A stretch of 64,000 nucleotides of DNA from Pseudomonadota bacterium (lineage in GTDB: Bacteria > Pseudomonadota > Gammaproteobacteria > Burkholderiales > Sulfuricellaceae): contig JAJYXP010000044.1 in NCBI GenBank assembly GCA_021801705.1, positions 1-64,000 of the forward strand, in the 5' to 3' direction. The notes beneath the pieces are model-generated. The model was given only the letters and a program-made list of their open reading frames with translations. It searched no databases and was not told the DNA's origin. Position 1 is the stretch's first letter; each line of letters opens with the position of its first letter. Position numbers and translations under genes: made by a program. This document shows, piece by piece, positions 1-64,000 of this stretch.

Positions 1-252
1 ATAGCGCCGTCCCAGTGAAATGATGAGCCGGGGCACATCTTGGGGCTGAGGCGGGGACAACAGCAGATGCACATGGTTGGTCATGAGCACATAGGCGTGC
101 AGGGCGCAACCGCTTTCCTTGAGAGCCTCGCCCAGCCAGTGACGGTAGGCCAGGTAGTCGTCATCAACGAAGAAGCAGGCATCGCGGTTGTGTCCGCGCT
201 GAACAATGTGCAGCGGCACACCGGCCAAGTGTATATGGGGGCGGCGGGGCAT
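1..252 (-). CDS. REP-associated (Y1/IS200-like) transposase, N-terminal part
   Basis: The gene runs off the left edge; 84 codons are visible. The protein starts MPRRPHIHLAGVPLHIVQRG and contains LMTNHVHLLL, the His-X-His metal-binding motif of Y1 HUH transposases. Such RAYT-type enzymes nick and join single-stranded DNA and are linked in other genomes to mobilising small palindromic repeats, which are abundant in this window. The C-terminal half with the catalytic Tyr lies outside, so activity cannot be judged. The start is the ATG at 252. Family assignment is firm; the link to the local repeats is inference. Confidence 0.85.
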   Translation of the reverse strand, partial: MPRRPHIHLAGVPLHIVQRGHNRDACFFVDDDYLAYRHWLGEALKESGCALHAYVLMTNHVHLLLSPPQPQDVPRLIISLGRRY

Positions 253-311
253 GATGCCGCCAAGTATAGCCTAATTTAATCGAGCCTGGCCCCTTTTTGC
301 TATGGATGAGG

Positions 312-1139
312 TTACTCATACCTTGCCGATTCCCATGCATGTATTGCCTGTTTCCGAGTTTCGCCCCAATGATATCCGCCAAGCTTACCGTTTTGTCGAA
401 TGATACGGTGGCAGGGTATCAGGAACGCGACAGGGTTCGCGCCTACCGCCAGCCCCACGGCTCTCGCAGAACTCGGATGGCCTATTGCGGCTGCCACCTG
501 GGAATAACTCGCCACCGTTGCCGGCGCTATCTGTAACAATGCTTTCCACACATTGATCTGAAAGTTCGTCCCGGAAACATACAAAGATATTGGGCGGTCC
601 AATTTCTTTTCTCCGCCAAACATGACCTTAATAACCGCAAGCGTTCGTTGACGATTTTCATGCACCGCCGCATGTGGCCACTTTTTAAGTAGACCGGTCA
701 GATGCGCATCGATTTTCGCGCACTCTAGAAACGCAAAATGACAAATTCCTCTGTCAGTGATGGCAACAAATGCTTTTCCGAAAGGGGTGTCGTGTACGCC
801 ATATTCAATCGCTAAACCCACGCCTCCCCTCTTGTATTCACCGGGTGTAACCGCTTCCAAATGAACGAAGTGGTCATACAACCGCGAACCGCTGCTCAAC
901 CCCAGGGAGTCAGAAACTTCAAGCAGTGGTTTCGATTCGCTCAGTAATTGCTTGGCGCGCTCCAACGTAAGCACCTGCAAGAATCTTTTGGGAGTCACAC
1001 CGGCCCAGCGGCTGAATAGGCGTTGGAAGTGGAACGGGCTCAGGTGTAAATGCCGCGCAATTTCTTGTAAGGTGGGCTGGCTGTTTACCCGGCTGACAAT
1101 GAAAGAAATTGCTTCGGCTATACGCTCATAGTCAGACAT
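312..1139 (-). CDS. Ada-like protein: AraC-type HTH fused to O6-alkylguanine-DNA methyltransferase
   Basis: The 275-residue protein has an AraC-type DNA-binding domain (about residues 1-105, LQEIARHLHLSPFHFQRLF) followed by a methylated-DNA-protein cysteine methyltransferase domain. The acceptor cysteine sits in IPCHRII near the C terminus. It lacks the N-terminal zinc domain of E. coli Ada, which senses methylphosphotriesters. The expected role is suicide repair of O6-methylguanine plus transcriptional control. I chose ATG 1139 because the frame further upstream would run into the neighbouring SDR gene. It lies 34 bases downstream of that gene on the same strand and may be co-transcribed. 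No attC site was found to its left, so its membership of the integron array is unresolved. Confidence 0.9.
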   Translation of the reverse strand: MSDYERIAEAISFIVSRVNSQPTLQEIARHLHLSPFHFQRLFSRWAGVTPKRFLQVLTLERAKQLLSESKPLLEVSDSLGLSSGSRLYDHFVHLEAVTPGEYKRGGVGLAIEYGVHDTPFGKAFVAITDRGICHFAFLECAKIDAHLTGLLKKWPHAAVHENRQRTLAVIKVMFGGEKKLDRPISLYVSGTNFQINVWKALLQIAPATVASYSQVAAAIGHPSSARAVGLAVGANPVAFLIPCHRIIRQNGKLGGYHWGETRKQAIHAWESARYE

Positions 1140-1173
1140 CCAGATTTCCCACAAGCATATTGACCATACGTAG

Positions 1174-1938
1174 TCAGGTTCGATTGATGGAAAGGCCGCC
1201 GTCAACAAGGAGCGCCGTGCCGGTGGTGAAGCTCGATGCATCAGATGCGAGATAGAGTACCGATTTCGCGATCTCCTCCGGCAAAGCCATACGCTTCAGC
1301 GCGTGAAGCCCCTGGACGAAGGCTAAGGTGTCCGGTGTATTGGCGAAGGCTTGGCTCATTGGGGTATCGGTGCCGCCAGGCAGGATAGCGTTCACCCGGA
1401 CACCCTTGGCGCCAAACTCAGACGCAAGCGACTGAGTGAGGCCGATTAGCCCAGCCTTACTTGCCGCATAGGCTGCCATACCCGGTAGGCCAACGGTGTA
1501 ACCGACGAATGTCGACGTGAAGATCAGCGACCCGCCGCTCCGGTCGAGCATCGCGGGAAGTTGATACTTCGCTCCGAGGAAACTACTTGTCAGATTCGTC
1601 CTGATCGTGTCTTCCCACCCCGCAAGCGTCACATCAGGCGTGGCACCCATCTCACCGAGCGTGCCGGCATTATTAAACGCCACATCGAGGCCGCCGAAAC
1701 GGCCTATAGCGAGTTCGACCAAGGCTTTCGCGAAGGCTTCGTCCTTGACGTCGCCGACAAGCGCGACGGCATGACCACCCGCCTGGGTGATTTCCTCAAC
1801 GAGTGCATCAAGTTCGGGTTGGCGTCGCGCGGCGACGACGACCTTCGCACCCTCTCGGGCGAATAGCTTTGCTGTTGCATAACCGATCCCGGAACTTGCT
1901 CCGGTGATAATGGCTACTTTGTTGGATAGTGCAGACAT
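1174..1938 (-). CDS. Short-chain dehydrogenase/reductase
   Basis: The 254-residue protein is a classical SDR. It has the nucleotide-binding TGASSGIG motif near the N terminus, NNAG in the middle, and the catalytic YAASK motif with the upstream Ser in the IFTSTF stretch. It ends in the usual DGGLSI segment. It should be an NAD(P)-dependent oxidoreductase, but the substrate cannot be read from sequence. The start at 1938 (MSALSNK) matches the family length; the frame is open 13 codons further upstream. It lies left of the attC at 2051-2113, so it could be the gene of a sixth cassette whose own attC is lost. Confidence 0.9.
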   Translation of the reverse strand: MSALSNKVAIITGASSGIGYATAKLFAREGAKVVVAARRQPELDALVEEITQAGGHAVALVGDVKDEAFAKALVELAIGRFGGLDVAFNNAGTLGEMGATPDVTLAGWEDTIRTNLTSSFLGAKYQLPAMLDRSGGSLIFTSTFVGYTVGLPGMAAYAASKAGLIGLTQSLASEFGAKGVRVNAILPGGTDTPMSQAFANTPDTLAFVQGLHALKRMALPEEIAKSVLYLASDASSFTTGTALLVDGGLSINRT

Positions 1939-2050
1939 TTTGCGAAACCTCTCATAATTTAATTTTCGTACCGACAAGAATTTGTTCCAATACGAATGAA
2001 GTATGGAGATTTAAGCACTCATCTGCGACCCGGATCTTGCTATGTTTGAG

Positions 2051-2113
2051 CCATAACGTAGAAGTGAGGGGCTGCGCGCTTTTGCGCAGTCCCTCTCGAC
2101 TGCCGGGTTAGCG
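2051..2113 (-). other. attC recombination site of cassette 5
   Basis: Outer cores are CCATAAC (2051-2057) and GTTAGCG (2107-2113) on the plus strand. Between them is an imperfect palindrome (GAGGGG and GCGC arms) that would fold into the single-stranded attC hairpin. The GTTAGCG half pairs with CGCTAAC at 2785-2791, which defines cassette 5. Confidence 0.85.
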
Positions 2114-2123
2114 CACAACAGGC

Positions 2124-2759
2124 TCACGGTTGCTGCGTCTCGAAGATGAGCTTGAGACCAAGCAAAGACATAATTGCCCCAGCCGTGCGATCAATCCATG
2201 CCTTCGATGCAAGATAGTGGGCGCGTGGTGAGGGGGCGGATAGCGCTATAGCTACCACGGAATACCAGATGGTTTCTATAAAGAAAATCATGATCGGCAG
2301 CGCGACCAGAACAAACGGAGGAGCTTCGTTTGGTAACAAAGATGCGAAGACACTCGCATACACGACTGCGGTTTTGGGATTACTCACCTGAGTGATAAGG
2401 CCAAGCACAAAAGAGCGCCAAGCCCGCGTGGGACGACCTTGGGCAGGTGTGCTGTCAAGCGCCAGTGGCTGTCTGGCACCCTGCCAGATTCGATAACCAA
2501 GGTAGAGCAAGTATGTGCCGCCCAAGACCTTTAGTGTCAGATGGAGCAACGGAACGGCAGTGAGAACTGCAAGCAGACCAAGGAGCGCGATGACAGAAAA
2601 GAAGACGCCGCCGACTCCCATTCCGAAGGCTGCGGCAAGGCCATCACGCCGTGAGACGGCAACGGAAGTGCGGGCAACCAAGATGAAGCTTGGTCCAGGA
2701 CTCATGGCGCCAAGCGTGAGGGCAACGGCGATGCCGAGTATTGCAGCAGACAATTCCAT
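2124..2759 (-). CDS. LysE/RhtB-family amino-acid exporter (cassette 5)
   Basis: The 211-residue membrane protein begins MELSAAILGIAVALTLGAMS and carries the family signature GAMSPGPSFI, with about six hydrophobic segments. LysE/RhtB proteins export amino acids or related metabolites across the inner membrane; the substrate here is unknown. It fills one integron cassette (2057-2790) and ends 10 bases before the attC, the compact packing typical of cassettes. No own promoter is evident, so expression probably depends on upstream transcription through the array. Confidence 0.9.
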   Translation of the reverse strand: MELSAAILGIAVALTLGAMSPGPSFILVARTSVAVSRRDGLAAAFGMGVGGVFFSVIALLGLLAVLTAVPLLHLTLKVLGGTYLLYLGYRIWQGARQPLALDSTPAQGRPTRAWRSFVLGLITQVSNPKTAVVYASVFASLLPNEAPPFVLVALPIMIFFIETIWYSVVAIALSAPSPRAHYLASKAWIDRTAGAIMSLLGLKLIFETQQP

Positions 2760-2784
2760 AGAGAGTCTCCTTTTGGATAATGGG

Positions 2785-2812
2785 CGCTAACGAATGAAAG
2801 GGACTTCCCCGT
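2785..2812 (-). other. Half attC site of cassette 4, truncated by an insertion
   Basis: The core CGCTAAC (2785-2791) is followed by the start of an attC-like arm and a GGGAC...GTCCC apical hairpin up to about 2812. The expected partner half GTTAGCC (complement of the cassette 4 junction at 3589-3595) is absent. The sequence becomes the leader of the IS110-type ORF instead. I infer that an IS110/IS1111-type element entered this attC and that a later deletion removed the other half. Confidence 0.6.
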
Positions 2813-2902
2813 CCCGTGGCTGCGGCGAAGTTGCCGCACTCGGTATCGAAAGTGCCATGATGGAATTTCTGGATTTCATCAACACCTCAGGAGGGGAAAG
2901 TC

Positions 2903-3364
2903 ATGAGCATTATCGTCATTGGAATTGATCTGGCCAAGTCCATCTTTGCGGTTCATGGCGTGAATGAAGACGGCAAGGCGGAACTGGTCAAACCCAAGGT
3001 AAATCGGGAACAGCTCCTGCCGCTGATCGCCCAGCTCCCGCCGTGCCTGATCGGCATGGAAGCCTGCTCCGGCGCCCACCACTGGGCCCGCCTGTTCCGC
3101 CAGCATGGCCACACCGTCAAACTGATCGCCCCCAAGTTCGTCACCCCGTACCGCATGTCTGGCAAGCGAGGCAAGAACGACGCAGTGGCGCTGCGCAGCA
3201 GTCAGTCTGCGCTGGGTGCGTACTTCCGTCGAATGTGCGCGCGCATGGATAAGCCCAAAGCGGTAACCGCTGCTGCGCACAAACTGGCGCGGCTGATCTA
3301 CACCATGCTCACCAAGGGCGAGGAATATACCGATCAAGGTCAAGACTATTACGAAGAGCGTTTC
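2903..3364 (+). pseudogene. IS110/IS1111-family transposase with large internal deletion
   Basis: The reading frame starts MSIIVIGIDLAKSIFAVHGV with a good ribosome site (AGGAGGGG). It follows the family N terminus, including the DEDD-type IGIDLAK and CLIGMEACSGAHHWAR, to KRGKNDA near residue 93. It then jumps in frame to the family C terminus (KPKAVTAAAHKLARLIYTML). Roughly the middle two thirds, including the serine-containing region, are missing. After YYEERF (about 3364) the frame enters unrelated sequence antisense to a cassette gene, so the true C terminus is lost as well. Inactive remnant. Confidence 0.85.
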
Positions 3365-3367
3365 TTC

Positions 3368-3571
3368 TTTAAGTGCGCGTATCTCATCAACCATCGCCGC
3401 CTGGTCTGCATTGGCAGAAAGTGCGCTGCTTTGGGCGGCGAGAATGGCGCTTTGAAGCTCGATAACTTTAGCCTGAACATCAGAGATAGATTTAAGCTCC
3501 ATCAAGCTCTTTGCGATGTCAGCAGCAGTCTTGAGGCCGGAAATCGTGCCTTGAATGAGCGTCATGTCCAT
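3368..3571 (-). pseudogene. Cassette 4 gene, 3' end deleted
   Basis: A reading frame from ATG 3571 (alternative 3565) begins MDMTLIQGTISGLKTAADIA and continues as an Ala/Ser-rich, probably coiled-coil segment to RALKEE. It then passes into the antisense of the IS110 remnant. I do not recognise a function; small helical proteins with a similar start occur as orphans in phage and cassette contexts. Its right junction (GGCTAAC, 3589-3595) is intact, so the loss came from the IS110 side. Confidence 0.6.
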
Positions 3572-3588
3572 GATGTGTCCTCTGATAT

Positions 3589-3642
3589 GGCTAACGTTGA
3601 GGTGAGGGGCGCGGAGCGTCCCTCTCGACCGCAATGTTATGC
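3589..3642 (-). other. attC recombination site of cassette 3
   Basis: Outer cores are GGCTAAC (3589-3595) and GTTATGC (3636-3642). The middle folds as GAGGGGCG...CGTCCCTC. The right core matches the cassette 3 junction GCATAAC at 4026-4032. It is the shortest attC here, 54 bp. Confidence 0.85.
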
Positions 3643-3648
3643 CTTGAC

Positions 3649-4020
3649 TCAGCCACTGTAATTTGCAACTACTCGAATGACCTTGTCTTTCGAATCAATT
3701 TCCATAAATTCGCCAGTCTTTGTGCCCTTCTGGTTCACGTAGTAAAGAACAACGCTGGAAAGTCCCCACATCACGTCAAGAAGATCGAACTTGAGATTTG
3801 GGTACACTTCAAGCCCCTTCTTGAAATACGCTCTCAGAGCGTCCTTGCCTTTCACCGTACCCGATGGGTCGTTCAGAATCTTTGCAGCCACTGGTGATAC
3901 CAAAACGACGCCTTCTCCGTAGTGCGACATGATTTCATCGAGGTCGTGGGAATTCCACGCTTGGATCCAATGAGCCGCTAGGTTTCGTGCTTTATCTTCG
4001 GTGAGCATCTCTTCTTCCAT
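3649..4020 (-). CDS. SnoaL/NTF2-like small protein (cassette 3)
   Basis: The protein of about 123 residues (MEEEMLTEDKARNLAAHWIQ) shows the NTF2-fold pattern AWNSHDLDEIMSHYGEGVVLVS and a later GKDALRAYF stretch. This is typical of SnoaL-like polyketide-cyclase relatives, which are common in integron cassettes. The specific reaction is unknown. An in-frame ATG at 4029 lies inside the attC core of cassette 2 (GCATAAC). I prefer 4020 or 4008, because 4029 would be assembled only after cassette recombination. The gene ends 7 bases from its own attC. Confidence 0.8.
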   Translation of the reverse strand: MEEEMLTEDKARNLAAHWIQAWNSHDLDEIMSHYGEGVVLVSPVAAKILNDPSGTVKGKDALRAYFKKGLEVYPNLKFDLLDVMWGLSSVVLYYVNQKGTKTGEFMEIDSKDKVIRVVANYSG

Positions 4021-4025
4021 AAGAG

Positions 4026-4094
4026 GCATAACGTAGAAGTAACCGGCGCTGCGCGGCTTTATGCGTAGCGTCCGTGTTGACTGCCGGGTTGGAC
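4026..4094 (-). other. attC recombination site of cassette 2
   Basis: Outer cores are GCATAAC (4026-4032) and GTTGGAC (4088-4094), 69 bp. The right core matches GTCCAAC at 4570-4576, the outer junction of cassette 2. The inner arms GCCGGGTT and AACCGGC support the hairpin. Confidence 0.85.
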
Positions 4095-4101
4095 ACCAAG
4101 T

Positions 4102-4317
4102 TCACAAGGCATCGATGAATTCGTCTGGCGATATATCGGCTTGGCGCAGAACACCCGCAAGAGTGCCGATCTTGATTTCGCTGTGCATTGGAACGACACA
4201 GCCTTTGGAGCCACGCCGCATGATGACATGGCTACCGGATTGGCGAATTTTCGTAAACCCCAATCGTTCAAGCGCCCTAACTGCCGTGGCGCCAGAGACA
4301 TGCGGTAACTTAGGCAT
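4102..4317 (-). CDS. hicA: HicA-family mRNA interferase toxin (cassette 2)
   Basis: The 71-residue protein starts MPKLPHVSGATAVRALERLG. It has the dsRBD-like HicA fold signature GSHVIMRR, with the catalytic His in the G-S-H triad, and VPMHSEIKIGTL towards the C terminus. HicA toxins cleave mRNA when not bound by HicB. The gene starts 8 bases inside the end of hicB on the same strand, so the two are translationally coupled. The antitoxin comes first, the reverse of the commonest hicAB order. Toxin-antitoxin cassettes are thought to stabilise cassette arrays. Confidence 0.9.
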   Translation of the reverse strand: MPKLPHVSGATAVRALERLGFTKIRQSGSHVIMRRGSKGCVVPMHSEIKIGTLAGVLRQADISPDEFIDAL

Positions 4318-4516
4318 GTGCGGGAACGCTGAACATCGTAACCAGCGGATGTCCAGGTGCAAGAAGAGGAAACTCAGACAAATAGAGCGCTGTGGCTTCC
4401 GTTAAGTTGGTTATGGCCTCTTCAACCGTTTCACCTTGAGTCGTGGTACCGGTTTCTGGATTGAGGGCAACATATCCGCCTTCTTCGGCAGGGGTAAGAA
4501 CCGCAGTTAATTCCAT
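4310..4516 (-). CDS. hicB: HicB-family antitoxin (cassette 2)
   Basis: The 68-residue protein starts MELTAVLTPAEEGGYVALNP and contains GTTTQGETVEEAITNLTEAT, the HicB partial RNase-H-like fold. It is short. It has no C-terminal DNA-binding domain, so it probably neutralises HicA but may not autorepress by itself. It sits directly upstream of hicA with an 8-base overlap. Confidence 0.88.
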   Translation of the reverse strand: MELTAVLTPAEEGGYVALNPETGTTTQGETVEEAITNLTEATALYLSEFPLLAPGHPLVTMFSVPAHA

Positions 4517-4569
4517 GACTATGACTCCGACGGCAAAAAAGCTAATTGTCGCGCATTCTGGGTGTGGGT

Positions 4570-4647
4570 GTCCAACGTAAAGCTAACCGGCGGCGCTTTA
4601 GCGCCGTCCAGCGACCGGAGGGAGCGAGGTTGAGCGCCATGTTAGGT
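4570..4647 (-). other. attC recombination site of cassette 1
   Basis: Outer cores are GTCCAAC (4570-4576) and GTTAGGT (4641-4647), 78 bp, with a GGCGCTTTAGCGCC apical hairpin. The right core matches ACCTAAC at 5175-5181, the attI/cassette junction. The stop codon of the cassette 1 gene lies inside this core. Confidence 0.88.
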
Positions 4648-5100
4648 TTCTTTTGCATACGAAAGCAGGCGCTCTACATTGGCGCGAAAGATGGCTTTGC
4701 TATCGGGAGGCGGTTCTTCTGGCGAATGACTGCCAATATAGTGGTGGTAGCACTGGCCGTCTTTCCAATTGTCGGGATAGGCGCAGTGGTAGCACAACCA
4801 AGCACGGTTGAAACCTCGTTTCTTCCACCAGGGGACATAATGCCGGAACTCTCTAACTGCGCTTTCAAGTGCGGGGAATACTTGTTTGAGCCTTCCATCT
4901 ATTTCGGGGCTTGCTGTTGGGAATTTGGTGAGCATGGGGCCAAGCTCGCGCTCAATAGCTGCACGGAAAGCAGCGCAAGCATTGGCGCGGCGAGTCTTGT
5001 AGTTGTTGCGCCAAAGGAAATAAGCTCCAACAGCAGCCGTGAGCAAAACGGTAGCGATGCCGTAGAAGTTGTCGATGGCAAAATTTATCAGATTGCTCAA
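4642..5100 (-). CDS. Membrane-anchored protein of unknown function (cassette 1)
   Basis: The 152-residue protein starts MSNLINFAIDNFYGIATVLL with one N-terminal transmembrane helix, then a basic stop-transfer segment and a soluble domain. That domain contains VREFRHYVPWWKKRG and two Cys/His-rich bits (CYHCAYP and CYHH). I do not recognise the function; proteins of this shape are found as first cassettes in chromosomal integrons. It is the cassette nearest attI, so it is the most recent insertion and the best expressed if a cassette promoter acts from attI. Its stop codon overlaps its attC core. Confidence 0.75.
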   Translation of the reverse strand: MSNLINFAIDNFYGIATVLLTAAVGAYFLWRNNYKTRRANACAAFRAAIERELGPMLTKFPTASPEIDGRLKQVFPALESAVREFRHYVPWWKKRGFNRAWLCYHCAYPDNWKDGQCYHHYIGSHSPEEPPPDSKAIFRANVERLLSYAKET

Positions 5101-5174
5101 GGCGTACTTCTCGCTATTTTTATAGCTTGGCCGATCATGTTTTTAGGGGATGCTGGGCCATACGGCGGTATGAA

Positions 5175-5301
5175 ACCTAACGTAAAGTAGACGTCCTATT
5201 TGACGCAAAATATTGCGTCAAATGTTTGTCCATTTGTTTATAAAAACGTATTATTAGCTTAATTTCATTATGTTGCATAAAGTTAGTGCGTCCTAAAATA
5301 A
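5175..5301 (-). promoter_or_regulatory. attI region and probable cassette/intI promoter zone
   Basis: ACCTAAC at 5175-5181 is the attI-side cassette junction. The 120 bases up to the intI start are AT-rich, unlike the surroundings. They should hold attI, the cassette promoter (leftward) and the intI promoter (rightward). A leftward candidate is TTGACG (reverse strand, about 5221-5216) with 17 bases to a weak TAGGAC. No LexA box (CTGT-N8-ACAG) is visible. Confidence 0.5.
5199..5222. repeat. Perfect 10-bp palindrome in the attI region
   Basis: TTTGACGCAA and TTGCGTCAAA are separated by AATA. It lies 80 bases upstream of the intI start codon. It may be an operator for intI or for the cassette promoter; this is inference. 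Confidence 0.7.
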
Positions 5302-6291
5302 ATGCCAATAACCTCAGAATCTTCACCGCCCTCTGCGCCCAGGTTGCTCGATCAAGTACGGGGGAAAATTCGTCTCAAGCATTACAGTATCCGCACCGAG
5401 CAGGCTTATGTGGATTGGATTAAACGCTTTGTTTTGCATTTTGACAAGCGTCATCCGCGTGAGTTGGGAGCGGCGGAGGTGGAGCTGTTTTTAACACACT
5501 TGGCTGTTCATGGAAGGGTTGCAGCCTCGACACAGAATCAGGCTAAAAGTGCGCTGCTGTTCCTCTACAAAGAGGTCTTGGCGCTGGAGCTTCCTTGGCT
5601 CGATAACGTGGAGCGCGCCAAAGTACCCAAGCGATTGCCTGTGGTGTTGAACCGCGATGAGGTGCAGGCAGTTTTATCCAGACTTGCCGGTACGCATTGG
5701 CTGATCGCGAGTTTGCTGTATGGTTCGGGGATGCGCATTATGGAGTGTCTGCGGCTGCGGGTGAAGGATGTTGATTTTAAGCGCCGCGAGATTTTAGTCC
5801 GTGATGGCAAGGGCTTTAAAGACCGTGTCACGATGCTGCCAACTTTATTGGTGGCAACGCTGGAAGCGCATTTGGCCAAGGTGCGCATGCTGCATGAGGA
5901 CGATTTGCAGCAAGGCTTCGGTGCGGTGTATTTGCCTTATGCTTTGGACCGCAAATACCCTGATGCGGCACACGAGTGGGCGTGGCAATATGTGTTTCCG
6001 GCCGCTAAATTATCGACTGATCCGCGCAGCAATGAGACGCGCCGCCACCATGTGCAAGAGCAGGCCGTGCAGCGTGCTGTCAAGCAGGCTGTGCGCGATG
6101 CAGGCGTGACCATGCCGGCGACGCCGCATACGTTTCGCCATTCATTTGCCACGCACTTGCTGGAAGGCGGCTACGATATCCGCACCGTGCAGGAATTGCT
6201 CGGCCATTCGGATGTGAGTACGACGATGATTTATACTCACGCCCTCAACCGTGGCGGACGGGGAGTGGAAAGCCCGCTTGATCGGCTTTGA
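5302..6291 (+). CDS. intI: Integron integrase IntI
   Basis: This 329-residue tyrosine recombinase has the core-binding domain at about 15-100 and the catalytic domain at 110-315. Catalytic residues are visible: Arg in [17 protein letters not shown] in HTFRHSF, the His of [10 protein letters not shown] and the nucleophile Tyr in MIYTHAL. The extra patch [20 protein letters not shown] is specific to IntI and separates it from XerC/D. It appears intact. It catalyses attI x attC cassette capture on folded single-stranded attC. It is followed after 27 bases by recO in the same direction, so it may feed transcription into recO. Confidence 0.95.
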
Positions 6292-6318
6292 TTCCGGCCG
6301 CCGGCAGCAAGAGTAAAA

Positions 6319-7044
6319 ATGGCAATCGACCATAAAACCCGGCAGGAAGACCAGCCCGCCTACGTTCTGCATACCTACCCCTACCGCGAAAGCAGCCTGA
6401 TCGTGGAGGTGTTCAGCCAGAATTTCGGCCGTCTGCCGCTGATGGCGCGCGGTGCGCGCCGTCCGAAATCGGCGCTGCGCGGCTTGCTGCTTTCCTTTCA
6501 GCCGCTTGCCTTGAGCTGGTTCGGCAAGGCGGAGTTGCGTACTCTGCACAGCGCGGAGTGGCAGGGCGGCCAGCCGCTGCTGCGGGGCATGGCGCTGATC
6601 TGCGGCTTCTACCTGAATGAGTTGCTGCTGAAACTGCTGCACCGCGACGACCCCCATGAGCAGTTGTTCCTGTATTACCAGCAAACCCTGCGGGATCTGG
6701 CGCAGCGCACGGATTATGCCGCGATTCTGCGGCGCTTCGAAATGAACCTGCTGAAAGAACTGGGCTATGCCCTGACGCTCGACCATGATGCCGGGAGCGG
6801 GGCGGCGATCGAGCCGGGAGCGACTTACCGTTACGTAAACGAGCGCGGCCCGGTGCGGCAAAAAGCGGGCCAAAACGGTGTAGAATTGCGGGGCAAGACG
6901 CTGCTCGACATGGCTGCCAACGATTACACCGATGCGGCCACCTTGCAGCAAAGCAAGGCACTGATGCGCGCGCTGATCAACCACTATCTCGGGGACGAAA
7001 CCTTGCATACCCGACAATTGCTAAGGGATTTACAGGAATTATGA
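6319..7044 (+). CDS. recO: DNA repair protein RecO
   Basis: The 241-residue protein has an N-terminal OB fold ([20 protein letters not shown], then [11 protein letters not shown]) and a helical C-terminal part, the usual RecO architecture and length. RecO loads RecA onto SSB-coated gaps in the RecFOR pathway. Its stop overlaps the start of pdxJ by 4 bases. In many betaproteobacteria recO follows era; here an integron integrase lies immediately upstream instead. Confidence 0.95.
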
Positions 7045-7766
7045 TTCATCTCGGCGTCAATATCGATCATGTCGCGACGCTGCGGCAGCAGCGCGGGACG
7101 CGCTATCCCAGCCCGATTCAGGCTGCGCTGATGGCGGAAAGCGCCGGTGCGGACTCGATCACCCTGCATCTGCGCGAAGATCGCCGCCATATCCAGGACC
7201 GGGATGTGGAAATTCTGCGCGACGCGCTGCAGACGCGCATGAATCTTGAAATGGCGGTAACGGACGAAATGGTGGGTATCGCATTGCGCCTGAAACCGCA
7301 GGATGTCTGCCTGGTTCCGGAAAAGCGCGAGGAACGCACCACCGAGGGCGGGCTCGATGTGCTTGCCCATTTCGAACGGGTCAAGCAGGCTTGCGCCACG
7401 CTGGACGGGGCCGGCATCCGCGTTTCGCTGTTCATCGTGCCGGAAAAGGCGCAGATTGATGCGGCCAAGGCGGCGGGGGCGCCGGTGGTGGAAATCCATA
7501 CCGGCCATTTTGCCGATGCCGGGACCGAGCAGGCTGAAGCGGCGGAACTGGCGCGCATCCGCGCAGCGGTCGAATACGGCCTCGAGATCGGCCTGCGCGT
7601 CAACGCCGGTCACGGCCTGCATTATCACAACGTGCAGAAGATTGCCGCCATTCCCGGTATTTACGAGCTCAATATCGGCCATGCGATCGTCGGCCATGCG
7701 CTGTTCGCGGGTTGGGAGCGGGCAGTCGCAGAAATGAAGGCGCTGATGGTGGCGGCGGCGAAATGA
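7041..7766 (+). CDS. pdxJ: Pyridoxine 5'-phosphate synthase
   Basis: The 241-residue protein starts [20 protein letters not shown], the diagnostic N terminus of PdxJ. Active-site stretches HLREDRRHI and the later [12 protein letters not shown] are present. It condenses 1-deoxyxylulose 5-phosphate with 3-amino-2-oxopropyl phosphate to form pyridoxine 5'-phosphate in vitamin B6 synthesis. It overlaps recO upstream and acpS downstream (ATGA), so the three form one operon. Confidence 0.97.
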
Positions 7767-8140
7767 TTTACGGCATCGGCACCGACATTATTGCGGTGAA
7801 GCGCATTGAGGCAGCATTGAATCGCCACGGCGACAGGTTCGCGCAACGCATCCTGGCACCGGCTGAGTGGGAGGGCTTCAAGGCCAGCGTTCATCGCGCC
7901 CGCTTCGTGGCCAAGCGTTTCGCCGCCAAGGAGGCGTTTGCAAAAGCGCTGGGAACGGGGATGCGTTTTCCCGTGACCTGGCACAATATCAGCGTTGTTC
8001 ACGACGCCCTCGGCAGGCCGGGCTTCGGGTTGGTGCCGGAGCTGGCGCATAGCCTTCGGCAGCGCAATATCTGCAAGCATCATCTCTCGATCAGCGACGA
8101 GGCGGAGATGGTGGTGGCGTTTTCTGTCCTGGAGCAATAA
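7763..8140 (+). CDS. acpS: Holo-[acyl-carrier-protein] synthase
   Basis: The 125-residue protein starts [20 protein letters not shown] and has [19 protein letters not shown], the AcpS signature with its Mg2+-binding acidic residues. It transfers 4'-phosphopantetheine from CoA to acyl carrier protein. The ATG overlaps the pdxJ stop. Length and order (recO-pdxJ-acpS-nagZ) are typical of betaproteobacteria. Confidence 0.96.
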
Positions 8141-8142
8141 AT

Positions 8143-8250
8143 GGCACCTCTAAAAATTCAGATTTCGTCATTCCGGCGAAGGCCGGAATCCAGTATTTTC
8201 AATAGACTAGACACCGGCTTTCGCCGGCGTGACGAACTCTTAGAGGTGCC
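8143..8250. repeat. MITE-like element with GGCACCTCTAA termini
   Basis: Terminal inverted repeats are GGCACCTCTAA (8143-8153) and TTAGAGGTGCC (8240-8250). The core carries a CATTCCGGCG...CCGGAATC hairpin and its relaxed mirror CACCGGCTTTCGCCGG. The same hairpin pair occurs in family B elements at 34.7, 38.95 and 41.4 kb, but the termini there differ. Confidence 0.75.
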
Positions 8251-8270
8251 TTAAAACGTAAAGACAATGT

Positions 8271-8395
8271 TTACCGCAGAGGACGCGGAGGTCGCAGAGG
8301 AATAGCAATGGGTTATTGGGATATATCAAATTTCTCTTCTGATGAACTTGAGATGGCGCACATGCCTTTGAATTCCTCTGCGTCCTCCGCGGTTC
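8271..8395. repeat. Dispersed ACCGCAGAGGACGCGGAGG palindromic repeat, copy 1
   Basis: The left arm ACCGCAGAGGACGCGGAGG and right arm CCTCTGCGTCCTCCGCGGTT flank an unrelated spacer of about 80 bases. It belongs to a family seen also at 19.8, 20.85, 21.9, 22.2, 24.5, 30.9, 33.3 and 53.3 kb. It lies between acpS and nagZ and contains no gene. Confidence 0.85.
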
Positions 8396-8426
8396 AATCG
8401 CTTTTTCCCGGATAAAGAAACCCAAT

Positions 8427-9482
8427 ATGACTCTAGGCCCGGTAATGCTCGACGTCCTCGGTACCGACCTGACGGACGAGGACAGAAAAAGACTGAAACA
8501 CCCGCTGGTCGGCGGGGTGGTCCTGTTCAGCCGCAATTACGCTTCCCAGGCGCAGCTCGCCCGGCTTACCGCCGAGATTCACGCCCTGCGCAACCCGCCG
8601 CTGCTGATTGCGGTGGACCATGAGGGCGGGCGCGTGCAGCGTTTCCGCGACGGTTTCACCCGCCTGCCGCCGATGCGCGAGCTGGGCCGGCTCTGGGACG
8701 ACCATCCGAACCGCGCCAAAACCCTGGCGCACCAGACCGGCTGGGTGCTGGCGGCGGAACTGCGCGCAAGCGGCGTGGATTTCAGCTTTACGCCGGTGCT
8801 GGACATCGATTTCGGCCGCAGCGGCGTGATCGGCGACCGCGCTTTTCACCGCAAAACGCGGGCCATTGCGGAGTTGGCGCACAGCCTGATGCTGGGGCTG
8901 AAACAGGGCGGCATGGTCGCGGTGGGCAAGCATTTCCCCGGTCACGGCTTCGTGCGCGCCGATTCCCACCTGGAGATTCCGGTGGACGAGCGGGATTACG
9001 CCGACATCGAAATGGACGACTTGATGCCGTTCAAGCAGATGATCGATTTCGGCCTCGCCGGGATGATGCCGGCCCATGTGATTTACCCCAGGGTGGACAG
9101 CCGGCCGGCGGGGTTCTCCAGAATCTGGCTGAAAGATGTTTTGCGCAAGGAACTGGGCTTCAATGGCGTGATTTTCAGCGACGACCTTTCCATGGAAGGG
9201 GCCAGCGTTGCCGGCGGCGTGGTGCAGCGCGCCGAGGCCGCGCTGAACGCGGGCTGCGACATGGCGCTGGTGTGCAACAAGCCGGACAGTGCCGACGAGC
9301 TGCTGGCCGGCCTGAAATGGGACATGCCTGCGACCAGCCTGGCGCGGCTGATCCGCATGCACGGCAGGCCGCATCCCGAAAGCTGGGTCAAGCTGCACGA
9401 AGACAAGCACTATGTGGCCGCAGTCCACGCCGTCGGCAGCATGGGCGTGCGCAGCGGCGATTTGCCGCTGCAGCTTGCCTGA
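8427..9482 (+). CDS. nagZ: Beta-N-acetylhexosaminidase
   Basis: This 351-residue glycoside hydrolase family 3 enzyme contains [25 protein letters not shown] and the catalytic aspartate region [13 protein letters not shown]. It is a cytoplasmic enzyme that removes GlcNAc from anhydro-muropeptides during peptidoglycan recycling; in some bacteria its products influence AmpC induction. It is separated from acpS by two intergenic repeats, so it may have its own promoter. Confidence 0.96.
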
Positions 9483-9514
9483 TCCGGCATTTGCGGCAAC
9501 AGAAAAACCTAGAG

Positions 9515-9608
9515 GTCAGTCAACTTAAAACGACTGTGCGTTCTTTGTAGGTGCGAATTCATTCGCACATTTGGCCGAATGAATTCGGCCCTACAAGAAA
9601 ATCACGCA
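9515..9608. repeat. MITE family A, copy 1 (right end missing)
   Basis: The left terminus GTCAGTCAACTTAAAACGAC leads into the core hairpin GTGCGAATTCATTCGCAC and CCGAATGAATTCGG. The right terminus found in full copies is absent after ATCACGCA. A fragment of the ATTCGTG-type repeat (about 9635-9675) follows, and the rest up to 9702 holds no gene. Confidence 0.85.
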
Positions 9609-9702
9609 TGAGGCTGTGTCTGTCTTTAACCATTCGTGTTCATTCGCGAAAATTCGTGTCATTCGTGGTGAGTGTCGTTTTTAAGGATAAAGTAGCCAAA
9701 TT

Positions 9703-12120
9703 ATGCCGATCGCCAGCCTGACTCCCGCCGAACTTCGCCTCACCGTCGAGCCCGATTCGCTCGGGTTCTCCGATACCTCCGAATTGCTGCAGTATCCGCT
9801 GCCCTGGATCGGGCAGGAGCGCGCGGAAATGGCCGCCCGCTTCGGTCTTGGGATGGATCAGCCGGACTACAGCCTGTTCGTGCTGGGAGAGGTCGGCAGC
9901 GGCCGCTCCTCGCTGCTCAGGCAGGCGATGTACGCGGCTGCCGCAAACAGGGCGGTACCGCCCGATTTATGCTATCTGCACAACTTCGATGCGCCGGAAA
10001 GGCCGCGGGCTCTGCGCCTGCCCGCCGGGCAGGGGCGCCTGCTGCGCCAGCTCATGGCGCGGCTGACGAAATCCCTGCCGACGGAAATTCCGCAGTGCCT
10101 GGAGGGGCAGGATTTCAAGGCCGAAAGCGAGCGCATCGCAAAAGCCTACAAGGAAGAAGAAGCCAAGGCCTACGCCGCACTCGAGGCCTTTGCCGAAGCC
10201 CGCAATTTCACTATTCACCGCGAGGACGGGCGCATGGTTTTCACGCTGCGGGGTGAAAAAGGGCATATGCTCGTCGAGGACGAAGTGCTCGCCTTGCCCA
10301 AGGAACGGCGGGCAGAGATCGAGCAGGCCGAGCAGGCGCTGCGCGGCGAGATTACCCGCTATTTCGAGAAAACCCGGCCGCTGGAGCGGGTCATGAACGA
10401 GGCCTTGGCGGCGTTGCGGCGCCAGGTGGTGAAGCCGCTGCTGGATCGCGAAATGCAGGAAATCCGTGCCGGACTGAAAAAGCAGATCAAGGATTCCGCC
10501 AAGCTCGGCGCTTATCTCGAGCAGGTCGTGCAGGACGTGCTCGACAATCTTGAGCTGTTCGAGGCTTCCGATGACGAGGAAAGCCGGCAGGAGGCGTTGA
10601 ACCGGGCGCTGTCCCGCTACCGGGTCAACCTGGTCGTGGACAATGACGGCCTGAACGGTGCGCCGGTGATCGTCGAGGATAACCCGCTGTTCCGCTCGCT
10701 GTTCGGCAGCATCGAATACCAGTCCGAGAACGATGTGCTGGTGACCGATTTTACCCGCATTCGCGCCGGCAGCCTGCTCAAGGCCCACGGCGGCTTCCTC
10801 ATGCTGCATCTGCGCGACCTGCTGGCCGATGGCCTGGTGTGGGAGAAGCTGCGGCGCTTTTTGCGCAGCGGCCGTCTCCAGATCGAAGAACCGGGCACCG
10901 CCTTCGCGCCGATTGCTGCGGTTTCCCTCGAACCCGAGGCGGTGGATGTCGAAGTCAAGATCATCCTGATCGGCTCGCGCGAACAGTATTATGACTTGCA
11001 GGAGGGGGATCCGGAGTTCGCGCGCCGCTTCAGGGTCAAGGTGGATTTTGCCGAAAGCTTTTCGTCCAGCGCCGAAACCCGCCGCGCGTCGTCGATTTTT
11101 GTCGCCCACGCCTGCCGGGAACTGGGGCTGCCCCATTTCTCCGCCGCCGCCGTCGCTCGCCTGCTGGAGGATTCCCATCGTGAAGTGGATGACCAGTCGC
11201 GCCAAAGCGCGATCTTCGCCCGCGCCGAGGCGCTGGTGATGGAAAGCGCAGCGCTCTGCCGCGCTCGTGCCGGCCGCTTGGTCGAGGCGCCGGATGTCGA
11301 GGCTGCGCTGGGTGCGCGCACCAGGCGCCACGATTACCCCGACCAGCGCCTGCAGGAATCCATCGCCGAAGGGGATGTGCTGATCACGTTGCAGGGCGAA
11401 AAGGTGGGCCAGCTCAACGGCCTGACCCAGGTCGACCTGGGGGATTACCGTTTCGGCTTCCCGGTGCGGGTCACGGCGCGCACCTTTGCCGGTGAAGACG
11501 GCTTGCTCAACATCGAGCGTGAAGTGGAAATGTCCGGGCCGATACACGACAAGGGCGTGCTCATCCTGCAGAACTACCTGTCCGCGCTGTTTGCCCATAT
11601 CGCACCGCTCGCGCTTGACGCAGCCATCGTGTTCGAGCAGGAATATCACGGCGTGGAGGGCGACTCGGCTTCCTGTGCCGAACTGTATGTTCTGCTCTCG
11701 TCCTTGTCGGGTCTTCCTCTCAGGCAGGGTATCGCCGTCACCGGCGCGGTCAATCAGCACGGCGAAGTGTTGCCGGTGGGCGGGGTCAACGAAAAAATAG
11801 AGGGCTACTTCCGCGTCTGCGAAACCGCCGGACTGGACGGCAGCCAGGGCGTGCTGATTCCGCACCGCAACCGCCGCCACCTGATGCTGGAGCGCAAGAT
11901 CGCCGAGGCGGTAGCCCAGGGCTTGTTCCATATCTACACGGCGGAGCATGCGAGCGAGGGCATAGAACTGCTCAGCGGTGTGCCGGCCGGGGTGGCGAAC
12001 GAGGCGGGCAGCTATCCGCATGGCAGCGTGCTGGGCCACGCCCAGAAAACCTTGCTGGCCTATCGCCGCGCGTGCCATGTACCAGAACATCCCAAGGCCG
12101 GGCGCAAGCATTTGCGCTAG
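9703..12120 (+). CDS. Lon-family AAA+ protease (LonB/YcbZ-like)
   Basis: The 805-residue protein has an N-terminal ATPase part with a Walker A-like GEVGSGRSSLLRQ (about residues 66-78), a long charged helical insertion (about 140-290), the rest of the AAA module, and a C-terminal Lon protease domain. The catalytic dyad is readable as Ser655 in EGDSAS and Lys698 in VNEKIEG. The Walker A lysine is replaced by arginine. It lacks the Lon N-terminal substrate domain. The likely role is ATP-linked protein quality control; substrates are unknown. It sits alone between two MITE family A copies. Confidence 0.88.
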   Translation: MPIASLTPAELRLTVEPDSLGFSDTSELLQYPLPWIGQERAEMAARFGLGMDQPDYSLFVLGEVGSGRSSLLRQAMYAAAANRAVPPDLCYLHNFDAPERPRALRLPAGQGRLLRQLMARLTKSLPTEIPQCLEGQDFKAESERIAKAYKEEEAKAYAALEAFAEARNFTIHREDGRMVFTLRGEKGHMLVEDEVLALPKERRAEIEQAEQALRGEITRYFEKTRPLERVMNEALAALRRQVVKPLLDREMQEIRAGLKKQIKDSAKLGAYLEQVVQDVLDNLELFEASDDEESRQEALNRALSRYRVNLVVDNDGLNGAPVIVEDNPLFRSLFGSIEYQSENDVLVTDFTRIRAGSLLKAHGGFLMLHLRDLLADGLVWEKLRRFLRSGRLQIEEPGTAFAPIAAVSLEPEAVDVEVKIILIGSREQYYDLQEGDPEFARRFRVKVDFAESFSSSAETRRASSIFVAHACRELGLPHFSAAAVARLLEDSHREVDDQSRQSAIFARAEALVMESAALCRARAGRLVEAPDVEAALGARTRRHDYPDQRLQESIAEGDVLITLQGEKVGQLNGLTQVDLGDYRFGFPVRVTARTFAGEDGLLNIEREVEMSGPIHDKGVLILQNYLSALFAHIAPLALDAAIVFEQEYHGVEGDSASCAELYVLLSSLSGLPLRQGIAVTGAVNQHGEVLPVGGVNEKIEGYFRVCETAGLDGSQGVLIPHRNRRHLMLERKIAEAVAQGLFHIYTAEHASEGIELLSGVPAGVANEAGSYPHGSVLGHAQKTLLAYRRACHVPEHPKAGRKHLR

Positions 12121-12239
12121 CAGTCAGTCAACTTGAAACTGCCGTACGTTTTTTGTAGGTGCGAATTCATTCGCACATTTGGCCGAATGAATTCGTCCCT
12201 ACAAGAAAATCACGCAAATTCAATATGACTGACTATTAG
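12121..12239. repeat. MITE family A, copy 2
   Basis: The near-complete element runs from CAGTCAGTCAACTTGAAACT to ATATGACTGACTATTAG. It begins immediately after the stop codon of the Lon-like gene. The core has the same EcoRI-site-containing double hairpin as the other family A copies. Confidence 0.88.
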
Positions 12240-12402
12240 TCGTTTTTGACGACTCCCCAATTTGGCCCGCGCCACCCTCGGATTGCACCAGTATGTGGCG
12301 CTGCTGCCGGTTCCCGGCAGGCTGTGGCAAACGGCGCTACATGATGCCGCGCCGCATCCGGATGCCGGTTTCAGCCCCGCAAGCCATACTGGTCCGGATA
12401 TT

Positions 12403-12418
12403 TGGCACGGAAATTGCA
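12403..12418 (+). promoter_or_regulatory. Sigma-54 promoter of nifA
   Basis: TGGCACGGAAATTGCA matches the -24/-12 consensus (GG and GC separated by 10 bases) and lies 47 bases before the nifA ATG. A TTG-initiated extension of the nifA frame would begin inside this promoter, which rules out that start. No TGT-N10-ACA site was found upstream. Confidence 0.88.
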
Positions 12419-12464
12419 TAAATCCATCCTGGCAGCAGGTTTTTTTACGGGATCGGATACGGAC

Positions 12465-14096
12465 ATGGCGCAAGACACCCTATCGGTGCAATTGGTCACA
12501 ATTTATGAAATCAGCAAGATACTCGGCTCCTCCCTGGATCTCCACAAGACCCTGCGCGGCGTGCTGAGCCTGCTTTCATCTCATTTGCACATGCAGCGCA
12601 GCATGGTCAGCCTGGTGCAGGAAGATGGAGGCTTGCAGGTGGTGGCCGCTGTCGGCTTGTCGGCTGAGGAGATCGGGCGTGGCCGTTTCCTGTCAGGCGA
12701 AGGCGTTACCGGGCGCATCCTGCAGAACTGCATGCCGGCGGTGATCCCGGATGTCGCCAAGGAGCCGCTCTTTCTCAACCGCACCGGTTCGCGCAAGGGA
12801 GATGAAGAGGATATGGCGTTTATCGGCGTGCCGATCAAGCTTGGTCGCCGCTGCATCGGCGTGCTGGGTGTCGATCGGGAAGGCGGTAAAGCGGGTCATT
12901 TTCAGGGAGATGTGCGCTTTCTCGCCATGGTGGCCAACCTGATCGGCCAGAGCGTGCGCCTGCACCAGAATGTGGCGGCGGAGCGCGAGCAGTTGATGCA
13001 GGACAAACGTCGCCTGCAAAAAGAGCTGCAGGGCAAGTTCAGCCTGGACAACGTGATCGGCGTCAGCAAGCGCATGCAGCAGGTGTTCGCGGATGTGCAC
13101 CAGGCCGCGCCCGGCAAGGCCACCATTCTGCTGCGGGGAGAATCCGGCACGGGCAAGGAGGCGATCGCCCGCGCCATCCATTACCTGAGCCCGCGCAAGG
13201 ACGGCCCGTTTATCAAGCTCAATTGCGCCGCCTTGCCGGAAAGCCTGCTCGAATCCGAGCTGTTCGGCCACGAGAAAGGCTCTTTTACCGGCGCCACCCA
13301 GGATCGCAAGGGACGCTTCGAAACCGCCCATGGCGGCACGCTCTTCCTGGACGAGATCGGGGACATCTCGCCGGCGTTCCAGGCCAAGCTGCTGCGCGTG
13401 CTGCAAGAGCGGGAGTTCGAGCGGGTCGGCGGCAACCGCACCATCCGCGTGGATGTACGGCTGGTTACCGCCACCAACCGCAACCTCGAGGATATGGTGG
13501 CGAAGGGGGAGTTCCGTGCCGATCTTTATTTCCGCATCAACGTGGTTTCCATCTTCCTGCCCCCCCTGCGCGAGCGGCGTGACGACGTGCCCCTGCTGGT
13601 GGAGCACTTCATGCAGAAATTCAACCGCGAGAACAAGTGCGATTTCGACATCAGCCCGGAGGCGGTGCAGGCCATGATCCAGTGCAACTGGCCCGGTAAT
13701 GTGCGCGAGTTGGAGAACTGCGTCGAACGGCTGGTCACCATGACCCGCGGCAAGCACATCCGCCATTCCGATCTGCTTTGCCAGAGGGGGCTGTGCTTCT
13801 CCTCGGTGTTACGCGACTACGGCAAGGAGCACGGTTCAATTCCTATTGTTTCCCTGCGGCAGCCCGCCCCGGAAATGCCGCCCGCCTCCGAAGACCTGAC
13901 GGAAGCGCACGATGAGATGGAGAGCGCCGGCGGGCACCCTGAAGGGCGCAAGCCGGTTTCCGAGCGCGACCGGCTGATGTGGGCGATGGAGAGATGCGGT
14001 TGGGTGCAGGCCAAGGCGGCGCGGCTGCTCAACCTCACGCCGCGGCAGATGGGCTACGCCCTGAAGAAGTACAACATCGAGTTGAAACGTTTGTGA
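12465..14096 (+). CDS. nifA: Nif-specific sigma-54 activator NifA
   Basis: The 543-residue protein has an N-terminal GAF domain (about 20-180), a central AAA+ domain (about 200-430; GESGTGKE Walker A, EKGSFTGAT for sigma-54 contact, FLDEIGDI) and a C-terminal Fis-type HTH ending AKAARLLNLTPRQMGYALKK. Four cysteines after the AAA+ core have the exact spacing C-X11-C-X19-C-X4-C (QCNWPGN..ENCVERL..LLCQRGLC). This is the motif of NifA proteins that sense oxygen or redox state directly. No nifL is adjacent, which fits. It is transcribed from its own sigma-54 promoter and should activate nifB, nifH and nifE. Confidence 0.96.
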   Translation: MAQDTLSVQLVTIYEISKILGSSLDLHKTLRGVLSLLSSHLHMQRSMVSLVQEDGGLQVVAAVGLSAEEIGRGRFLSGEGVTGRILQNCMPAVIPDVAKEPLFLNRTGSRKGDEEDMAFIGVPIKLGRRCIGVLGVDREGGKAGHFQGDVRFLAMVANLIGQSVRLHQNVAAEREQLMQDKRRLQKELQGKFSLDNVIGVSKRMQQVFADVHQAAPGKATILLRGESGTGKEAIARAIHYLSPRKDGPFIKLNCAALPESLLESELFGHEKGSFTGATQDRKGRFETAHGGTLFLDEIGDISPAFQAKLLRVLQEREFERVGGNRTIRVDVRLVTATNRNLEDMVAKGEFRADLYFRINVVSIFLPPLRERRDDVPLLVEHFMQKFNRENKCDFDISPEAVQAMIQCNWPGNVRELENCVERLVTMTRGKHIRHSDLLCQRGLCFSSVLRDYGKEHGSIPIVSLRQPAPEMPPASEDLTEAHDEMESAGGHPEGRKPVSERDRLMWAMERCGWVQAKAARLLNLTPRQMGYALKKYNIELKRL

Positions 14097-14130
14097 TTGT
14101 TGTCGCGTTTGCCACTTTGCAATGCGCGAT

Positions 14131-14146
14131 TGTCGCATACGAGACA
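14131..14146 (+). promoter_or_regulatory. NifA upstream activator site for nifB
   Basis: TGTCGCATACGAGACA is a perfect TGT-N10-ACA site, 74 bases upstream of the sigma-54 promoter at 14205. Confidence 0.85.
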
Positions 14147-14204
14147 ATCGCCGAGTAGAATGTAACTCATTGATAATAAGGATAGATTAATAAAATAGCC
14201 GGTG

Positions 14205-14220
14205 TGGCACGCTTGTTGCA
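14205..14220 (+). promoter_or_regulatory. Sigma-54 promoter of the nifB operon
   Basis: TGGCACGCTTGTTGCA is a full consensus -24/-12 element. It lies 33 bases before the nifB start codon and is served by the NifA site at 14131. Confidence 0.92.
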
Positions 14221-14252
14221 GTAAGGATGATAAAGCACACAAGGAGCAAGCG

Positions 14253-15728
14253 ATGTCACCGAAGGTTATTCCCATATTCGTCCCTCAGGCTAACCAGGCG
14301 CCGGGCTGCGGCGCGAAGGGCGGCGCCGGCAAGTCCGGTTGCGGCTCATCCGCCGGGGAGCACGATCTGCCGCCGGAAGTATGGGCCAAGGTCAAGGATC
14401 ATCCCTGCTACAGCGAACAGGCGCATCATCATTTCGCGCGCATGCACGTGGCGGTGGCGCCGGCCTGCAACATCCAGTGCAACTACTGCAACCGCAAGTA
14501 CGACTGCGCCAACGAGAGCCGCCCCGGTGTGGTAAGCGAAAAGCTCACGCCCGAACTGGCGGCGAAGAAGGTGCTGGCGGTAGCGGCGGAGATACCCCAG
14601 CTTTCGGTGGTCGGCATCGCCGGGCCGGGCGACGCGCTGGCCAATCCGGACAAGACTTTCCGCACTTTCAACCTGATCCAGAAAGAGGCGCCGGACATCA
14701 AGCTGTGCCTCTCCACCAACGGACTGATGCTCCCCGATCATGTGCAGGCCATCGCCGACCTCAACGTGGATCACGTCACCATCACCATCAACATGGTCGA
14801 CCCGGAAGTGGGCGAGCAGATCTACCCCTGGATTTACTACAACAGGAAGCGCTGGAAAGGCCGCGATGCCGCCAGGATTCTTGGCGAGCGCCAGATGGAG
14901 GGGCTCGAGATGCTGACTGCCAAGGGCATCCTGGTCAAGGTCAATTCGGTGATGATACCCGGCGTGAACGACCGGCATCTGGCGGAAGTGAACCAGGCGG
15001 TGAAGTCGCGCGGCGCTTTCCTCCACAACATCATGCCGCTGATCTCCGATCCGGCCCACGGCACCCATTACGGCCTCACCGGCCAGCGCGGCCCGACGCC
15101 GCAGGAGCTGAAAGAATTGCAGGACAGTTGCGAGGGCGGCATGAATTTGATGCGCCATTGCCGCCAATGCCGCGCGGATGCGGTGGGCCTGCTGGGAGAG
15201 GACCGCGGCGCGGAGTTCGGCACCGACAAGATCGCGGCAATGGATGTGGCCTACGACCCGGAACCAAGGCTGGCCTACCGGGAATTTGTCGAGCGCGAAC
15301 GCAGCGACCAGGATGCCGCGCGCGCGTCCGAACTCGCCGCCCTGTCCGGGCAGGCGGGCGACGAGAAGGTGTTGGTGGCTGTCACCACCAAGGGCGGCGG
15401 CCGCATCAACCAGCACTTCGGCCATGCCGGCGAGTTCCAGATTTACGAGCTGAGCAACGCCGGCAGCAAGTTTGTCGGGCACCGTAAAGTGGAAAACTAC
15501 TGTCAGGGCGGCTGGGGCGAGGAAGATATCCTCGAGGACGTGACCGCCGCGATCAAGGACTGCGCCGCGGTGTTCACATCCAAGATCGGCCTGTGCCCGC
15601 GCAAGGATCTGGCCACGGCCGGAATCGAAGTGGTGGACGGCTACGCCCACGAGTACATCGAGTCTTCCCTGATCGCCTGGTTCCGGCAGCGTACGGAATC
15701 GGCGCAGCCGGCTGCGTCGGTGGCTTGA
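14253..15728 (+). CDS. nifB: FeMo-cofactor core synthase NifB
   Basis: This 491-residue radical-SAM protein has the cluster motif CNIQCNYCNRKYDC near residue 70, HCRQCRADAVG in the middle and a C-terminal NifX-like domain (about 375-480). It fuses two [4Fe-4S] clusters with carbide insertion to form NifB-co, the precursor of FeMo-co. The N terminus has a Gly/Cys-rich stretch (GCGAKGGAGKSGCGSS). Start 14253 follows AAGGAG at a good distance; the frame is open upstream into the promoter. It is the first gene of a six-gene operon. Confidence 0.97.
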   Translation: MSPKVIPIFVPQANQAPGCGAKGGAGKSGCGSSAGEHDLPPEVWAKVKDHPCYSEQAHHHFARMHVAVAPACNIQCNYCNRKYDCANESRPGVVSEKLTPELAAKKVLAVAAEIPQLSVVGIAGPGDALANPDKTFRTFNLIQKEAPDIKLCLSTNGLMLPDHVQAIADLNVDHVTITINMVDPEVGEQIYPWIYYNRKRWKGRDAARILGERQMEGLEMLTAKGILVKVNSVMIPGVNDRHLAEVNQAVKSRGAFLHNIMPLISDPAHGTHYGLTGQRGPTPQELKELQDSCEGGMNLMRHCRQCRADAVGLLGEDRGAEFGTDKIAAMDVAYDPEPRLAYREFVERERSDQDAARASELAALSGQAGDEKVLVAVTTKGGGRINQHFGHAGEFQIYELSNAGSKFVGHRKVENYCQGGWGEEDILEDVTAAIKDCAAVFTSKIGLCPRKDLATAGIEVVDGYAHEYIESSLIAWFRQRTESAQPAASVA

Positions 15729-15745
15729 ACCCGAGAACTGCCATT

Positions 15746-15888
15746 AACCACGAATGGCACGAATTGGCACGAATGAACACGAATGAACGGATTGCGATGG
15801 TTTGGTTTGCAGTTTCCTCGGTGATGGTGTCGGGAAAAGCTACCCCACCGATTATTCGTGAACATTCGTGAACATTCGTGGTTAAAGA
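15746..15888. repeat. ATTCGTG-type inverted repeat between nifB and ferredoxin
   Basis: The left arm has repeated CACGAAT words (AACCACGAATGGCACGAATT, then AACACGAATGAAC) and the right arm the mirror ATTCGTGAACATTCGTGG, with a spacer of about 75 bases. TTGGCACGAATG resembles a -24 box but has no -12 GC at the right spacing. A half copy lies at about 9635-9675. Confidence 0.8.
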
Positions 15889-15925
15889 ATTTGATTTTTT
15901 GCTGTTTTAGACCAAGGAGAAAAAC

Positions 15926-16138
15926 ATGCCTTACAAAATCATCTCTTCCACCTGCACCGCCTGCACCGCCTGCGAGCCGGTTTGTCCCAATGTCGCGATC
16001 AGGGAGAAGAACGGCACCTACATCATCGACCCGAAGAAATGCACCGAATGCGAGGGCGAAGACCCGCAGTGCGTCGAGGTCTGCCCGGTGGACGGCTGCG
16101 TGGTGGTGGATAAAAGTCTGCCGCGCTACGCGGCCTGA
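15926..16138 (+). CDS. 2[4Fe-4S] ferredoxin, nif-associated
   Basis: The 70-residue protein starts [20 protein letters not shown]. It has C-X2-C-X2-C-X3-C and a second cluster motif with the insertion typical of the YfhL/FdxN type ([16 protein letters not shown]). It is a small low-potential electron carrier, plausibly serving NifB. RBS AAGGAG lies 8 bases upstream. It is part of the nifB operon. Confidence 0.93.
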
Positions 16139-16148
16139 GGAGAACGGC

Positions 16149-16514
16149 ATGAACGTTACTATCGCGCCTACGGCGGGAAAGTTCATCCGCCGCATGATCC
16201 GTTTCAACGGCGCTGCCGGTTCCGGATTCCGGCTGGTGCTGAAGCCCGGTGGATGCTCCGGGATGGACTACGACTTTTCCGTGGAAAAGGCGCCCCTGCC
16301 CGGCGACATCGTGGTGATGCACGACGATATCCGCCTGTTCGTACCCGAGGAAGCGGCCCCCTTGCTGGACGGCGTCACCATCGGCTTCGAGGAAAGCATG
16401 ACCCAGACCCGGCTGGTGTTCGTGAACCCGAACATGCCCCAGTCCTGCGGCGGGGTGTGCGGCAGTTCCGCCGCTGCGGCGAATGTGGTGAGCCTGGTGC
16501 GCAAGCCGGTTTAG
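16149..16514 (+). CDS. HesB/IscA-family iron-sulfur carrier
   Basis: The 121-residue A-type scaffold has the conserved cysteines in GGCSGMDYDF and QSCGGVCGSS. It would bind Fe-S clusters or iron for transfer to nitrogenase proteins. The start at 16149 gives the normal length and lies 10 bases after the ferredoxin stop. The C-terminal Cys pair has an extra Cys compared with IscA (SCGGVCG). Confidence 0.92.
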   Translation: MNVTIAPTAGKFIRRMIRFNGAAGSGFRLVLKPGGCSGMDYDFSVEKAPLPGDIVVMHDDIRLFVPEEAAPLLDGVTIGFEESMTQTRLVFVNPNMPQSCGGVCGSSAAAANVVSLVRKPV

Positions 16515-16521
16515 GAATCTC

Positions 16522-16818
16522 ATGAAGATCAGCCGCGACAGCGATGTGATAGAACTCGATGGCCCGCCCCGCTTTGAATACGGCCAGAAAGTGCGCTCGC
16601 TCATGAATGTCCGCAACGACGGCACGTTTCCCGGCAAGGAGATCGGCGACGTGCTAGTGAAAAAGGGCGACGTGGGGTATGTGGCGAGGATCGGCACCTT
16701 CCTCCAGCAGTTTTACATCTACGGTGTGGATTTTTACGAGCGCGGCTACATCGTGGGCATGAAGGCGCGGGAGCTGGACTCGGCGGAAACGGAAGGCATT
16801 CTGGGAGAAGGAAAATGA
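16522..16818 (+). CDS. nifZ: Nitrogen fixation protein NifZ
   Basis: The 98-residue protein contains PPRFEYGQKVRS, RNDGTFPG and GDVGYVARIGTFLQQFYIYG, the NifZ signature. NifZ acts as a chaperone in P-cluster maturation of the second half of the MoFe protein. It lies between hesB (7 bases away) and nifT (4-base overlap). Confidence 0.93.
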   Translation: MKISRDSDVIELDGPPRFEYGQKVRSLMNVRNDGTFPGKEIGDVLVKKGDVGYVARIGTFLQQFYIYGVDFYERGYIVGMKARELDSAETEGILGEGK

Positions 16819-17030
16819 AAGTAATGATCCGCAAGGCCGCCAGCGGCGAACTGACCGCCTATATCGCGAAAAAGGACCTGGAAGAACCCATCGTCGGGAT
16901 GGAAAAGCCGACTATGTGGGGCGGGGTGGTGACCCTGGCCAACGGCTGGCGGTTCGCCTTGCCTGAAATGGCGGCGGACACCCGGCTGCCGCTGACGGTT
17001 GAAGCGCGCAAGCTGGGAGAAGAGGCATGA
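16815..17030 (+). CDS. nifT: NifT/FixU protein
   Basis: The 71-residue protein (MKVMIRKAASGELTAYIAKK, then WGGVVTLANGWRFALPE) matches NifT in length and pattern. Its role is uncertain; Klebsiella mutants fix nitrogen almost normally. Its ATG overlaps the nifZ stop and its stop overlaps the next gene. Confidence 0.92.
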   Translation: MKVMIRKAASGELTAYIAKKDLEEPIVGMEKPTMWGGVVTLANGWRFALPEMAADTRLPLTVEARKLGEEA

Positions 17031-17863
17031 ACGACATCATGAACGAAATCGCGACGGCGCTGGCCGCGGGCAGCGTTGTGCCTTATCTCGGCCCGGGGTT
17101 GCTGGAGCCGGACGGCGAGAATCCCGTTCCGGCCACTTTCGAGAATCTGGCGGGCCGTCTTTCCGCCAGGGTGACCGTGCCTTTCAAGATACGCGCCAAT
17201 ATGACGGCGACGGCCCAGTACATCGAAAACTTCAAGCACCGCAAGACGCTGGTCGCGGTGATGAAAGAGATTTTTCAGCCACCGGTCGCGCCCTCCGCGC
17301 TGCACGGCTATTTCGCCTCCCTGCCCAACCTGCCGTTGCTGGTGGACACCTGGTACGACACCGCCGCGCAGGCCGCGCTGGCTGATCGTAAGAACTGGGG
17401 CCAGATACAGGGCGTGAGCCGCGCCGAGCACCGCGACCAGTGGGTCAAATATTACCGGGCCGACGGCAGCGAAACCGATGAGGAACAGGCCCGGGCGTGG
17501 GAAACCGTGCTTTACAAGCCTTTCGGTTCGATTGCGCCGGCGGCCAATTTCATCGTTTCCGATTCGGATTTTGTCGAGGTGCTGACCGAAATCGATATCC
17601 AGACGCCGATCCCGCCGCGCGTGCAGGAGTTGCGTAGCAGGCGGCGCTTTCTCTTCATCGGCTGCCGCTTCCGCAACCAACTGGAGCGCGCCTACGCCCG
17701 CCAGACCATGAAACGTTCGAGCCCCGGACCGCACTGGGCGCTGCTGCCGGACGAACCGACCAAAAACGAGATCAAGTTCATACAGGGGCAGAACATTCGC
17801 CGCCTGGACATGACGGCAGCGGATTTTATCGCGGCGCTCGCCGGGCTGGCGGTTGCTGCGTAA
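17027..17863 (+). CDS. SIR2-like protein encoded in the nifB operon
   Basis: The 278-residue protein has an N-terminal SIR2-type nucleotide-binding pattern (LAAGSVVPYLGPGLLEPDGE) and, further on, LFIGCRFRNQLERAYAR, resembling the GxS/GCxF region of SIR2_2 domains. I see no Cys4 zinc finger of true sirtuin deacetylases. ATGA coupling to nifT shows it is translated with the nif operon. SIR2-family proteins with NAD-binding or NADase activity are known in defence systems. Similar genes occur beside nifT/nifZ in other diazotrophs, but no function is established. It may act on NAD or on NAD-dependent modification; this is inference. Confidence 0.75.
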   Translation: MNDIMNEIATALAAGSVVPYLGPGLLEPDGENPVPATFENLAGRLSARVTVPFKIRANMTATAQYIENFKHRKTLVAVMKEIFQPPVAPSALHGYFASLPNLPLLVDTWYDTAAQAALADRKNWGQIQGVSRAEHRDQWVKYYRADGSETDEEQARAWETVLYKPFGSIAPAANFIVSDSDFVEVLTEIDIQTPIPPRVQELRSRRRFLFIGCRFRNQLERAYARQTMKRSSPGPHWALLPDEPTKNEIKFIQGQNIRRLDMTAADFIAALAGLAVAA

Positions 17864-17910
17864 GCCCAATTTGCAATAAAACCGGCATTGATCTTCCCTC
17901 TCCCCCAGCC

Positions 17911-17934
17911 CCTCCCCCGCAAGCGGGGGAGGGG
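17911..17934. repeat. CCTCCCCCGCAAGCGGGGGAGG hairpin between convergent genes
   Basis: A strong GC hairpin lies between the SIR2-like gene and modC, which converge. A related hairpin lies at about 23255-23290. It could stop transcription from either side but has no U-tract. Confidence 0.6.
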
Positions 17935-17995
17935 TGCGCGACAGCGCGGGAGAGGGCGTTCTTCACGTTTCTATTGCGAAATGGATTTTTAAGGC

Positions 17996-19072
17996 TCAGC
18001 CGAGCAGGGCGACGCTTTTTACCTGGGCGAAAACCGCCATCCCCGGTTGCAATTCCAGCAAGGCGCAGGACTTGCGCGTAATCCTCGCCAGCAGCGGGAT
18101 GCCTCCGGCATCGAGCCGGAGCATGACCTGGGCGGGATTTTCCTCGACGATTTCCACGACCCGGGCCGGCAGGATGTTCAGTATGCTGGAATCGCCGTGC
18201 CGCTCCAGGGCGAGGCTCACGTCGCGGGCGTGGATGCGCAGGCGCATCGCGTGCCCGAGCGCGTAAGGCTGCTGCGCGACGCTGATGCTGCCGCCGCTGA
18301 AATCCAGCCGGCTGAGGTGAAAGGCCTGGTCGTGTTCGCCGATCACCGTGTCCACCACCACGCCTGCTTCGTCGCCGTGGGCCAGGGGTAGATCCAGGCG
18401 TGTCAACATTTCGTGGATCGGCCCGCTGGCAATGGTCTTTCCCTTCTCCATCAGCACCATGAAGTCGGCCAGACGGGCTACTTCGTCGGGGGAATGGCTG
18501 ACGTAGAGTATCGGGATCGAAAGATCGTCATGGAGCCGCTCCAGATAGGGCAGGATTTCCCCCTTGCTGGCCAGGTCGAGCGCGGCCAGCGGTTCGTCCA
18601 TCAGCAGCAGGCGCGGACTGGTGAGCAGCGCGCGGGCGATGGCCACGCGCTGGCGCTCGCCGCCGGAGAGGCGGGCCGGGCTGCGGTCGAGCAGTTGGCC
18701 GATGCCGAGCAGTTCCGCCGCCTGGTCGAAGCCGACTTGCCGCCCGGCCTTGGGGATGCGCTTCCAGCCGTACTCCAGGTTGCGGCGCACGGAAAGATGG
18801 GAAAACAGGCTCGCCTCCTGGAAGACATAGCCCAGAGGGCGCCGGTGGATGGGCTGAAAGATTCCCTGCCGGTCGTCCTGCCAGATTTCTCCGTTGACGG
18901 CCAGGTAACCTCCCGGTGCACGCTCCAGGCCGGCGATGCAGCGCAGCAGGCTGGTTTTGCCCGAGCCGGAATGGCCGAACAGCGCGGTCACCCCCCGGCC
19001 GGGAACGTCCAGCGCGGCATCCAGGCGGAAATCGCCGAGGGCCAGCCCGAGGCGCGCGGAAATGCCGCTCAT
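17996..19072 (-). CDS. modC: Molybdate ABC transporter ATP-binding protein
   Basis: The 358-residue protein has Walker [13 protein letters not shown], signature LSGGERQR, Walker [12 protein letters not shown] and a C-terminal TOBE (molybdate-binding) domain from about residue 290. It powers molybdate import for FeMo-co. ATG 19072 overlaps the modB stop by 4 bases. The frame continues open upstream antisense of modB's own frame, but that extension has no family similarity. Confidence 0.95.
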
Positions 19073-19752
19073 GATGCGCTTCCTTGCGCCCGTTTGCCCG
19101 GTACGTACAGGGCGAGCAGCACCACGAACGAGAACAGCAGCATGCCGCCCGCCAGCCAGTGGGCCTGGGTATATTCCAGCGCCTCGACGTGGTTGTAGAT
19201 CGTCGTCGACAGCACCTGGGTGGCGCCGGGGATGTTGCCGCCTATCATCAGAACCACGCCGAATTCGCCCACGGTATGAGCGAATCCCAGGATGATGGCG
19301 GTGAGGAAGCCGGGCCGGGCGAGCGGCACGGCCACGGTGAAAAAGCGGTCCCAGGGGCCGGCCCGCAGCGTGGCGGCGACCTCCAGCGGGCGCTCGCCCA
19401 GCGCCTCGAAGGCGTTCTGGATCGGTTGCACCACGAAGGGCAGGGAGTACAGCACCGAGCCCACCACCAGTCCGGCGAAAGTGAAGGGGAGGGTGCCGAG
19501 CCCCAGCGCCTGGGTGAGATGTCCGACCGGGCCCTGAGGCCCGAGGGTGACTAGAAGATAAAAACCCAGCACCGTCGGCGGCAGCACCAGGGGCAGCGCC
19601 ACCGCAGCCCCGACCGGCCCCTTGAGCCAGGACGAGGTGCGCGCCAGCCACCAGGCCAGGGGCGTGCCCACCAGGAGCAGGATCAGGGTGGTGGCTGTCG
19701 CAAGGCGCAGGGTCAGCCATACCGGGGCGAAATCGAAAGCGCTCAGGATCAT
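19069..19752 (-). CDS. modB: Molybdate ABC transporter permease
   Basis: The 227-residue membrane protein starts [20 protein letters not shown], has about five to six transmembrane segments and the EAA-loop region [20 protein letters not shown]. It pairs with ModC. It is coupled to modC by an ATGA overlap but separated from modA by 318 bases of repeats. Confidence 0.95.
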
Positions 19753-19779
19753 TTCCTTACCTTGACTCCTTTCAAAAAA

Positions 19780-20055
19780 CGTCGAATCGCAGAAGACGCA
19801 GAGAAGAAGTATTTGTAGTGCTTTCGAATGATTGGAACTTATTCACTGCGCCTTGTAGGTCGGGCTTTAGCCCGACATGTCGGTCTAAAGACCGACCTAC
19901 AACATCAGGTGCCACGCAGCAATAAGTTCCAATCAGAATGAAGCGCTACATAATATCCAGGGGTTTTCTGTGTCCCTGCGTTTTTTAACTCGGCTTGCAT
20001 GTAATAAGAAAACAGACTTTGAATTACTCCGCGTCCTCCGCGTCCTCTGCGGTGA
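19780..20055. repeat. Nested palindromic repeats filling the modA-modB gap
   Basis: The outer arms are of the GCAGAGGACGC family (TCGCAGAAGACGCAGAGAAG on the left, GTCCTCCGCGTCCTCTGCGG on the right). Inside is a second inverted repeat, TGATTGGAACTTATT / AATAAGTTCCAATCA, and inside that a third hairpin, TAGGTCGGGCTTTAGCCCGA. No gene is present in the 318-base gap. The third hairpin has a relative at 58694-58733. Confidence 0.8.
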
Positions 20056-20070
20056 AAAAAATGCATTTTG

Positions 20071-20998
<928 letters not shown>

Positions 20999-21027
20999 CA
21001 ACAGGTTTTTCCAGGTTAATGTGCTTA

Positions 21028-21924
21028 TCATACCAGCGGCGGACGGGTATCGCGTGCGGAGAGTCGCAGCAGACCTTCCGTCTGCTCGTGGATGCGGCGG
21101 GTGACTTCGGGATCGAGCCGTTCCAGCCAGCGCCTGGGGATCGCCTCCGCGCCGTACAGCGCGCCGGCCAGCATGCCGGCCAGGGCGCCCGTGGTGTCGG
21201 CATCCTCGCCGCGGTTGACGGTTTCCGCCACGCAGTCCTCGAAATTGTCGGTATAGAAGAAGTGGTGCAGCACCGTCTGCACCGTGTCCACGATGTAGCC
21301 CGAGGCGCGGCCCGGGTAGGGTTCGAAGCGGAACTGCCGGTGCTGTCCGATCAGCAGGTTGGCGATGGCGCGGCACTCCTTGACTCCGCCGCCGAGGATC
21401 AGGGTCTGCGCCATCCGGCCCAAGGCCAGCGTTCCCGCGTCGGACAGAGGGTGGTGGTGGGTGATATGGGACTGCTCCAGGCTGTAGCGTTCGAACAGGG
21501 CGTCGTTGCCCAGGGTGAACAGCGCCACCGGGAGATTCCTCATGGCGGCCCCGTTGCCCCCGTCGGAATCCGATGGCGGCCCTTCGAGGCTGCCCTGCAG
21601 CATGTAGCGGCGGATGCCGCGGCGGCAGGTGGCGCCGACATCCACCGGCCTCGATTTTAGCCAGGCAGCGAAGGCATCGGCGACCGCCGTGAGGTTCCAG
21701 CCGCCGCTATCCAGTATCGCTTGCCCGAGATACAGGGACATCCCGGTGTCGTCGGTCACCTGTCCCGGTTTCAGCCGCAGCCAGCCGCCGCCGGTGATTT
21801 CCCGGTGGGTGCCGTATTGCGCCTTGATCTCGCGCGGCATCAGGAATTCCACCGTGGCGCCCAGGGCGTCGCCGCAGGCCAGGCCGAGATAGGCGCCGAG
21901 GGCGCGGTCATGTGGCTTCTGCAA
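21028..21924 (-). CDS. draG: ADP-ribosyl-[dinitrogen reductase] hydrolase DraG
   Basis: The 298-residue ADP-ribosylglycohydrolase has acidic metal-binding motifs GDALGATVEF, VTDDTGMS and NRGEDADTTGA, typical of the dimanganese centre. It removes ADP-ribose from the NifH arginine and so reactivates nitrogenase. No ATG or GTG precedes PHDRALGAYLGLACG in frame. The best start is TTG 21924, and the sequence upstream is repeat DNA duplicated from the draT-draG gap. The gene is downstream of draT on the same strand. Confidence 0.9.
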   Translation of the reverse strand: MQKPHDRALGAYLGLACGDALGATVEFLMPREIKAQYGTHREITGGGWLRLKPGQVTDDTGMSLYLGQAILDSGGWNLTAVADAFAAWLKSRPVDVGATCRRGIRRYMLQGSLEGPPSDSDGGNGAAMRNLPVALFTLGNDALFERYSLEQSHITHHHPLSDAGTLALGRMAQTLILGGGVKECRAIANLLIGQHRQFRFEPYPGRASGYIVDTVQTVLHHFFYTDNFEDCVAETVNRGEDADTTGALAGMLAGALYGAEAIPRRWLERLDPEVTRRIHEQTEGLLRLSARDTRPPLV

Positions 21925-22437
21925 TTGAAAAATCCTGTTTACCGCAAAGGACGCAAAGGTTCGCAAAGTAAACCAATGCTATATTGGCTTGATTGCTTTT
22001 GCGAGTTGGACGACAGGTCGCCCATCCCTGCCCACCCCATTTCCTTTGCGTTCCTTCGCGTCCTTTGCGGTTAAAAGCTTTTTTGTTGTTTAAAAATAAC
22101 TCATGGTCACCCGGTAATCGCCGCCGATCACCAGGTACTCGCCCTCGCCCTTGAGCGAGATAGGCGCCAAGCGCGCGGTCATGTAGCTTCTGCAATTGAA
22201 AAATCCTGTTTACCGCAAAGGACGCAAAGGACGCAAAGGTTCGCAAAGTAAACCAATGCTATATTGGCTTGATTGCTTTTGCGAGTTGGACGGCAGGTCG
22301 CCCATCCCTGCCCACCCCGTTTCCTTTGCGTTCCTTCGCGTCCTTTGCGGTTAAAAGCTTTCTTGTTGTTTAAAAATAACTCATGGTTACCCGGTAATCG
22401 CCGCCGATCACCAGGTACTCGCCCTCGCCCTTGAGCG
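21885..22437. repeat. Tandem duplication of about 275 bp between draT and draG
   Basis: Unit 1 (about 21885-22155) and unit 2 (about 22156-22437) are nearly identical. Each contains the first codons of draG, an ACCGCAAAGGACGC-family palindromic repeat and the last about 20 codons of draT. The duplicated draT tail in unit 1 and draG head in unit 2 are non-functional scraps. Unit 2 has one extra 9-base word (ACGCAAAGG). Confidence 0.92.
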
Positions 22438-23185
22438 GGTGCCTGTCCAGCAGGTCGTTGAAAAACAGGATCTTCACCAGCGGTACCCGGGCTTCCAGGA
22501 TGGTGTCGCCGAACTCGTCGGCCACGATCCGGTTGGCGGTAAACGACACCAGGTTGTTCTGGCGGATGACGGCGTTGCGTTTGTCCAGGCGTTCGATGAT
22601 CCGGTGTTCGTCGAAGCCGTTGATGCCGCGATAAAGGGTGAGGTGGCGCCGCCCCGGCGAGAACCAATGAGCCAGCATGAATTGGCAAAACTCGTACAGC
22701 AGGTCGAGTTGCAGGTTGATGCTGTTGTTGTGGAAGCGGCTCGACATCTTCTCCTCCACATAGGCAATCCATGCCGGGGAGGGGAAACGGTCCAGCGGCT
22801 CCTTGTGGAAGGTGGGCAGCAGACCGAAGCGGCTCTCGACCCAAGCTTTCAATACCGCGCCTTCCGGGCCGTTGGAGTCGAACCCCCAGCCTTGCAGCAG
22901 GCGCCGGTAGCTGGCCCGGAAGCGCCGCTTCGCTCCCTCGTCGCCGGACACGGCGTTGCCGTCCAGCCCGAACAGCAGGCTCATGTAGTGTCCGAAAACC
23001 TCGCCTGCCTCGGCAATGCCCGGCGCGTTGGCCAGGGTCTCGAAGAACTGCCGGTTCATCTCGCGCACGCCGTTGATGGATAGATGCAGGGGGTAATCGT
23101 TGAAAGCCGCGCTCGCCAGCAGCCCGGTTGGAATGCCCACCAGGTTGGTGCTGTGTCCTTTGAAATTGTCGGTTTTGGCGTCCAT
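22370..23185 (-). CDS. draT: NAD+-dinitrogen-reductase ADP-D-ribosyltransferase DraT
   Basis: The 271-residue protein starts MDAKTDNFKGHSTNLVGIPT and contains LTLYRGINGFDEH and the late acidic motif EARVPLVKILFFND expected of DraT. It ADP-ribosylates NifH (Arg102 here) under energy or ammonium stress and so switches nitrogenase off. Start 23185 fits family length; the frame upstream is GC-hairpin repeat. It is divergent from nifH, with 453 bases of shared control region. Confidence 0.92.
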   Translation of the reverse strand: MDAKTDNFKGHSTNLVGIPTGLLASAAFNDYPLHLSINGVREMNRQFFETLANAPGIAEAGEVFGHYMSLLFGLDGNAVSGDEGAKRRFRASYRRLLQGWGFDSNGPEGAVLKAWVESRFGLLPTFHKEPLDRFPSPAWIAYVEEKMSSRFHNNSINLQLDLLYEFCQFMLAHWFSPGRRHLTLYRGINGFDEHRIIERLDKRNAVIRQNNLVSFTANRIVADEFGDTILEARVPLVKILFFNDLLDRHPLKGEGEYLVIGGDYRVTMSYF

Positions 23186-23358
23186 TGCGAGGGATAGAGC
23201 AAATTCCGTTCCTCCAGCTATGGAGTCCTGCCCCAACCTCGGAAGCCCTCTCCCCAACCCTCCCCCGCTGGCGGGGGAGGGGGCAGTCGTTCCTTCTCCC
23301 GCAGGCGGGAAAAGGGGCTTGGATTGATTGGAAGGCTTCCCGACATCGCCGTCCAGTT

Positions 23359-23374
23359 TGTCGGCTTTGCGACA
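23359..23374 (+). promoter_or_regulatory. NifA upstream activator site for nifH
   Basis: TGTCGGCTTTGCGACA is a perfect TGT-N10-ACA site. It lies 86 bases upstream of the first sigma-54-like element and 189 bases upstream of the second. Confidence 0.85.
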
Positions 23375-23444
23375 CAGGGTTATTCGCCCTGAATAATGAT
23401 AAATATACTTTGTAAACAAATAAATAGGAAGTTATATCGGAACA

Positions 23445-23460
23445 TGGCACAGGGTTTGCG
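23445..23460 (+). promoter_or_regulatory. First sigma-54-like promoter upstream of nifH
   Basis: TGGCACAGGGTTTGCG keeps GG and GC at the correct 10-base spacing. It is closer to the NifA site than the better consensus at 23548. Confidence 0.65.
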
Positions 23461-23547
23461 TAATAACTGACGCAGGCAGTTGTTCAAGCCCGGCCGTGGT
23501 GGAGAATAAGAAGACATATCAATGCGTTGCGGAGTTTTTGCGGGACT

Positions 23548-23563
23548 TGGCACAGTGGTTGCA
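23548..23563 (+). promoter_or_regulatory. Sigma-54 promoter of nifHDK
   Basis: TGGCACAGTGGTTGCA is a full -24/-12 consensus, 76 bases before the nifH ATG. The two elements share the TGGCACAG start and are 103 bases apart. Confidence 0.9.
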
Positions 23564-23617
23564 TAGGCGTTGCACCAAGACGGGTTGCGCCGCAGCAAAC
23601 CGAACCGGTTTTTTTAA

Positions 23618-24514
<897 letters not shown>

Positions 24515-24521
24515 GAGGTTT

Positions 24522-24620
24522 AACCGCAGAGGCGCAGAGCCAACAGTAGGCGCCTCTAGGCGACGCAGAGAAAAAACAAGGAGCCGGTGTAATTCTTCGC
24601 GCCTCCGCGTCTCTGCGGTG
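24522..24620. repeat. Palindromic repeat between nifH and nifD
   Basis: Arms are ACCGCAGAGGCGCAGAG and GCCTCCGCGTCTCTGCGGT, with an inner GGCGCCTCTAGGCG hairpin. It starts 8 bases after the nifH stop. The position suits mRNA processing that would stabilise nifH message; this is inference. Confidence 0.85.
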
Positions 24621-24646
24621 AAAGATATCGAAATAAGGAGTTCAAA

Positions 24647-26095
24647 ATGACTACAGACGTCAAAGCCAGAAACAAGGAAGTGATCGAGGAGGTGCTCGCG
24701 GTCTACCCGGAGAAAAGCGCCAAGAAGCGCGTCAAGCACCTCAATGTGCATGAAGAAGGCAAGCCCGATTGCGGCGTAAAGTCAAATATCAAGTCGCTGC
24801 CTGGCGTGATGACCATACGCGGCTGCGCTTATGCAGGTTCCAAGGGCGTGGTGTGGGGCCCGATCAAGGACATGATCCACATCAGCCACGGTCCGGTGGG
24901 CTGCGGCCAGTATTCCTGGGCGTCGCGCCGCAACTACTTCATCGGCGTGACCGGCGTGAACGCTTTCGGCACCATGCAGTTCACATCCGATTTCCAGGAA
25001 AAGGACATTGTGTTCGGCGGCGACAAGAAGCTGGACAAGCTGATGGACGAGATCGAAGGGCTGTTTCCGCTCAACAAGGGCATCACGGTGCAGTCGGAAT
25101 GCCCGATCGGCCTGATCGGCGACGACATCGAAGCAGTGTCGAAAAAGAAGGCCAAGCAGATCGGCAAGACCATCGTGCCGGTGCGCTGCGAGGGCTTCCG
25201 CGGGGTGTCGCAGTCACTCGGCCACCACATCGCCAACGACGCGGTGCGCGACTGGGTGCTGGAGGGCGCGGGCGCGGCGGAGAAGCTCAAGGAATTCGAG
25301 AGCACGCCTTACGATGTCGCCATTATCGGCGACTACAACATCGGCGGCGACGCCTGGTCTTCCCGCATCCTGCTGGAAGAGATGGGCTTGCGAGTGATCG
25401 CCCAGTGGTCCGGCGACGGCACCCTGAAAGAGATGGAAGCCACGCCCAAGGCCAAGCTCAACCTGATTCACTGCTACCGCTCGATGAACTACATCTCGCG
25501 TTACATGGAAGAGAAGTACGGGATACCCTGGCACGAGTACAACTTCTTCGGCCCGACCAAGATCGCCGAGAGCCTGCGCGCCATCGCCGCCCACTTCGAC
25601 GGCAAGATCCAGGAAGGCGCGGAACGGGTGATCGCCAAGTACCAGCCGATGGTCGATGCCGTGGTCGCCAAGTACAAGCCGCGCCTGGATGGCAAGACCG
25701 TGATGCTCTACGTCGGCGGTCTGCGCCCGCGCCACGTGATCGGCGCCTACGAGGATCTGGGCATGGAGATCGCCGGTACCGGCTACGAGTTCGGCCACAA
25801 CGACGACTACCAGCGCACCACCCACTACGTCAAGGACGGCACCCTGATCTATGACGACGTGACTTCCTTCGAGCTGGAGAAATTCGTCGAGAAGATCAAG
25901 CCCGACCTGGTCGGTTCCGGGATCAAGGAAAAATACGTGTTCCAGAAGATGGGCGTGCCTTTCCGCCAGATGCACTCGTGGGACTACTCCGGCCCGTATC
26001 ACGGCTACGACGGCTTCGCCATCTTCGCCCGCGACATGGACATGGCGATCAACAGCCCGGTGTGGAGCATGACCAAGGCGCCCTGGAAAAAGTAA
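24647..26095 (+). CDS. nifD: Nitrogenase MoFe protein alpha chain
   Basis: The 482-residue protein has P-cluster ligands in [14 protein letters not shown] and [11 protein letters not shown]. The FeMo-co ligand Cys276 is in [12 protein letters not shown] and the FeMo-co His in [10 protein letters not shown]. It forms the alpha2beta2 MoFe protein with NifK and holds FeMo-co. Length is normal. Confidence 0.99.
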
Positions 26096-26107
26096 GTAAT
26101 GAGTGAT

Positions 26108-26160
26108 GGGTAATGGGTAATGGGTAATGGGTAATGGGTAATGGGTAATGGGTAATGGGT
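26108..26160. repeat. Tandem heptamer GGGTAAT, about 7.5 copies
   Basis: Seven exact GGGTAAT units plus GGGT lie 12 bases after the nifD stop. A single-arm relative and its mirror (ATGGGTAATGGGTGATG / CATTACCCATTGCGCATTAC) flank the nifK-ferredoxin gap. Confidence 0.95.
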
Positions 26161-26198
26161 CAACGCCCTCACTCATCACCCGTCACCCAAATAGCAAT

Positions 26199-26276
26199 GT
26201 AGGGTGGGTTAGCGTAGCGTAACCCACCACTCGGATCGGCGGGTTACGGCGCCAAGGCGCCTAACCCACCCTACAT
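26199..26276. repeat. GTAGGGTGGGTTAGCG palindromic repeat between nifD and nifK
   Basis: Arms GTAGGGTGGGTTAGCG and GCGCCTAACCCACCCTAC enclose further hairpins (GGCGCCAAGGCGCC). It ends 18 bases before nifK. It is one of several unrelated palindrome families in the nif gaps. Confidence 0.88.
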
Positions 26277-26293
26277 GATTAAGGAGATTCAAA

Positions 26294-27832
26294 ATGAGTC
26301 AAAGCGCAGAGAAAGTTCTCGATCACATGAATTTGTTCCGCGCGCCGGAATACACTGACATGTTCGAGTCGAAAAAAACCTGTTTCGAGGGCGGCTACCC
26401 GGACATCAAGGTGCAGGAAATCGCCGACTGGACCAAGAGCTGGGAATACCGCGAGAAGAATTTTGCCCGCGAGGCCCTCACCATCAACCCGGCCAAGGCC
26501 TGCCAGCCCCTGGGGGCGATTTTCGCCGCCGTCGGCTTCGAGGGCACGCTGCCTTTCGTGCACGGTTCGCAGGGCTGCGTCGCCTACTTCCGCAGCCACT
26601 TCAGCCGCCATTTCAAGGAACCCTCCTCGGCGGTATCCAGCTCCATGACCGAAGACGCGGCGGTATTCGGCGGCCTCAACAACATGGTCGATGGCCTGGC
26701 CAACAGCCATAGCCTGTACAAACCGAAGATGATCGCGGTTTCAACCACCTGCATGGCGGAAGTGATCGGCGACGACCTGGACAGCTTCATCAAGACCGCG
26801 AAACAGAAGGGTTCCATACCGGAAAATTTCGACGTGCCTTTCGCCCACACCCCGTCTTTCGTCGGCAGCCACATCACCGGCTACGACAACATGATGAAGG
26901 GCGTGCTCACCCATTTCTGGGAGCATGCCGAGCGCAAGGAAAACGGCAAGATCAACTTCATCGGCGGCTTCGACGGCTACACCGTGGGCAACCTGCGCGA
27001 GATCAAGCGCATGTTCGACCTGATGGGCCTGGACTACACCATCCTGGGCGACAACAGCGATGTGTGGGACACCCCGACCGACGGCGAATTCCGCATGTAC
27101 GACGGCGGTACCAGGCTGGAAGATGCGAAGGCCGCCATCAATGCCAAGGGCACCGTGTTCATGCAGAGCTATGGCACGGAGAAAACCGCCGAGTACGTCA
27201 AGAGCAAGGGCCAGGAAACGCTGGTGTTCAACCACCCGGTCGGCGTCACCGCCACCGACGAGTTCCTGATGGCGATTTCCAGGCTCAGCGGCAAGGAAAT
27301 TCCCGCCGCGCTGGAACTGGAACGCGGCCGCCTGCTCGACGCGATGGCCGACTCGCAAGCCTATTTCCACGGCAAGCGGTTCGCGGTTTACGGCGATCCC
27401 AGCATGGTCATGGGCCTGACCGCCTTCCTGCTGGAAATGGGCGCCGAACCGGTGCACGTGCTCGCCACCAACGGCAACAAGGAATGGGCCGCCGCGATGC
27501 AGGCGCTGCTCGACGCCTCGCCCTTCGGCCAGGGCTGCAAAGCATGGGCCGGCAAGGACTTGTGGCACATGCGCTCGCTGCTGGCGACGGAACCGGTGGA
27601 CTTCCTGATCGGCAATACCTACGGCAAGTTCCTCGAACGCGACATCGGCACCCCGCTGATCCGCATCGGCTTCCCGGTGTTTGACCGCCATCACCATCAC
27701 CGTTCCCCGGTGTGGGGCTATCAGGGCTCGCTCAACGTGCTGGTGAAGATACTCGACAAGATTTTCGACGAGATGGACAAGTCCACCAATATGCCGGGCA
27801 AGACCGACTACAGCTACGACATCATTCGTTAA
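26294..27832 (+). CDS. nifK: Nitrogenase MoFe protein beta chain
   Basis: The 512-residue protein has P-cluster ligands in [12 protein letters not shown] and [13 protein letters not shown], then [12 protein letters not shown]. It partners NifD. RBS AAGGAG lies directly upstream. Its C-terminal part ([10 protein letters not shown]) is the usual NifK end. Confidence 0.99.
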
Positions 27833-27846
27833 TTGCGGCAAAGCGT

Positions 27847-27922
27847 GATGGGTAATGGGTGATGCGAGGGGCTTGATGCCGCTTCCCCGTTCCCCTCATA
27901 CATTACCCATTGCGCATTACAC
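27847..27922. repeat. Palindromic repeat between nifK and ferredoxin
   Basis: Arms GTGATGGGTAATGGGTGATG and CATTACCCATTGCGCATTAC surround a short GAGGGG...CCCCTC stem. It is related in words to the heptamer array after nifD. Confidence 0.8.
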
Positions 27923-27933
27923 AAGGAAATAAA

Positions 27934-28281
27934 ATGGCCAATATCACTTTTTCCTCCCCGGCGCTGAAAAAAGACATCACCGTCTATGCCGTCGCCGGCG
28001 ACCGGAAAACCCTGCTTTCAGTAGCGCAGGAGCACAAAATCCCCATCCACTACGAGTGCGAGGACGGCGAATGCGGTTCCTGCTCCGTACAGGTTACGCC
28101 TCTCGGCACGCGCGCCCCCAAGGCGGTGCACCTGACGGAAAAGGAAAAAACCGTGCTGGTGCTCAACGGCAAGCTCAGCAAGGCCGATCTCGAACAGATC
28201 AACATCACCGATATGGCGCCGAAATGGCGCATGGCTTGCCAGTACATGGTGCTGGACGAGGACATCCTGGTGGAATTCTGA
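27934..28281 (+). CDS. 2Fe-2S ferredoxin, nif-associated
   Basis: The 115-residue plant-type ferredoxin has cluster ligands YECEDGECGSCSVQV and a distal MACQY. It starts MANITFSSPALKKDITVYAV after RBS AAGGA. It probably donates electrons to NifH or serves cofactor assembly. It is the last gene of nifHDK-fdx, followed by a strong terminator. Confidence 0.92.
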   Translation: MANITFSSPALKKDITVYAVAGDRKTLLSVAQEHKIPIHYECEDGECGSCSVQVTPLGTRAPKAVHLTEKEKTVLVLNGKLSKADLEQINITDMAPKWRMACQYMVLDEDILVEF

Positions 28282-28306
28282 GCGGGCTGGCTGTTCGACC
28301 ACTCGA

Positions 28307-28332
28307 CCCACTGCGTATTCAGTGGGTTTTTT
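28307..28332 (+). terminator. Rho-independent terminator after nifHDK-fdx
   Basis: The stem CCCACTG / CAGTGGG with loop CGTATT is followed by six T, 26 bases after the ferredoxin stop. Confidence 0.93.
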
Positions 28333-28406
28333 CATGTTAATGGCAGGCAGTCCTTGTTTTTTGCCGGCCAGCCCATATTAGGAACTACTCCCGTTCCATT
28401 CAGGCA

Positions 28407-29177
28407 ATGCGCATGACTACACTAGACCAGCAGTTCTCCGAAATCGTTGCCAAACAGCACGCCCTCGAATCCCATCCCGTTTTTTCTTCGATCGGGGATA
28501 TCGAAGACCTGCGCTTGTTCATGTCATGGCATGTCTTTGCCGTATGGGATTTCATGTCCCTGCTGAAGCAGCTCCAGCGCAAACTGACGACCGTCGACTT
28601 GCCCTGGGTGCCGCCCAGCAACCCTCTGGCAGCCCGGCTGATCAATGAGATCGTGCTCGGCGAGGAATGCGACGACATGCCGGGAGGCGGCTACCTAAGC
28701 CACTATGAAATGTATCTGCTGGCGATGAAGGAAATTGGCGCTTCTACCGAGCAGATCGAGTCGTTCGTGCAACGTATCCGTTCGGGCGTATCGGTCGAGG
28801 AAGCGCTGGATGGCGTTGGCGCTGAGCCTGCCATCAGACGTTTTGTCGGCAGCACGCTAAACACCGCCGGCACGGGAAGCGTTCATCAGGTGCTGGGCAG
28901 CTTCTTCTTCGGCCGGGAAAACGTCATTCCGGCCATGTTCCGGAGCCTGCTGGCCCATTGGCGGATGGATGAAAAAGATGCGCCGATGTTTGTGTATTAT
29001 CTCAATCGCCATATCGAACTGGATGGCGACAGCCATGGCCCGGCGGCCTGGAAAATCATCAAGGAACTGGCCGGCAACGACCAGGCAGCCATCGCGCAGC
29101 TCAAGTCGGCAGCCGAGGAAGCCATCGATGCGCGCCTCGGGCTGTGGGATGGCCTGGCCGCACGCTTGAGCAAATAA
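28407..29177 (+). CDS. DUF3050 (haem-oxygenase-like fold) protein
   Basis: The 256-residue, all-helical protein contains HPVFSSIGDIEDLRLFMSWH, VLGEECDDMPGGGYLSHYEM and YYLNRHIELDGDSHGPAAW, the DUF3050 pattern. His and Glu/Asp residues at fold-equivalent sites could bind two metal ions as in haem-oxygenase-like di-iron oxidases. The function is unknown. It lies between the nifHDK terminator and the nifE promoter, has no obvious sigma-54 site, and could have been acquired separately. Confidence 0.85.
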   Translation: MRMTTLDQQFSEIVAKQHALESHPVFSSIGDIEDLRLFMSWHVFAVWDFMSLLKQLQRKLTTVDLPWVPPSNPLAARLINEIVLGEECDDMPGGGYLSHYEMYLLAMKEIGASTEQIESFVQRIRSGVSVEEALDGVGAEPAIRRFVGSTLNTAGTGSVHQVLGSFFFGRENVIPAMFRSLLAHWRMDEKDAPMFVYYLNRHIELDGDSHGPAAWKIIKELAGNDQAAIAQLKSAAEEAIDARLGLWDGLAARLSK

Positions 29178-29337
29178 GCGCCTGCGGACCGGAAAATTTA
29201 TTGCAGAATAATAAACTCGAGCCTGGCCCGTTTAATTCGTTGAGGTTGGGCGCAGCGCATTGCGCCCGCGAGTTGGGCCAGTTCAATCCGGCCGTCTTCG
29301 AAGAGGGTTTCCACCCATCCGATTGTTTGTCCGGGTC

Positions 29338-29371
29338 TGTGTCGCAAACCTGACATGCCGTTTGCGACACA
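29338..29371. promoter_or_regulatory. NifA activator site within a 12-bp inverted repeat upstream of nifE
   Basis: TGTCGCAAACCTGACA (29340-29355) is a perfect TGT-N10-ACA site. It overlaps the left arm of an inverted repeat, TGTGTCGCAAAC (29338-29349) and GTTTGCGACACA (29360-29371). It lies about 90 bases upstream of the promoter at 29446. Confidence 0.8.
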
Positions 29372-29445
29372 GCCTCCCCGGCAAACCTTTCCAGACTCCC
29401 CTCAAATCACGTATTGACGATCCTTTCAAGCTCACCGCATCGAGT

Positions 29446-29461
29446 GGGCATGGGACTTGCA
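29446..29461 (+). promoter_or_regulatory. Sigma-54 promoter of the nifE operon
   Basis: GGGCATGGGACTTGCA keeps GG/GC at 10-base spacing and the TTGCA -12 box, with weaker -24 flanks than nifB and nifH. It lies 40 bases before nifE. Confidence 0.78.
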
Positions 29462-29501
29462 TTGCCATAAGCCAAATAGAACTTTTGTCGGGATTATCGC
29501 A

Positions 29502-30890
29502 ATGAGCGCATTAACCAGCAAAGTCGAGATGGTGTTCAATGAACCGGCCTGCCCGACGAATCAGGGCAAGCCGGAAAAGGAACGCAAGAAGGGTTGCGGC
29601 AAGCCGCTTACGCCCGGTGCGGCGGCGGGCGGTTGCGCTTTCGATGGGGCCAAGATCGCGCTGCAGCCGATCGTGGACGTGGCCCATCTGGTGCACGGGC
29701 CGATCGCCTGTGAAGGCAACTCCTGGGACAACCGCCACGCGGCTTCGAGCGGGCCGATGCTTTATCGTACCGGCTTCACGACCGACATCGGCGAGCTGGA
29801 TGTGATCTACGGCGGGGAAAAACGTCTGTTCAGGGCGATCCGCGAGATCATCGAGAAACACGACCCTCCCGCTGTATTCGTTTACCAGACCTGCGTCACC
29901 GCCCTGATCGGCGACGACGTGGAGGCGGTGTGCAAGCGTGCGGCGGAAAAGTTCGGCAAGCCGGTCATTCCGATCAATGCACCGGGATTCGCGGGCAGCA
30001 AGAATCTGGGCAACAAACTGGCGGGCGAGGCCTTGCTCGATTACGTAATCGGCACCGAGGAACCGGCGGTCACGACGCACTACGACATCAATATCTACGG
30101 CGAATACAATCTGGCGGGCGAATTGTGGCAGGTGCAGCCTTTATTCGATGCCCTCGGCATCCGGGTGCTGGCCAATATTTCGGGCGATGCACGCTACCGC
30201 GAGGTTGCCTGCGCCCACAGGGCCAAGGCGGGAATGATGGTGTGCTCAAAGGCGCTGATCAATCTGGCCCGCAAGATGGAAGAACGCTATGGCATTCCCT
30301 GGTTCGAGGGCTCTTTCTACGGGATTTCGGATACCAGCGAGAGCTTGCGCAGCATCGCCAGGCTTCTGGTGCGGCAGGGGGCGCAGGATGATCTGCTGGC
30401 GCGGACAGAGGCCCTGATCGAGCGCGAGGAGGCCCGTGCCTGGGCGAGGATGAAGCCTTACAGCGAGAGGCTGCGGGGCAAGAGGGTGCTGCTTTTGACC
30501 GGCGGGGTGAAGTCCTGGTCGGTGGTCTCCGCCCTGCGCGAAGTGGGCATGTTGATTACCGGCACCAGCACCAAGAAATCCACCGCGGAAGACAAGGCGC
30601 GCATCAAGGAAATCATGGGCGGCGATGCCCATATGTTCGACGATCTCCCTCCGCGCGAGATGTACCGGATGCTCAAGGAATCCAGCGCCGACATCATGCT
30701 TTCCGGCGGCAGGTCGCAGTTCGTGGCGCTGAAGGCCAAGACGCCCTGGCTGGACATCAACCAGGAGCGCCACCATGCCTATGCGGGCTACGAGGGGATG
30801 GTGGAGCTGGTGAAACAGATCGACCGGGCGATTTTCAACCCGATCTGGGCGCAGGTGCGGTGTCCAGCTCCATGGGAAGAAGATCTATGA
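29502..30890 (+). CDS. nifE: FeMo-co scaffold protein NifE
   Basis: The 462-residue NifD paralogue contains [27 protein letters not shown] and [15 protein letters not shown]. With NifN it forms the scaffold on which NifB-co matures to FeMo-co. The N terminus has a basic stretch with [11 protein letters not shown] 29502 is the first good start after the sigma-54 promoter. It is the first gene of a seven-gene operon. Confidence 0.97.
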
Positions 30891-30965
30891 ACCGCGAAGG
30901 ACGCAAAGGTACGCAAGGGAACCCGATTTGGTTTTCCTTTGCGTACCTTCGCGTCCATTGCGGTG
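30891..30965. repeat. Palindromic repeat between nifE and nifN
   Basis: Arms ACCGCGAAGGACGCAAAGG and CCTTCGCGTCCATTGCGGT have a short spacer. It begins at the nifE stop codon and ends 18 bases before nifN. Same family as the repeats at 21.9 and 22.2 kb. Confidence 0.88.
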
Positions 30966-30983
30966 AAAGTAAAAGGTGAAAAT

Positions 30984-32390
30984 ATGGCAATTGTAACCAC
31001 ATCCAAAAAATCCTGCGCGGTCAATCCGCTCAAGATGAGCCAGCCTGTCGGCGCGGCGCTGGCCTTTCTCGGCCTGGACAAGTGCATGCCGCTGATGCAC
31101 GGCTCTCAGGGCTGCACCGCCTTCGGACTGGTGCTGTTCGTGCGCCACTTCCGCGAGACTATTCCGCTCCAGACCACCGCCATGAACGAGGTCACCACCA
31201 TTCTTGGCGGCATGGATAACCTGGAGCAGGCGATCGTGAACATATACAACCGCGCCGGGCCGGACGTCATCGGCATTTGCTCGACCGGGCTGACCGAGAC
31301 CAAGGGCGACGACGTGGACGGATTTCTCAGGCTGATCCGCCAGAAACATCCGGAATTGAAGGATACCGCCCTGCTGTATGTTTCGACGCCGGACTACCAG
31401 GGCGCGTTTCAGGACGGTTGGAGCCAGGCGGTTACCGCTCTGGTGGAAACCCTGTGCGAGCCTGCGCCGAGAACCGTCTGGCAAGTCAACGTGCTGCCCG
31501 GCAGCCACCTGACCGTGGCGGATATCGAGGAGGTGCGCGAAATCATCGAATCCTTCGGGCTTTATCCGATTATCGCCCCGGACCTGTCCGGTTCGCTCGA
31601 CGGACACATCCCGGAAACTTTCCTGCCTACCACGCTGGGCGGTGCGAAAGTGGCCCAGATCAAACAGATGGGCGGATCGGCGGTGACCATCGCGCTCGGC
31701 GAGCAGATGCGGCCCGCCGCCGAAGCCCTGGAGGCAAGGACGGGTGTTCCATACCGGCTGTTCGACCGGCTCACCGGACTTCAGGCGAACGACGGCTTCC
31801 TCGCCTTCCTGTCGGAGTTGAGCGCTACGCCCGTGGCCAGCAAATACCGCAGACAGCGCAGCCAACTGGTTGACGCCATGCTGGACGGGCATTTCTTCTT
31901 CGGCGGCAAAAAAGTCGCGCTGGGTGCCGAGCCCGACCTGCTCTGGCAAACCGGCGTGTGGCTGGCCGAGATGGGATGCGAGATTGCGGCCGCTGTCACC
32001 ACCACGCATTCTCCGCTGCTGGAGAAGCTGCCTTGCGCGGAGGTCGTGATCGGCGACCTGGAAGATTTTGAAGACCGCGCTTCAGGTTGCGATCTGATGA
32101 TCACCCATTCCCACGGGCGGCAGGCGGCGCAAAGACTCGGGATCCCGTTTGTAAAAATGGGACTGCCCCTGTTCGACTGCCTGGGCGCTGCCCACAGGCT
32201 TTCCGTGGGATACCGTGGCACGCGTGACCTGATATTCGAAGTGGGCAACCTGTTCATCGCGAATCTGCCCGAACACCATGTCGATTCGTGGCCGTTACCC
32301 CACAAAGGGGACTCCGACTTTCTATGCGCTGAAGCGCATGAAAGATCGTATGCCAGCAGGGGAACATCATGCAACCGAGACGCAGGCTGA
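30984..32390 (+). CDS. nifN: FeMo-co scaffold protein NifN
   Basis: The 468-residue NifK paralogue contains NPLKMSQPVGAALAFLGL, HGSQGCTAFGLVLFVRHF and STGLTETKGDDVDGFL. It completes the NifEN scaffold. Start 30984 (MAIVTTSKKSC) follows GGTGAA; the frame upstream is repeat DNA. Its C terminus overlaps nifX by 22 bases. Confidence 0.96.
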   Translation: MAIVTTSKKSCAVNPLKMSQPVGAALAFLGLDKCMPLMHGSQGCTAFGLVLFVRHFRETIPLQTTAMNEVTTILGGMDNLEQAIVNIYNRAGPDVIGICSTGLTETKGDDVDGFLRLIRQKHPELKDTALLYVSTPDYQGAFQDGWSQAVTALVETLCEPAPRTVWQVNVLPGSHLTVADIEEVREIIESFGLYPIIAPDLSGSLDGHIPETFLPTTLGGAKVAQIKQMGGSAVTIALGEQMRPAAEALEARTGVPYRLFDRLTGLQANDGFLAFLSELSATPVASKYRRQRSQLVDAMLDGHFFFGGKKVALGAEPDLLWQTGVWLAEMGCEIAAAVTTTHSPLLEKLPCAEVVIGDLEDFEDRASGCDLMITHSHGRQAAQRLGIPFVKMGLPLFDCLGAAHRLSVGYRGTRDLIFEVGNLFIANLPEHHVDSWPLPHKGDSDFLCAEAHERSYASRGTSCNRDAG

Positions 32391-32842
32391 AGCTTGTTAC
32401 TAACCAGGAAAGAGGAGTGAACGGCATGAAAGTCGCTTTTACCACCCAGGACATGCAGGGCGTGGATGCCCACTTCGGCTGGGCGAAGAACATCGCAATT
32501 CATGAAATTTCGGCGGATGGCCACCGGTTCGTTGAAGCCATCCAGTTCGACGGCGACCTCAAGGAAGACGGCAACGAAGACAAGCTCGCGGCCAAGATCG
32601 ACGCCATCCGCGATTGCGCCATCGTCTACGTGGCCGCCATCGGCGGCTCGGCGGCGGCGCGGGTGGTGGCCGCCAAGATCCATCCGGTCAAGGTTGCGGA
32701 GGGAACGCCGATTCCGGAACTGCTCGACAGGCTCGAGCAGGTGTTGAAAGGCACACCGCCGCCCTGGCTGCGCAAGGCACTGGAAAAGGGCAAGGAAAAA
32801 TCATTCGATTTCGACCAAGAAGAGGAGACGGATCATGCCTGA
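32369..32842 (+). CDS. nifX: FeMo-co carrier protein NifX
   Basis: The 157-residue protein has [17 protein letters not shown] and [20 protein letters not shown], the NifX/NafY cofactor-binding fold also present at the NifB C terminus. The basic start [16 protein letters not shown] is usual in NifX and follows AGGGGA; a shorter start at 32426 is possible. It binds NifB-co and VK-cluster in transit. Confidence 0.94.
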
Positions 32843-33311
32843 AGCGGCTTTGCTTACAACACCCGGCACCGAACCGGGAAGCTCGGTTTTTTTGAACGAA
32901 CTGGTCAAATTGTGGCGGGCCCAGGATGCCTACGGCACGTGGGAGGGAAAGAGCGACGCGCAACTGCTGGAACCTTATGTCGTCGACAAGGAAAAGCGCA
33001 AGGGGATACCCATTATCGGCGACCCGGACCCGGAAATGCTGTGGCGTCTGGAACTGTTTTATAGTGCCGTGGGCCTTGCCATCGAGCGCGAGACCGGCTG
33101 CATGGTTACCCCGATGATGAAGATGCACCACGAAGGTTTCGGCCGCATCGTCCTGATCGCCGGACGTCTGATCGTGGTCAACAAGCAGTTGCGCGATGTC
33201 CACCGCTTCGGTTTCCTCACCATGGAGAAACTGGCGGAGGAGGGCGAAAAGCTGGTGAACGCGGGGGTGGAAATGATCCGGAAATTTCCCGAGGTGGCGA
33301 ATTACAGTTGA
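32835..33311 (+). CDS. NifX-associated protein (DUF269)
   Basis: The 158-residue protein contains [20 protein letters not shown] and [20 protein letters not shown], the DUF269 pattern always found next to nifX. Its role in FeMo-co synthesis is not established. It overlaps the nifX end by 8 bases. Confidence 0.93.
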
Positions 33312-33320
33312 TTCGTTTGA

Positions 33321-33380
33321 ACCGCCAAGAGCGCCAAGAAAACCGGATCAAAATCTTGGCGTCCTTGGCGTCTTGGCGGT
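33321..33380. repeat. Short palindromic repeat ACCGCCAAGAGCGCCAAG
   Basis: Arms ACCGCCAAGAGCGCCAAGA and CTTGGCGTCTTGGCGGT. It is a sequence variant of the dispersed GCAGAGGACGC family, in the gap after the DUF269 gene. Confidence 0.85.
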
Positions 33381-33399
33381 TAGACGTAAGGAGGTGAAC

Positions 33400-33591
33400 A
33401 TGGAAGACATTGAAACATTGAAAGCGCTGGTGAAAAAGCTGAACGCACAAGCGACCCAGCTCAAGATGGACCTGCATGACCTGTCCGAGGAATTGCCGGT
33501 CAATTGGGACAGGATTCCCGATGTGGCGGCAAAAACCTTCGCGGCTTACAAGGCGCTGGCTGAGGCCCGCGCGAAACTGGTGGGAGCGTAA
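33400..33591 (+). CDS. CCE_0567-family small protein
   Basis: The 63-residue protein (MEDIETLKALVKKLNAQATQ, then DWDRIP-like VNWDRIPDVAAKTFAAY) belongs to the small helical metal-binding family found between nifX and fdxB in many diazotrophs. Role unknown. RBS AAGGAGG is strong. Confidence 0.9.
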   Translation: MEDIETLKALVKKLNAQATQLKMDLHDLSEELPVNWDRIPDVAAKTFAAYKALAEARAKLVGA

Positions 33592-33593
33592 AA

Positions 33594-33899
33594 ATGGGTT
33601 TTGCGACGGTAGTGATGCCGGATGGGCGTGCCTGGGTACCCAGGTTCGTCGTGGCGATCAACAAGGACAAGTGCATCGGCTGCGGCCGTTGCTTCAAGGT
33701 CTGCGGCCGGGACGTGCTGCAACTGATGGGCGTGGACGACGAAGGGCAGCTCATCGCGGTGGATGCGGATGACGATGACGACGATGAGTATGAAAAAAAG
33801 GTGATGACTGTCGCCAACGAGCAAGCCTGTATCGGCTGCGAGGCGTGCGCCAAGATTTGTCCCAAGAAATGCTATAGCCATGCCGCGCTGGAAATTTGA
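33594..33899 (+). CDS. fdxB: Nif-specific ferredoxin III
   Basis: The 101-residue protein has two [4Fe-4S] motifs (KCIGCGRCFKVCGRD and ACIGCEACAKICPKKC) separated by a very acidic loop with a run of Asp (DADDDDDDEYE). This is the nif-type FdxB architecture. It should carry electrons to NifEN/NifB or nitrogenase. It starts 2 bases after the previous stop. Confidence 0.94.
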   Translation: MGFATVVMPDGRAWVPRFVVAINKDKCIGCGRCFKVCGRDVLQLMGVDDEGQLIAVDADDDDDDEYEKKVMTVANEQACIGCEACAKICPKKCYSHAALEI

Positions 33900-33924
33900 T
33901 CGAGCAATTGATGAGGTACTGAAT

Positions 33925-34488
33925 ATGGGCGCCCTACACAGCAAACTGATGCTTGCAGCACAAAATCCGGCCGACCCGGTGACCCGTGCTTTCGCCGGGG
34001 CGCTGGAGACTTCCAGAATCGCACTGCCCATGGCGCGGCCGATTGGCCTCGATGCGGTCGCTTTTGGTGCATTGCTGGAGCGGTATTTTCCGGCCGCCAA
34101 CGATTTTCCGGAGCTGACGGAACAAGCCGGTTCCGAGTGTTGCAAGGCCCTGCGCGCCGATGAGCATGACGACCTGTTGCAGCTTCTGCTGGAACACCGC
34201 AGCGACGGCAGCGACGAGACTTTGTGGCTCGCCAGCGCGGTGGCGGCGGCCTGCCTGGGCGGCAACCATTTGTGGCAGGACCTGGGGCTGGCCAACCGCC
34301 AGGAACTCTCCGATCTGCTGAAAACCAGATTTTCCTCCCTTTATGCCTGCAATACCGGCAACATGAAGTGGAAGAAATTTTTCTACAAGCAGTTGTGCGA
34401 GCGGGCCGGCGTCAATGCCTGCCGCGCGCCCAGTTGCCGGGTGTGCGACGACTATCACAACTGCTTCGGTTCCGAAGATGAGGGTTAG
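33925..34488 (+). CDS. nifQ: Molybdenum donor protein NifQ
   Basis: The 187-residue protein ends with C-X4-C-X2-C-X5-C (ACRAPSCRVCDDYHNCFG), the Fe-Mo-S cluster motif of NifQ, after KWKKFFYKQLCERAGV. It delivers molybdenum to NifEN. I chose ATG 33925 with GAGG upstream; ATG 33880 inside fdxB is in frame and possible. It is the last gene of the nifE operon. No terminator hairpin other than the following MITEs is seen. Confidence 0.93.
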   Translation: MGALHSKLMLAAQNPADPVTRAFAGALETSRIALPMARPIGLDAVAFGALLERYFPAANDFPELTEQAGSECCKALRADEHDDLLQLLLEHRSDGSDETLWLASAVAAACLGGNHLWQDLGLANRQELSDLLKTRFSSLYACNTGNMKWKKFFYKQLCERAGVNACRAPSCRVCDDYHNCFGSEDEG

Positions 34489-34559
34489 CGCGCATCTTCG
34501 CCCGCCGCAACGGCAGGAAAACCCTGATTTCCTTGCTCACGATCACTTTTCTTACCGGC

Positions 34560-34681
34560 TAGTAGTCAGTCACGTTGAATGTGCGTGATTTTCTTGTAGG
34601 GCCGAATTCATTCGGCCAAATGTGCGAATGAATTCGCGCCTACAAAGAACGTACAGTCGTTTTAAGTTGACTGACAACTAG
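34560..34681. repeat. MITE family A, copy 3 (complete)
   Basis: The ends are TAGTAGTCAGTCA and TTGACTGACAACTA. The core is the GCCGAATTCATTCGGC / GTGCGAATGAATTCGCGC double hairpin. It abuts a family B element directly. The 330 bases after nifQ hold only these two elements. Confidence 0.92.
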
Positions 34682-34821
34682 TAGTCAGTCATATTGAAAC
34701 CGGTGGACAATCTCGTCATTCCGGCGAAAGCCGGAATCCAGAAAAATCAACAACCTGGACACCGGCTTTCGCCGGTGTGACGGTTCAACTCATCCATGCT
34801 TTTCACCGTGACTGACTACTA
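34681..34821. repeat. MITE family B, copy 1 (complete)
   Basis: The ends are GTAGTCAGTCATATTGAAAC and CACCGTGACTGACTAC, the same terminal words as family A. The core is different: CATTCCGGCGAAAGCCGGAATC and ACACCGGCTTTCGCCGGTGT-type hairpins. The IS5 remnant is inserted at its right end. Confidence 0.92.
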
Positions 34822-35361
34822 GGTTCTGTTGACGTATTGCCGCCTGTTTAGCGCAACCACAGCAGAGAGGCCGCAAACGTCAGCATCCCCATGCGGCAAT
34901 GCCTGCGAGATGTCCGCCGTTTGACCACCCGTCAGAATGAACTTGATAGGTAATCCCAAGCTGTCGGTGAGTGCGTGAATCTTGCAACTGAACCCGCCAC
35001 GCGAGCGGCCAAGCGCCTCGTCATCAGCGCTGTTTTTGCCCGCGCCCGCTGCGCAGGCATGGGCACGAGCGATCGTGCTGTCGATGCAAACATTCTGCAA
35101 ATCAGCGCCTTGCGCCAACTCATCCTGTATCCGACTCCAGACGCCCAACTTGCTCCACCGCGAAAAACGCTTGAATACACTGTTCCAACGCCCATTCTGC
35201 ACGGGCAGTACCCGCCACTGGGCTCCCGTGCGCAAAATCCACAGTACCGCTTCGACAAAAAAGCGACACTTCATCGGCACTCCGATGCGAATGCCCGGTA
35301 TTTTCCTCAGTTCCGCCAGCAGGCGTTCCCACTCTTCATCACTTAGCTTCAGTCTGTTCAT
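34822..35361 (-). pseudogene. IS5-family transposase, N-terminal part only
   Basis: The frame starts MNRLKLSDEEWERLLAELRK, continues through CRFFVEAVLWILRTGAQWRV and ends the recognisable part at FILTGGQTADISQALPHG. Only the first catalytic Asp (CIDSTIARAH) is present; the second Asp and the Glu regions are deleted and the frame runs into the terminal repeat. Non-functional. Confidence 0.88.
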
Positions 35362-35410
35362 CGCGGTAAAATACGGCAAATTTTACCGGCGGCAATACGT
35401 CAACAGAACC
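34822..35410 (-). mobile_element. IS5-family (IS427-like) element, internally deleted
   Basis: The 23-bp terminal inverted repeats are perfect: GGTTCTGTTGACGTATTGCC (from 34822) and its mirror (to 35410). Both flanks read CTA/TAG, consistent with a TA-type target duplication. At about 590 bp it is far shorter than a full IS5-like element (about 850-900 bp), yet the ends are intact, so it could be moved in trans. Confidence 0.88.
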
Positions 35411-35412
35411 TA

Positions 35413-35588
35413 GCACTTCGTCAAGAATAGTTCTGGCCATCGCCCTGAATCCATGGCCGCTCATTTCGTTTTTTTCATAACCCATGCGGCGCAGTGCGGC
35501 GAGAACCGCATTTTCACTCATGGGGTGCTAGCTTATAGGGCTTGTCCGCCGGCTTGGCGTTCTTTACTTCAATCGCGGTCAATCCCAT
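35413..35588 (-). pseudogene. P4-type tyrosine integrase, collapsed remnant
   Basis: The N terminus MGLTAIEVKNAKPADKPYKL (from 35588) is joined out of frame to a C-terminal piece, MSENAVLAALRRMGY..MSGHGFRAMARTIL (35521-35413), which carries the catalytic H-X-X-R. About 300 codons are missing and the IS5 remnant cuts the end. It marks the former presence of a P4-like integrative element here. Confidence 0.8.
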
Positions 35589-35696
35589 TTGACGGTATCT
35601 CTCCTGATGGTATGTTCGAATACCGTCAAAAGTACCGCCAACAATTACGGTATGTCAAGTTATGTGATGGTATATCTCGTGATATCTCAGGGCGAC

Positions 35697-35731
35697 AAAA
35701 AACCCGCAATGTAGCTAAACATGCGGGTTTT
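35697..35731. terminator. Terminator-like hairpin CCCGCA/TGCGGG
   Basis: The stem AACCCGCA...TGCGGGTT has A-run and T-run flanks, so it could act on both strands. It lies between the integrase remnant and the IS21 left end. Confidence 0.65.
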
Positions 35732-35944
35732 CGGTATGCTACGGTATAACTGTCACGGATCGCCCCATAGGAGCCAAACCATGATCAGCTAATGGCGCCA
35801 GCCGATGATCGCCATAATGGCGCCAGCGCAGGATCGGCCTAAAGGCGCCAGCTTCTGACCGGCGTAAAGGCGCCACCTCCCAGAATCGAGTACTCGAACT
35901 TTCCTGAAACCGGCTATCCTCCCGGCATTTTGCCGGGAGAAGCC

Positions 35945-37486
35945 ATGAGTAATCGGAGGTTCGAAATGTATCAATATCGCCAAGCCCTGGTGCGGATGCG
36001 CCAGGGCGATGCCGACCGGGTGATCGCCCGGTCCGGCCTGATGGGGCGCAAGAAGCTCAAAGCCGTCCGCAAACAGGCCGCCCTACTCGGCTGGCTGTCC
36101 CCGGATATTCCCCTGCCCGACGACGGCACCCTTGCCGGCGCTTTCTCCCCGCCTGGCGAGGCGCCGGCATCCAGCGTCTCCTCGCTGGCGCCGTTTCGCG
36201 AGCGCGTGACCGCCTGGCACGCCGCCGGCGTCCAGGGCACGACCATCCACAGCGCGCTTACGCGCGAGCACGGCTTTGCCGGCAGCTATTCGTCGGTGCG
36301 ACGATTCCTGCAACAACTCGATGCCGCCAAGCCGCCCGAAGTGTCGATGCGCCTCACCTTCCAGCCCGGCGAAGCCGTCCAGGTCGATTTCGGCGCAAGC
36401 CCGCTCCTCACCGACGTCCACACTGGCGAGATCTTCAAGACCTGGTTCTTCGTCATGACCCTGTGCTGGTCCCGCCACCAGTACGTCGAGATGATCCCGG
36501 ATCAGACCGTCGCCACCTGGCTCTCCTGTCATCGCCGCGCCTTCGAATGGTTCGGCGGCGTGCCGGGGCGAGTCATTATCGACAACGCCAAGTGCGCCAT
36601 CACCAAGGCGTGCATTCACGACCCCGAGGTGCAGCGCTCCTATGCCGAGTTCGCCGAAGGCTATGGGTTCCGCATCGATCCCTGCCCGCCGCGCGACCCG
36701 CAGAAGAAAGGCATCGTCGAAGCCGGTGTGAAGTATGTGAAGCGTTCCTTCCTGCCGCTGCGCATCTTCCGCAGCCTCGCCGACGCCAACCGCCAGGCAC
36801 AGGAATGGGTGATGTCGGTCGCCGGCAACCGCTGTCACGGCACCACCCGCGAGCAGCCGCTGACCCGCTTCGCCGACGTGGAGCGGGCGCTTCTTGGCAA
36901 GTTGCCCGGCGTGCCGCCGAGGCTTTCGGTGTGGGCCAAGGTGAAGGTGCATCGCGACGCCCATGTGCAATACCTGCGCTGCCTGTATTCGGTGCCGTTC
37001 AAGCTGGTGGGCCTGTCTCTCTGGCTGAAGGCTACCGAGTCGACGCTCCAGCTCTACCGGGAGCATGAACTGGTCGCCACCCATGTGCGCCAGGCCAAGC
37101 CGGGAAGCCGTTCCACGGTGGCCGACCACATGCCGCCCGAGGCGCAGACCTGGCAGACGCAGGACACGCAGTGGTGCCTCCAGGAAGCCGAGCGCATCGG
37201 ACCGAGCTGTCATGCCTTGATCCATGCCCTGTTCAGCGACAAGGTGCTGGAGAACCTGCGGGCAGTGCAAGCGGTGCTGCGACTGGCGAAGAAGGTCGGG
37301 GCGGCACGCCTGAACGCCGCCTGTGCGCGGGCGATGGCCTTCGACCAGCCGCGGCTGCGGACGGTCAAGGCCATCCTCGCCAACGGGTTGGACAGCCAGG
37401 CCGAGCTGCAGACGTTCGATGCGCTGGCCGCAACGTATACCCAGGGCGGCCGCTTCTGCCGCGACACGTCATCCTTGTTGAATTGA
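35945..37486 (+). CDS. istA: IS21 transposase IstA
   Basis: The 513-residue protein has an N-terminal HTH (GVQGTTIHSALTREHG), then the DDE integrase core (VQVDFGASPLL with the first Asp, RVIIDNAKCAITKA with the second, and Glu in PRDPQKKGIVEAGVKYVKR). ATG 35945 gives the normal start MSNRRFEMYQYRQAL; an in-frame ATG at 35930 exists. It appears intact. Confidence 0.95.
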   Translation: MSNRRFEMYQYRQALVRMRQGDADRVIARSGLMGRKKLKAVRKQAALLGWLSPDIPLPDDGTLAGAFSPPGEAPASSVSSLAPFRERVTAWHAAGVQGTTIHSALTREHGFAGSYSSVRRFLQQLDAAKPPEVSMRLTFQPGEAVQVDFGASPLLTDVHTGEIFKTWFFVMTLCWSRHQYVEMIPDQTVATWLSCHRRAFEWFGGVPGRVIIDNAKCAITKACIHDPEVQRSYAEFAEGYGFRIDPCPPRDPQKKGIVEAGVKYVKRSFLPLRIFRSLADANRQAQEWVMSVAGNRCHGTTREQPLTRFADVERALLGKLPGVPPRLSVWAKVKVHRDAHVQYLRCLYSVPFKLVGLSLWLKATESTLQLYREHELVATHVRQAKPGSRSTVADHMPPEAQTWQTQDTQWCLQEAERIGPSCHALIHALFSDKVLENLRAVQAVLRLAKKVGAARLNAACARAMAFDQPRLRTVKAILANGLDSQAELQTFDALAATYTQGGRFCRDTSSLLN

Positions 37487-37494
37487 GGTACCCC

Positions 37495-38283
37495 ATGAAT
37501 CCCATTCCTGAACTCTCTCCGCTGCTCAAGCAACTGCGCCTGTCCGGCATTCTCGATTCTCTGGAGGCGCGCAACCGTCAGGCGGTTGACAGCCATCTGG
37601 CCTACACGGAATTCCTGGCGCTGCTGATCCAGGATGAGGTGGCGCGCCGGGAGCAGACCAAGCTGCAATCCCGGCTGCGCCGCGCCAGTTTCCGCTCGCA
37701 GAAGACGCTGGAGGGCTTTGACTTCGACCGTTTGCCGCAGCTCAACCGGAGTCTGGTGCATGATCTGGCAACCGGGCGCTACATCGAGGAGAAGGTGGCG
37801 GTGCTGATCGCCGGACCCTGCGGCACCGGCAAGAGCCATCTGGCGCAGGCGTTGGGCCATGGCGCGGTGCGCCAGGGCTATGATGTGCTGTTCACCACGC
37901 AAACCCAGTTGCTCGGCGGCCTGCACGGCGCCCGGGCCACCGGCAGCTATGAGCGGCGCTTCCAGCAGTTGGCTCGGGTGGATTTGCTGATTATTGACGA
38001 CTTCGGCCTGAAGCCGCTGCGTCCGCCCCAGGACGAGGATTTCCACGATCTGATCGCGGAGCGCTATGAGCGGACGGCGACGATCCTGACCAGCAACCTG
38101 GATTTCGGCGAGTGGGGCGACGCTTTCCCCGCAAACAAGATGCTCGGCGCGGCTACGCTGGATAGACTCCGTCATGCGGCCTACCGGGTTGTGCTGGACG
38201 GCGACAGTTTCCGCGCACCAAGGCCTATGCCGGAAACACCAAAACCATCACTTGCGAAAGGAGGAAAAACCACGCATTCTTAA
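37495..38283 (+). CDS. istB: IS21 helper ATPase IstB
   Basis: The 262-residue AAA+ protein has Walker A GPCGTGKSHLAQAL and Walker B LLIIDDFGL. IstB assists IstA in target selection. It begins 8 bases after the istA stop and has the family length, with an extended lysine-rich tail. Confidence 0.95.
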   Translation: MNPIPELSPLLKQLRLSGILDSLEARNRQAVDSHLAYTEFLALLIQDEVARREQTKLQSRLRRASFRSQKTLEGFDFDRLPQLNRSLVHDLATGRYIEEKVAVLIAGPCGTGKSHLAQALGHGAVRQGYDVLFTTQTQLLGGLHGARATGSYERRFQQLARVDLLIIDDFGLKPLRPPQDEDFHDLIAERYERTATILTSNLDFGEWGDAFPANKMLGAATLDRLRHAAYRVVLDGDSFRAPRPMPETPKPSLAKGGKTTHS

Positions 38284-38367
38284 CCCCGTTCGAGACCCCG
38301 ATTCGGGTGCTTCCAGGTGGCGCCATTAGGCCGATCTTGGGTGGCGCCATTGGGGTGATCCGTGACA

Positions 38368-38943
38368 GGTGGGGCAGTTTCAGCTTGTTTAGCCCTTGCA
38401 GGCACTTCCGCTTTCTCGCTCACGCTTTCGTTCTCTCTGTCTTTCCCGCTTCCACTTTCCTGCCTCCCTTTCCTCGGCGCGGCTTTCCTATTCCGCGCTT
38501 TTCCGGCTGCCTCTGCATGAGTTTAGGCTCCAGGGTTCGCCCCCCAGCATGACGCCAGTTTCCCGGCTGTTTCGCCTTGGTCTGCTTTTCAACCTTGCGG
38601 TACTACGAAGGCTCTGACTCCTGCTTCCCGTCACCTCGGGCGGCAGGTCTCCCCGCTTATCTCGTCACACCTTCCCAACGTTTCGCCTCCAACCACGCGG
38701 TGCGCCCCGGCATCGCTTTACACGCCAATATCAGCGTGCCGGGCGAGTTTCGGACTTCGCCATGAATGAGCAGGCTCGTCGTCGCACCCCGCCGAATCGA
38801 GTTCGTTATCCTGCGGACCGCCAGTTCGCTTCCGGTTGCTCTCCACCCCTCTTCACAGTGACGCAGTTACCTTCGGCTACGGAGTCTTGGCTTACTCCGA
38901 CACGGACTTCCACCGTGCAGATGTGACGCCTTTACGGGCGCAC
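38368..38943 (-). mobile_element. Probable 5' part of a group II intron, cut by IS21
   Basis: On the minus strand this begins GTGCGCCCGTAAAGGCGTCA, fitting the GUGYG 5' boundary of group II introns. It continues with no long ORF through GC-rich, structured sequence to a short start-like frame (MQRQPEKRGIGKPRRGKGGR from about 38518) that resembles the leader of a maturase ORF. The rest is lost at the IS21 end. The base directly before it on the minus strand closes the GGATTCCGGCTTTCGCCGGA hairpin of a family B element. Insertion after a hairpin is a habit of bacterial class C introns. Assignment is by remembered sequence style, not by a search. Confidence 0.55.
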
Positions 38944-39050
38944 TCATTCCGGCGAAAGCCGGAATCCAGAAAAATCAACAACCTGGACACCGGCTTTCGC
39001 CGGTGTGACGGTTCAACTCATCCATGCTTTTCACCGTGACTGACTACTAG
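38944..39050. repeat. MITE family B, copy 2 (left end missing)
   Basis: The core hairpins and the right terminus CACCGTGACTGACTACTAG are identical in form to copy 1. The left 35 bases are replaced by the group II intron-like sequence. Confidence 0.9.
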
Positions 39051-39168
39051 TTGTCAGTCAACTTAAAATGACTGTACGTTCTTTGTAGGTGCGAATTCAT
39101 TCGCACAGTTGGCCGAATGAATTCGGCCCTACAAGAAAATCACGCAAATTCAACATGACTGACTACTT
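39050..39168. repeat. MITE family A, copy 4 (complete)
   Basis: It runs from GTTGTCAGTCAACTTAAAAT to CAACATGACTGACTACTTA. Its right end overlaps the stop codon of the GIY-YIG gene. Confidence 0.92.
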
Positions 39169-39424
39169 AGGATGAATTGTAGCGCAACAAGGCCAATTTG
39201 GTGGTGCGCGGCAAGCGCTTGACCGCCATCTCGCGCCGGGAGGCGGCGGCACGGTCCGCATGGGGCTCGGCGTAGACCAGTTGCACCGGCAAACGGCTGC
39301 GCGTGTACTTCGAGGCCGTGCCGTTGTTGTGCGCCGCCAGGCGCTTTTCCAGGTCGTTGGTGATGCCGGTGTACAGCGTGCCGTCGGCGCATTCCAGCAG
39401 GTAGCAATGCCACTGCGCCGTCAA
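39167..39424 (-). CDS. GIY-YIG nuclease-domain protein
   Basis: The 85-residue single-domain protein starts MTAQWHCYLLECADGTLYTG and has ITNDLEKRLAAHNNG, the UvrC-like GIY-YIG motif of the YhbQ type. Its function is unknown; such proteins may cleave DNA. Its start overlaps the lnt stop (ATGA). Its last codons and stop come from the adjacent MITE, so its C terminus was probably altered by that insertion. Confidence 0.88.
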   Translation of the reverse strand: MTAQWHCYLLECADGTLYTGITNDLEKRLAAHNNGTASKYTRSRLPVQLVYAEPHADRAAASRREMAVKRLPRTTKLALLRYNSS

Positions 39425-40983
39425 TTGCGCCGCCCCGGTTTACTCCTGGCTCGGGCAGACACGGCCTGGCCCGCCAGCCAGTTTCCGGCGAACAACAATC
39501 CCAGCAGTCCCAGCACGGGCGCATTACCCCATTGCACATAAGGCGTCGCGCCGGCAAAGCCCTGCGCCTCGCCTTCCAGCCGGACGGCCGTGAATTCGCG
39601 CGCCCGCTTCACCACCTCGCCGCGCTGGTTGATGATGGCGGTAATCCCCGTATTGGTGGCGCGCAGCATGGTGCGCCCGGTTTCCAGCGCGCGCATCTGG
39701 GAAATCTGGAGATGCTGCCAGGGCGCGAGTGTATCGCCGAACCAGGCATCGTTGCTGACGTTGACCAGCATGGATGCCTGCGGCAACTGGCGTATCATCT
39801 CCTCGCCGAACACGTCCTCGTAGCACACCGCCATCGCGACCTTCTGCCCTGCCGCCTGCAGCAGGGGCTGGACTTCATCCCCGCGGGAGAAATCCGACAG
39901 CGGAATGTGCAGCACATGGATAACCCAGCCGAAAATCGGCTTGAGCGGAATATATTCGCCGAACGGCACCAGATGGTGCTTGCGGTAGACCTGCACCGGC
40001 CCGCTGCCGGCGCTGATCACGCTGTTGTAATACGCCCGCTGCCCGGAATACTCCGGCACGCCGACGAGGACATCGCCGTCCTGCTTGCGCGCTTGCCCCG
40101 CCAGCATTTCGAGATAAGGCAGCGGCAACTGATGGAGAAACATCGGCAGCGCGGTTTCCGGCAGCACGATCAGGCGCCCCGTGCTCTGCAGCGTCATCGA
40201 AAGATACGTGTCCAGCGTGCTTTTCGCCTTGTCCTCGCGCCATTTGAGCTCCTGCGGGATATTGCCCTGGAGCAGGCTGACCTTCACCGGCAAGCCGTCC
40301 GGCCTGACCCATTCGACCTGCTTCAGGGCAAAGCCGGCCACGGCCAGCGCCAATATCAGCGCGGCTGGCAGCAGGTCGCGCCCGCCTCCCTTTTGCCTGC
40401 GCAGCCAGGTGTCCGCCACCAGCGCCAGCGCCCCCGCGCATAGCGCGCTCGCCAGCGACACCCCATACACCCCGAGCAGCGGCGCGAAACCGGCAAGAGG
40501 GCTCGCCGGCACCTGGGAATAGCCCAGCGCCAGCCAGGGGAAACCGGTCATTATCCATCCCCGCACCCATTCCATCAGCACCCACAAGGCCGGAATCAGG
40601 AGCAGCGCCCGCCGCCTGGTCGCCCCGCCGGGGCCGGCCTGCAACAGGCCTGCCAGCGCGGGAAACAGGGCCAGCACGGCACAGAACAGCAGCGTTGCCG
40701 CGACCGCGAGCGCCATCGGCATGCCACCGAACTCGTGTATGCTGACATACACCCAGCTCACCCCGGCGCCGAAGAAACCCAGCCCGAAGGCGAAACCGGT
40801 ATAGGCCGCGGAAAGGCGTGAAGGCGCGTGCGCAAAAAGCAGGAACAGCGCCGCCAGCGTCAGCAGGGGCAGGAAGGCCAGGTAATCCGGCGCGAAGCCG
40901 GAAACGGTGAGCGCCCCCAGCACCAAAGCGGAGGCCCATTGAACCGGCCGTTGTGTGAAAAAGGTTTTCCCGGTGAAAGCCAT
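39421..40983 (-). CDS. lnt: Apolipoprotein N-acyltransferase
   Basis: The 520-residue protein has about six to eight N-terminal transmembrane helices, then a periplasmic nitrilase-like domain. Catalytic residues are visible: Glu in VLPETALPMF, Lys in YRKHHLVPFGEYIP and Cys in VAMAVCYEDVFGEEMI. It N-acylates outer-membrane lipoproteins. It is coupled to the GIY-YIG gene. It is usually near ybeY/corC, which are not seen here. Confidence 0.96.
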   Translation of the reverse strand: MAFTGKTFFTQRPVQWASALVLGALTVSGFAPDYLAFLPLLTLAALFLLFAHAPSRLSAAYTGFAFGLGFFGAGVSWVYVSIHEFGGMPMALAVAATLLFCAVLALFPALAGLLQAGPGGATRRRALLLIPALWVLMEWVRGWIMTGFPWLALGYSQVPASPLAGFAPLLGVYGVSLASALCAGALALVADTWLRRQKGGGRDLLPAALILALAVAGFALKQVEWVRPDGLPVKVSLLQGNIPQELKWREDKAKSTLDTYLSMTLQSTGRLIVLPETALPMFLHQLPLPYLEMLAGQARKQDGDVLVGVPEYSGQRAYYNSVISAGSGPVQVYRKHHLVPFGEYIPLKPIFGWVIHVLHIPLSDFSRGDEVQPLLQAAGQKVAMAVCYEDVFGEEMIRQLPQASMLVNVSNDAWFGDTLAPWQHLQISQMRALETGRTMLRATNTGITAIINQRGEVVKRAREFTAVRLEGEAQGFAGATPYVQWGNAPVLGLLGLLFAGNWLAGQAVSARARSKPGRRN

Positions 40984-41067
40984 TTTATTGTGCTTGAAAA
41001 AGGCAAAGCGATGCGTTTGACCGGGCTGATTATACGGCGTAAGGCGCTGGATTAGACATTATTTAAC

Positions 41068-41357
41068 CTAGAAACCGCGGTTGGACGGGGTGGAGTGTGC
41101 GATTTTTGGGGCGCAGGGCAAGGCGCAACGACGCGGAATGGTTACTCCATTCCAAGGAGTTGCACCCGTAAAGGGCATCCCCGCCGGGAGTGGCAGCAAA
41201 GCTGCTCGCTCCGGCGAGACAACGCCGCCATGCGCCGCAAAAATCGTGCAATCCACCCCGTAGCGGCCTCACCAAACGGGCGAACCCATAACTTACGAAG
41301 AAATTTAATATAATCATGGCATTGAGAGTCTAGCGAAGCGGTCAACTGCGGTTTCTA
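41068..41357. repeat. MITE family C, 290 bp, CTAGAAACCGC termini
   Basis: Termini are CTAGAAACCGCGGTTGGAC and the mirror GTCAACTGCGGTTTCTAG. An inner pair GGACGGGGTGGAGTG / CAATCCACCCCGT strengthens the fold. No protein gene inside; the open frames are short and low-scoring. It occurs once in this window and touches a family B element. Confidence 0.8.
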
Positions 41358-41499
41358 GTAGTCAGTCACGGTGAAAAGCATGGATGAGTTGAACCGTCAC
41401 ACCGGCGAAAGCCGGTGTCCAGGTTGTTGATTTTTCTGGATTCCGGCTTTCGCCGGAATGACGAGATTGTCCACCGGTTTCAATATGACTGACTACTAG
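41355..41499. repeat. MITE family B, copy 3 (complete, opposite orientation)
   Basis: It runs from TAGTAGTCAGTCACGGTGAA to CAATATGACTGACTACTAG. It is the reverse of copy 1. It truncates the gene fragment to its right. Confidence 0.92.
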
Positions 41500-41669
41500 C
41501 GCTGTGGCTGGTGGGTCGCGCCTGGGCGGCGAAATATGCGCTTGCCCAGACGTTTTATAGCTACCGCAAGAGCCGCTTTGTCTTCACCGAATCCTGGTTT
41601 TCGTTCGGACCATTTCGCCACTGGAACTATCTCGAACTGCCGGTTTATAATAAGCCGCCCGGCCCATGA
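41499..41669 (+). pseudogene. 3' fragment of an unidentified gene, cut by a MITE
   Basis: A 56-codon frame without a start (LWLVGRAWAAKYALAQTFYS, then ESWFSFGPFRHWNYLELPVY) ends in TGA at 41667-41669. Codon use looks genuine and there is a dense aromatic pattern, but I do not recognise the family. The 5' part is replaced by the family B element. Confidence 0.55.
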
Positions 41670-41729
41670 GTATCTTCAGTACGCGTGCCGATGCGAACAT
41701 TATGATTCATGCGAGATATTGGCGGTTTT

Positions 41730-42665
41730 ATGAAAGATTCATGGAAAGACAGCATCTATCTGCAACGTGAAGAACTGGCGCGCAAGCTGCACGAACCGCT
41801 GGCCCGCCTGGCCGGGCTATGTGCGCCGGCATGGGGCGACCGCGAGAAACTGGACGCGATTCTCACGGAAGGTTTCGCCAGTATCCCGCACTGCTCATCC
41901 CTGTACTGCCTGGGCACCGACGGTGTTCAGATTTGCGACAACGTCAGCCAGGCGGGGATAGTGCCCGGAGACTTCGGACGCGACCGCTCCCAGCGCCCGT
42001 ACATGAAGGAAGCGGTGCCGAGCTGGGGGTTTCTGCTCTCCGATGCCTACATCGGCTTGCTGAAACGCCGTCCGTCGCTTACGGCCCTGCAGATCGTGCG
42101 CGCTGATTCCCACACACTGGGCTATCTCGGCGCCGACTTTGACTTGCGCGATCTGCCGGTCACATCGGAACTCTACGATGAGCCAGGCTATTGGCGGCAG
42201 GTGAAAGGCGATCCGGCGATACGCGGGGGGGTCTTTCAACAGTGCCGCATCGAAAGCCCGATGGACAGCAATATGGAGCAGGCGTTAGCCATCCTGGAGG
42301 AACTGCTGACACAGCGCGGCGTTTTTCAGTGCCAGATACACTTTTCCAGCAGCCAGGCGACAATCTGGACCGTGGATGATCCGTTCCGCTACCGCATGCT
42401 GGATCACGAGGCATTGAACGATCCGGACATCTGCCTTGTATTTCCGTCGCGCCCCTATCCGGCCGATGCAGCGATCCAGCAGGTCGACATCAAGCGGATT
42501 CTGGACACCATGCAATCCCTGCGTCTCACCGACCCGACCTTCTATCTGCGCACGGCCTCGATCAACATTTTTAACGGCATGGTCAGCCTGACCTTCTCCT
42601 GCGATGGATCGCACTACATGCCCTACGTTGAGTTTCTGCTGAAGGACACGTCGTTCTGGTTCTGA
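41730..42665 (+). CDS. PDC (Cache-like) sensor-domain protein
   Basis: The 311-residue protein contains FGRDRSQRPYMKEAVPSWGF and LLSDAYIGLLKRRPSLTALQ, a PDC/Cache-type ligand-sensor pattern like that of chemoreceptor and GGDEF input domains. There is no signal peptide or transmembrane helix, and no output domain follows, so it is a soluble stand-alone sensor. Start MKDSWKDSIYLQREELARKL (41730) is preferred over 41709. Ligand and partner are unknown. Confidence 0.75.
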   Translation: MKDSWKDSIYLQREELARKLHEPLARLAGLCAPAWGDREKLDAILTEGFASIPHCSSLYCLGTDGVQICDNVSQAGIVPGDFGRDRSQRPYMKEAVPSWGFLLSDAYIGLLKRRPSLTALQIVRADSHTLGYLGADFDLRDLPVTSELYDEPGYWRQVKGDPAIRGGVFQQCRIESPMDSNMEQALAILEELLTQRGVFQCQIHFSSSQATIWTVDDPFRYRMLDHEALNDPDICLVFPSRPYPADAAIQQVDIKRILDTMQSLRLTDPTFYLRTASINIFNGMVSLTFSCDGSHYMPYVEFLLKDTSFWF

Positions 42666-42869
42666 GTCAGTAGGGAAAAAAGGGCCACGAGCAGGAAAAA
42701 TACCGGATTCAGTCGTGGCAGGCTAATGCTTTGGTTGTGCGTTCCCTGGTGAGCTTGCGGGGCATCGACTTTGCCAAGAGTCGAGACGAACGCCTTTCTG
42801 TCGGTGCTGCCGCCGCGGCTGTCGGAGGAAGAGATTTGTTATCTACCGGCTGCAGTGGATGACCCGGTG

Positions 42870-43266
42870 ACGCGACCAAAGCGAAGGAGCGCGACCGCCG
42901 CAACATTTATATGCCGGCGCTGGTGCGGGTGGCCAGGCTGCCGGACACAAAGAACGGCACTGTGCGCAACGTGCCGCCATCCCCTGCTGCAGTGGAAGCT
43001 ATCAAGGGCTTGCCCAGAGCCATCAGTGGACCGGTGTTCGCTACAACTGCCAGTGCGGTCAAACAATCGTGGGTGAGGGCGGTTGCCAGGGCGCGGCGGA
43101 ATTACCCGGCAGACTGCAAGACCACCGGACGGGAGCTGATTGCTGGATTTCTCTATAATCTGACGTTCCACGATCTGCGCCACGAAGGCACCAGCCGCCT
43201 GGCCGAATTTTTCCCCATGCACAAGCTCGTGAAAATAACGGGGCACAAGGATTCGCGAATGTCGGC
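42870..43266 (+). pseudogene. Tyrosine integrase remnant
   Basis: The frame reads AKERDRRNIYM, then LPDTKNGTVRNVPPSPAAVE and DLRHEGTSRLAEFFPMHKLV, the H-X-X-R region of a tyrosine recombinase, up to ITGHKDSRMS. The nucleophile Tyr region is replaced by MITE family D at 43267. The N-terminal domain is not readable upstream (42666-42870 shows only scraps). Inactive. Confidence 0.8.
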
Positions 43267-43562
43267 TAGTGTCGCGTCATGCATAATCCTAAAAACCGCC
43301 ATTAGCCACGGATGGACACGGATTTACACAGATAAAACAATGCGTTGTGGAAAATTTGCCATTCACCTGAAAGGTGCGCAGGACGAGAAAGGCAACTCAT
43401 CTCATTGATAATCTGTGTAAATCCGTGTCCATCCGTGGCTGAACTGCTTTTTATAGCATAATTTGTCGTATGTGTATCACCAATAAAAATCAGTTTTATC
43501 TATATATTTTATATGGTTACTGAAATCATCTTATTCGTCGTTTTATACGTGACACGACACTA
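43267..43562. repeat. MITE family D, 296 bp, TAGTGTCGCGTCA termini, with a nested repeat
   Basis: Termini are TAGTGTCGCGTCATGCATAA (43267-43286) and TTATACGTGACACGACACTA (43543-43562). Nested inside is a second palindrome at 43305-43440: GCCACGGATGGACACGGATT and its mirror AATCCGTGTCCATCCGTGGC. AT-rich remainder, no gene. Confidence 0.85.
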
Positions 43563-43567
43563 ATCTG

Positions 43568-43744
43568 ATGGCCAAATACAGCGTCAATGAGGAGCAAGAG
43601 CCTGGGCCGGATGGCGTATTTATACCAAAAAGTATCTGTTTGCCGGTGTTTAGGATGTCGTTGATAGTGATTGGCATAATTTACATTATGTCAGCACAAA
43701 ATAGACAAAAACAAGCGCTTCAGGTTTTATTTTTTCACATTTAA
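43568..43744 (+). CDS. Possible 58-residue membrane peptide
   Basis: ATG 43568 opens a frame MAKYSVNEEQEPGPDGVFIP with one hydrophobic segment (MSLIVIGIIYIMS) and a TAA stop. There is no clear ribosome site and no family resemblance. It starts 5 bases after the family D element. It could be chance. Confidence 0.2.
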   Translation: MAKYSVNEEQEPGPDGVFIPKSICLPVFRMSLIVIGIIYIMSAQNRQKQALQVLFFHI

Positions 43745-43916
43745 TCAAATGAATAGCATGATTATCTTCTTTCCTGCGGAAGGGAGAAGCAATTGAGGAG
43801 TGGGGAACAATTCGGGAACGGATAAACTGGAATATAAGCAGAATAAACGGAAACAATACGGGAACAGTGGGAACGCTAAAACGGCATTTTTGCTTAAATT
43901 AAGAGGCTGCTGCAGA

Positions 43917-43947
43917 AATAAAAAAACCGCCTGAGTGGCGGTTTTAT
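43917..43947 (-). terminator. Rho-independent terminator of the tRNA operon
   Basis: On the minus strand an AACCGCC / GGCGGTT stem is followed by a T-run, 15 bases beyond tRNA-His. The 170 bases to its left hold nothing recognisable. Confidence 0.88.
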
Positions 43948-43959
43948 TTGATGAATTAG

Positions 43960-44036
43960 TGGGGTGGCTGATGGGGCTCGAACCCACGACAACCGGAATC
44001 ACAATCCGGGACTCTACCAACTGAGCTACAGCCACC
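43960..44036 (-). tRNA. tRNA-His (anticodon GTG)
   Basis: The 77-nt gene has encoded CCA and the extra 5' G-1 opposite C73 typical of tRNA-His. The anticodon stem-loop reads CCGGATTGTGATTCCGG, the T arm GTGGGTTCGAGCCCCAT. Last of three clustered tRNA genes. Confidence 0.95.
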
Positions 44037-44082
44037 ATTAAAACTTTGCATTTCCTGCCAGTGCGTGTTGCCAAGGCTTTTA

Positions 44083-44159
44083 TGGCCTGCCCGACAGGAA
44101 TCGAACCTGTAACCCCCAGCTTAGAAGGCTGGTGCTCTATCCGGTTGAGCTACGGGCAG
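44083..44159 (-). tRNA. tRNA-Arg (anticodon TCT)
   Basis: 77 nt with encoded CCA. Acceptor CTGCCCG / CGGGCAG; anticodon stem-loop CCAGCCTTCTAAGCTGG; T arm ACAGGTTCGATTCCTGT. Confidence 0.94.
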
Positions 44160-44175
44160 ATTGTCGGACAAATCC

Positions 44176-44252
44176 TGGTCGGGGTGGAGAGATTCGAACT
44201 CCCGACATCCTGGTCCCAAACCAGGCGCGCTACCAGGCTACGCTACACCCCG
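44176..44252 (-). tRNA. tRNA-Pro (anticodon TGG)
   Basis: 77 nt with encoded CCA. Acceptor CGGGGTG / CACCCCG; anticodon stem-loop CCTGGTTTGGGACCAGG; T arm GGGAGTTCGAATCTCTC. First of the Pro-Arg-His cluster. Confidence 0.95.
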
Positions 44253-44323
44253 AAGAGCTGCGAATTCTACTGTGCCCGGACAAAAAGGTCAATTGCAATT
44301 CCATTCCCGGCTTTTATTGTTGG

Positions 44324-46224
<1,901 letters not shown>

Positions 46225-46240
46225 GGCAAGTCTCCTTTAA

Positions 46241-46597
46241 TTAATAGAACAGCGGGGCGATATAGGGGAAAGCGACGGCCAGGCCGATCAGGATGGCGAC
46301 GATCCAGAACAGTATCCTGTAAACCCGGTTGGTCTGCGGCAGGGCGCACAGGGAGCCTGGCGTGCAGGCCTCGGCCGCCGGGGCGCGGTAGATCTTTTTC
46401 CAGGCCAGGAACAGGAAGATGACCGCCGCGCCGAGGAAATAGGGGCGGAACGGCTCCAGCATGGAAAGATTGGCGACCCAGGCCCCGCCGATGCCGAGCA
46501 TCACCAGCACCAGCGGCCCGATGCAGCACAGTGAAGCAGCGATGGCGGCGAGCACGCCACCCACCAGCGGCCAGCGGCCGACTTTTTCCCGGGACAT
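46241..46597 (-). CDS. merT: Mercury transporter MerT
   Basis: The 118-residue protein has three transmembrane helices, the Cys pair AASLCCIGPLVL in the first and a cytoplasmic pair in EACTPGSLCALP. Start 46597 (MSREKVGRWPLVGG) lies just downstream of the MerR operator; longer frames cross the promoter. Confidence 0.96.
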   Translation of the reverse strand: MSREKVGRWPLVGGVLAAIAASLCCIGPLVLVMLGIGGAWVANLSMLEPFRPYFLGAAVIFLFLAWKKIYRAPAAEACTPGSLCALPQTNRVYRILFWIVAILIGLAVAFPYIAPLFY

Positions 46598-46629
46598 GAT
46601 GGTTCTCCTTGGAATGTGATCTTGCGCAA

Positions 46630-46660
46630 GCATAACCTCCGTACTAGAGTACGGAGTCAA
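46630..46660 (-). promoter_or_regulatory. mer operator-promoter
   Basis: On the minus strand TTGACT (-35) and TTATGC (-10) are 19 bases apart, the overlong spacer of MerR-type promoters. The spacer holds the dyad CTCCGTAC / GTACGGAG. It drives merTPA leftward; merR lies divergently. Confidence 0.95.
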
Positions 46661-46681
46661 GAGGTTTTTTGAAGGGGAGTC

Positions 46682-47086
46682 ATGATGCAAGACCAGGATC
46701 TGACGATAGGAATAGTAGCCAAGCAGGCCGGCGTCAATGTGGAAACCATCCGCTTCTACCATCGGCGAGGGCTCTTGCCGGTGCCGCAAAAACCGCTCGG
46801 CGGCGTGCGCCGCTACAACCAGGGGGATGTCGCCCGGGTGCGCTTCATCAAGTCAGCCCAGCGTCTCGGTTTCACCCTGGATGAAATCGGCCAGTTGCTG
46901 AAGCTGGACGACGGAACGCATTGCGCCGAGGCCCGTGAAATTGCCGAGCACAAGCTCGCGGACGTGCGTGCCAGGCTGGAAGATCTGCGGCGCATCGAGG
47001 CTGCCCTGAAGAGATTGGTGGAGGCGTGCCAGGCACGGAAAAGCAAGGTTTCCTGCCCGCTGATCGCCTCTTTGCGTATCTGCTGA
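46682..47086 (+). CDS. merR: Mercury-responsive regulator MerR
   Basis: The 134-residue protein has an N-terminal winged helix ([20 protein letters not shown]) and the three Hg-binding cysteines in [18 protein letters not shown] and VSCPLIA. It binds the 19-bp-spacer promoter at 46630-46660 and activates merTPA on Hg(II). Divergent from merT. Confidence 0.97.
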
Positions 47087-47188
47087 TGCCCTCGACAACA
47101 TTCCTCGCGCGCCTGCCAACTTTGACACGCGCGGTTTTATAAAGCCGGTGGCGGAAAAAGACGCCCTACGTGTCTGCGCGGGCTTGGA

Positions 47189-47611
47189 TTAAGTATTACC
47201 ACGCGGCTTTTGATCCATATTCTCTATGATCGGGCAGCTGTCCTTGGCGCCCCGGCACAGGTTGAGCAGCAATTGCAGTTCGTTTCGCAGCAACGTGAGT
47301 TCCTTGAGGCGCGCATCGACTTCTTCCAGCTTGGCGGCGGTGAGCGTGCGCACATGCTCGCGGGCGCGTTGCGGATTTTCGCGCATGGTGAGCAGCATTG
47401 AGATTTCAGCCAGGCTGAACCCCATTTTCTGTGCCCGTTGGATGAATCGCAGGCGGGAGATGTCGCGCTCGCCGTAGGCGCGGATTCCCGATTCGTCCCG
47501 CCCCACGCGAGGCAATAGCCCGATTTTTTCATAGTAGCGCAGCGTGTCGACGCTCAGGCCCAGCGTCCGGGCGATGTCGCCGATACGCAGCCTGCTGTCA
47601 TTCTTGTCCAT
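47189..47611 (-). CDS. MerR-family metal-responsive regulator
   Basis: The 140-residue protein has an HTH (LRIGDIARTLGLSVDTLRYY), dimer helix and a C-terminal Cys pair in NLCRGAKDSCPII. It resembles ZntR/CueR/PbrR-type sensors and differs from the MerR above. It is the last gene of a four-gene minus-strand operon whose promoter (49723-49753) has the MerR-type 19-base spacer. Autoregulation is therefore likely. The inducer is unknown. Confidence 0.88.
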   Translation of the reverse strand: MDKNDSRLRIGDIARTLGLSVDTLRYYEKIGLLPRVGRDESGIRAYGERDISRLRFIQRAQKMGFSLAEISMLLTMRENPQRAREHVRTLTAAKLEEVDARLKELTLLRNELQLLLNLCRGAKDSCPIIENMDQKPRGNT

Positions 47612-47634
47612 CTTGTCCCGTCACCGATCCAGTT

Positions 47635-48939
47635 TTAATACTGGATGATAAAGAAGTATTCATTAAGCAGGTACAGCCCCGTCAAAATCAACGTAATCCC
47701 GGCGGCCACCTCGAACGCCTTCTGATGGCGGGACAGCATCTTCAGCGATTCGAGCCAGCCCATGCCCCAGGCGCCCAGCGCGATTGGGATCGAGCGCCCC
47801 AGCGCGAAGGCGAGCAGCAGGGCGAAGCCGAACGGGACCGAGCCGATAGCCGCGGCGGCGGCGAGGGTCACCATCAGCGCCGGCGTGCAGAACGGGCAGA
47901 CGGCCACCGAAAAAGGGATGCCCAGGAGGAAGGCGCCCCAGACGCCCGCGACCTTGCGGCCGCGCAGGCTGATCCAAGGCAGCCGGAGATTCAGCCAGCC
48001 TGGCCAGAGCAAGCCCAGCACGATGAGCAGCGGCCCAAGGAAGAGCCCCCATTGCCGCCCCATGATGGTCTTGACCCATTCGCCGCCCAAGGCTGCCGCG
48101 ACTCCCAGCGCCACGTGGGTGAAAATCATGCCGGCGATGAAAGCGCTACCCAGTGCGAGCGCACGTTTCTCTTCGTGGGCCTTCGTCACGTAGGCGAGCA
48201 CTACCGGGATGGAGGCGAACGCAACCGGGTTGAAGCTGAACACGAAGCCGGTCAGGAACGCGAGAGCGATGCCGAGGAGGCTGGCCTTTTGCAAGGCCGC
48301 ACTGAGGGCGTCGACACCGAGGTCGAAGGCGGGAATCAAGAGATACAGGGCGAACCCGTAAAGCAACGCTGCAGTCAGGAACGGGCTGCCCTTGGCTGCG
48401 CGATTGAGGAGTTCCCGACCCTCCGCGTGTATGCCCTTGAGCGCCGCGAACGCCATGGGCAGGGTGAAGAACCCGGCGAACAGCAGTCCCGCAGCCGCAG
48501 CGAAACGAAGGGAGTCCACGGTCACGGCAAGTCCCACCACCACCGCGAAAAGGGGGATCGTGCAGGCCGGCAGTGTCAGCCCGATCTGAATGGCTTGGGG
48601 AAGCCGTCCGCCCCCCGGCAGCAGCCGGTGGAACGCGAGATGCGGCACGGGGATGTAGGTGAAGCGGGAGGCGAGGTACAGCGTGGCCATCACGGACAGG
48701 ATCAGGCTGGGTACGTAAGGTCTCCAGGCGGGCGGCTCCGTGGCCCATACCAGCAGCGTCAGCAGCCCAACTGCCAGGATGCTGCGGGCGATCCATACAG
48801 CGAGCAGGCTACGGCAGCAACCGGTCCGTCCCTGGCCGTGGGCGCGCACGGTGAACAGGGTATGGGTTGCGATGGTGCACGGCTCGAAAAAGGCGAGCGC
48901 ACCGAGCAGGGCCGAGGCCGCGAGCAGCAGCGCGTTCAT
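47635..48939 (-). CDS. Duplicated CcdA/DsbD-type membrane thiol transporter
   Basis: The 434-residue protein has about 11-12 transmembrane helices in two CcdA-like halves. Half one carries FEPCTIATHTLF and LPACTIPLF; half two has FNPVAFASIPVV, where the Cys is lost, and AVCPFCTPALMV. CcdA proteins move electrons from cytoplasmic thioredoxin to periplasmic thiols. The fusion and the changed Cys set are unusual. It overlaps the thioredoxin gene upstream by 4 bases, so the two are translated together. Confidence 0.8.
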   Translation of the reverse strand: MNALLLAASALLGALAFFEPCTIATHTLFTVRAHGQGRTGCCRSLLAVWIARSILAVGLLTLLVWATEPPAWRPYVPSLILSVMATLYLASRFTYIPVPHLAFHRLLPGGGRLPQAIQIGLTLPACTIPLFAVVVGLAVTVDSLRFAAAAGLLFAGFFTLPMAFAALKGIHAEGRELLNRAAKGSPFLTAALLYGFALYLLIPAFDLGVDALSAALQKASLLGIALAFLTGFVFSFNPVAFASIPVVLAYVTKAHEEKRALALGSAFIAGMIFTHVALGVAAALGGEWVKTIMGRQWGLFLGPLLIVLGLLWPGWLNLRLPWISLRGRKVAGVWGAFLLGIPFSVAVCPFCTPALMVTLAAAAAIGSVPFGFALLLAFALGRSIPIALGAWGMGWLESLKMLSRHQKAFEVAAGITLILTGLYLLNEYFFIIQY

Positions 48940-49226
48940 GTCCGTGCCGCCTGGCTGCTTTCAGGCAGCCGCTTCTCCAGAGCCTCGCGCAATTTCCCGG
49001 CAGAAGGCAGGCCGGAAAAGACCAGCTCGCCGCCGATGACGATGGCCGGGGTGGAGAGCACGCCGAGCGTGACCGCGTAATCCAGTTCCTCCAGCACATT
49101 CACCTCGCGCCATTCTATGCCGCCGATGTCTTGGGCGAGCTTGCGCAGTACCTCCTTGGCGTGGCCGCATTTGCCGCAGCCGGGCGAGGAAAATACTTCT
49201 ACTTTAAGTAGTTGCATCTCCTTCAT
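48936..49226 (-). CDS. Thioredoxin-fold protein with CGKC motif
   Basis: The 96-residue protein has VEVFSSPGCGKCGHAKEVLR near the N terminus and STPAIVIGGELVFSG (the cis-Pro loop). It has no signal peptide, so it is probably a cytoplasmic electron donor for the CcdA-like partner. Overlaps both neighbours. Confidence 0.88.
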   Translation of the reverse strand: MKEMQLLKVEVFSSPGCGKCGHAKEVLRKLAQDIGGIEWREVNVLEELDYAVTLGVLSTPAIVIGGELVFSGLPSAGKLREALEKRLPESSQAART

Positions 49227-49654
49227 CCCTTCATCTTCTCGATGAACGCGGCGGGCGGCAGCCCCCCGAAAAACCGCTTTAACGGCCTGCCGTTCCGATC
49301 CAGCACGATCACGGTTGGTGTTGCGAAAATCCCCAGTTTCCCCGCGAACCCACTCTCGGTTGTTTTCTCGCCGTTAGGCCCCACGATGGGCAGCGAGCCG
49401 CGCAGGTCGAGGCGAACCAGCTCGTAGTGCCCCAGCAGGAAGGACTGCACCGCTTTATCCCGCAGGGTCTTTTCTTCGAGCGCGCGACAACCGGGGCAGC
49501 CTTCCATGCTGAAAACCAGCACAAGAACCTTGCCTGACCGGTCGGCATCTGCCAGATCGGCGTGCAGATCCCCGAAAGAGTCCTTGAACACCGTGTCGGC
49601 GCTGACAAGAGAAGCCGCCAATAGCAGCAGTAACCCAAACAATGTCTTTCCCAT
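49223..49654 (-). CDS. Exported thioredoxin-like protein
   Basis: The 143-residue protein has a signal peptide (MGKTLFGLLLLLAASLVSAD) and the SoxW/thioredoxin-7-type motif SMEGCPGCRALEEKTL with FATPTVIVLD. It should act in the periplasm and receive electrons through the CcdA-like protein. Start 49654 is set by the signal peptide; a longer open frame would cross the MerR-type promoter. First gene of the operon. Confidence 0.88.
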   Translation of the reverse strand: MGKTLFGLLLLLAASLVSADTVFKDSFGDLHADLADADRSGKVLVLVFSMEGCPGCRALEEKTLRDKAVQSFLLGHYELVRLDLRGSLPIVGPNGEKTTESGFAGKLGIFATPTVIVLDRNGRPLKRFFGGLPPAAFIEKMKG

Positions 49655-49722
49655 TTCAAGTCTCCCATTCAGATGTGAAGTTTTCGAAAATAACCCTGCG
49701 GCAGGGGCAACATTTGGTTCAC

Positions 49723-49753
49723 ATCCTAAAGCCTGGAGTTGACTCCAAGTCAA
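49723..49753 (-). promoter_or_regulatory. MerR-type promoter of the thioredoxin/CcdA operon
   Basis: On the minus strand TTGACT (-35) and TAGGAT (-10) are separated by 19 bases containing the dyad TGGAGTCAACTCCA. This differs from the mer operator, so the second MerR-family protein is the likely ligand-specific activator. Confidence 0.82.
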
Positions 49754-49880
49754 GGTGTTTTTACCCATCATGTAAAAACAGGCGTCCGGAATATGATCGC
49801 GACTCTCTGACAGCCATCTCCACCACCCTCGATGTGCCACGCACCTTGTAAATATCCGATATGGAGAATATGATTAAAAA

Positions 49881-50228
49881 ATGCTTCAGGACCAGAATTT
49901 TTTCGATACCCTCTCCGACGAAACCCGGCGCCGCTTGCTGGCGCTCCTTCTCAAGCAGGGAGAATTGTGCGTGTGCGAGTTGCAGTATGCCGTAGATATG
50001 CCGCAGCCGAAGATTTCCCGCCATTTGGCCGTCATGCGCGAGGCGGAAGTGCTGGCGGTGCGGCGGGAAGGAACCTGGATCTATTACCGCCTTCATTCCG
50101 GGCTTCCATTGTGGGCTTACCGGATCGTCGAGGCCATGACGCAAAGCATAAGCCAGTCTCAGATGTTTGACCAGGATGCCGTCCGCCTGGAGGAAATGGC
50201 CAACCGTCCGGCACGCTGCTCCGCCTAA
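49881..50228 (+). CDS. arsR: Arsenic-responsive repressor ArsR
   Basis: The 115-residue winged-helix protein (FDTLSDETRRRLLALLLKQG) has the metalloid-binding ELCVCEL motif in the DNA-recognition region and a C-terminal Cys. It should repress the ars genes and release on As(III). First gene of the ars cluster. Confidence 0.94.
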   Translation: MLQDQNFFDTLSDETRRRLLALLLKQGELCVCELQYAVDMPQPKISRHLAVMREAEVLAVRREGTWIYYRLHSGLPLWAYRIVEAMTQSISQSQMFDQDAVRLEEMANRPARCSA

Positions 50229-50261
50229 AAAAATTTCCCCCTATATATTCGATTGCGGTAA

Positions 50262-50279
50262 TATATGTCACGACATATA
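50262..50279. promoter_or_regulatory. Palindrome upstream of arsC, possible ArsR operator
   Basis: TATATGT and ACATATA are separated by CACG. It lies 38 bases upstream of the arsC start, in an AT-rich gap of 88 bases after arsR. ArsR binding is inference. Confidence 0.6.
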
Positions 50280-50316
50280 AAACAAACGGCGAAGAAACGA
50301 AGCTAGGGAGGCAAAA

Positions 50317-50778
50317 ATGCATTATCCGGTTCGGGTGCTGTTTCTGTGTACGGGCAACTCCGCGCGCTCGCAAATGGCGGAGGGATTTCTGCGCAGCATG
50401 GGCGGCGACGATTTCGATTGCCTCAGCGCGGGAACGCATCCTTCCCAGGTTCAATCGCTGGCGACCAAAGTCATGGGCGAGGCCGGCATCGATATTTCCG
50501 CCCACCGCAGCAAGGATTTGCAGGAATTCATCGGCCGGGAATTCGACTACATCATCACGGTATGCGACAAGGCGCGCGACAACTGCCCGACCTTTCCCGG
50601 CGACAACGAGCGCATCCACTGGAGTTTCGAGGATCCGGTTCATGCCGAAGGCGACGAGGAAGCACGGCTGGCGGTGTTCCGCCGCATCCGCAACGAGATC
50701 CGCAATCGCATCGCCATCTGGGTGCCGGCGATCCGCAAGAAAATCGCCGATCTTAAACGAACCGGGATGGAGCGCTAG
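50317..50778 (+). CDS. arsC: Arsenate reductase, low-molecular-weight phosphatase type
   Basis: The 153-residue protein has the P-loop FLCTGNSARSQMAEGF and the Cys pair region ITVCDKARDNCPTFPG. It reduces arsenate to arsenite with thioredoxin. Its last codons and stop (GAGCGCTAG) are the left copy of a 10-bp direct repeat that flanks MITE A copy 5. Confidence 0.95.
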   Translation: MHYPVRVLFLCTGNSARSQMAEGFLRSMGGDDFDCLSAGTHPSQVQSLATKVMGEAGIDISAHRSKDLQEFIGREFDYIITVCDKARDNCPTFPGDNERIHWSFEDPVHAEGDEEARLAVFRRIRNEIRNRIAIWVPAIRKKIADLKRTGMER

Positions 50779-50887
50779 TTATGAGTCAGCTTAAAACGAC
50801 TGTGCGTTCTTCGTAGGTGCGAATTCATTCGCACATTTGGCCGAATGAATTCGGCCCTACAAGAAAATCACGCAATTTCAATATGAC
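50779..50887. repeat. MITE family A, copy 5, with 10-bp flanking direct repeat
   Basis: The element runs from TTATGAGTCAGCTTAAAACG to TTTCAATATGAC. It is flanked by GGAGCGCTAG at 50769-50778 and 50888-50897. The left copy is the arsC stop region and the right copy lies 3 bases from the acr3 ATG. Confidence 0.9.
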
Positions 50888-50900
50888 GGAGCGCTAGGAC

Positions 50901-51992
50901 ATGACCGCACAATGTGAAGTCGCCGCCAAAACTTCTGCCGGTGCCGAGATGGGCTTTTTCGAGCGCTGGCTCACCCTGTGGGTGTTTCTCTGCATCGCGG
51001 TCGGCATCGCGCTCGGGCAATGGCTGCCGGGCGTGTTCCATGCCCTCGGCTCGTGGGAAGTGGCCAAGGTGAACCTGCCGGTGGGGGCCTTGATCTGGGT
51101 GATGATTATCCCGATGCTGATGAAGATCGATTTCGGCGCCCTGCACGAGGTGCGCGCCCATGCACGGGGCATCGGCGTCACCCTGTTCATCAACTGGGCG
51201 GTCAAGCCTTTTTCCATGGCCCTGCTGGGGTGGATTTTCGTGCGCCATGTGTTCGCGCCTTATCTGCCCGCAGAACAGCTCGACAGCTACGTGGCTGGCT
51301 TGATTCTGCTCGCCGCCGCGCCCTGCACCGCGATGGTGTTCGTGTGGAGCCACCTGACCAAGGGCGATCCGCTGTTCACCCTGTCCCAGGTGGCGTTGAA
51401 CGATGTCATCATGATCTTCGCCTTCGCGCCGCTGGTCGCCCTGCTGCTCGGTTTGTCGGCAATCACCGTGCCGTGGGACACCCTGCTGATCTCGGTGGCC
51501 ATGTACATCATCATTCCGGTAATCATCGCCCAAGCCTGGCGGCGCCGGGCGCTGTCCCGGGAACACGGGGTGGCGGTGCTGGCGGGCATCATCAAGCGCT
51601 TGCACCCGTGGTCGCTGATCGCGCTGCTGGCCACGCTGGTGCTGCTGTTCGCCTTCCAGGGCGAGGCGATCCTGAAGCAGCCATGGGTGATCCTGATGCT
51701 GGCGGTGCCGATCCTGATCCAGGTGTTTTTCAACTCCAGCTTTGCCTATTTGCTCAACCGCCGTTTCGGCGTCGCCCACTGCGTGGCGGGGCCGTCGGCC
51801 CTGATCGGCGCAAGCAATTTCTTCGAACTGGCGGTGGCTGCGGCGATCAGCCTGTTCGGCTTCGAATCCGGCGCCGCGCTGGCGACGGTGGTGGGCGTGT
51901 TGATCGAAGTGCCGGTGATGCTGGCGGTGGTGAAAATCGTCAATGCCTCCAAGGGCTGGTACGAGGCGGGGAAGGCGCAAGCCCATGTTTGA
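50901..51992 (+). CDS. acr3: Arsenite efflux permease Acr3
   Basis: The 363-residue protein has about ten transmembrane helices and the ACR3 hallmarks GLILLAAAPCTAMVFVWSHL (with the essential Cys), TLSQVALNDVIMIF and FNSSFAYLLN. It exports arsenite. It overlaps the next permease gene by 8 bases. Confidence 0.96.
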   Translation: MTAQCEVAAKTSAGAEMGFFERWLTLWVFLCIAVGIALGQWLPGVFHALGSWEVAKVNLPVGALIWVMIIPMLMKIDFGALHEVRAHARGIGVTLFINWAVKPFSMALLGWIFVRHVFAPYLPAEQLDSYVAGLILLAAAPCTAMVFVWSHLTKGDPLFTLSQVALNDVIMIFAFAPLVALLLGLSAITVPWDTLLISVAMYIIIPVIIAQAWRRRALSREHGVAVLAGIIKRLHPWSLIALLATLVLLFAFQGEAILKQPWVILMLAVPILIQVFFNSSFAYLLNRRFGVAHCVAGPSALIGASNFFELAVAAAISLFGFESGAALATVVGVLIEVPVMLAVVKIVNASKGWYEAGKAQAHV

Positions 51993-52944
51993 AGCGTTGG
52001 CCGACTGGCTGATCTACGACCTGGCGGGGATGCGGGGCACGCCCCTGGGAGATGCCCTGCATTTCTTCGTCATGGACGTGACCAAGATCATGGTGTTGTT
52101 GACCCTGGTGATCTACGTCATGGGCCTGCTGCGCGCGCTGCTCAAGCCGGAGACGGTGCGCGAATTCATCCGCAATCGCGGCAACCTCACCAGCCGCTTC
52201 ATGGCAGTGGGGCTTGGGGCGGTGACGCCGTTCTGTTCCTGCTCATCGGTGCCCCTCTTCATCGGTTTCGTCGAGGCCGGCATTCCGCTCGGGGTGACGC
52301 TGTCCTTCCTGATCGCCAGCCCGATGGTGAATGAGGTGGCGGTGGTGGTGCTGGCCACCGTCATCGGCTGGAAAATGACCGTGATTTACGTTGCCACCGG
52401 TTTGACCGTGGCGCTGATCGGCGGCTTCGTGCTGGAGCGCTTCAGGCCGGAGCGCTGGGTGGAAGAGTATGTGTGGAAAATCCACATGGGGCAGGTGCAG
52501 TCCGTGGAGGAAGGCCGCTCCCTGAAAGCGCGCCATGAGTACGCCATGGGCCAGGTCAGGGAAATCGTCGGGCGCATCTGGAAATTCGTGCTCATCGGCG
52601 TCGGCGTGGGCTCCATCATGCACGGTTATGTGCCCAAGGATCTGATCGTCGGCATTGCCGGCAGCGGCAGCCTGCTGTCTGTGATCGGCGCGGTGCTGGT
52701 CGGGGTGCCGCTGTATTCCGACGCAGTGGGCATCATCCCCGTCGCCGAGGTGCTGCTCGCCAAGGGCGTGCCGCTGGGCACGGTGCTGGCCTTCATGATG
52801 GCGGTGGTGGCGCTGTCCCTGCCGGAAATGCTGATCCTGCGCAAGGTGGTGAAATGGCCACTGCTGGCGCTGTTTGCCGCTTACCTCGCGACCGCGTTCG
52901 TGATGGTCGGAATGTTGTTCAATCAGTCAGGAGTCTTGAGATGA
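51985..52944 (+). CDS. Permease of the SO_0444/ArsP type (DUF318)
   Basis: The 319-residue protein has about eight transmembrane helices and the motif GAVTPFCSCSSVPLFIGFVE, with a second matching half around VGVPLYSDAVGIIP. Members export methylated or aromatic arsenicals, or other metals. Start 51985 overlaps acr3. Its position in the ars operon supports an arsenic role. Confidence 0.9.
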   Translation: MFEALADWLIYDLAGMRGTPLGDALHFFVMDVTKIMVLLTLVIYVMGLLRALLKPETVREFIRNRGNLTSRFMAVGLGAVTPFCSCSSVPLFIGFVEAGIPLGVTLSFLIASPMVNEVAVVVLATVIGWKMTVIYVATGLTVALIGGFVLERFRPERWVEEYVWKIHMGQVQSVEEGRSLKARHEYAMGQVREIVGRIWKFVLIGVGVGSIMHGYVPKDLIVGIAGSGSLLSVIGAVLVGVPLYSDAVGIIPVAEVLLAKGVPLGTVLAFMMAVVALSLPEMLILRKVVKWPLLALFAAYLATAFVMVGMLFNQSGVLR

Positions 52945-53243
52945 GTACGGAATTGCATCCTTCCATCGTGGCGCTGGTTTCCCTTGCCGCCAACATCGCG
53001 GGCAACCATCCCAAACAGGGGCTGTGCCAGGTGGACAAGCTTAAGCACTATGGCGTGGCGCAGGACCAGATCGACCAGGTGGTCGAAATCGCCCGCCATA
53101 TCCGCGACGAGGCGGGCGATTCGCTGGACGCCCTCTTCGACGAAGCATGCCGGAAGGAGGGCGCCAAGGCGAAGCTGTCCGCCATCCCCGTCTCGGAGGG
53201 CGCCTGCTGCACGCCGACGGCAAGCGGGAAATCGTGTTGCTGA
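52941..53243 (+). CDS. Small protein with Cys-rich tail, ars operon
   Basis: The 100-residue helical protein starts MSTELHPSIVALVSLAANIA, contains GNHPKQGLCQVDKLKHYGVA and ends with two vicinal Cys pairs (GACCTPTASGKSCC). The paired cysteines suggest As(III) or soft-metal binding. It is coupled to the permease (ATGA). I do not recognise a characterised family; the N-terminal part recalls the AhpD-like helical fold. Confidence 0.75.
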   Translation: MSTELHPSIVALVSLAANIAGNHPKQGLCQVDKLKHYGVAQDQIDQVVEIARHIRDEAGDSLDALFDEACRKEGAKAKLSAIPVSEGACCTPTASGKSCC

Positions 53244-53260
53244 ACTTGGAAAAAACTGTT

Positions 53261-53377
53261 GAACCGCGGAGGACGCGGAGGAAAAACATTGGATTAGTGA
53301 CTTTCGCCATTCTGACTTTTGCGGAACGTGTTTTTTAGGGTGTGAGTTTTTGAATTCCTCCGCGTCCTCTGCGGTTA
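53261..53377. repeat. ACCGCGGAGGACGCGGAGG-family repeat in the ars operon
   Basis: Arms ACCGCGGAGGACGCGGAGG and CCTCCGCGTCCTCTGCGGTT, spacer about 75 bases. It lies between the Cys-tailed protein and the disulfide protein. Confidence 0.88.
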
Positions 53378-53413
53378 GGCTGATTTTTGGATATTTATAT
53401 CAGGAGCTGGAAA

Positions 53414-53683
53414 ATGAAGAGCATCAAGGTATTGGGCACAGGCTGTGCAAACTGCAATGCGACCATGAAATTGATCGAGGAAACCGCCAAAGCCAAGGGT
53501 GTTTCAATTCAACTGGAAAAGGTGGAAGACATGGCTGCCATTCTTGGCTACGGCGTGATGTCCACCCCCGGCGTGGTGGTCGACGGCAAGGTGGTGCATG
53601 CCGGCGGCGTGCCGGGCAAGAGCGCGGTGGAAGGCTGGCTGGGCAGCGCCGAATCCTGCTGCGGCTGTTGCGGCAAGGAGTGA
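53414..53683 (+). CDS. Redox-active disulfide (thioredoxin-like) protein
   Basis: The 89-residue protein starts MKSIKVLGTGCANCNATMKL (C-X2-C) and has GVMSTPGVVVDGKVVHAGGV. It ends with ESCCGCCGKE, a second Cys cluster. Such proteins accompany SO_0444-type permeases and ArsC. It may reduce ArsC or pass arsenite. Confidence 0.9.
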   Translation: MKSIKVLGTGCANCNATMKLIEETAKAKGVSIQLEKVEDMAAILGYGVMSTPGVVVDGKVVHAGGVPGKSAVEGWLGSAESCCGCCGKE

Positions 53684-53688
53684 GCGGC

Positions 53689-54099
<411 letters not shown>

Positions 54100-54137
54100 G
54101 TGGGCGGCTGCCGCGAGAACATGACGAGGAAGAAAAA

Positions 54138-55061
54138 ATGAAGACTCTGTTTAAAGCCGTGCCGGTCCTGGCGGCATTGCTCTATCTCAGCACCGCCCAT
54201 GCTCTCACCCTCACGCCGGTCAAGGTGGCGCCCGATGTCTACGCCTTCATCGGCGAAACCGGCGGCCGCACCTATGCAAATTACGGCATGAACGCCAATA
54301 CCGGCTTCATTGTCACCGATGAAGGCGTGGTGGTGGTGGACAGCGGCGCCGGTTATCTTGCCGCCAGGGCCATGCACCTTGCCATCAAGCGGGTGACCGG
54401 GAAGCCGGTGAAATATGTGGTGAACACCGGCGGCCAGGACCACCGCTGGCTCGGCAACGGCTATTTCAGGGAGCAGGGCGCGGAAATCATCGCCGCAAGG
54501 CCGGCGCGCGCCGACATGGAGCGGCGGTCCGGGGCGCAGATCGAGGCGCTGCGGGCCGATCTGAAAGACCGGCTGGAAGGCACCAGGCCGGTCTATCCAA
54601 ATCGCTTGTTCGATCAGCGCGAAACCCTGCGCCTCGGCGGCACCGAAATCCAGTTGCTGTTTTTCTCCGGGGGGCACACGCCGGGCGACAGCGTGGTGTG
54701 GCTGCCGCAAAAGAAGGTGTTGTTCTCCGGCGACCTGGTCTATGCCGATCGTCTGCTGGGGGTGCTGCCGTTCAGCAACAGCCGCAACTGGCTGGCCTCG
54801 TTCGAGGCGATGGAAAAGCTCAAGCCCGGGAAGATCGTGCCCGGCCATGGCCTGGTGTGCGATCTCGACCAGGCGCGGCGCGAAACCCGCGATTACCTGC
54901 GCCTGCTGCGCAGCCACATGAAGAAGTCGTTCGACGGCGGGGTTGATTTGCAGACTGCGATAAACCGTCTCGACCAGAAGAATTTCGCCCGCCTGCGGAA
55001 TTACGAAACATTGAAAGGCGCCAATGCCAGCCAGGTTTACCTGGAGATCGAAGCGGAATAG
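54138..55061 (+). CDS. Exported metallo-beta-lactamase-fold hydrolase
   Basis: The 307-residue protein has a signal peptide (MKTLFKAVPVLAALLYLSTA) and an MBL fold (VVVVDSGAGYLA, FFSGGHTPGDSVVWLPQKKV, FSGDLVYADRLLG, VPGHGL). The canonical H-X-H-X-D-H site reads VVNTGGQDHRWLGN, so the first two His ligands are absent while later ligands (GHTPGD, SGD, GHG) remain. It resembles zinc metallohydrolases linked to quinoprotein relay systems. The substrate is unknown. Confidence 0.82.
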   Translation: MKTLFKAVPVLAALLYLSTAHALTLTPVKVAPDVYAFIGETGGRTYANYGMNANTGFIVTDEGVVVVDSGAGYLAARAMHLAIKRVTGKPVKYVVNTGGQDHRWLGNGYFREQGAEIIAARPARADMERRSGAQIEALRADLKDRLEGTRPVYPNRLFDQRETLRLGGTEIQLLFFSGGHTPGDSVVWLPQKKVLFSGDLVYADRLLGVLPFSNSRNWLASFEAMEKLKPGKIVPGHGLVCDLDQARRETRDYLRLLRSHMKKSFDGGVDLQTAINRLDQKNFARLRNYETLKGANASQVYLEIEAE

Positions 55062-55095
55062 AGGCAAGGCTATCCTTTTCCCGTAGAATCCGCCT

Positions 55096-56010
55096 ATGGG
55101 CTGGCTTGCTGTGGCGTTCCCCGTTTCCGGCGTTCAAACCTGGCTGTGGCTGCCGCTGCTGGTGGCGTTCGTCGTTTCCTTCTTCACCTCGATGGTGGGC
55201 ATCTCCGGCGCGTTCCTGCTGCTGCCGTTCCAGATGAGTTTTCTGCACTACACCACTCCCTCGGTCAGCGCCACCAACCTGGTCTACAATCTGGTCGCCA
55301 CGCCCGGCGGCGTTTACCGCTATTTGCGCGAAGGCCGCATGATGTGGCCGCTGGTATGGGTGATCGTGATCGGGACTCTGCCCGGCACCGTCATCGGCTA
55401 TTTCGTGCGCGTCCTCTACCTGCCCGACCCGCGCGATTTCAAGCTGTTCGCCGGCCTCGTCCTGCTCTACATCGGCTACCGCGTTCTGGCCGAATTCATG
55501 CCGTGGCGGAAGAAGGCGGCAGCGGTTGCGCCGCAAAAAATCGACATGCGGACGCTGCCGAAAATCCATGTGCTCGAATTTTCCCCCGCCCGGGTACGCT
55601 TCTCGTTCCGCGAGGAAAATTTCGCCTTCAGCGTCCCCGGCATGTTCTTGCTCGCCCTGATCGTCGGCGTGATCGGCGGCACTTATGGCATAGGCGGCGG
55701 GGCGATCATCGCGCCGTTTTGCGTCGCGCTGTTCGGCTTGCCGGTTTATGCCGTGGCGGGTGCGGCAATTGCCGGCACCCTGGTTACCTCGGTCGCCGGC
55801 GTCGCGCTGTACAGTATTCTGCCCGCGCCGACCGGCCTCGCCACCCACCCGGATTGGGCGCTCGGCCTGCTGTTCGGCGCCGGCGGATTTGCCGGCATGT
55901 ATTTCGGCGCGCGGTTCCAGAAGCGCGTTCCGCAAAAGATGCTGAAGCTGCTTCTGGGCGCGCTGCTGATCTTCCTTGCCGGTCATTACGTCCTTGCTTT
56001 CTTCGTCTGA
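55096..56010 (+). CDS. TauE/SafE-family sulfite/organosulfonate exporter
   Basis: The 304-residue protein has about eight transmembrane helices. Two half-motifs are visible: SMVGISGAFLLLPFQM and GTYGIGGGAIIAPFCV. The family exports sulfite, sulfoacetate or related anions. It lies 34 bases after the MBL gene and may be co-transcribed. Confidence 0.88.
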   Translation: MGWLAVAFPVSGVQTWLWLPLLVAFVVSFFTSMVGISGAFLLLPFQMSFLHYTTPSVSATNLVYNLVATPGGVYRYLREGRMMWPLVWVIVIGTLPGTVIGYFVRVLYLPDPRDFKLFAGLVLLYIGYRVLAEFMPWRKKAAAVAPQKIDMRTLPKIHVLEFSPARVRFSFREENFAFSVPGMFLLALIVGVIGGTYGIGGGAIIAPFCVALFGLPVYAVAGAAIAGTLVTSVAGVALYSILPAPTGLATHPDWALGLLFGAGGFAGMYFGARFQKRVPQKMLKLLLGALLIFLAGHYVLAFFV

Positions 56011-56211
56011 ATGATCGGTCATGCCACGCTGCTGTGGATGCGTGCCGGCAGTTCGCGGATGACGGGAAGAATATTGCCGCATCGTGGCCGTTCTCACTGT
56101 GCCGGCGCTATTCTCCGCTTTGCTTGGCCAGGCGGTCTGGCTTAAGATGCCGGGATGGCTGCGGAACAGGATGTTTCGGTAGCGCCTGTTCCGGTTTGGG
56201 GGGGGCAATCA

Positions 56212-56595
56212 ATGAGTTTTTACGGATTTCTGGCTGTCGGCGCAGGCGCGGCAGTGGGCGCCTGGCTGCGCTGGTGGTTCGGCGTCTTGTGGAACCCGCT
56301 TTTTCCCACACTGCCGCTGGGAACCCTGGCGGCTAACCTGGTCGGCGGTTACCTGATAGGGTTGGCGGTGGCCGTTTTTGCGGACCATCCCGGCCTGCCG
56401 CCGGAAGCGCGGTTGCTGCTTGTCACCGGTTTTCTCGGCGGCCTCACCACTTTTTCCACCTTCTCCGCCGAAACCGTAACGTTATTGCTGCGCGCCCAGT
56501 ACGCATGGGGTGCCGCCATAGTCATGGCGCATGTCACCGGCTCGCTAATGATGACCGTGTTCGGCATCTGGACCGTCAAACTGATCAAGGGGTAA
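56212..56595 (+). CDS. crcB: Fluoride channel CrcB/Fluc
   Basis: The 127-residue protein has four transmembrane helices and the motifs GAAVGAWLRWW, GTLAANLVGGYLIG and GFLGGLTTFSTFSAE. It is a fluoride-specific exporter channel acting as a dual-topology dimer. Start MSFYGFLAVG (56212) fits family length. No fluoride riboswitch was recognised in the 200 bases upstream. Confidence 0.95.
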   Translation: MSFYGFLAVGAGAAVGAWLRWWFGVLWNPLFPTLPLGTLAANLVGGYLIGLAVAVFADHPGLPPEARLLLVTGFLGGLTTFSTFSAETVTLLLRAQYAWGAAIVMAHVTGSLMMTVFGIWTVKLIKG

Positions 56596-56599
56596 TGGA

Positions 56600-56923
56600 A
56601 TGCAAGGCGTGTGCTTGAAATTGTTCGTCAGTGAAGTGCAGCGGCATGGCGGCAAGCTGCTCTACGAATGGCTGCTGGAACAGGCCAGGGGCATGGGTAT
56701 CACGGGCGGCACCGCGATCCGGGCTATTGCCGGCTTCGGGCGCAATGGCAGGTTGCTCGAAGAGTCCTTTTTCGAGATGGCGGCCGATCTGCCGGTGGAA
56801 ATCGAGTTCCTGGTCAGCGCGGGTCAGGTCGAACAACTGCTCGGCTTGCTCAAGGCGGAAAATCTGCGGCTTTTTTATGTCAGCATGCCGGCCGAATACG
56901 GCATATCGGGTGGATCAAGTTGA
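56600..56923 (+). CDS. DUF190 (PII-like) protein
   Basis: The 107-residue protein contains LLYEWLLEQARGMGITGGTA and IRAIAGFGRNG, the DUF190 pattern of ferredoxin-fold PII-like trimers. It follows crcB after 4 bases. This pairing is common and suggests control of the channel or nucleotide sensing. Confidence 0.9.
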   Translation: MQGVCLKLFVSEVQRHGGKLLYEWLLEQARGMGITGGTAIRAIAGFGRNGRLLEESFFEMAADLPVEIEFLVSAGQVEQLLGLLKAENLRLFYVSMPAEYGISGGSS

Positions 56924-57031
56924 AACGCATTCTTGATTGACAAAAGCCGGTGTTAACTTATCATTACACATATTTAATGTTCACCAAGTACAAAGTTTAA
57001 ACAAAAAATAATTTAATAAGTTAGGCGGAAC

Positions 57032-58624
57032 ATGAAAGTCAATTTACCCGTCACCGGGGTCGAAAAACCTTTCAATCACGGTTCTATCGTCACCAAAACC
57101 GATCTCAAGGGCATTATTACCTACGCGAACGACGGCTTTGTCGAGATGAGCGGTTTCGCGCGCGAGGAGCTGATCGGCAAGAGCCATAACGTGGTGCGCC
57201 ATCCCGATATGCCGCCGGCAGCTTTCGCCGATCTGTGGGAGACCGTCAAGCGGGGCGAGCCATGGCGCGGCATTGTCAAGAATCGCTGCAAGAACGGCGA
57301 CCATTACTGGGTCGACGCCTTTGTCGTGCCGATCCGCAAGAAGGGGCAGGTGACAGGTTTCATGTCGGTACGCACCCCTCCCAGCCGCGATCAAATCGCT
57401 GCCGCCGAACAGCTTTACAGCAAATTGAAAGCAGGGGGTTCTTTGCCCGGGAGAGGCTTGGGCAAGCGCTTGACGATCCGGGGCACGGTTTTGTCGCTGT
57501 CCGGCATCCTGGGTGGCGCCCTGGCGGGTAGCGTGGCGCTCGGCCAGGCAGGATTGCACACCGCCAACCTCGTGTTAGCCGGCGTGGCGCTGGCGCTGGC
57601 GCTCGGCATCCTGGTCAAGTTGCTGGGTGCCATGAGCAGCGGATTCGGCCTGGCATATCAAGTGTTCGAGAAAATCGCCGAGGGCGACCTGACCAGCCGA
57701 CTGGAAATAGGGGGGGAAAACGAGTTTGACCGCGTTCTGACATCCTTGGCCTACATGCAGGTGCACCTCAAGGTGATTCTGGACGAAGTGGCCGTGGCTT
57801 CGACGGCGGTTACATCGCGTACCGACCATTTGCGTGAAGAGGTCAGGCAGGTGTCGACCCGCTTTAATGTTCAGTCCGACCGGGTGATGCAGGTTTCCGC
57901 GGCGATGGAGGAAATGAGCGTATCGATCCGGGAGGTGGCGGAAGGCGCCAAAGGCTCGGCCCAGGCGGCTGCCCAGACCCATGAGATTGTGGAAGACGGC
58001 AATGGCAAGATGGGCCTGAGCATGGAATCCACCACGCGTGTGGTGGCGGCGGTGGAGTCTTCCGGGACGACCATCGGAGAACTTAATCAGTCGATCCAGA
58101 AGATCGGCGACATCACCAAGGTGATCAAGGAGATTGCCGATCAGACCAATCTGCTGGCGCTCAACGCGGCGATCGAGGCTGCGCGGGCTGGGGAGCAGGG
58201 GCGGGGTTTTGCCGTGGTGGCGGACGAGGTGCGTAAATTGGCCGAACGCACCGCCTCCAGCACTGCCGATATCGCCTGTATGATCGATGAAATCCGCACG
58301 ACCACTGGCGCTGCGGTGCAATCCATGGCAAAGGCAGCCCAAGAAGTGGAGCAGGGACGCGACATGATCGTGGCCAGCAGCGCCAGTCTGCGTGAAATCA
58401 TGCGCTCTTCGGATAAAGTGTCCGAAATGGCACAACATATCGCCAGCGCGGCTGACGAGCAGTCTATCGCCGGCGAGGAGGTGGCCAACAACATGGAAAA
58501 AATATCCTTGCTGGCGGATGAAAGTGTTTCCAGCATCCAGATAATAGAGCACAGCACCGATGATCTGGCGCGGGTGGCGCAGGACTTGCAGGAACTGGTG
58601 CGTCACTTTGACGAGGGGCGGTAA
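57032..58624 (+). CDS. PAS-containing methyl-accepting chemotaxis protein (Aer-like)
   Basis: The 530-residue protein has an N-terminal PAS domain (about 15-120; [20 protein letters not shown]), two adjacent hydrophobic helices (about 150-200), a HAMP-like segment and the MCP signalling domain. The highly conserved hairpin tip is [20 protein letters not shown]. There is no periplasmic domain. It likely senses redox state or oxygen through PAS, as Aer does. Confidence 0.94.
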
Positions 58625-58689
58625 TTCTTGGTGCGTGCAGCACTACAGTAAATATCCTCCGGCCGATGCCTCAGTCAACAAGGATCGCA

Positions 58690-58745
58690 AGGGTATGTAT
58701 GTCGGGTTTCAGCCCGACATGTCGGCATGAATGCTGACCTACAGT
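58690..58745. repeat. GTCGGG..CCCGAC hairpin repeat
   Basis: TGTCGGGTTTCAGCCCGACA is followed by a weaker mirror. It is related to the hairpin inside the modA-modB repeat at about 19860-19905. It ends in ATGACTGATTTCTAG, like the family A termini. Confidence 0.7.
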
Positions 58746-58753
58746 TTCACGTT

Positions 58754-60250
58754 TCAACATGACTGATTTCTAGGCCAGTACACCCAGCGATTAATCAGCG
58801 TCTTGGCCGCATCGGCAACTTCCGTCGCAGTCAGTCCGATCGGTCCGATTCCTTGCGCCACCAATTCATCCGCTGCCGCCCCATGGAGGTAAACCGCCAG
58901 CAGCAGGGCCTCTACGGGCTTCAGGCGCTGGGCGATCAGGGCGGCGATCATGCCGGAAAGCACGTCCCCCATGCCGGCGCTGGAGAGGCCGGGATTGCCG
59001 GTGGGGTTGATGAACCAGGTTTCGTCCGGCAGCGCGCAGATGCTGCCGGCACCCTTCAGCACTACCAGGCTGTTGAGCCGTTTGGCCATCAGCGTGGCGG
59101 AGGCGACGCGTTCCTGCTGGATGTCGTGCGTGGTGCTGCCCATCAGCCGCGCCGCTTCGGCGGAATGGGGGGTAAGGATGGTGCCGCCCTTGCGGTTTTT
59201 TACCCGCTCTTGCAGCTCGGCGTGGCTGGCGAGCAGATTCAGGGCATCGGCATCCAGCACCAGCGGCAGTCCGGTTTCCAGCGCCTTTTCGAGAAGGCGA
59301 ACGGCCTCGTCGGACTGGCCCAGGCCAGGTCCGGCCGCAAGGCAGCTCAGGTGGTCGAGCTGGAGCAGCCGATCCGTGCTGCACAGCATCAGTTCAGGCT
59401 GTATCGTGTCGACCGCCGGCGCGCTGTCCGACAGCAAAGCGGCATACACCCGTCCCGCGCCGAGCTTGAGCGCGGCACGGCTGGCCAGGAGTGCCGCGCC
59501 GCACATCGAGGGCGCGCCGCCGAGTATGCCGACGCTGCCGAGCATGCCCTTGTGGCTGTTGCGCGGACGCGGTTTGAGCGCGGCAGCGACTTCTTTTCGT
59601 TGCAGCAGCCGGCCAAACGGCTTGACCAGGGCGGCGGGATCGAGCCCCAGGGTGTCGACGTGGATCTGGCCGCAATAATCCGGCCCGTAGGCGGTGAGCA
59701 GACCGGGTTTCAGGGCGATGAAGCTGAGCGTGTGGCTGGCGCGCACCGCGGCGCGGAAAGTCTGTCCGGCGTCGGCATCCAGCCCGCTCGGTACGTCCAG
59801 CCCCAGCACCGGCAGATTCATCCGGTTGACGGCTCGCACCAGTTCCAGATAACGCCCGCTCAGCTCGCGCGCCAAACCGGTTCCGAACAGGCCGTCGATC
59901 ACCAGATCCCATTTTAAATCCGGAGGAAGGGCTTCTAGCGCTTCGCCTCCTGCCGCACGCCACGCCTGCAAGGCGTTTGCCGCGTCTGAAGGCAGCTTCG
60001 TCGCATCACCGGCCAACACCACGGTCACCCTGAACCACCATGACTTGAGATGGCGCGCCGCCACCAGCGCATCGCCACCGTTGTTGCCGGGCCCTGCCAG
60101 TACCAGCACCGAGGTTTTCCCCGCCAGAAGGTCGCGCGCCAGTTCCGCCGCGGCAAGGCCGGCCCGTTCCATCAGGTCGGTGACGCCTGCGTCGAGAGCT
60201 TTCTGTTCCAGTTGACGGATTTCGTGGCTGAAATAAATCGGGGTTTGCAT
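58754..60250 (-). CDS. nnr: Bifunctional NAD(P)HX epimerase/ADP-dependent dehydratase
   Basis: The 498-residue protein has an N-terminal YjeF epimerase domain (LAGPGNNGGDALVAARHLKS) and a C-terminal ribokinase-like dehydratase domain (NPTGNPGLSSAGMGDVLSGM). It repairs hydrated NADH/NADPH. Start MQTPIYFSHEIRQLEQKALD (60250) is the usual one; a longer open frame exists to 60292. Confidence 0.95.
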   Translation of the reverse strand: MQTPIYFSHEIRQLEQKALDAGVTDLMERAGLAAAELARDLLAGKTSVLVLAGPGNNGGDALVAARHLKSWWFRVTVVLAGDATKLPSDAANALQAWRAAGGEALEALPPDLKWDLVIDGLFGTGLARELSGRYLELVRAVNRMNLPVLGLDVPSGLDADAGQTFRAAVRASHTLSFIALKPGLLTAYGPDYCGQIHVDTLGLDPAALVKPFGRLLQRKEVAAALKPRPRNSHKGMLGSVGILGGAPSMCGAALLASRAALKLGAGRVYAALLSDSAPAVDTIQPELMLCSTDRLLQLDHLSCLAAGPGLGQSDEAVRLLEKALETGLPLVLDADALNLLASHAELQERVKNRKGGTILTPHSAEAARLMGSTTHDIQQERVASATLMAKRLNSLVVLKGAGSICALPDETWFINPTGNPGLSSAGMGDVLSGMIAALIAQRLKPVEALLLAVYLHGAAADELVAQGIGPIGLTATEVADAAKTLINRWVYWPRNQSC

Positions 60251-60434
60251 GGGGTTTTCCTGTTGCCTCAAGACAGCCTTATAATGGAACAATTATTCCG
60301 GCCGATCAACCGACACAGGCATCCCAATCCTGAAAAAATGAGTATTGGTAATACCAATGGACACGGTGTGATGCAATGTTCCGAAAAGAAAGTTGAAATA
60401 ATGGCCAAGGTTCAGCCGGGCGAGGTAGCCCATT

Positions 60435-60941
60435 AACCTGGAACTGGGTGCGGTTGACGTCATTGCCAAGCCCTTCGCCAATGACCTTGGGCAAGCAAGG
60501 CGCAGGATATCTGGACACGCTGCCATGGCTAATCCCGCAGCAGATTTGCAGGAATTGCGTATGCCCTATGCAGCGCAATTGCCGGAGAAAATCCGCGAGA
60601 TCGAGGAGGGCTGGAACAAGCTGCTTCAGGCAGGGTGGGATGAAAAAGTCCTGCGGAAGCTGCATCGAAAAGTGCATAACCTGACTGGTTCAGGTGCGAC
60701 CTTCGGTTTTTCGGAGCTCAGCGAGGTTTCCTGTTCGATGGCGGCCTATCATTCCGCTTCACGTTTGAACCATTTGAACGAAGGGAACGAATTTACTGTC
60801 ACGTTCAGTTGTGGCATTGCCGAATTTCCAGGGTTCGGGGATGCGATCAAACTCAATGAGGCAGCCGATAAGGCGCTCTACGAAGCCAAGCATGGCGGCC
60901 GCAACCGGCTGGTGGTAGCCCAGGGGTTGGTCCAGGGGTAA
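60435..60941 (+). pseudogene. Response regulator with GGDEF output, collapsed remnant
   Basis: One open frame joins three pieces: the end of a receiver domain (LELGAVDVIAKPFANDLG), an Hpt-like helix (KVLRKLHRKVHNLTGSGATF) and the tail of a GGDEF domain (SCGIAEFPGFGD, then NEAADKALYEAKHGGRNRLV). The receiver's Asp and the GGDEF signature itself are missing. The frame has no proper start before 60525 (MANPAADLQELRMPYAAQLP), so a truncated Hpt-GGDEF-tail peptide could at most be made. It cannot be an active cyclase. Confidence 0.8.
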
Positions 60942-61000
60942 TCCTTCCACCGCGTTTTAAGGTATGATTTATCCTTTGACGTTCGTTATCCAGGGCTTTC

Positions 61001-64000
61001 ATGCTTAAACTGCGCGGCGGCAACGCTCTTTCCTCCTTCCGTCTCGAAAAACTGATCCGGGCCCTGAACGATGCTGTGCCTGCGATCTCCCGTATTCACG
61101 CCGAATACTGGCATTTTGCCGCCGCCCGCCGTGCGCTGGATGCGCAGGAGCGGGCGGTGCTGGAGAAGATTCTCACCTACGGCCCGGCCTCCTTGGCCGA
61201 AGAGCCGGAGGGCGAACTTTTCCTGGTGGTGCCACGGCTGGGCACGATTTCCCCCTGGTCCTCCAAGGCCACCGATATAGCCAGCCACTGCGGCCTGGAG
61301 GCGATCGAGCGGCTGGAACGGGGCGTGGCGTTTTATGCGCAGAAGCAAGATGGCACCGTGCTGACGCAGCAGGAAAAAACGGCGCTGCTGCCGCTGATCC
61401 ACGACCGCATGACGGAAACCGTGCTGCGTGATTTCGATGCTGCGGAAAAACTGTTCCGCCATTTCGAGCCGGCGCCGTTCTCCAGCGTGGACATTCTGGC
61501 CCGGGGCAGGGAGGCGCTGGAGCAGGCCAACCGCGACATGGGGCTGGCGCTGTCGCCGGACGAGATCGAGTACCTGGCGGCGAATTTCACCCGTATCGGG
61601 CGCAATCCCACCGATGTCGAGCTGATGATGTTCGCCCAGGCCAATTCCGAGCACTGCCGTCACAAGATTTTCAACGCTGATTGGGTCATAGACGGTGAAA
61701 AGCAGGAAAAATCGCTCTTCGGCATGATCCGCAACACCCATGAAAAGAGCCCGCAAGGCACGGTGGTGGCCTATAGCGACAATTCCTCCGTCATCGAGGG
61801 CTACAAGGTAAAGCGTTTTTATCCGAGCGCCGGCCATGAATACTGCTACGTCGAGGACGAAGCTCATATCCTGATGAAGGTGGAAACCCACAACCACCCC
61901 ACCGCGATTTCGCCCTTTCCCGGTGCGGCGACCGGCTCGGGCGGCGAGATTCGCGACGAGGGTGCGACCGGCCGCGGTTCCAGGCCCAAGGCCGGGCTCA
62001 CCGGTTTTTCCGTTTCCAACCTGAATATCCCGGGATTTGTTCAGCCCTGGGAATATTACGAAAACACCGAAACTCAGGACTCAGGACTCAGCACTCAGCA
62101 CTCTTATGGCAAACCCGGCCGCATCGCATCGCCGCTACAGATCATGCTGGAAGGGCCGATTGGCGGTGCCGCGTTCAACAACGAATTCGGCCGCCCCAAC
62201 CTGGCTGGCTATTTCCGTACCTACGAAGAGGATGTGGCGGGTGAGCGGCGCGGCTATCACAAGCCGATCATGCTTGCCGGCGGCGTCGGCAACATCTCCG
62301 CCCGCCATGCGGAAAAACAGCGGATTCAGCCCGGCGCGCTGATCATCCAGCTCGGCGGTCCGGCCATGCTCATCGGCCTGGGCGGCGGGGCGGCTTCCAG
62401 CATGGATACCGGCGCCAATGCCGAAAATCTCGATTTTGACTCGGTGCAGCGAGGCAACCCGGAAATGCAGCGGCGCGCCCAGGAAGTGATCGACCGTTGC
62501 TGGCAACTGGGCGACAAAAACCCCATCGTTTCGATCCACGATATCGGCGCGGGCGGCCTGTCCAACGCGCTGCCGGAACTGGTGAACGACTCGGGGCGTG
62601 GCGGCCGTTTCCAGTTGCGCGCCATCCGCAACGAAGAGCCGGGCATGTCGCCGATGCAGATCTGGAGCAACGAGGCGCAGGAACGCTATGTGCTCGCCAT
62701 CAAGCCGGAAGATTTCGACCGGTTCGAGGCGATTTGCCAGCGCGAACGCTGCCTCTACGCCGTGGTTGGCGAAGCCACGGCGGAGCGGCGGTTGCTGTTG
62801 GAAGACAGCCATTTCAACAATCGGCCGATAGACATGGAGTTGTCGGTGCTGCTTGGCAAGCCGCCCAGGATGACGCGCAGCGTCGAACATCTGGCCAGGA
62901 AACTGCCGCCGTTCGAGACGAAAGGGCTGGACCTGCGCGATGCGGCATTCCGTGTGCTGCGCTTGCCGGCGGTGGCGGACAAAACCTTTCTCGTCACTAT
63001 CGGCGATCGCACTGTGGGCGGCCTGACCGCCCGCGACCAGATGGTCGGGCCGTGGCAGGTGCCGGTCGCCGATGTCGCGGTTACCCTGGCAGGGTTCACG
63101 GAATTTCGCGGCGAGGCCTTCGCCATGGGCGAACGCACGCCGCTGGCGCTGATCAACGCGCCTGCTTCGGGAAGGATGGCGATCGGCGAGGCGATCACCA
63201 ACATTGCCGCGGCGCGGATTGCCGAAATCGGCGGCATCAAGCTGTCCGCCAACTGGATGGCGCCTGCCGGACACCCCGGCGAAGACGCCGCGCTCTACGA
63301 CACGGTGCGCGCTGTGGGCATGGAGTTGTGCCCGCAGCTCGGGATCAGCATCCCGGTGGGCAAGGATTCGATGTCGATGAAAACGGTGTGGGAAGAAAAG
63401 GGGCGGAAGAAGGAAGTCACAGCCCCCCTGTCTCTCATCATCTCGGCCTTCGCGCCCTGCATGGACGCGCGGCGGACATTGACCCCTCAATTGCGCAGCG
63501 ATGCGGGCGATACCGACCTGATCCTGATCGACCTGGGGCAGGGACGCAACCGCATGGGCGGCTCGGCATTGGCGCAGGTTTACCGGCAAACCGGCAACGA
63601 GACGCCGGATGTGGCGAGTGCGGCCCAGCTCAAGGCGTTTTTCGCCACGATACAGAGACTGAACCAGGATGGCCGGATCCTCGCCTACCACGACCGTTCC
63701 GACGGCGGGCTATTCGCTACCTTGTGCGAGATGATGTTCGCCGGTCACTGCGGTGTAACGGTTGCTCTGGACGAGTTGTGCATTGAACGCATCGGTTACG
63801 ACGCAGAGGCGAGCGGAAAAGAGCCTGTAGTGCCGCCGAACGGCTACACCGAGCGGATTTTCGGCGTGCTGTTCAACGAGGAACTGGGCGCCGTATTGCA
63901 GGTGAAGCGCAGCGACACCCCGGCGGTGATGGACGCGTTCTTCGCTGCCGGCCTGCGCGGCGAGCTGCATGTGATCGGCTCTTTGGGCGATGATGACCGG
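61001..64000 (+). CDS. purL: Phosphoribosylformylglycinamidine synthase (5' 1000 codons)
   Basis: The large purine-synthesis enzyme starts [20 protein letters not shown]. It contains [35 protein letters not shown] and [10 protein letters not shown]; the glutaminase domain lies beyond the window edge. It converts FGAR to FGAM with ATP and glutamine. Between [13 protein letters not shown] and [20 protein letters not shown] it has an extra [14 protein letters not shown] segment encoded by a short tandem repeat. Confidence 0.97.
62065..62104. repeat. In-frame tandem repeat insertion in purL
   Basis: The words ACTCAGGACTCAGGACTCAG and CACTCAGCACTC form a tandem array of a 7-base-like unit (GGACTCA / GCACTCA). 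It adds about 13 residues between two conserved PurL motifs without breaking the frame. Confidence 0.8.

Follow-up and report, generated by a model that had tools for sequence, protein, structure and literature searches.

What might two thioredoxins, a CcdA-type membrane protein and a MerR-family regulator be doing between a mercury operon and a group of arsenic genes? We addressed this question in a stretch of 64,000 nucleotides (positions 1 to 64,000 of contig JAJYXP010000044.1, assembly GCA_021801705.1; hereafter the window) from a bacterium of the Sulfuricellaceae. The first-pass annotation had read four minus-strand genes in the window, here named trxA, trxB, ccdA2 and merRx, as a metal-induced route for electrons from the cytoplasm to the periplasm. 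The features concerned are the following.

44296–49846: block of 5.55 kb containing mer and the redox module; the sister genomes G007 and G001 lack it at the corresponding site, from the tRNA cluster to arsR
44324–46597, minus strand: merT-merP-merA, the neighbouring mercury operon, in a common inserted block with the module
46682–47086, plus strand: merR of the true mer operon (TIGR02051, 171 bits, above the cut-off), tail-to-tail with merRx and divergent from merT-merP-merA
47189–47611, minus strand: merRx, MerR family, CueR-like, with C119-X6-C126 and with Arg84 at the position of CueR Ser77
47635–48939, minus strand: ccdA2, encoding a double-length CcdA
47635–48309, minus strand: C-half of ccdA2, a CcdA/DsbD_TM domain (PF02683, E 1.2e-12) with FSFNPV (TM1 without cysteine) and CPFC (C348, C351)
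48310–48939, minus strand: N-half of ccdA2, a divergent CcdA domain with C21 (FFEPC) and C126 (LPACT)
48936–49226, minus strand: trxB, a core gene for a cytoplasmic-type thioredoxin of 96 residues with CGKC (PF13192, E 6.5e-13)
49223–49654, minus strand: trxA, in the variable first slot of the operon, for an exported thioredoxin-like protein of 143 residues with CPGC (PF13098, E 2.2e-14)
49723–49753, minus strand: MerR-type promoter/operator, composed of TTGACT, a 19-bp spacer with a dyad, and TAGGAT

The four genes lie at the positions first assigned to them and are tightly spaced, with 4-bp overlaps (ATGA) at the TrxA/TrxB and TrxB/CcdA2 junctions and a gap of 23 bp from CcdA2 to MerRx. The arsR gene starts at 49881 on the plus strand, divergently from the module. 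TrxA belongs to the Pfam family Thioredoxin_2 and has a signal-peptide-like N-terminus (MGKTLFGLLLLLAASLVSA), TrxB belongs to Thioredoxin_3 and has no signal peptide, and MerRx consists of MerR and MerR-DNA-bind domains. Because TrxB relatives begin with MxIKVEVFSSPGC, the real start of TrxB may be the second ATG, at 49217, which fits better than 49226. A second small Thioredoxin_3 protein is encoded in the ars region (53387–53683), after an ArsP-type permease.

The promoter predicted by the first-pass annotation, of MerR type with a 19-base spacer and its own dyad, is present: TTGACT spans 49753–49748 and TAGGAT spans 49728–49723, and the 19 bases in between contain the dyad CTTGGAGTCAACTCCAGG. 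The pattern TTGACNTGGAGNNNNCTCCANNNNNTA matches the 2.84-Mb genome at one site only, also when up to 2 mismatches are permitted, and had 0 matches in 100 shuffles of the window. In 28 of the 39 TrxB-bearing loci, the pattern TTGACNNGGAG..CTCCA..TA is found upstream in the correct orientation and with the same 19-bp spacing. All 28 distinct sites have a –10 element that ends in T (TANNNT), which the search pattern did not demand. Across all loci (0.71 Mb of strand), 29 of 30 operator occurrences are upstream of the module. The thirtieth, in Thiobacillus locus L029, lies upstream of a periplasmic-type DsrE gene (L029:2400–2822, minus strand) that is divergent from trxB. On account of this extra copy, the DsrE gene looks like a second regulon member, suggesting a two-promoter regulon in this Thiobacillus. 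A MerR helix-turn-helix protein and a promoter with a dyad in a spacer of 19–20 bp define the MerR family in the wide sense, and both are found here; the module is very likely MerR-regulated. Comparative evidence points to MerRx as the probable binder of 49723–49753.

A scan of genome contigs detected 42 loci, mainly in metagenome-assembled genomes of beta- and gammaproteobacteria. TrxB is encoded directly 5' of CcdA2 in nearly all loci with a long enough contig, and MerRx 3' of CcdA2 in most, with an extra gene in between in some. The conserved unit is therefore trxB-ccdA2-merRx, three genes found in more than 30 beta- and gammaproteobacterial genomes, many of them from sulfur oxidisers; host names include Thiobacillus, Thiogranum, Thiohalobacter, Chromatiales and Thiotrichales. 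The full order trxA-trxB-ccdA2-merRx occurs only in the source genome and near-identical relatives, and among TrxB-CcdA2 loci only those of G000, G009 and L021 have TrxA. We rejected a conserved four-gene unit, since TrxA is confined to the source lineage; TrxA is a local extra outside the conserved system. The proposed four-gene system thus survives as a three-gene core, and the concern that the order might be conserved nowhere falls away because the core order is widespread. Within the genus, the double CcdA is present in 2 of 12 genomes. Of 369 genomes covered by a class-wide search, 28 have the N-half, in about 22 cases as part of a full-length double CcdA. A phylum-wide scan (E 1e-25) added only one genome, and the set is therefore sparse.

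The stretch from the operator to TrxB is variable among the relatives. Many loci encode a MerP-like HMA protein there. Some have a MerT-like membrane protein (Pfam MerT E 8e-4, below the cut-off), a Phenol_MetA_deg protein that resembles outer-membrane channels, or a DsrE protein; periplasmic DsrE proteins are in the operon in L029, L048, L061 and L062. In several loci the operon has no visible periplasmic acceptor. The genes between CcdA2 and MerRx in some relatives encode a zf_CopZ protein or a metallo-beta-lactamase, the latter adjoining ccdA2 ahead of merRx in L028, L030, L032, L035, L038 and L051. The ars region of the window also encodes an exported metallo-beta-lactamase-fold protein (54138–55061), which by eye resembles the ccdA2 neighbour in L028, L032, L035, L038 and L051.

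CcdA2 had been described as a duplicated CcdA. Its double length, its changed cysteine set and its conservation stand, but it is not a tandem copy. We rejected a recent tandem duplication of ccdA, as the profiles of the two halves match each other weakly (E 1.6e-4, probability 50%). Pfam DsbD_TM covers residues 224–424 only, and the C-half matches canonical CcdA/DsbD at E 6e-27. Direct Pfam and PDB-sequence searches gave no confident family match for the N-half. We reached its stand-alone relatives through the intermediate sequence L106 and then through plasmid proteins, mostly annotated as CcdA; tblastn of the N-half itself against plasmids gave no matches. The N-half matches these stand-alone N-type proteins at E 5.1e-16 (hhalign), and they match canonical CcdA/DsbD at E 1.7e-16, so that the C-half belongs to DsbD_TM directly and the N-half through stand-alone intermediates only. 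Because each half matches a different stand-alone type far better than it matches the other half, the best description of CcdA2 is a fusion between two distinct CcdA types. G048 encodes the halves in two separate genes that lie side by side.

The two halves also differ in their cysteines. C21, C126, C348 and C351 are invariant in 34 CcdA2 sequences, among which C41/C42 are not conserved. Judged from these sequences, the N-half retains the canonical CcdA pair, with one cysteine each in TM1 (C21) and TM4 (C126), whereas the C-half alone lacks it: FSFNPV replaces the Pro-Cys of CcdA TM1, and TM4 carries CPFC. The NPV and CPxC motifs are also kept in stand-alone single-length C-type relatives. A working CcdA has the TM1 cysteine that is missing from the C-half, so part of CcdA2 may not carry electrons. 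The C-half resembles the CcdA structure 5vkv both in a PDB sequence search (E 2e-7) and in a Foldseek comparison that is supportive only (probability 0.99, TM-score 0.58 on the target, E 0.26, model pLDDT 74), but a fold search with the N-half model (pLDDT 84) gave no confident structure match.

We then examined the regulator. The nearest solved structure to MerRx is CueR (E 9e-29), the Cu(I)-responsive regulator. MerRx scores 117.3 bits against NCBIfam CueR, under its cut-off of 147.4, and 103.8 bits against Hg(II)-MerR, under its cut-off of 150.85. CueR has a C112-X7-C120 loop and Ser77, and Hg(II)-MerR has three cysteines (C82, C117 and C126). Like CueR, MerRx has two C-terminal cysteines with PIIE after the second, but their spacing, ahead of PII, is C-X6-C in 28 of 28 orthologues. 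The Ser77 position is occupied by Arg in 15 of these, Lys in 11 and Cys in 2, so MerRx has neither the CueR loop nor Ser77. The MerRx of the window has two cysteines and lacks the third one of Hg(II)-MerR. Such a pattern would suit the sensing of a soft monovalent ion or of thiol modification. L031 and L054 are the two loci whose MerRx has Cys where CueR has Ser77; their operons also include a zf_CopZ protein (PF18423, tested in L054), and a changed metal specificity is possible there.

The tie of the module to mer was borne out. By score, 12 of 47 loci have mer genes no more than about 5 kb away. About nine independent mer-adjacent loci are left when near-identical copies and a weak match in L051 are removed; the MerA match in L051 is 33% identical and was not counted as mer. 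Module-type genes adjoin mer on plasmids too. G007 and G001 have the tRNA cluster (His, Arg, Pro; sequence up to window position 44295) and, no more than 190 bp beyond it, a match to the window from 49846 onward (arsR, then arsP). In L118, 1501–1869 corresponds to 43915–44295 of the window and 2055–2429 to 49846–50218, and L119 is arranged likewise. As the ars genes come straight after the tRNA cluster in the two sister genomes, mer and the module behave as one 5.55-kb insertion, and their joint absence there means that they were gained, or lost, together. The module probably does not qualify as a set of accessory genes of the mer operon: it has its own operator and regulator and by gene order stands apart from the merT unit, to which it is physically linked. 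Near the tRNA cluster is a phage-integrase-like ORF (42911–43408; PF00589, E 7.6e-6, just below the cut-off), possibly a remnant of an integrated element. The adjoining sequence of about 50 bases (43409–43465) has about 30 copies in the source genome, also occurs in G002, G003 and G009, and looks like a dispersed short repeat.

We give even credence to the reading that the module is a soft-metal- or thiol-stress-induced transmembrane thiol-reductant relay that travels with the mercury operon. MerRx would sit on its own 19-bp-spaced operator; when its two cysteines bound a thiophilic metal or were otherwise modified, the promoter would be untwisted and the operon, merRx included, switched on. 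Cytoplasmic TrxB would give electrons to CcdA2, whose N-half would shuttle them in the usual CcdA manner through C21 and C126, and the C-half, with CPFC in TM4, would form a second dithiol site. The outer acceptor would be the exported CXXC protein from the first operon slot, namely TrxA here and the MerP-like metal-binding protein in many relatives. Metal-binding thiols of the periplasm could in this way be held in the reduced state that lets them capture metal or pass it on, and oxidised or metal-blocked thiols could be repaired. We infer its inducer, electron direction, acceptor and benefit from the observed genes, operator, conservation, cysteine pattern and mer linkage.

This reading is favoured because the core order and the operator are conserved across beta- and gammaproteobacteria and the operator is unique in the genome; because four CcdA2 cysteines are invariant, with a canonical pair in the N-half, and the C-half is a CcdA; because the first slot often encodes an exported cysteine protein; and because of the mer adjacency, the joint absence with mer, the stand-alone N-types in metal clusters and a Zn/Cd-induced CcdA gene, perhaps of another type, beside CadA in Mesorhizobium. 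Against it are the lack of conservation of C41/C42 and TrxA, the missing TM1 cysteine of the C-half, the loci without an acceptor, and the N-half model without a confident structural match. The DsrE and metallo-beta-lactamase genes of some relatives also point to sulfur, not metal, chemistry.

The loss of the TM1 redox cysteine and the gain of CPxC in the C-half can be read in another way. CcdA2 might be a metal permease in which CPFC in TM4, perhaps with the N-half pair, moves a thiophilic ion and TrxB acts as a dithiol acceptor or chaperone, much as MerT passes Hg(II) to MerA. MerP-like and MerT-like genes share operons with ccdA2, CcdA proteins of actinomycetes have been listed as mercury transporters (PMC12195606), and there is a weak similarity to the ArsG family. 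However, the score of 59.5 bits is far under the ArsG cut-off of 200, and we rejected membership of this permease family (NF040495). Many of the operons already have a MerT-like gene or merT nearby, the canonical redox pair is retained in the N-half, and no metal transporter was a close structural match. On balance, we regard a permease as unlikely.

The frequency of sulfur-oxidiser names among the hosts, the periplasmic DsrE and metallo-beta-lactamase genes within some operons and the lack of the third metal-ligand cysteine in MerRx would agree with a relay on the sulfur side. Like SoxV-SoxW/SoxS, it would support sulfur or persulfide chemistry in the periplasm of sulfur oxidisers, and MerRx would sense reactive sulfur instead of a metal. 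Yet the module is recurrently linked to mer, MerP-like and MerT-like proteins and P-type ATPases, its regulator is nearest to CueR, and we noticed no sox or dsr operon adjoining the loci, which makes this explanation rather improbable. A combined scheme seems more doubtful still: MerRx would represent a distinct MerR class (C-X6-C and a facing Arg/Lys) for a soft metal or reactive sulfur, controlling a CcdA2 whose N-half moves electrons and whose C-half holds the toxic ion at CPFC; one protein would then couple thiol reduction to the transfer of metal across the membrane. That these are ordinary cytochrome c or Dsb housekeeping genes placed by chance between mer and ars is very improbable: cytochrome c maturation or Dsb is the usual role of the CcdA and thioredoxin families, and the genome has a separate DsbD-length homologue, but the module has a private operator and its own MerR, is sparse in the genus and the class, and was inserted together with mer.

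The preferred reading, a thiol-reductant relay, can be compared with known systems. Stand-alone N-type genes are found between MerR and P-type ATPase genes in Leisingera and Thalassobaculum, before a P-type ATPase gene in Marinobacter, and directly 3' of merA in a Roseibium mer operon. Those of Leisingera, Thalassobaculum and Roseibium are homologous to the N-half and have the same cysteine pair, but they are not fused and lack TrxB. On Paraburkholderia, Cupriavidus, Variovorax and Nitrobacter plasmids, C-type genes follow MerR and Trx genes and have mer, P-type ATPase or MerT/MerP-like genes close by. These plasmid sets, known from annotation only, share with the module a C-type CcdA (FNPV, CPxC), a thioredoxin, a MerR regulator and metal-resistance surroundings; in contrast, their CcdA is of single length without an N-half, and a ZntR/MerR-like MerR gene comes first. 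Related chromosomal forms differ from the module in having a CC pair and a 20-bp-type operator. The copper-tolerance redox system ScsABCD is likewise a thiol relay across the membrane that is linked to metal and includes a DsbD-like membrane protein, but it has other partners, no MerRx and no double CcdA. CcdA and thioredoxin genes also occur together in ars operons (PMC2963123), where they are linked to arsA/arsC and neither a MerR nor a fused CcdA is reported. In Mesorhizobium, a CcdA gene, whose type may differ, is beside CadA and induced by Zn/Cd (PMC3668242), and the actinomycete list includes TrxA as well as CcdA (PMC12195606). The first-pass annotation knew of no described system with this exact makeup. 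Full-text searches of open-access papers likewise found none describing the operon, though a description in a subscription journal is possible, but the systems above are close relatives. What is new in the module, compared with the known MerR-Trx-CcdA metal-resistance sets, is the fusion of two CcdA types, unlike other members of CcdA/DsbD_TM (PF02683), together with the MerRx sensor.

Metal resistance is usually described in terms of pumps, reductases and chaperones. To our knowledge, few accounts ask how metal-binding thiols, for example those of MerP, stay reduced in the periplasm, which is an oxidising compartment. A regulated source of electrons that moves together with mer would provide an answer, and makes the question testable. 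Because it joins two CcdA types whose cysteine sets differ, the fusion is also a natural dissection of the role of each CcdA cysteine.
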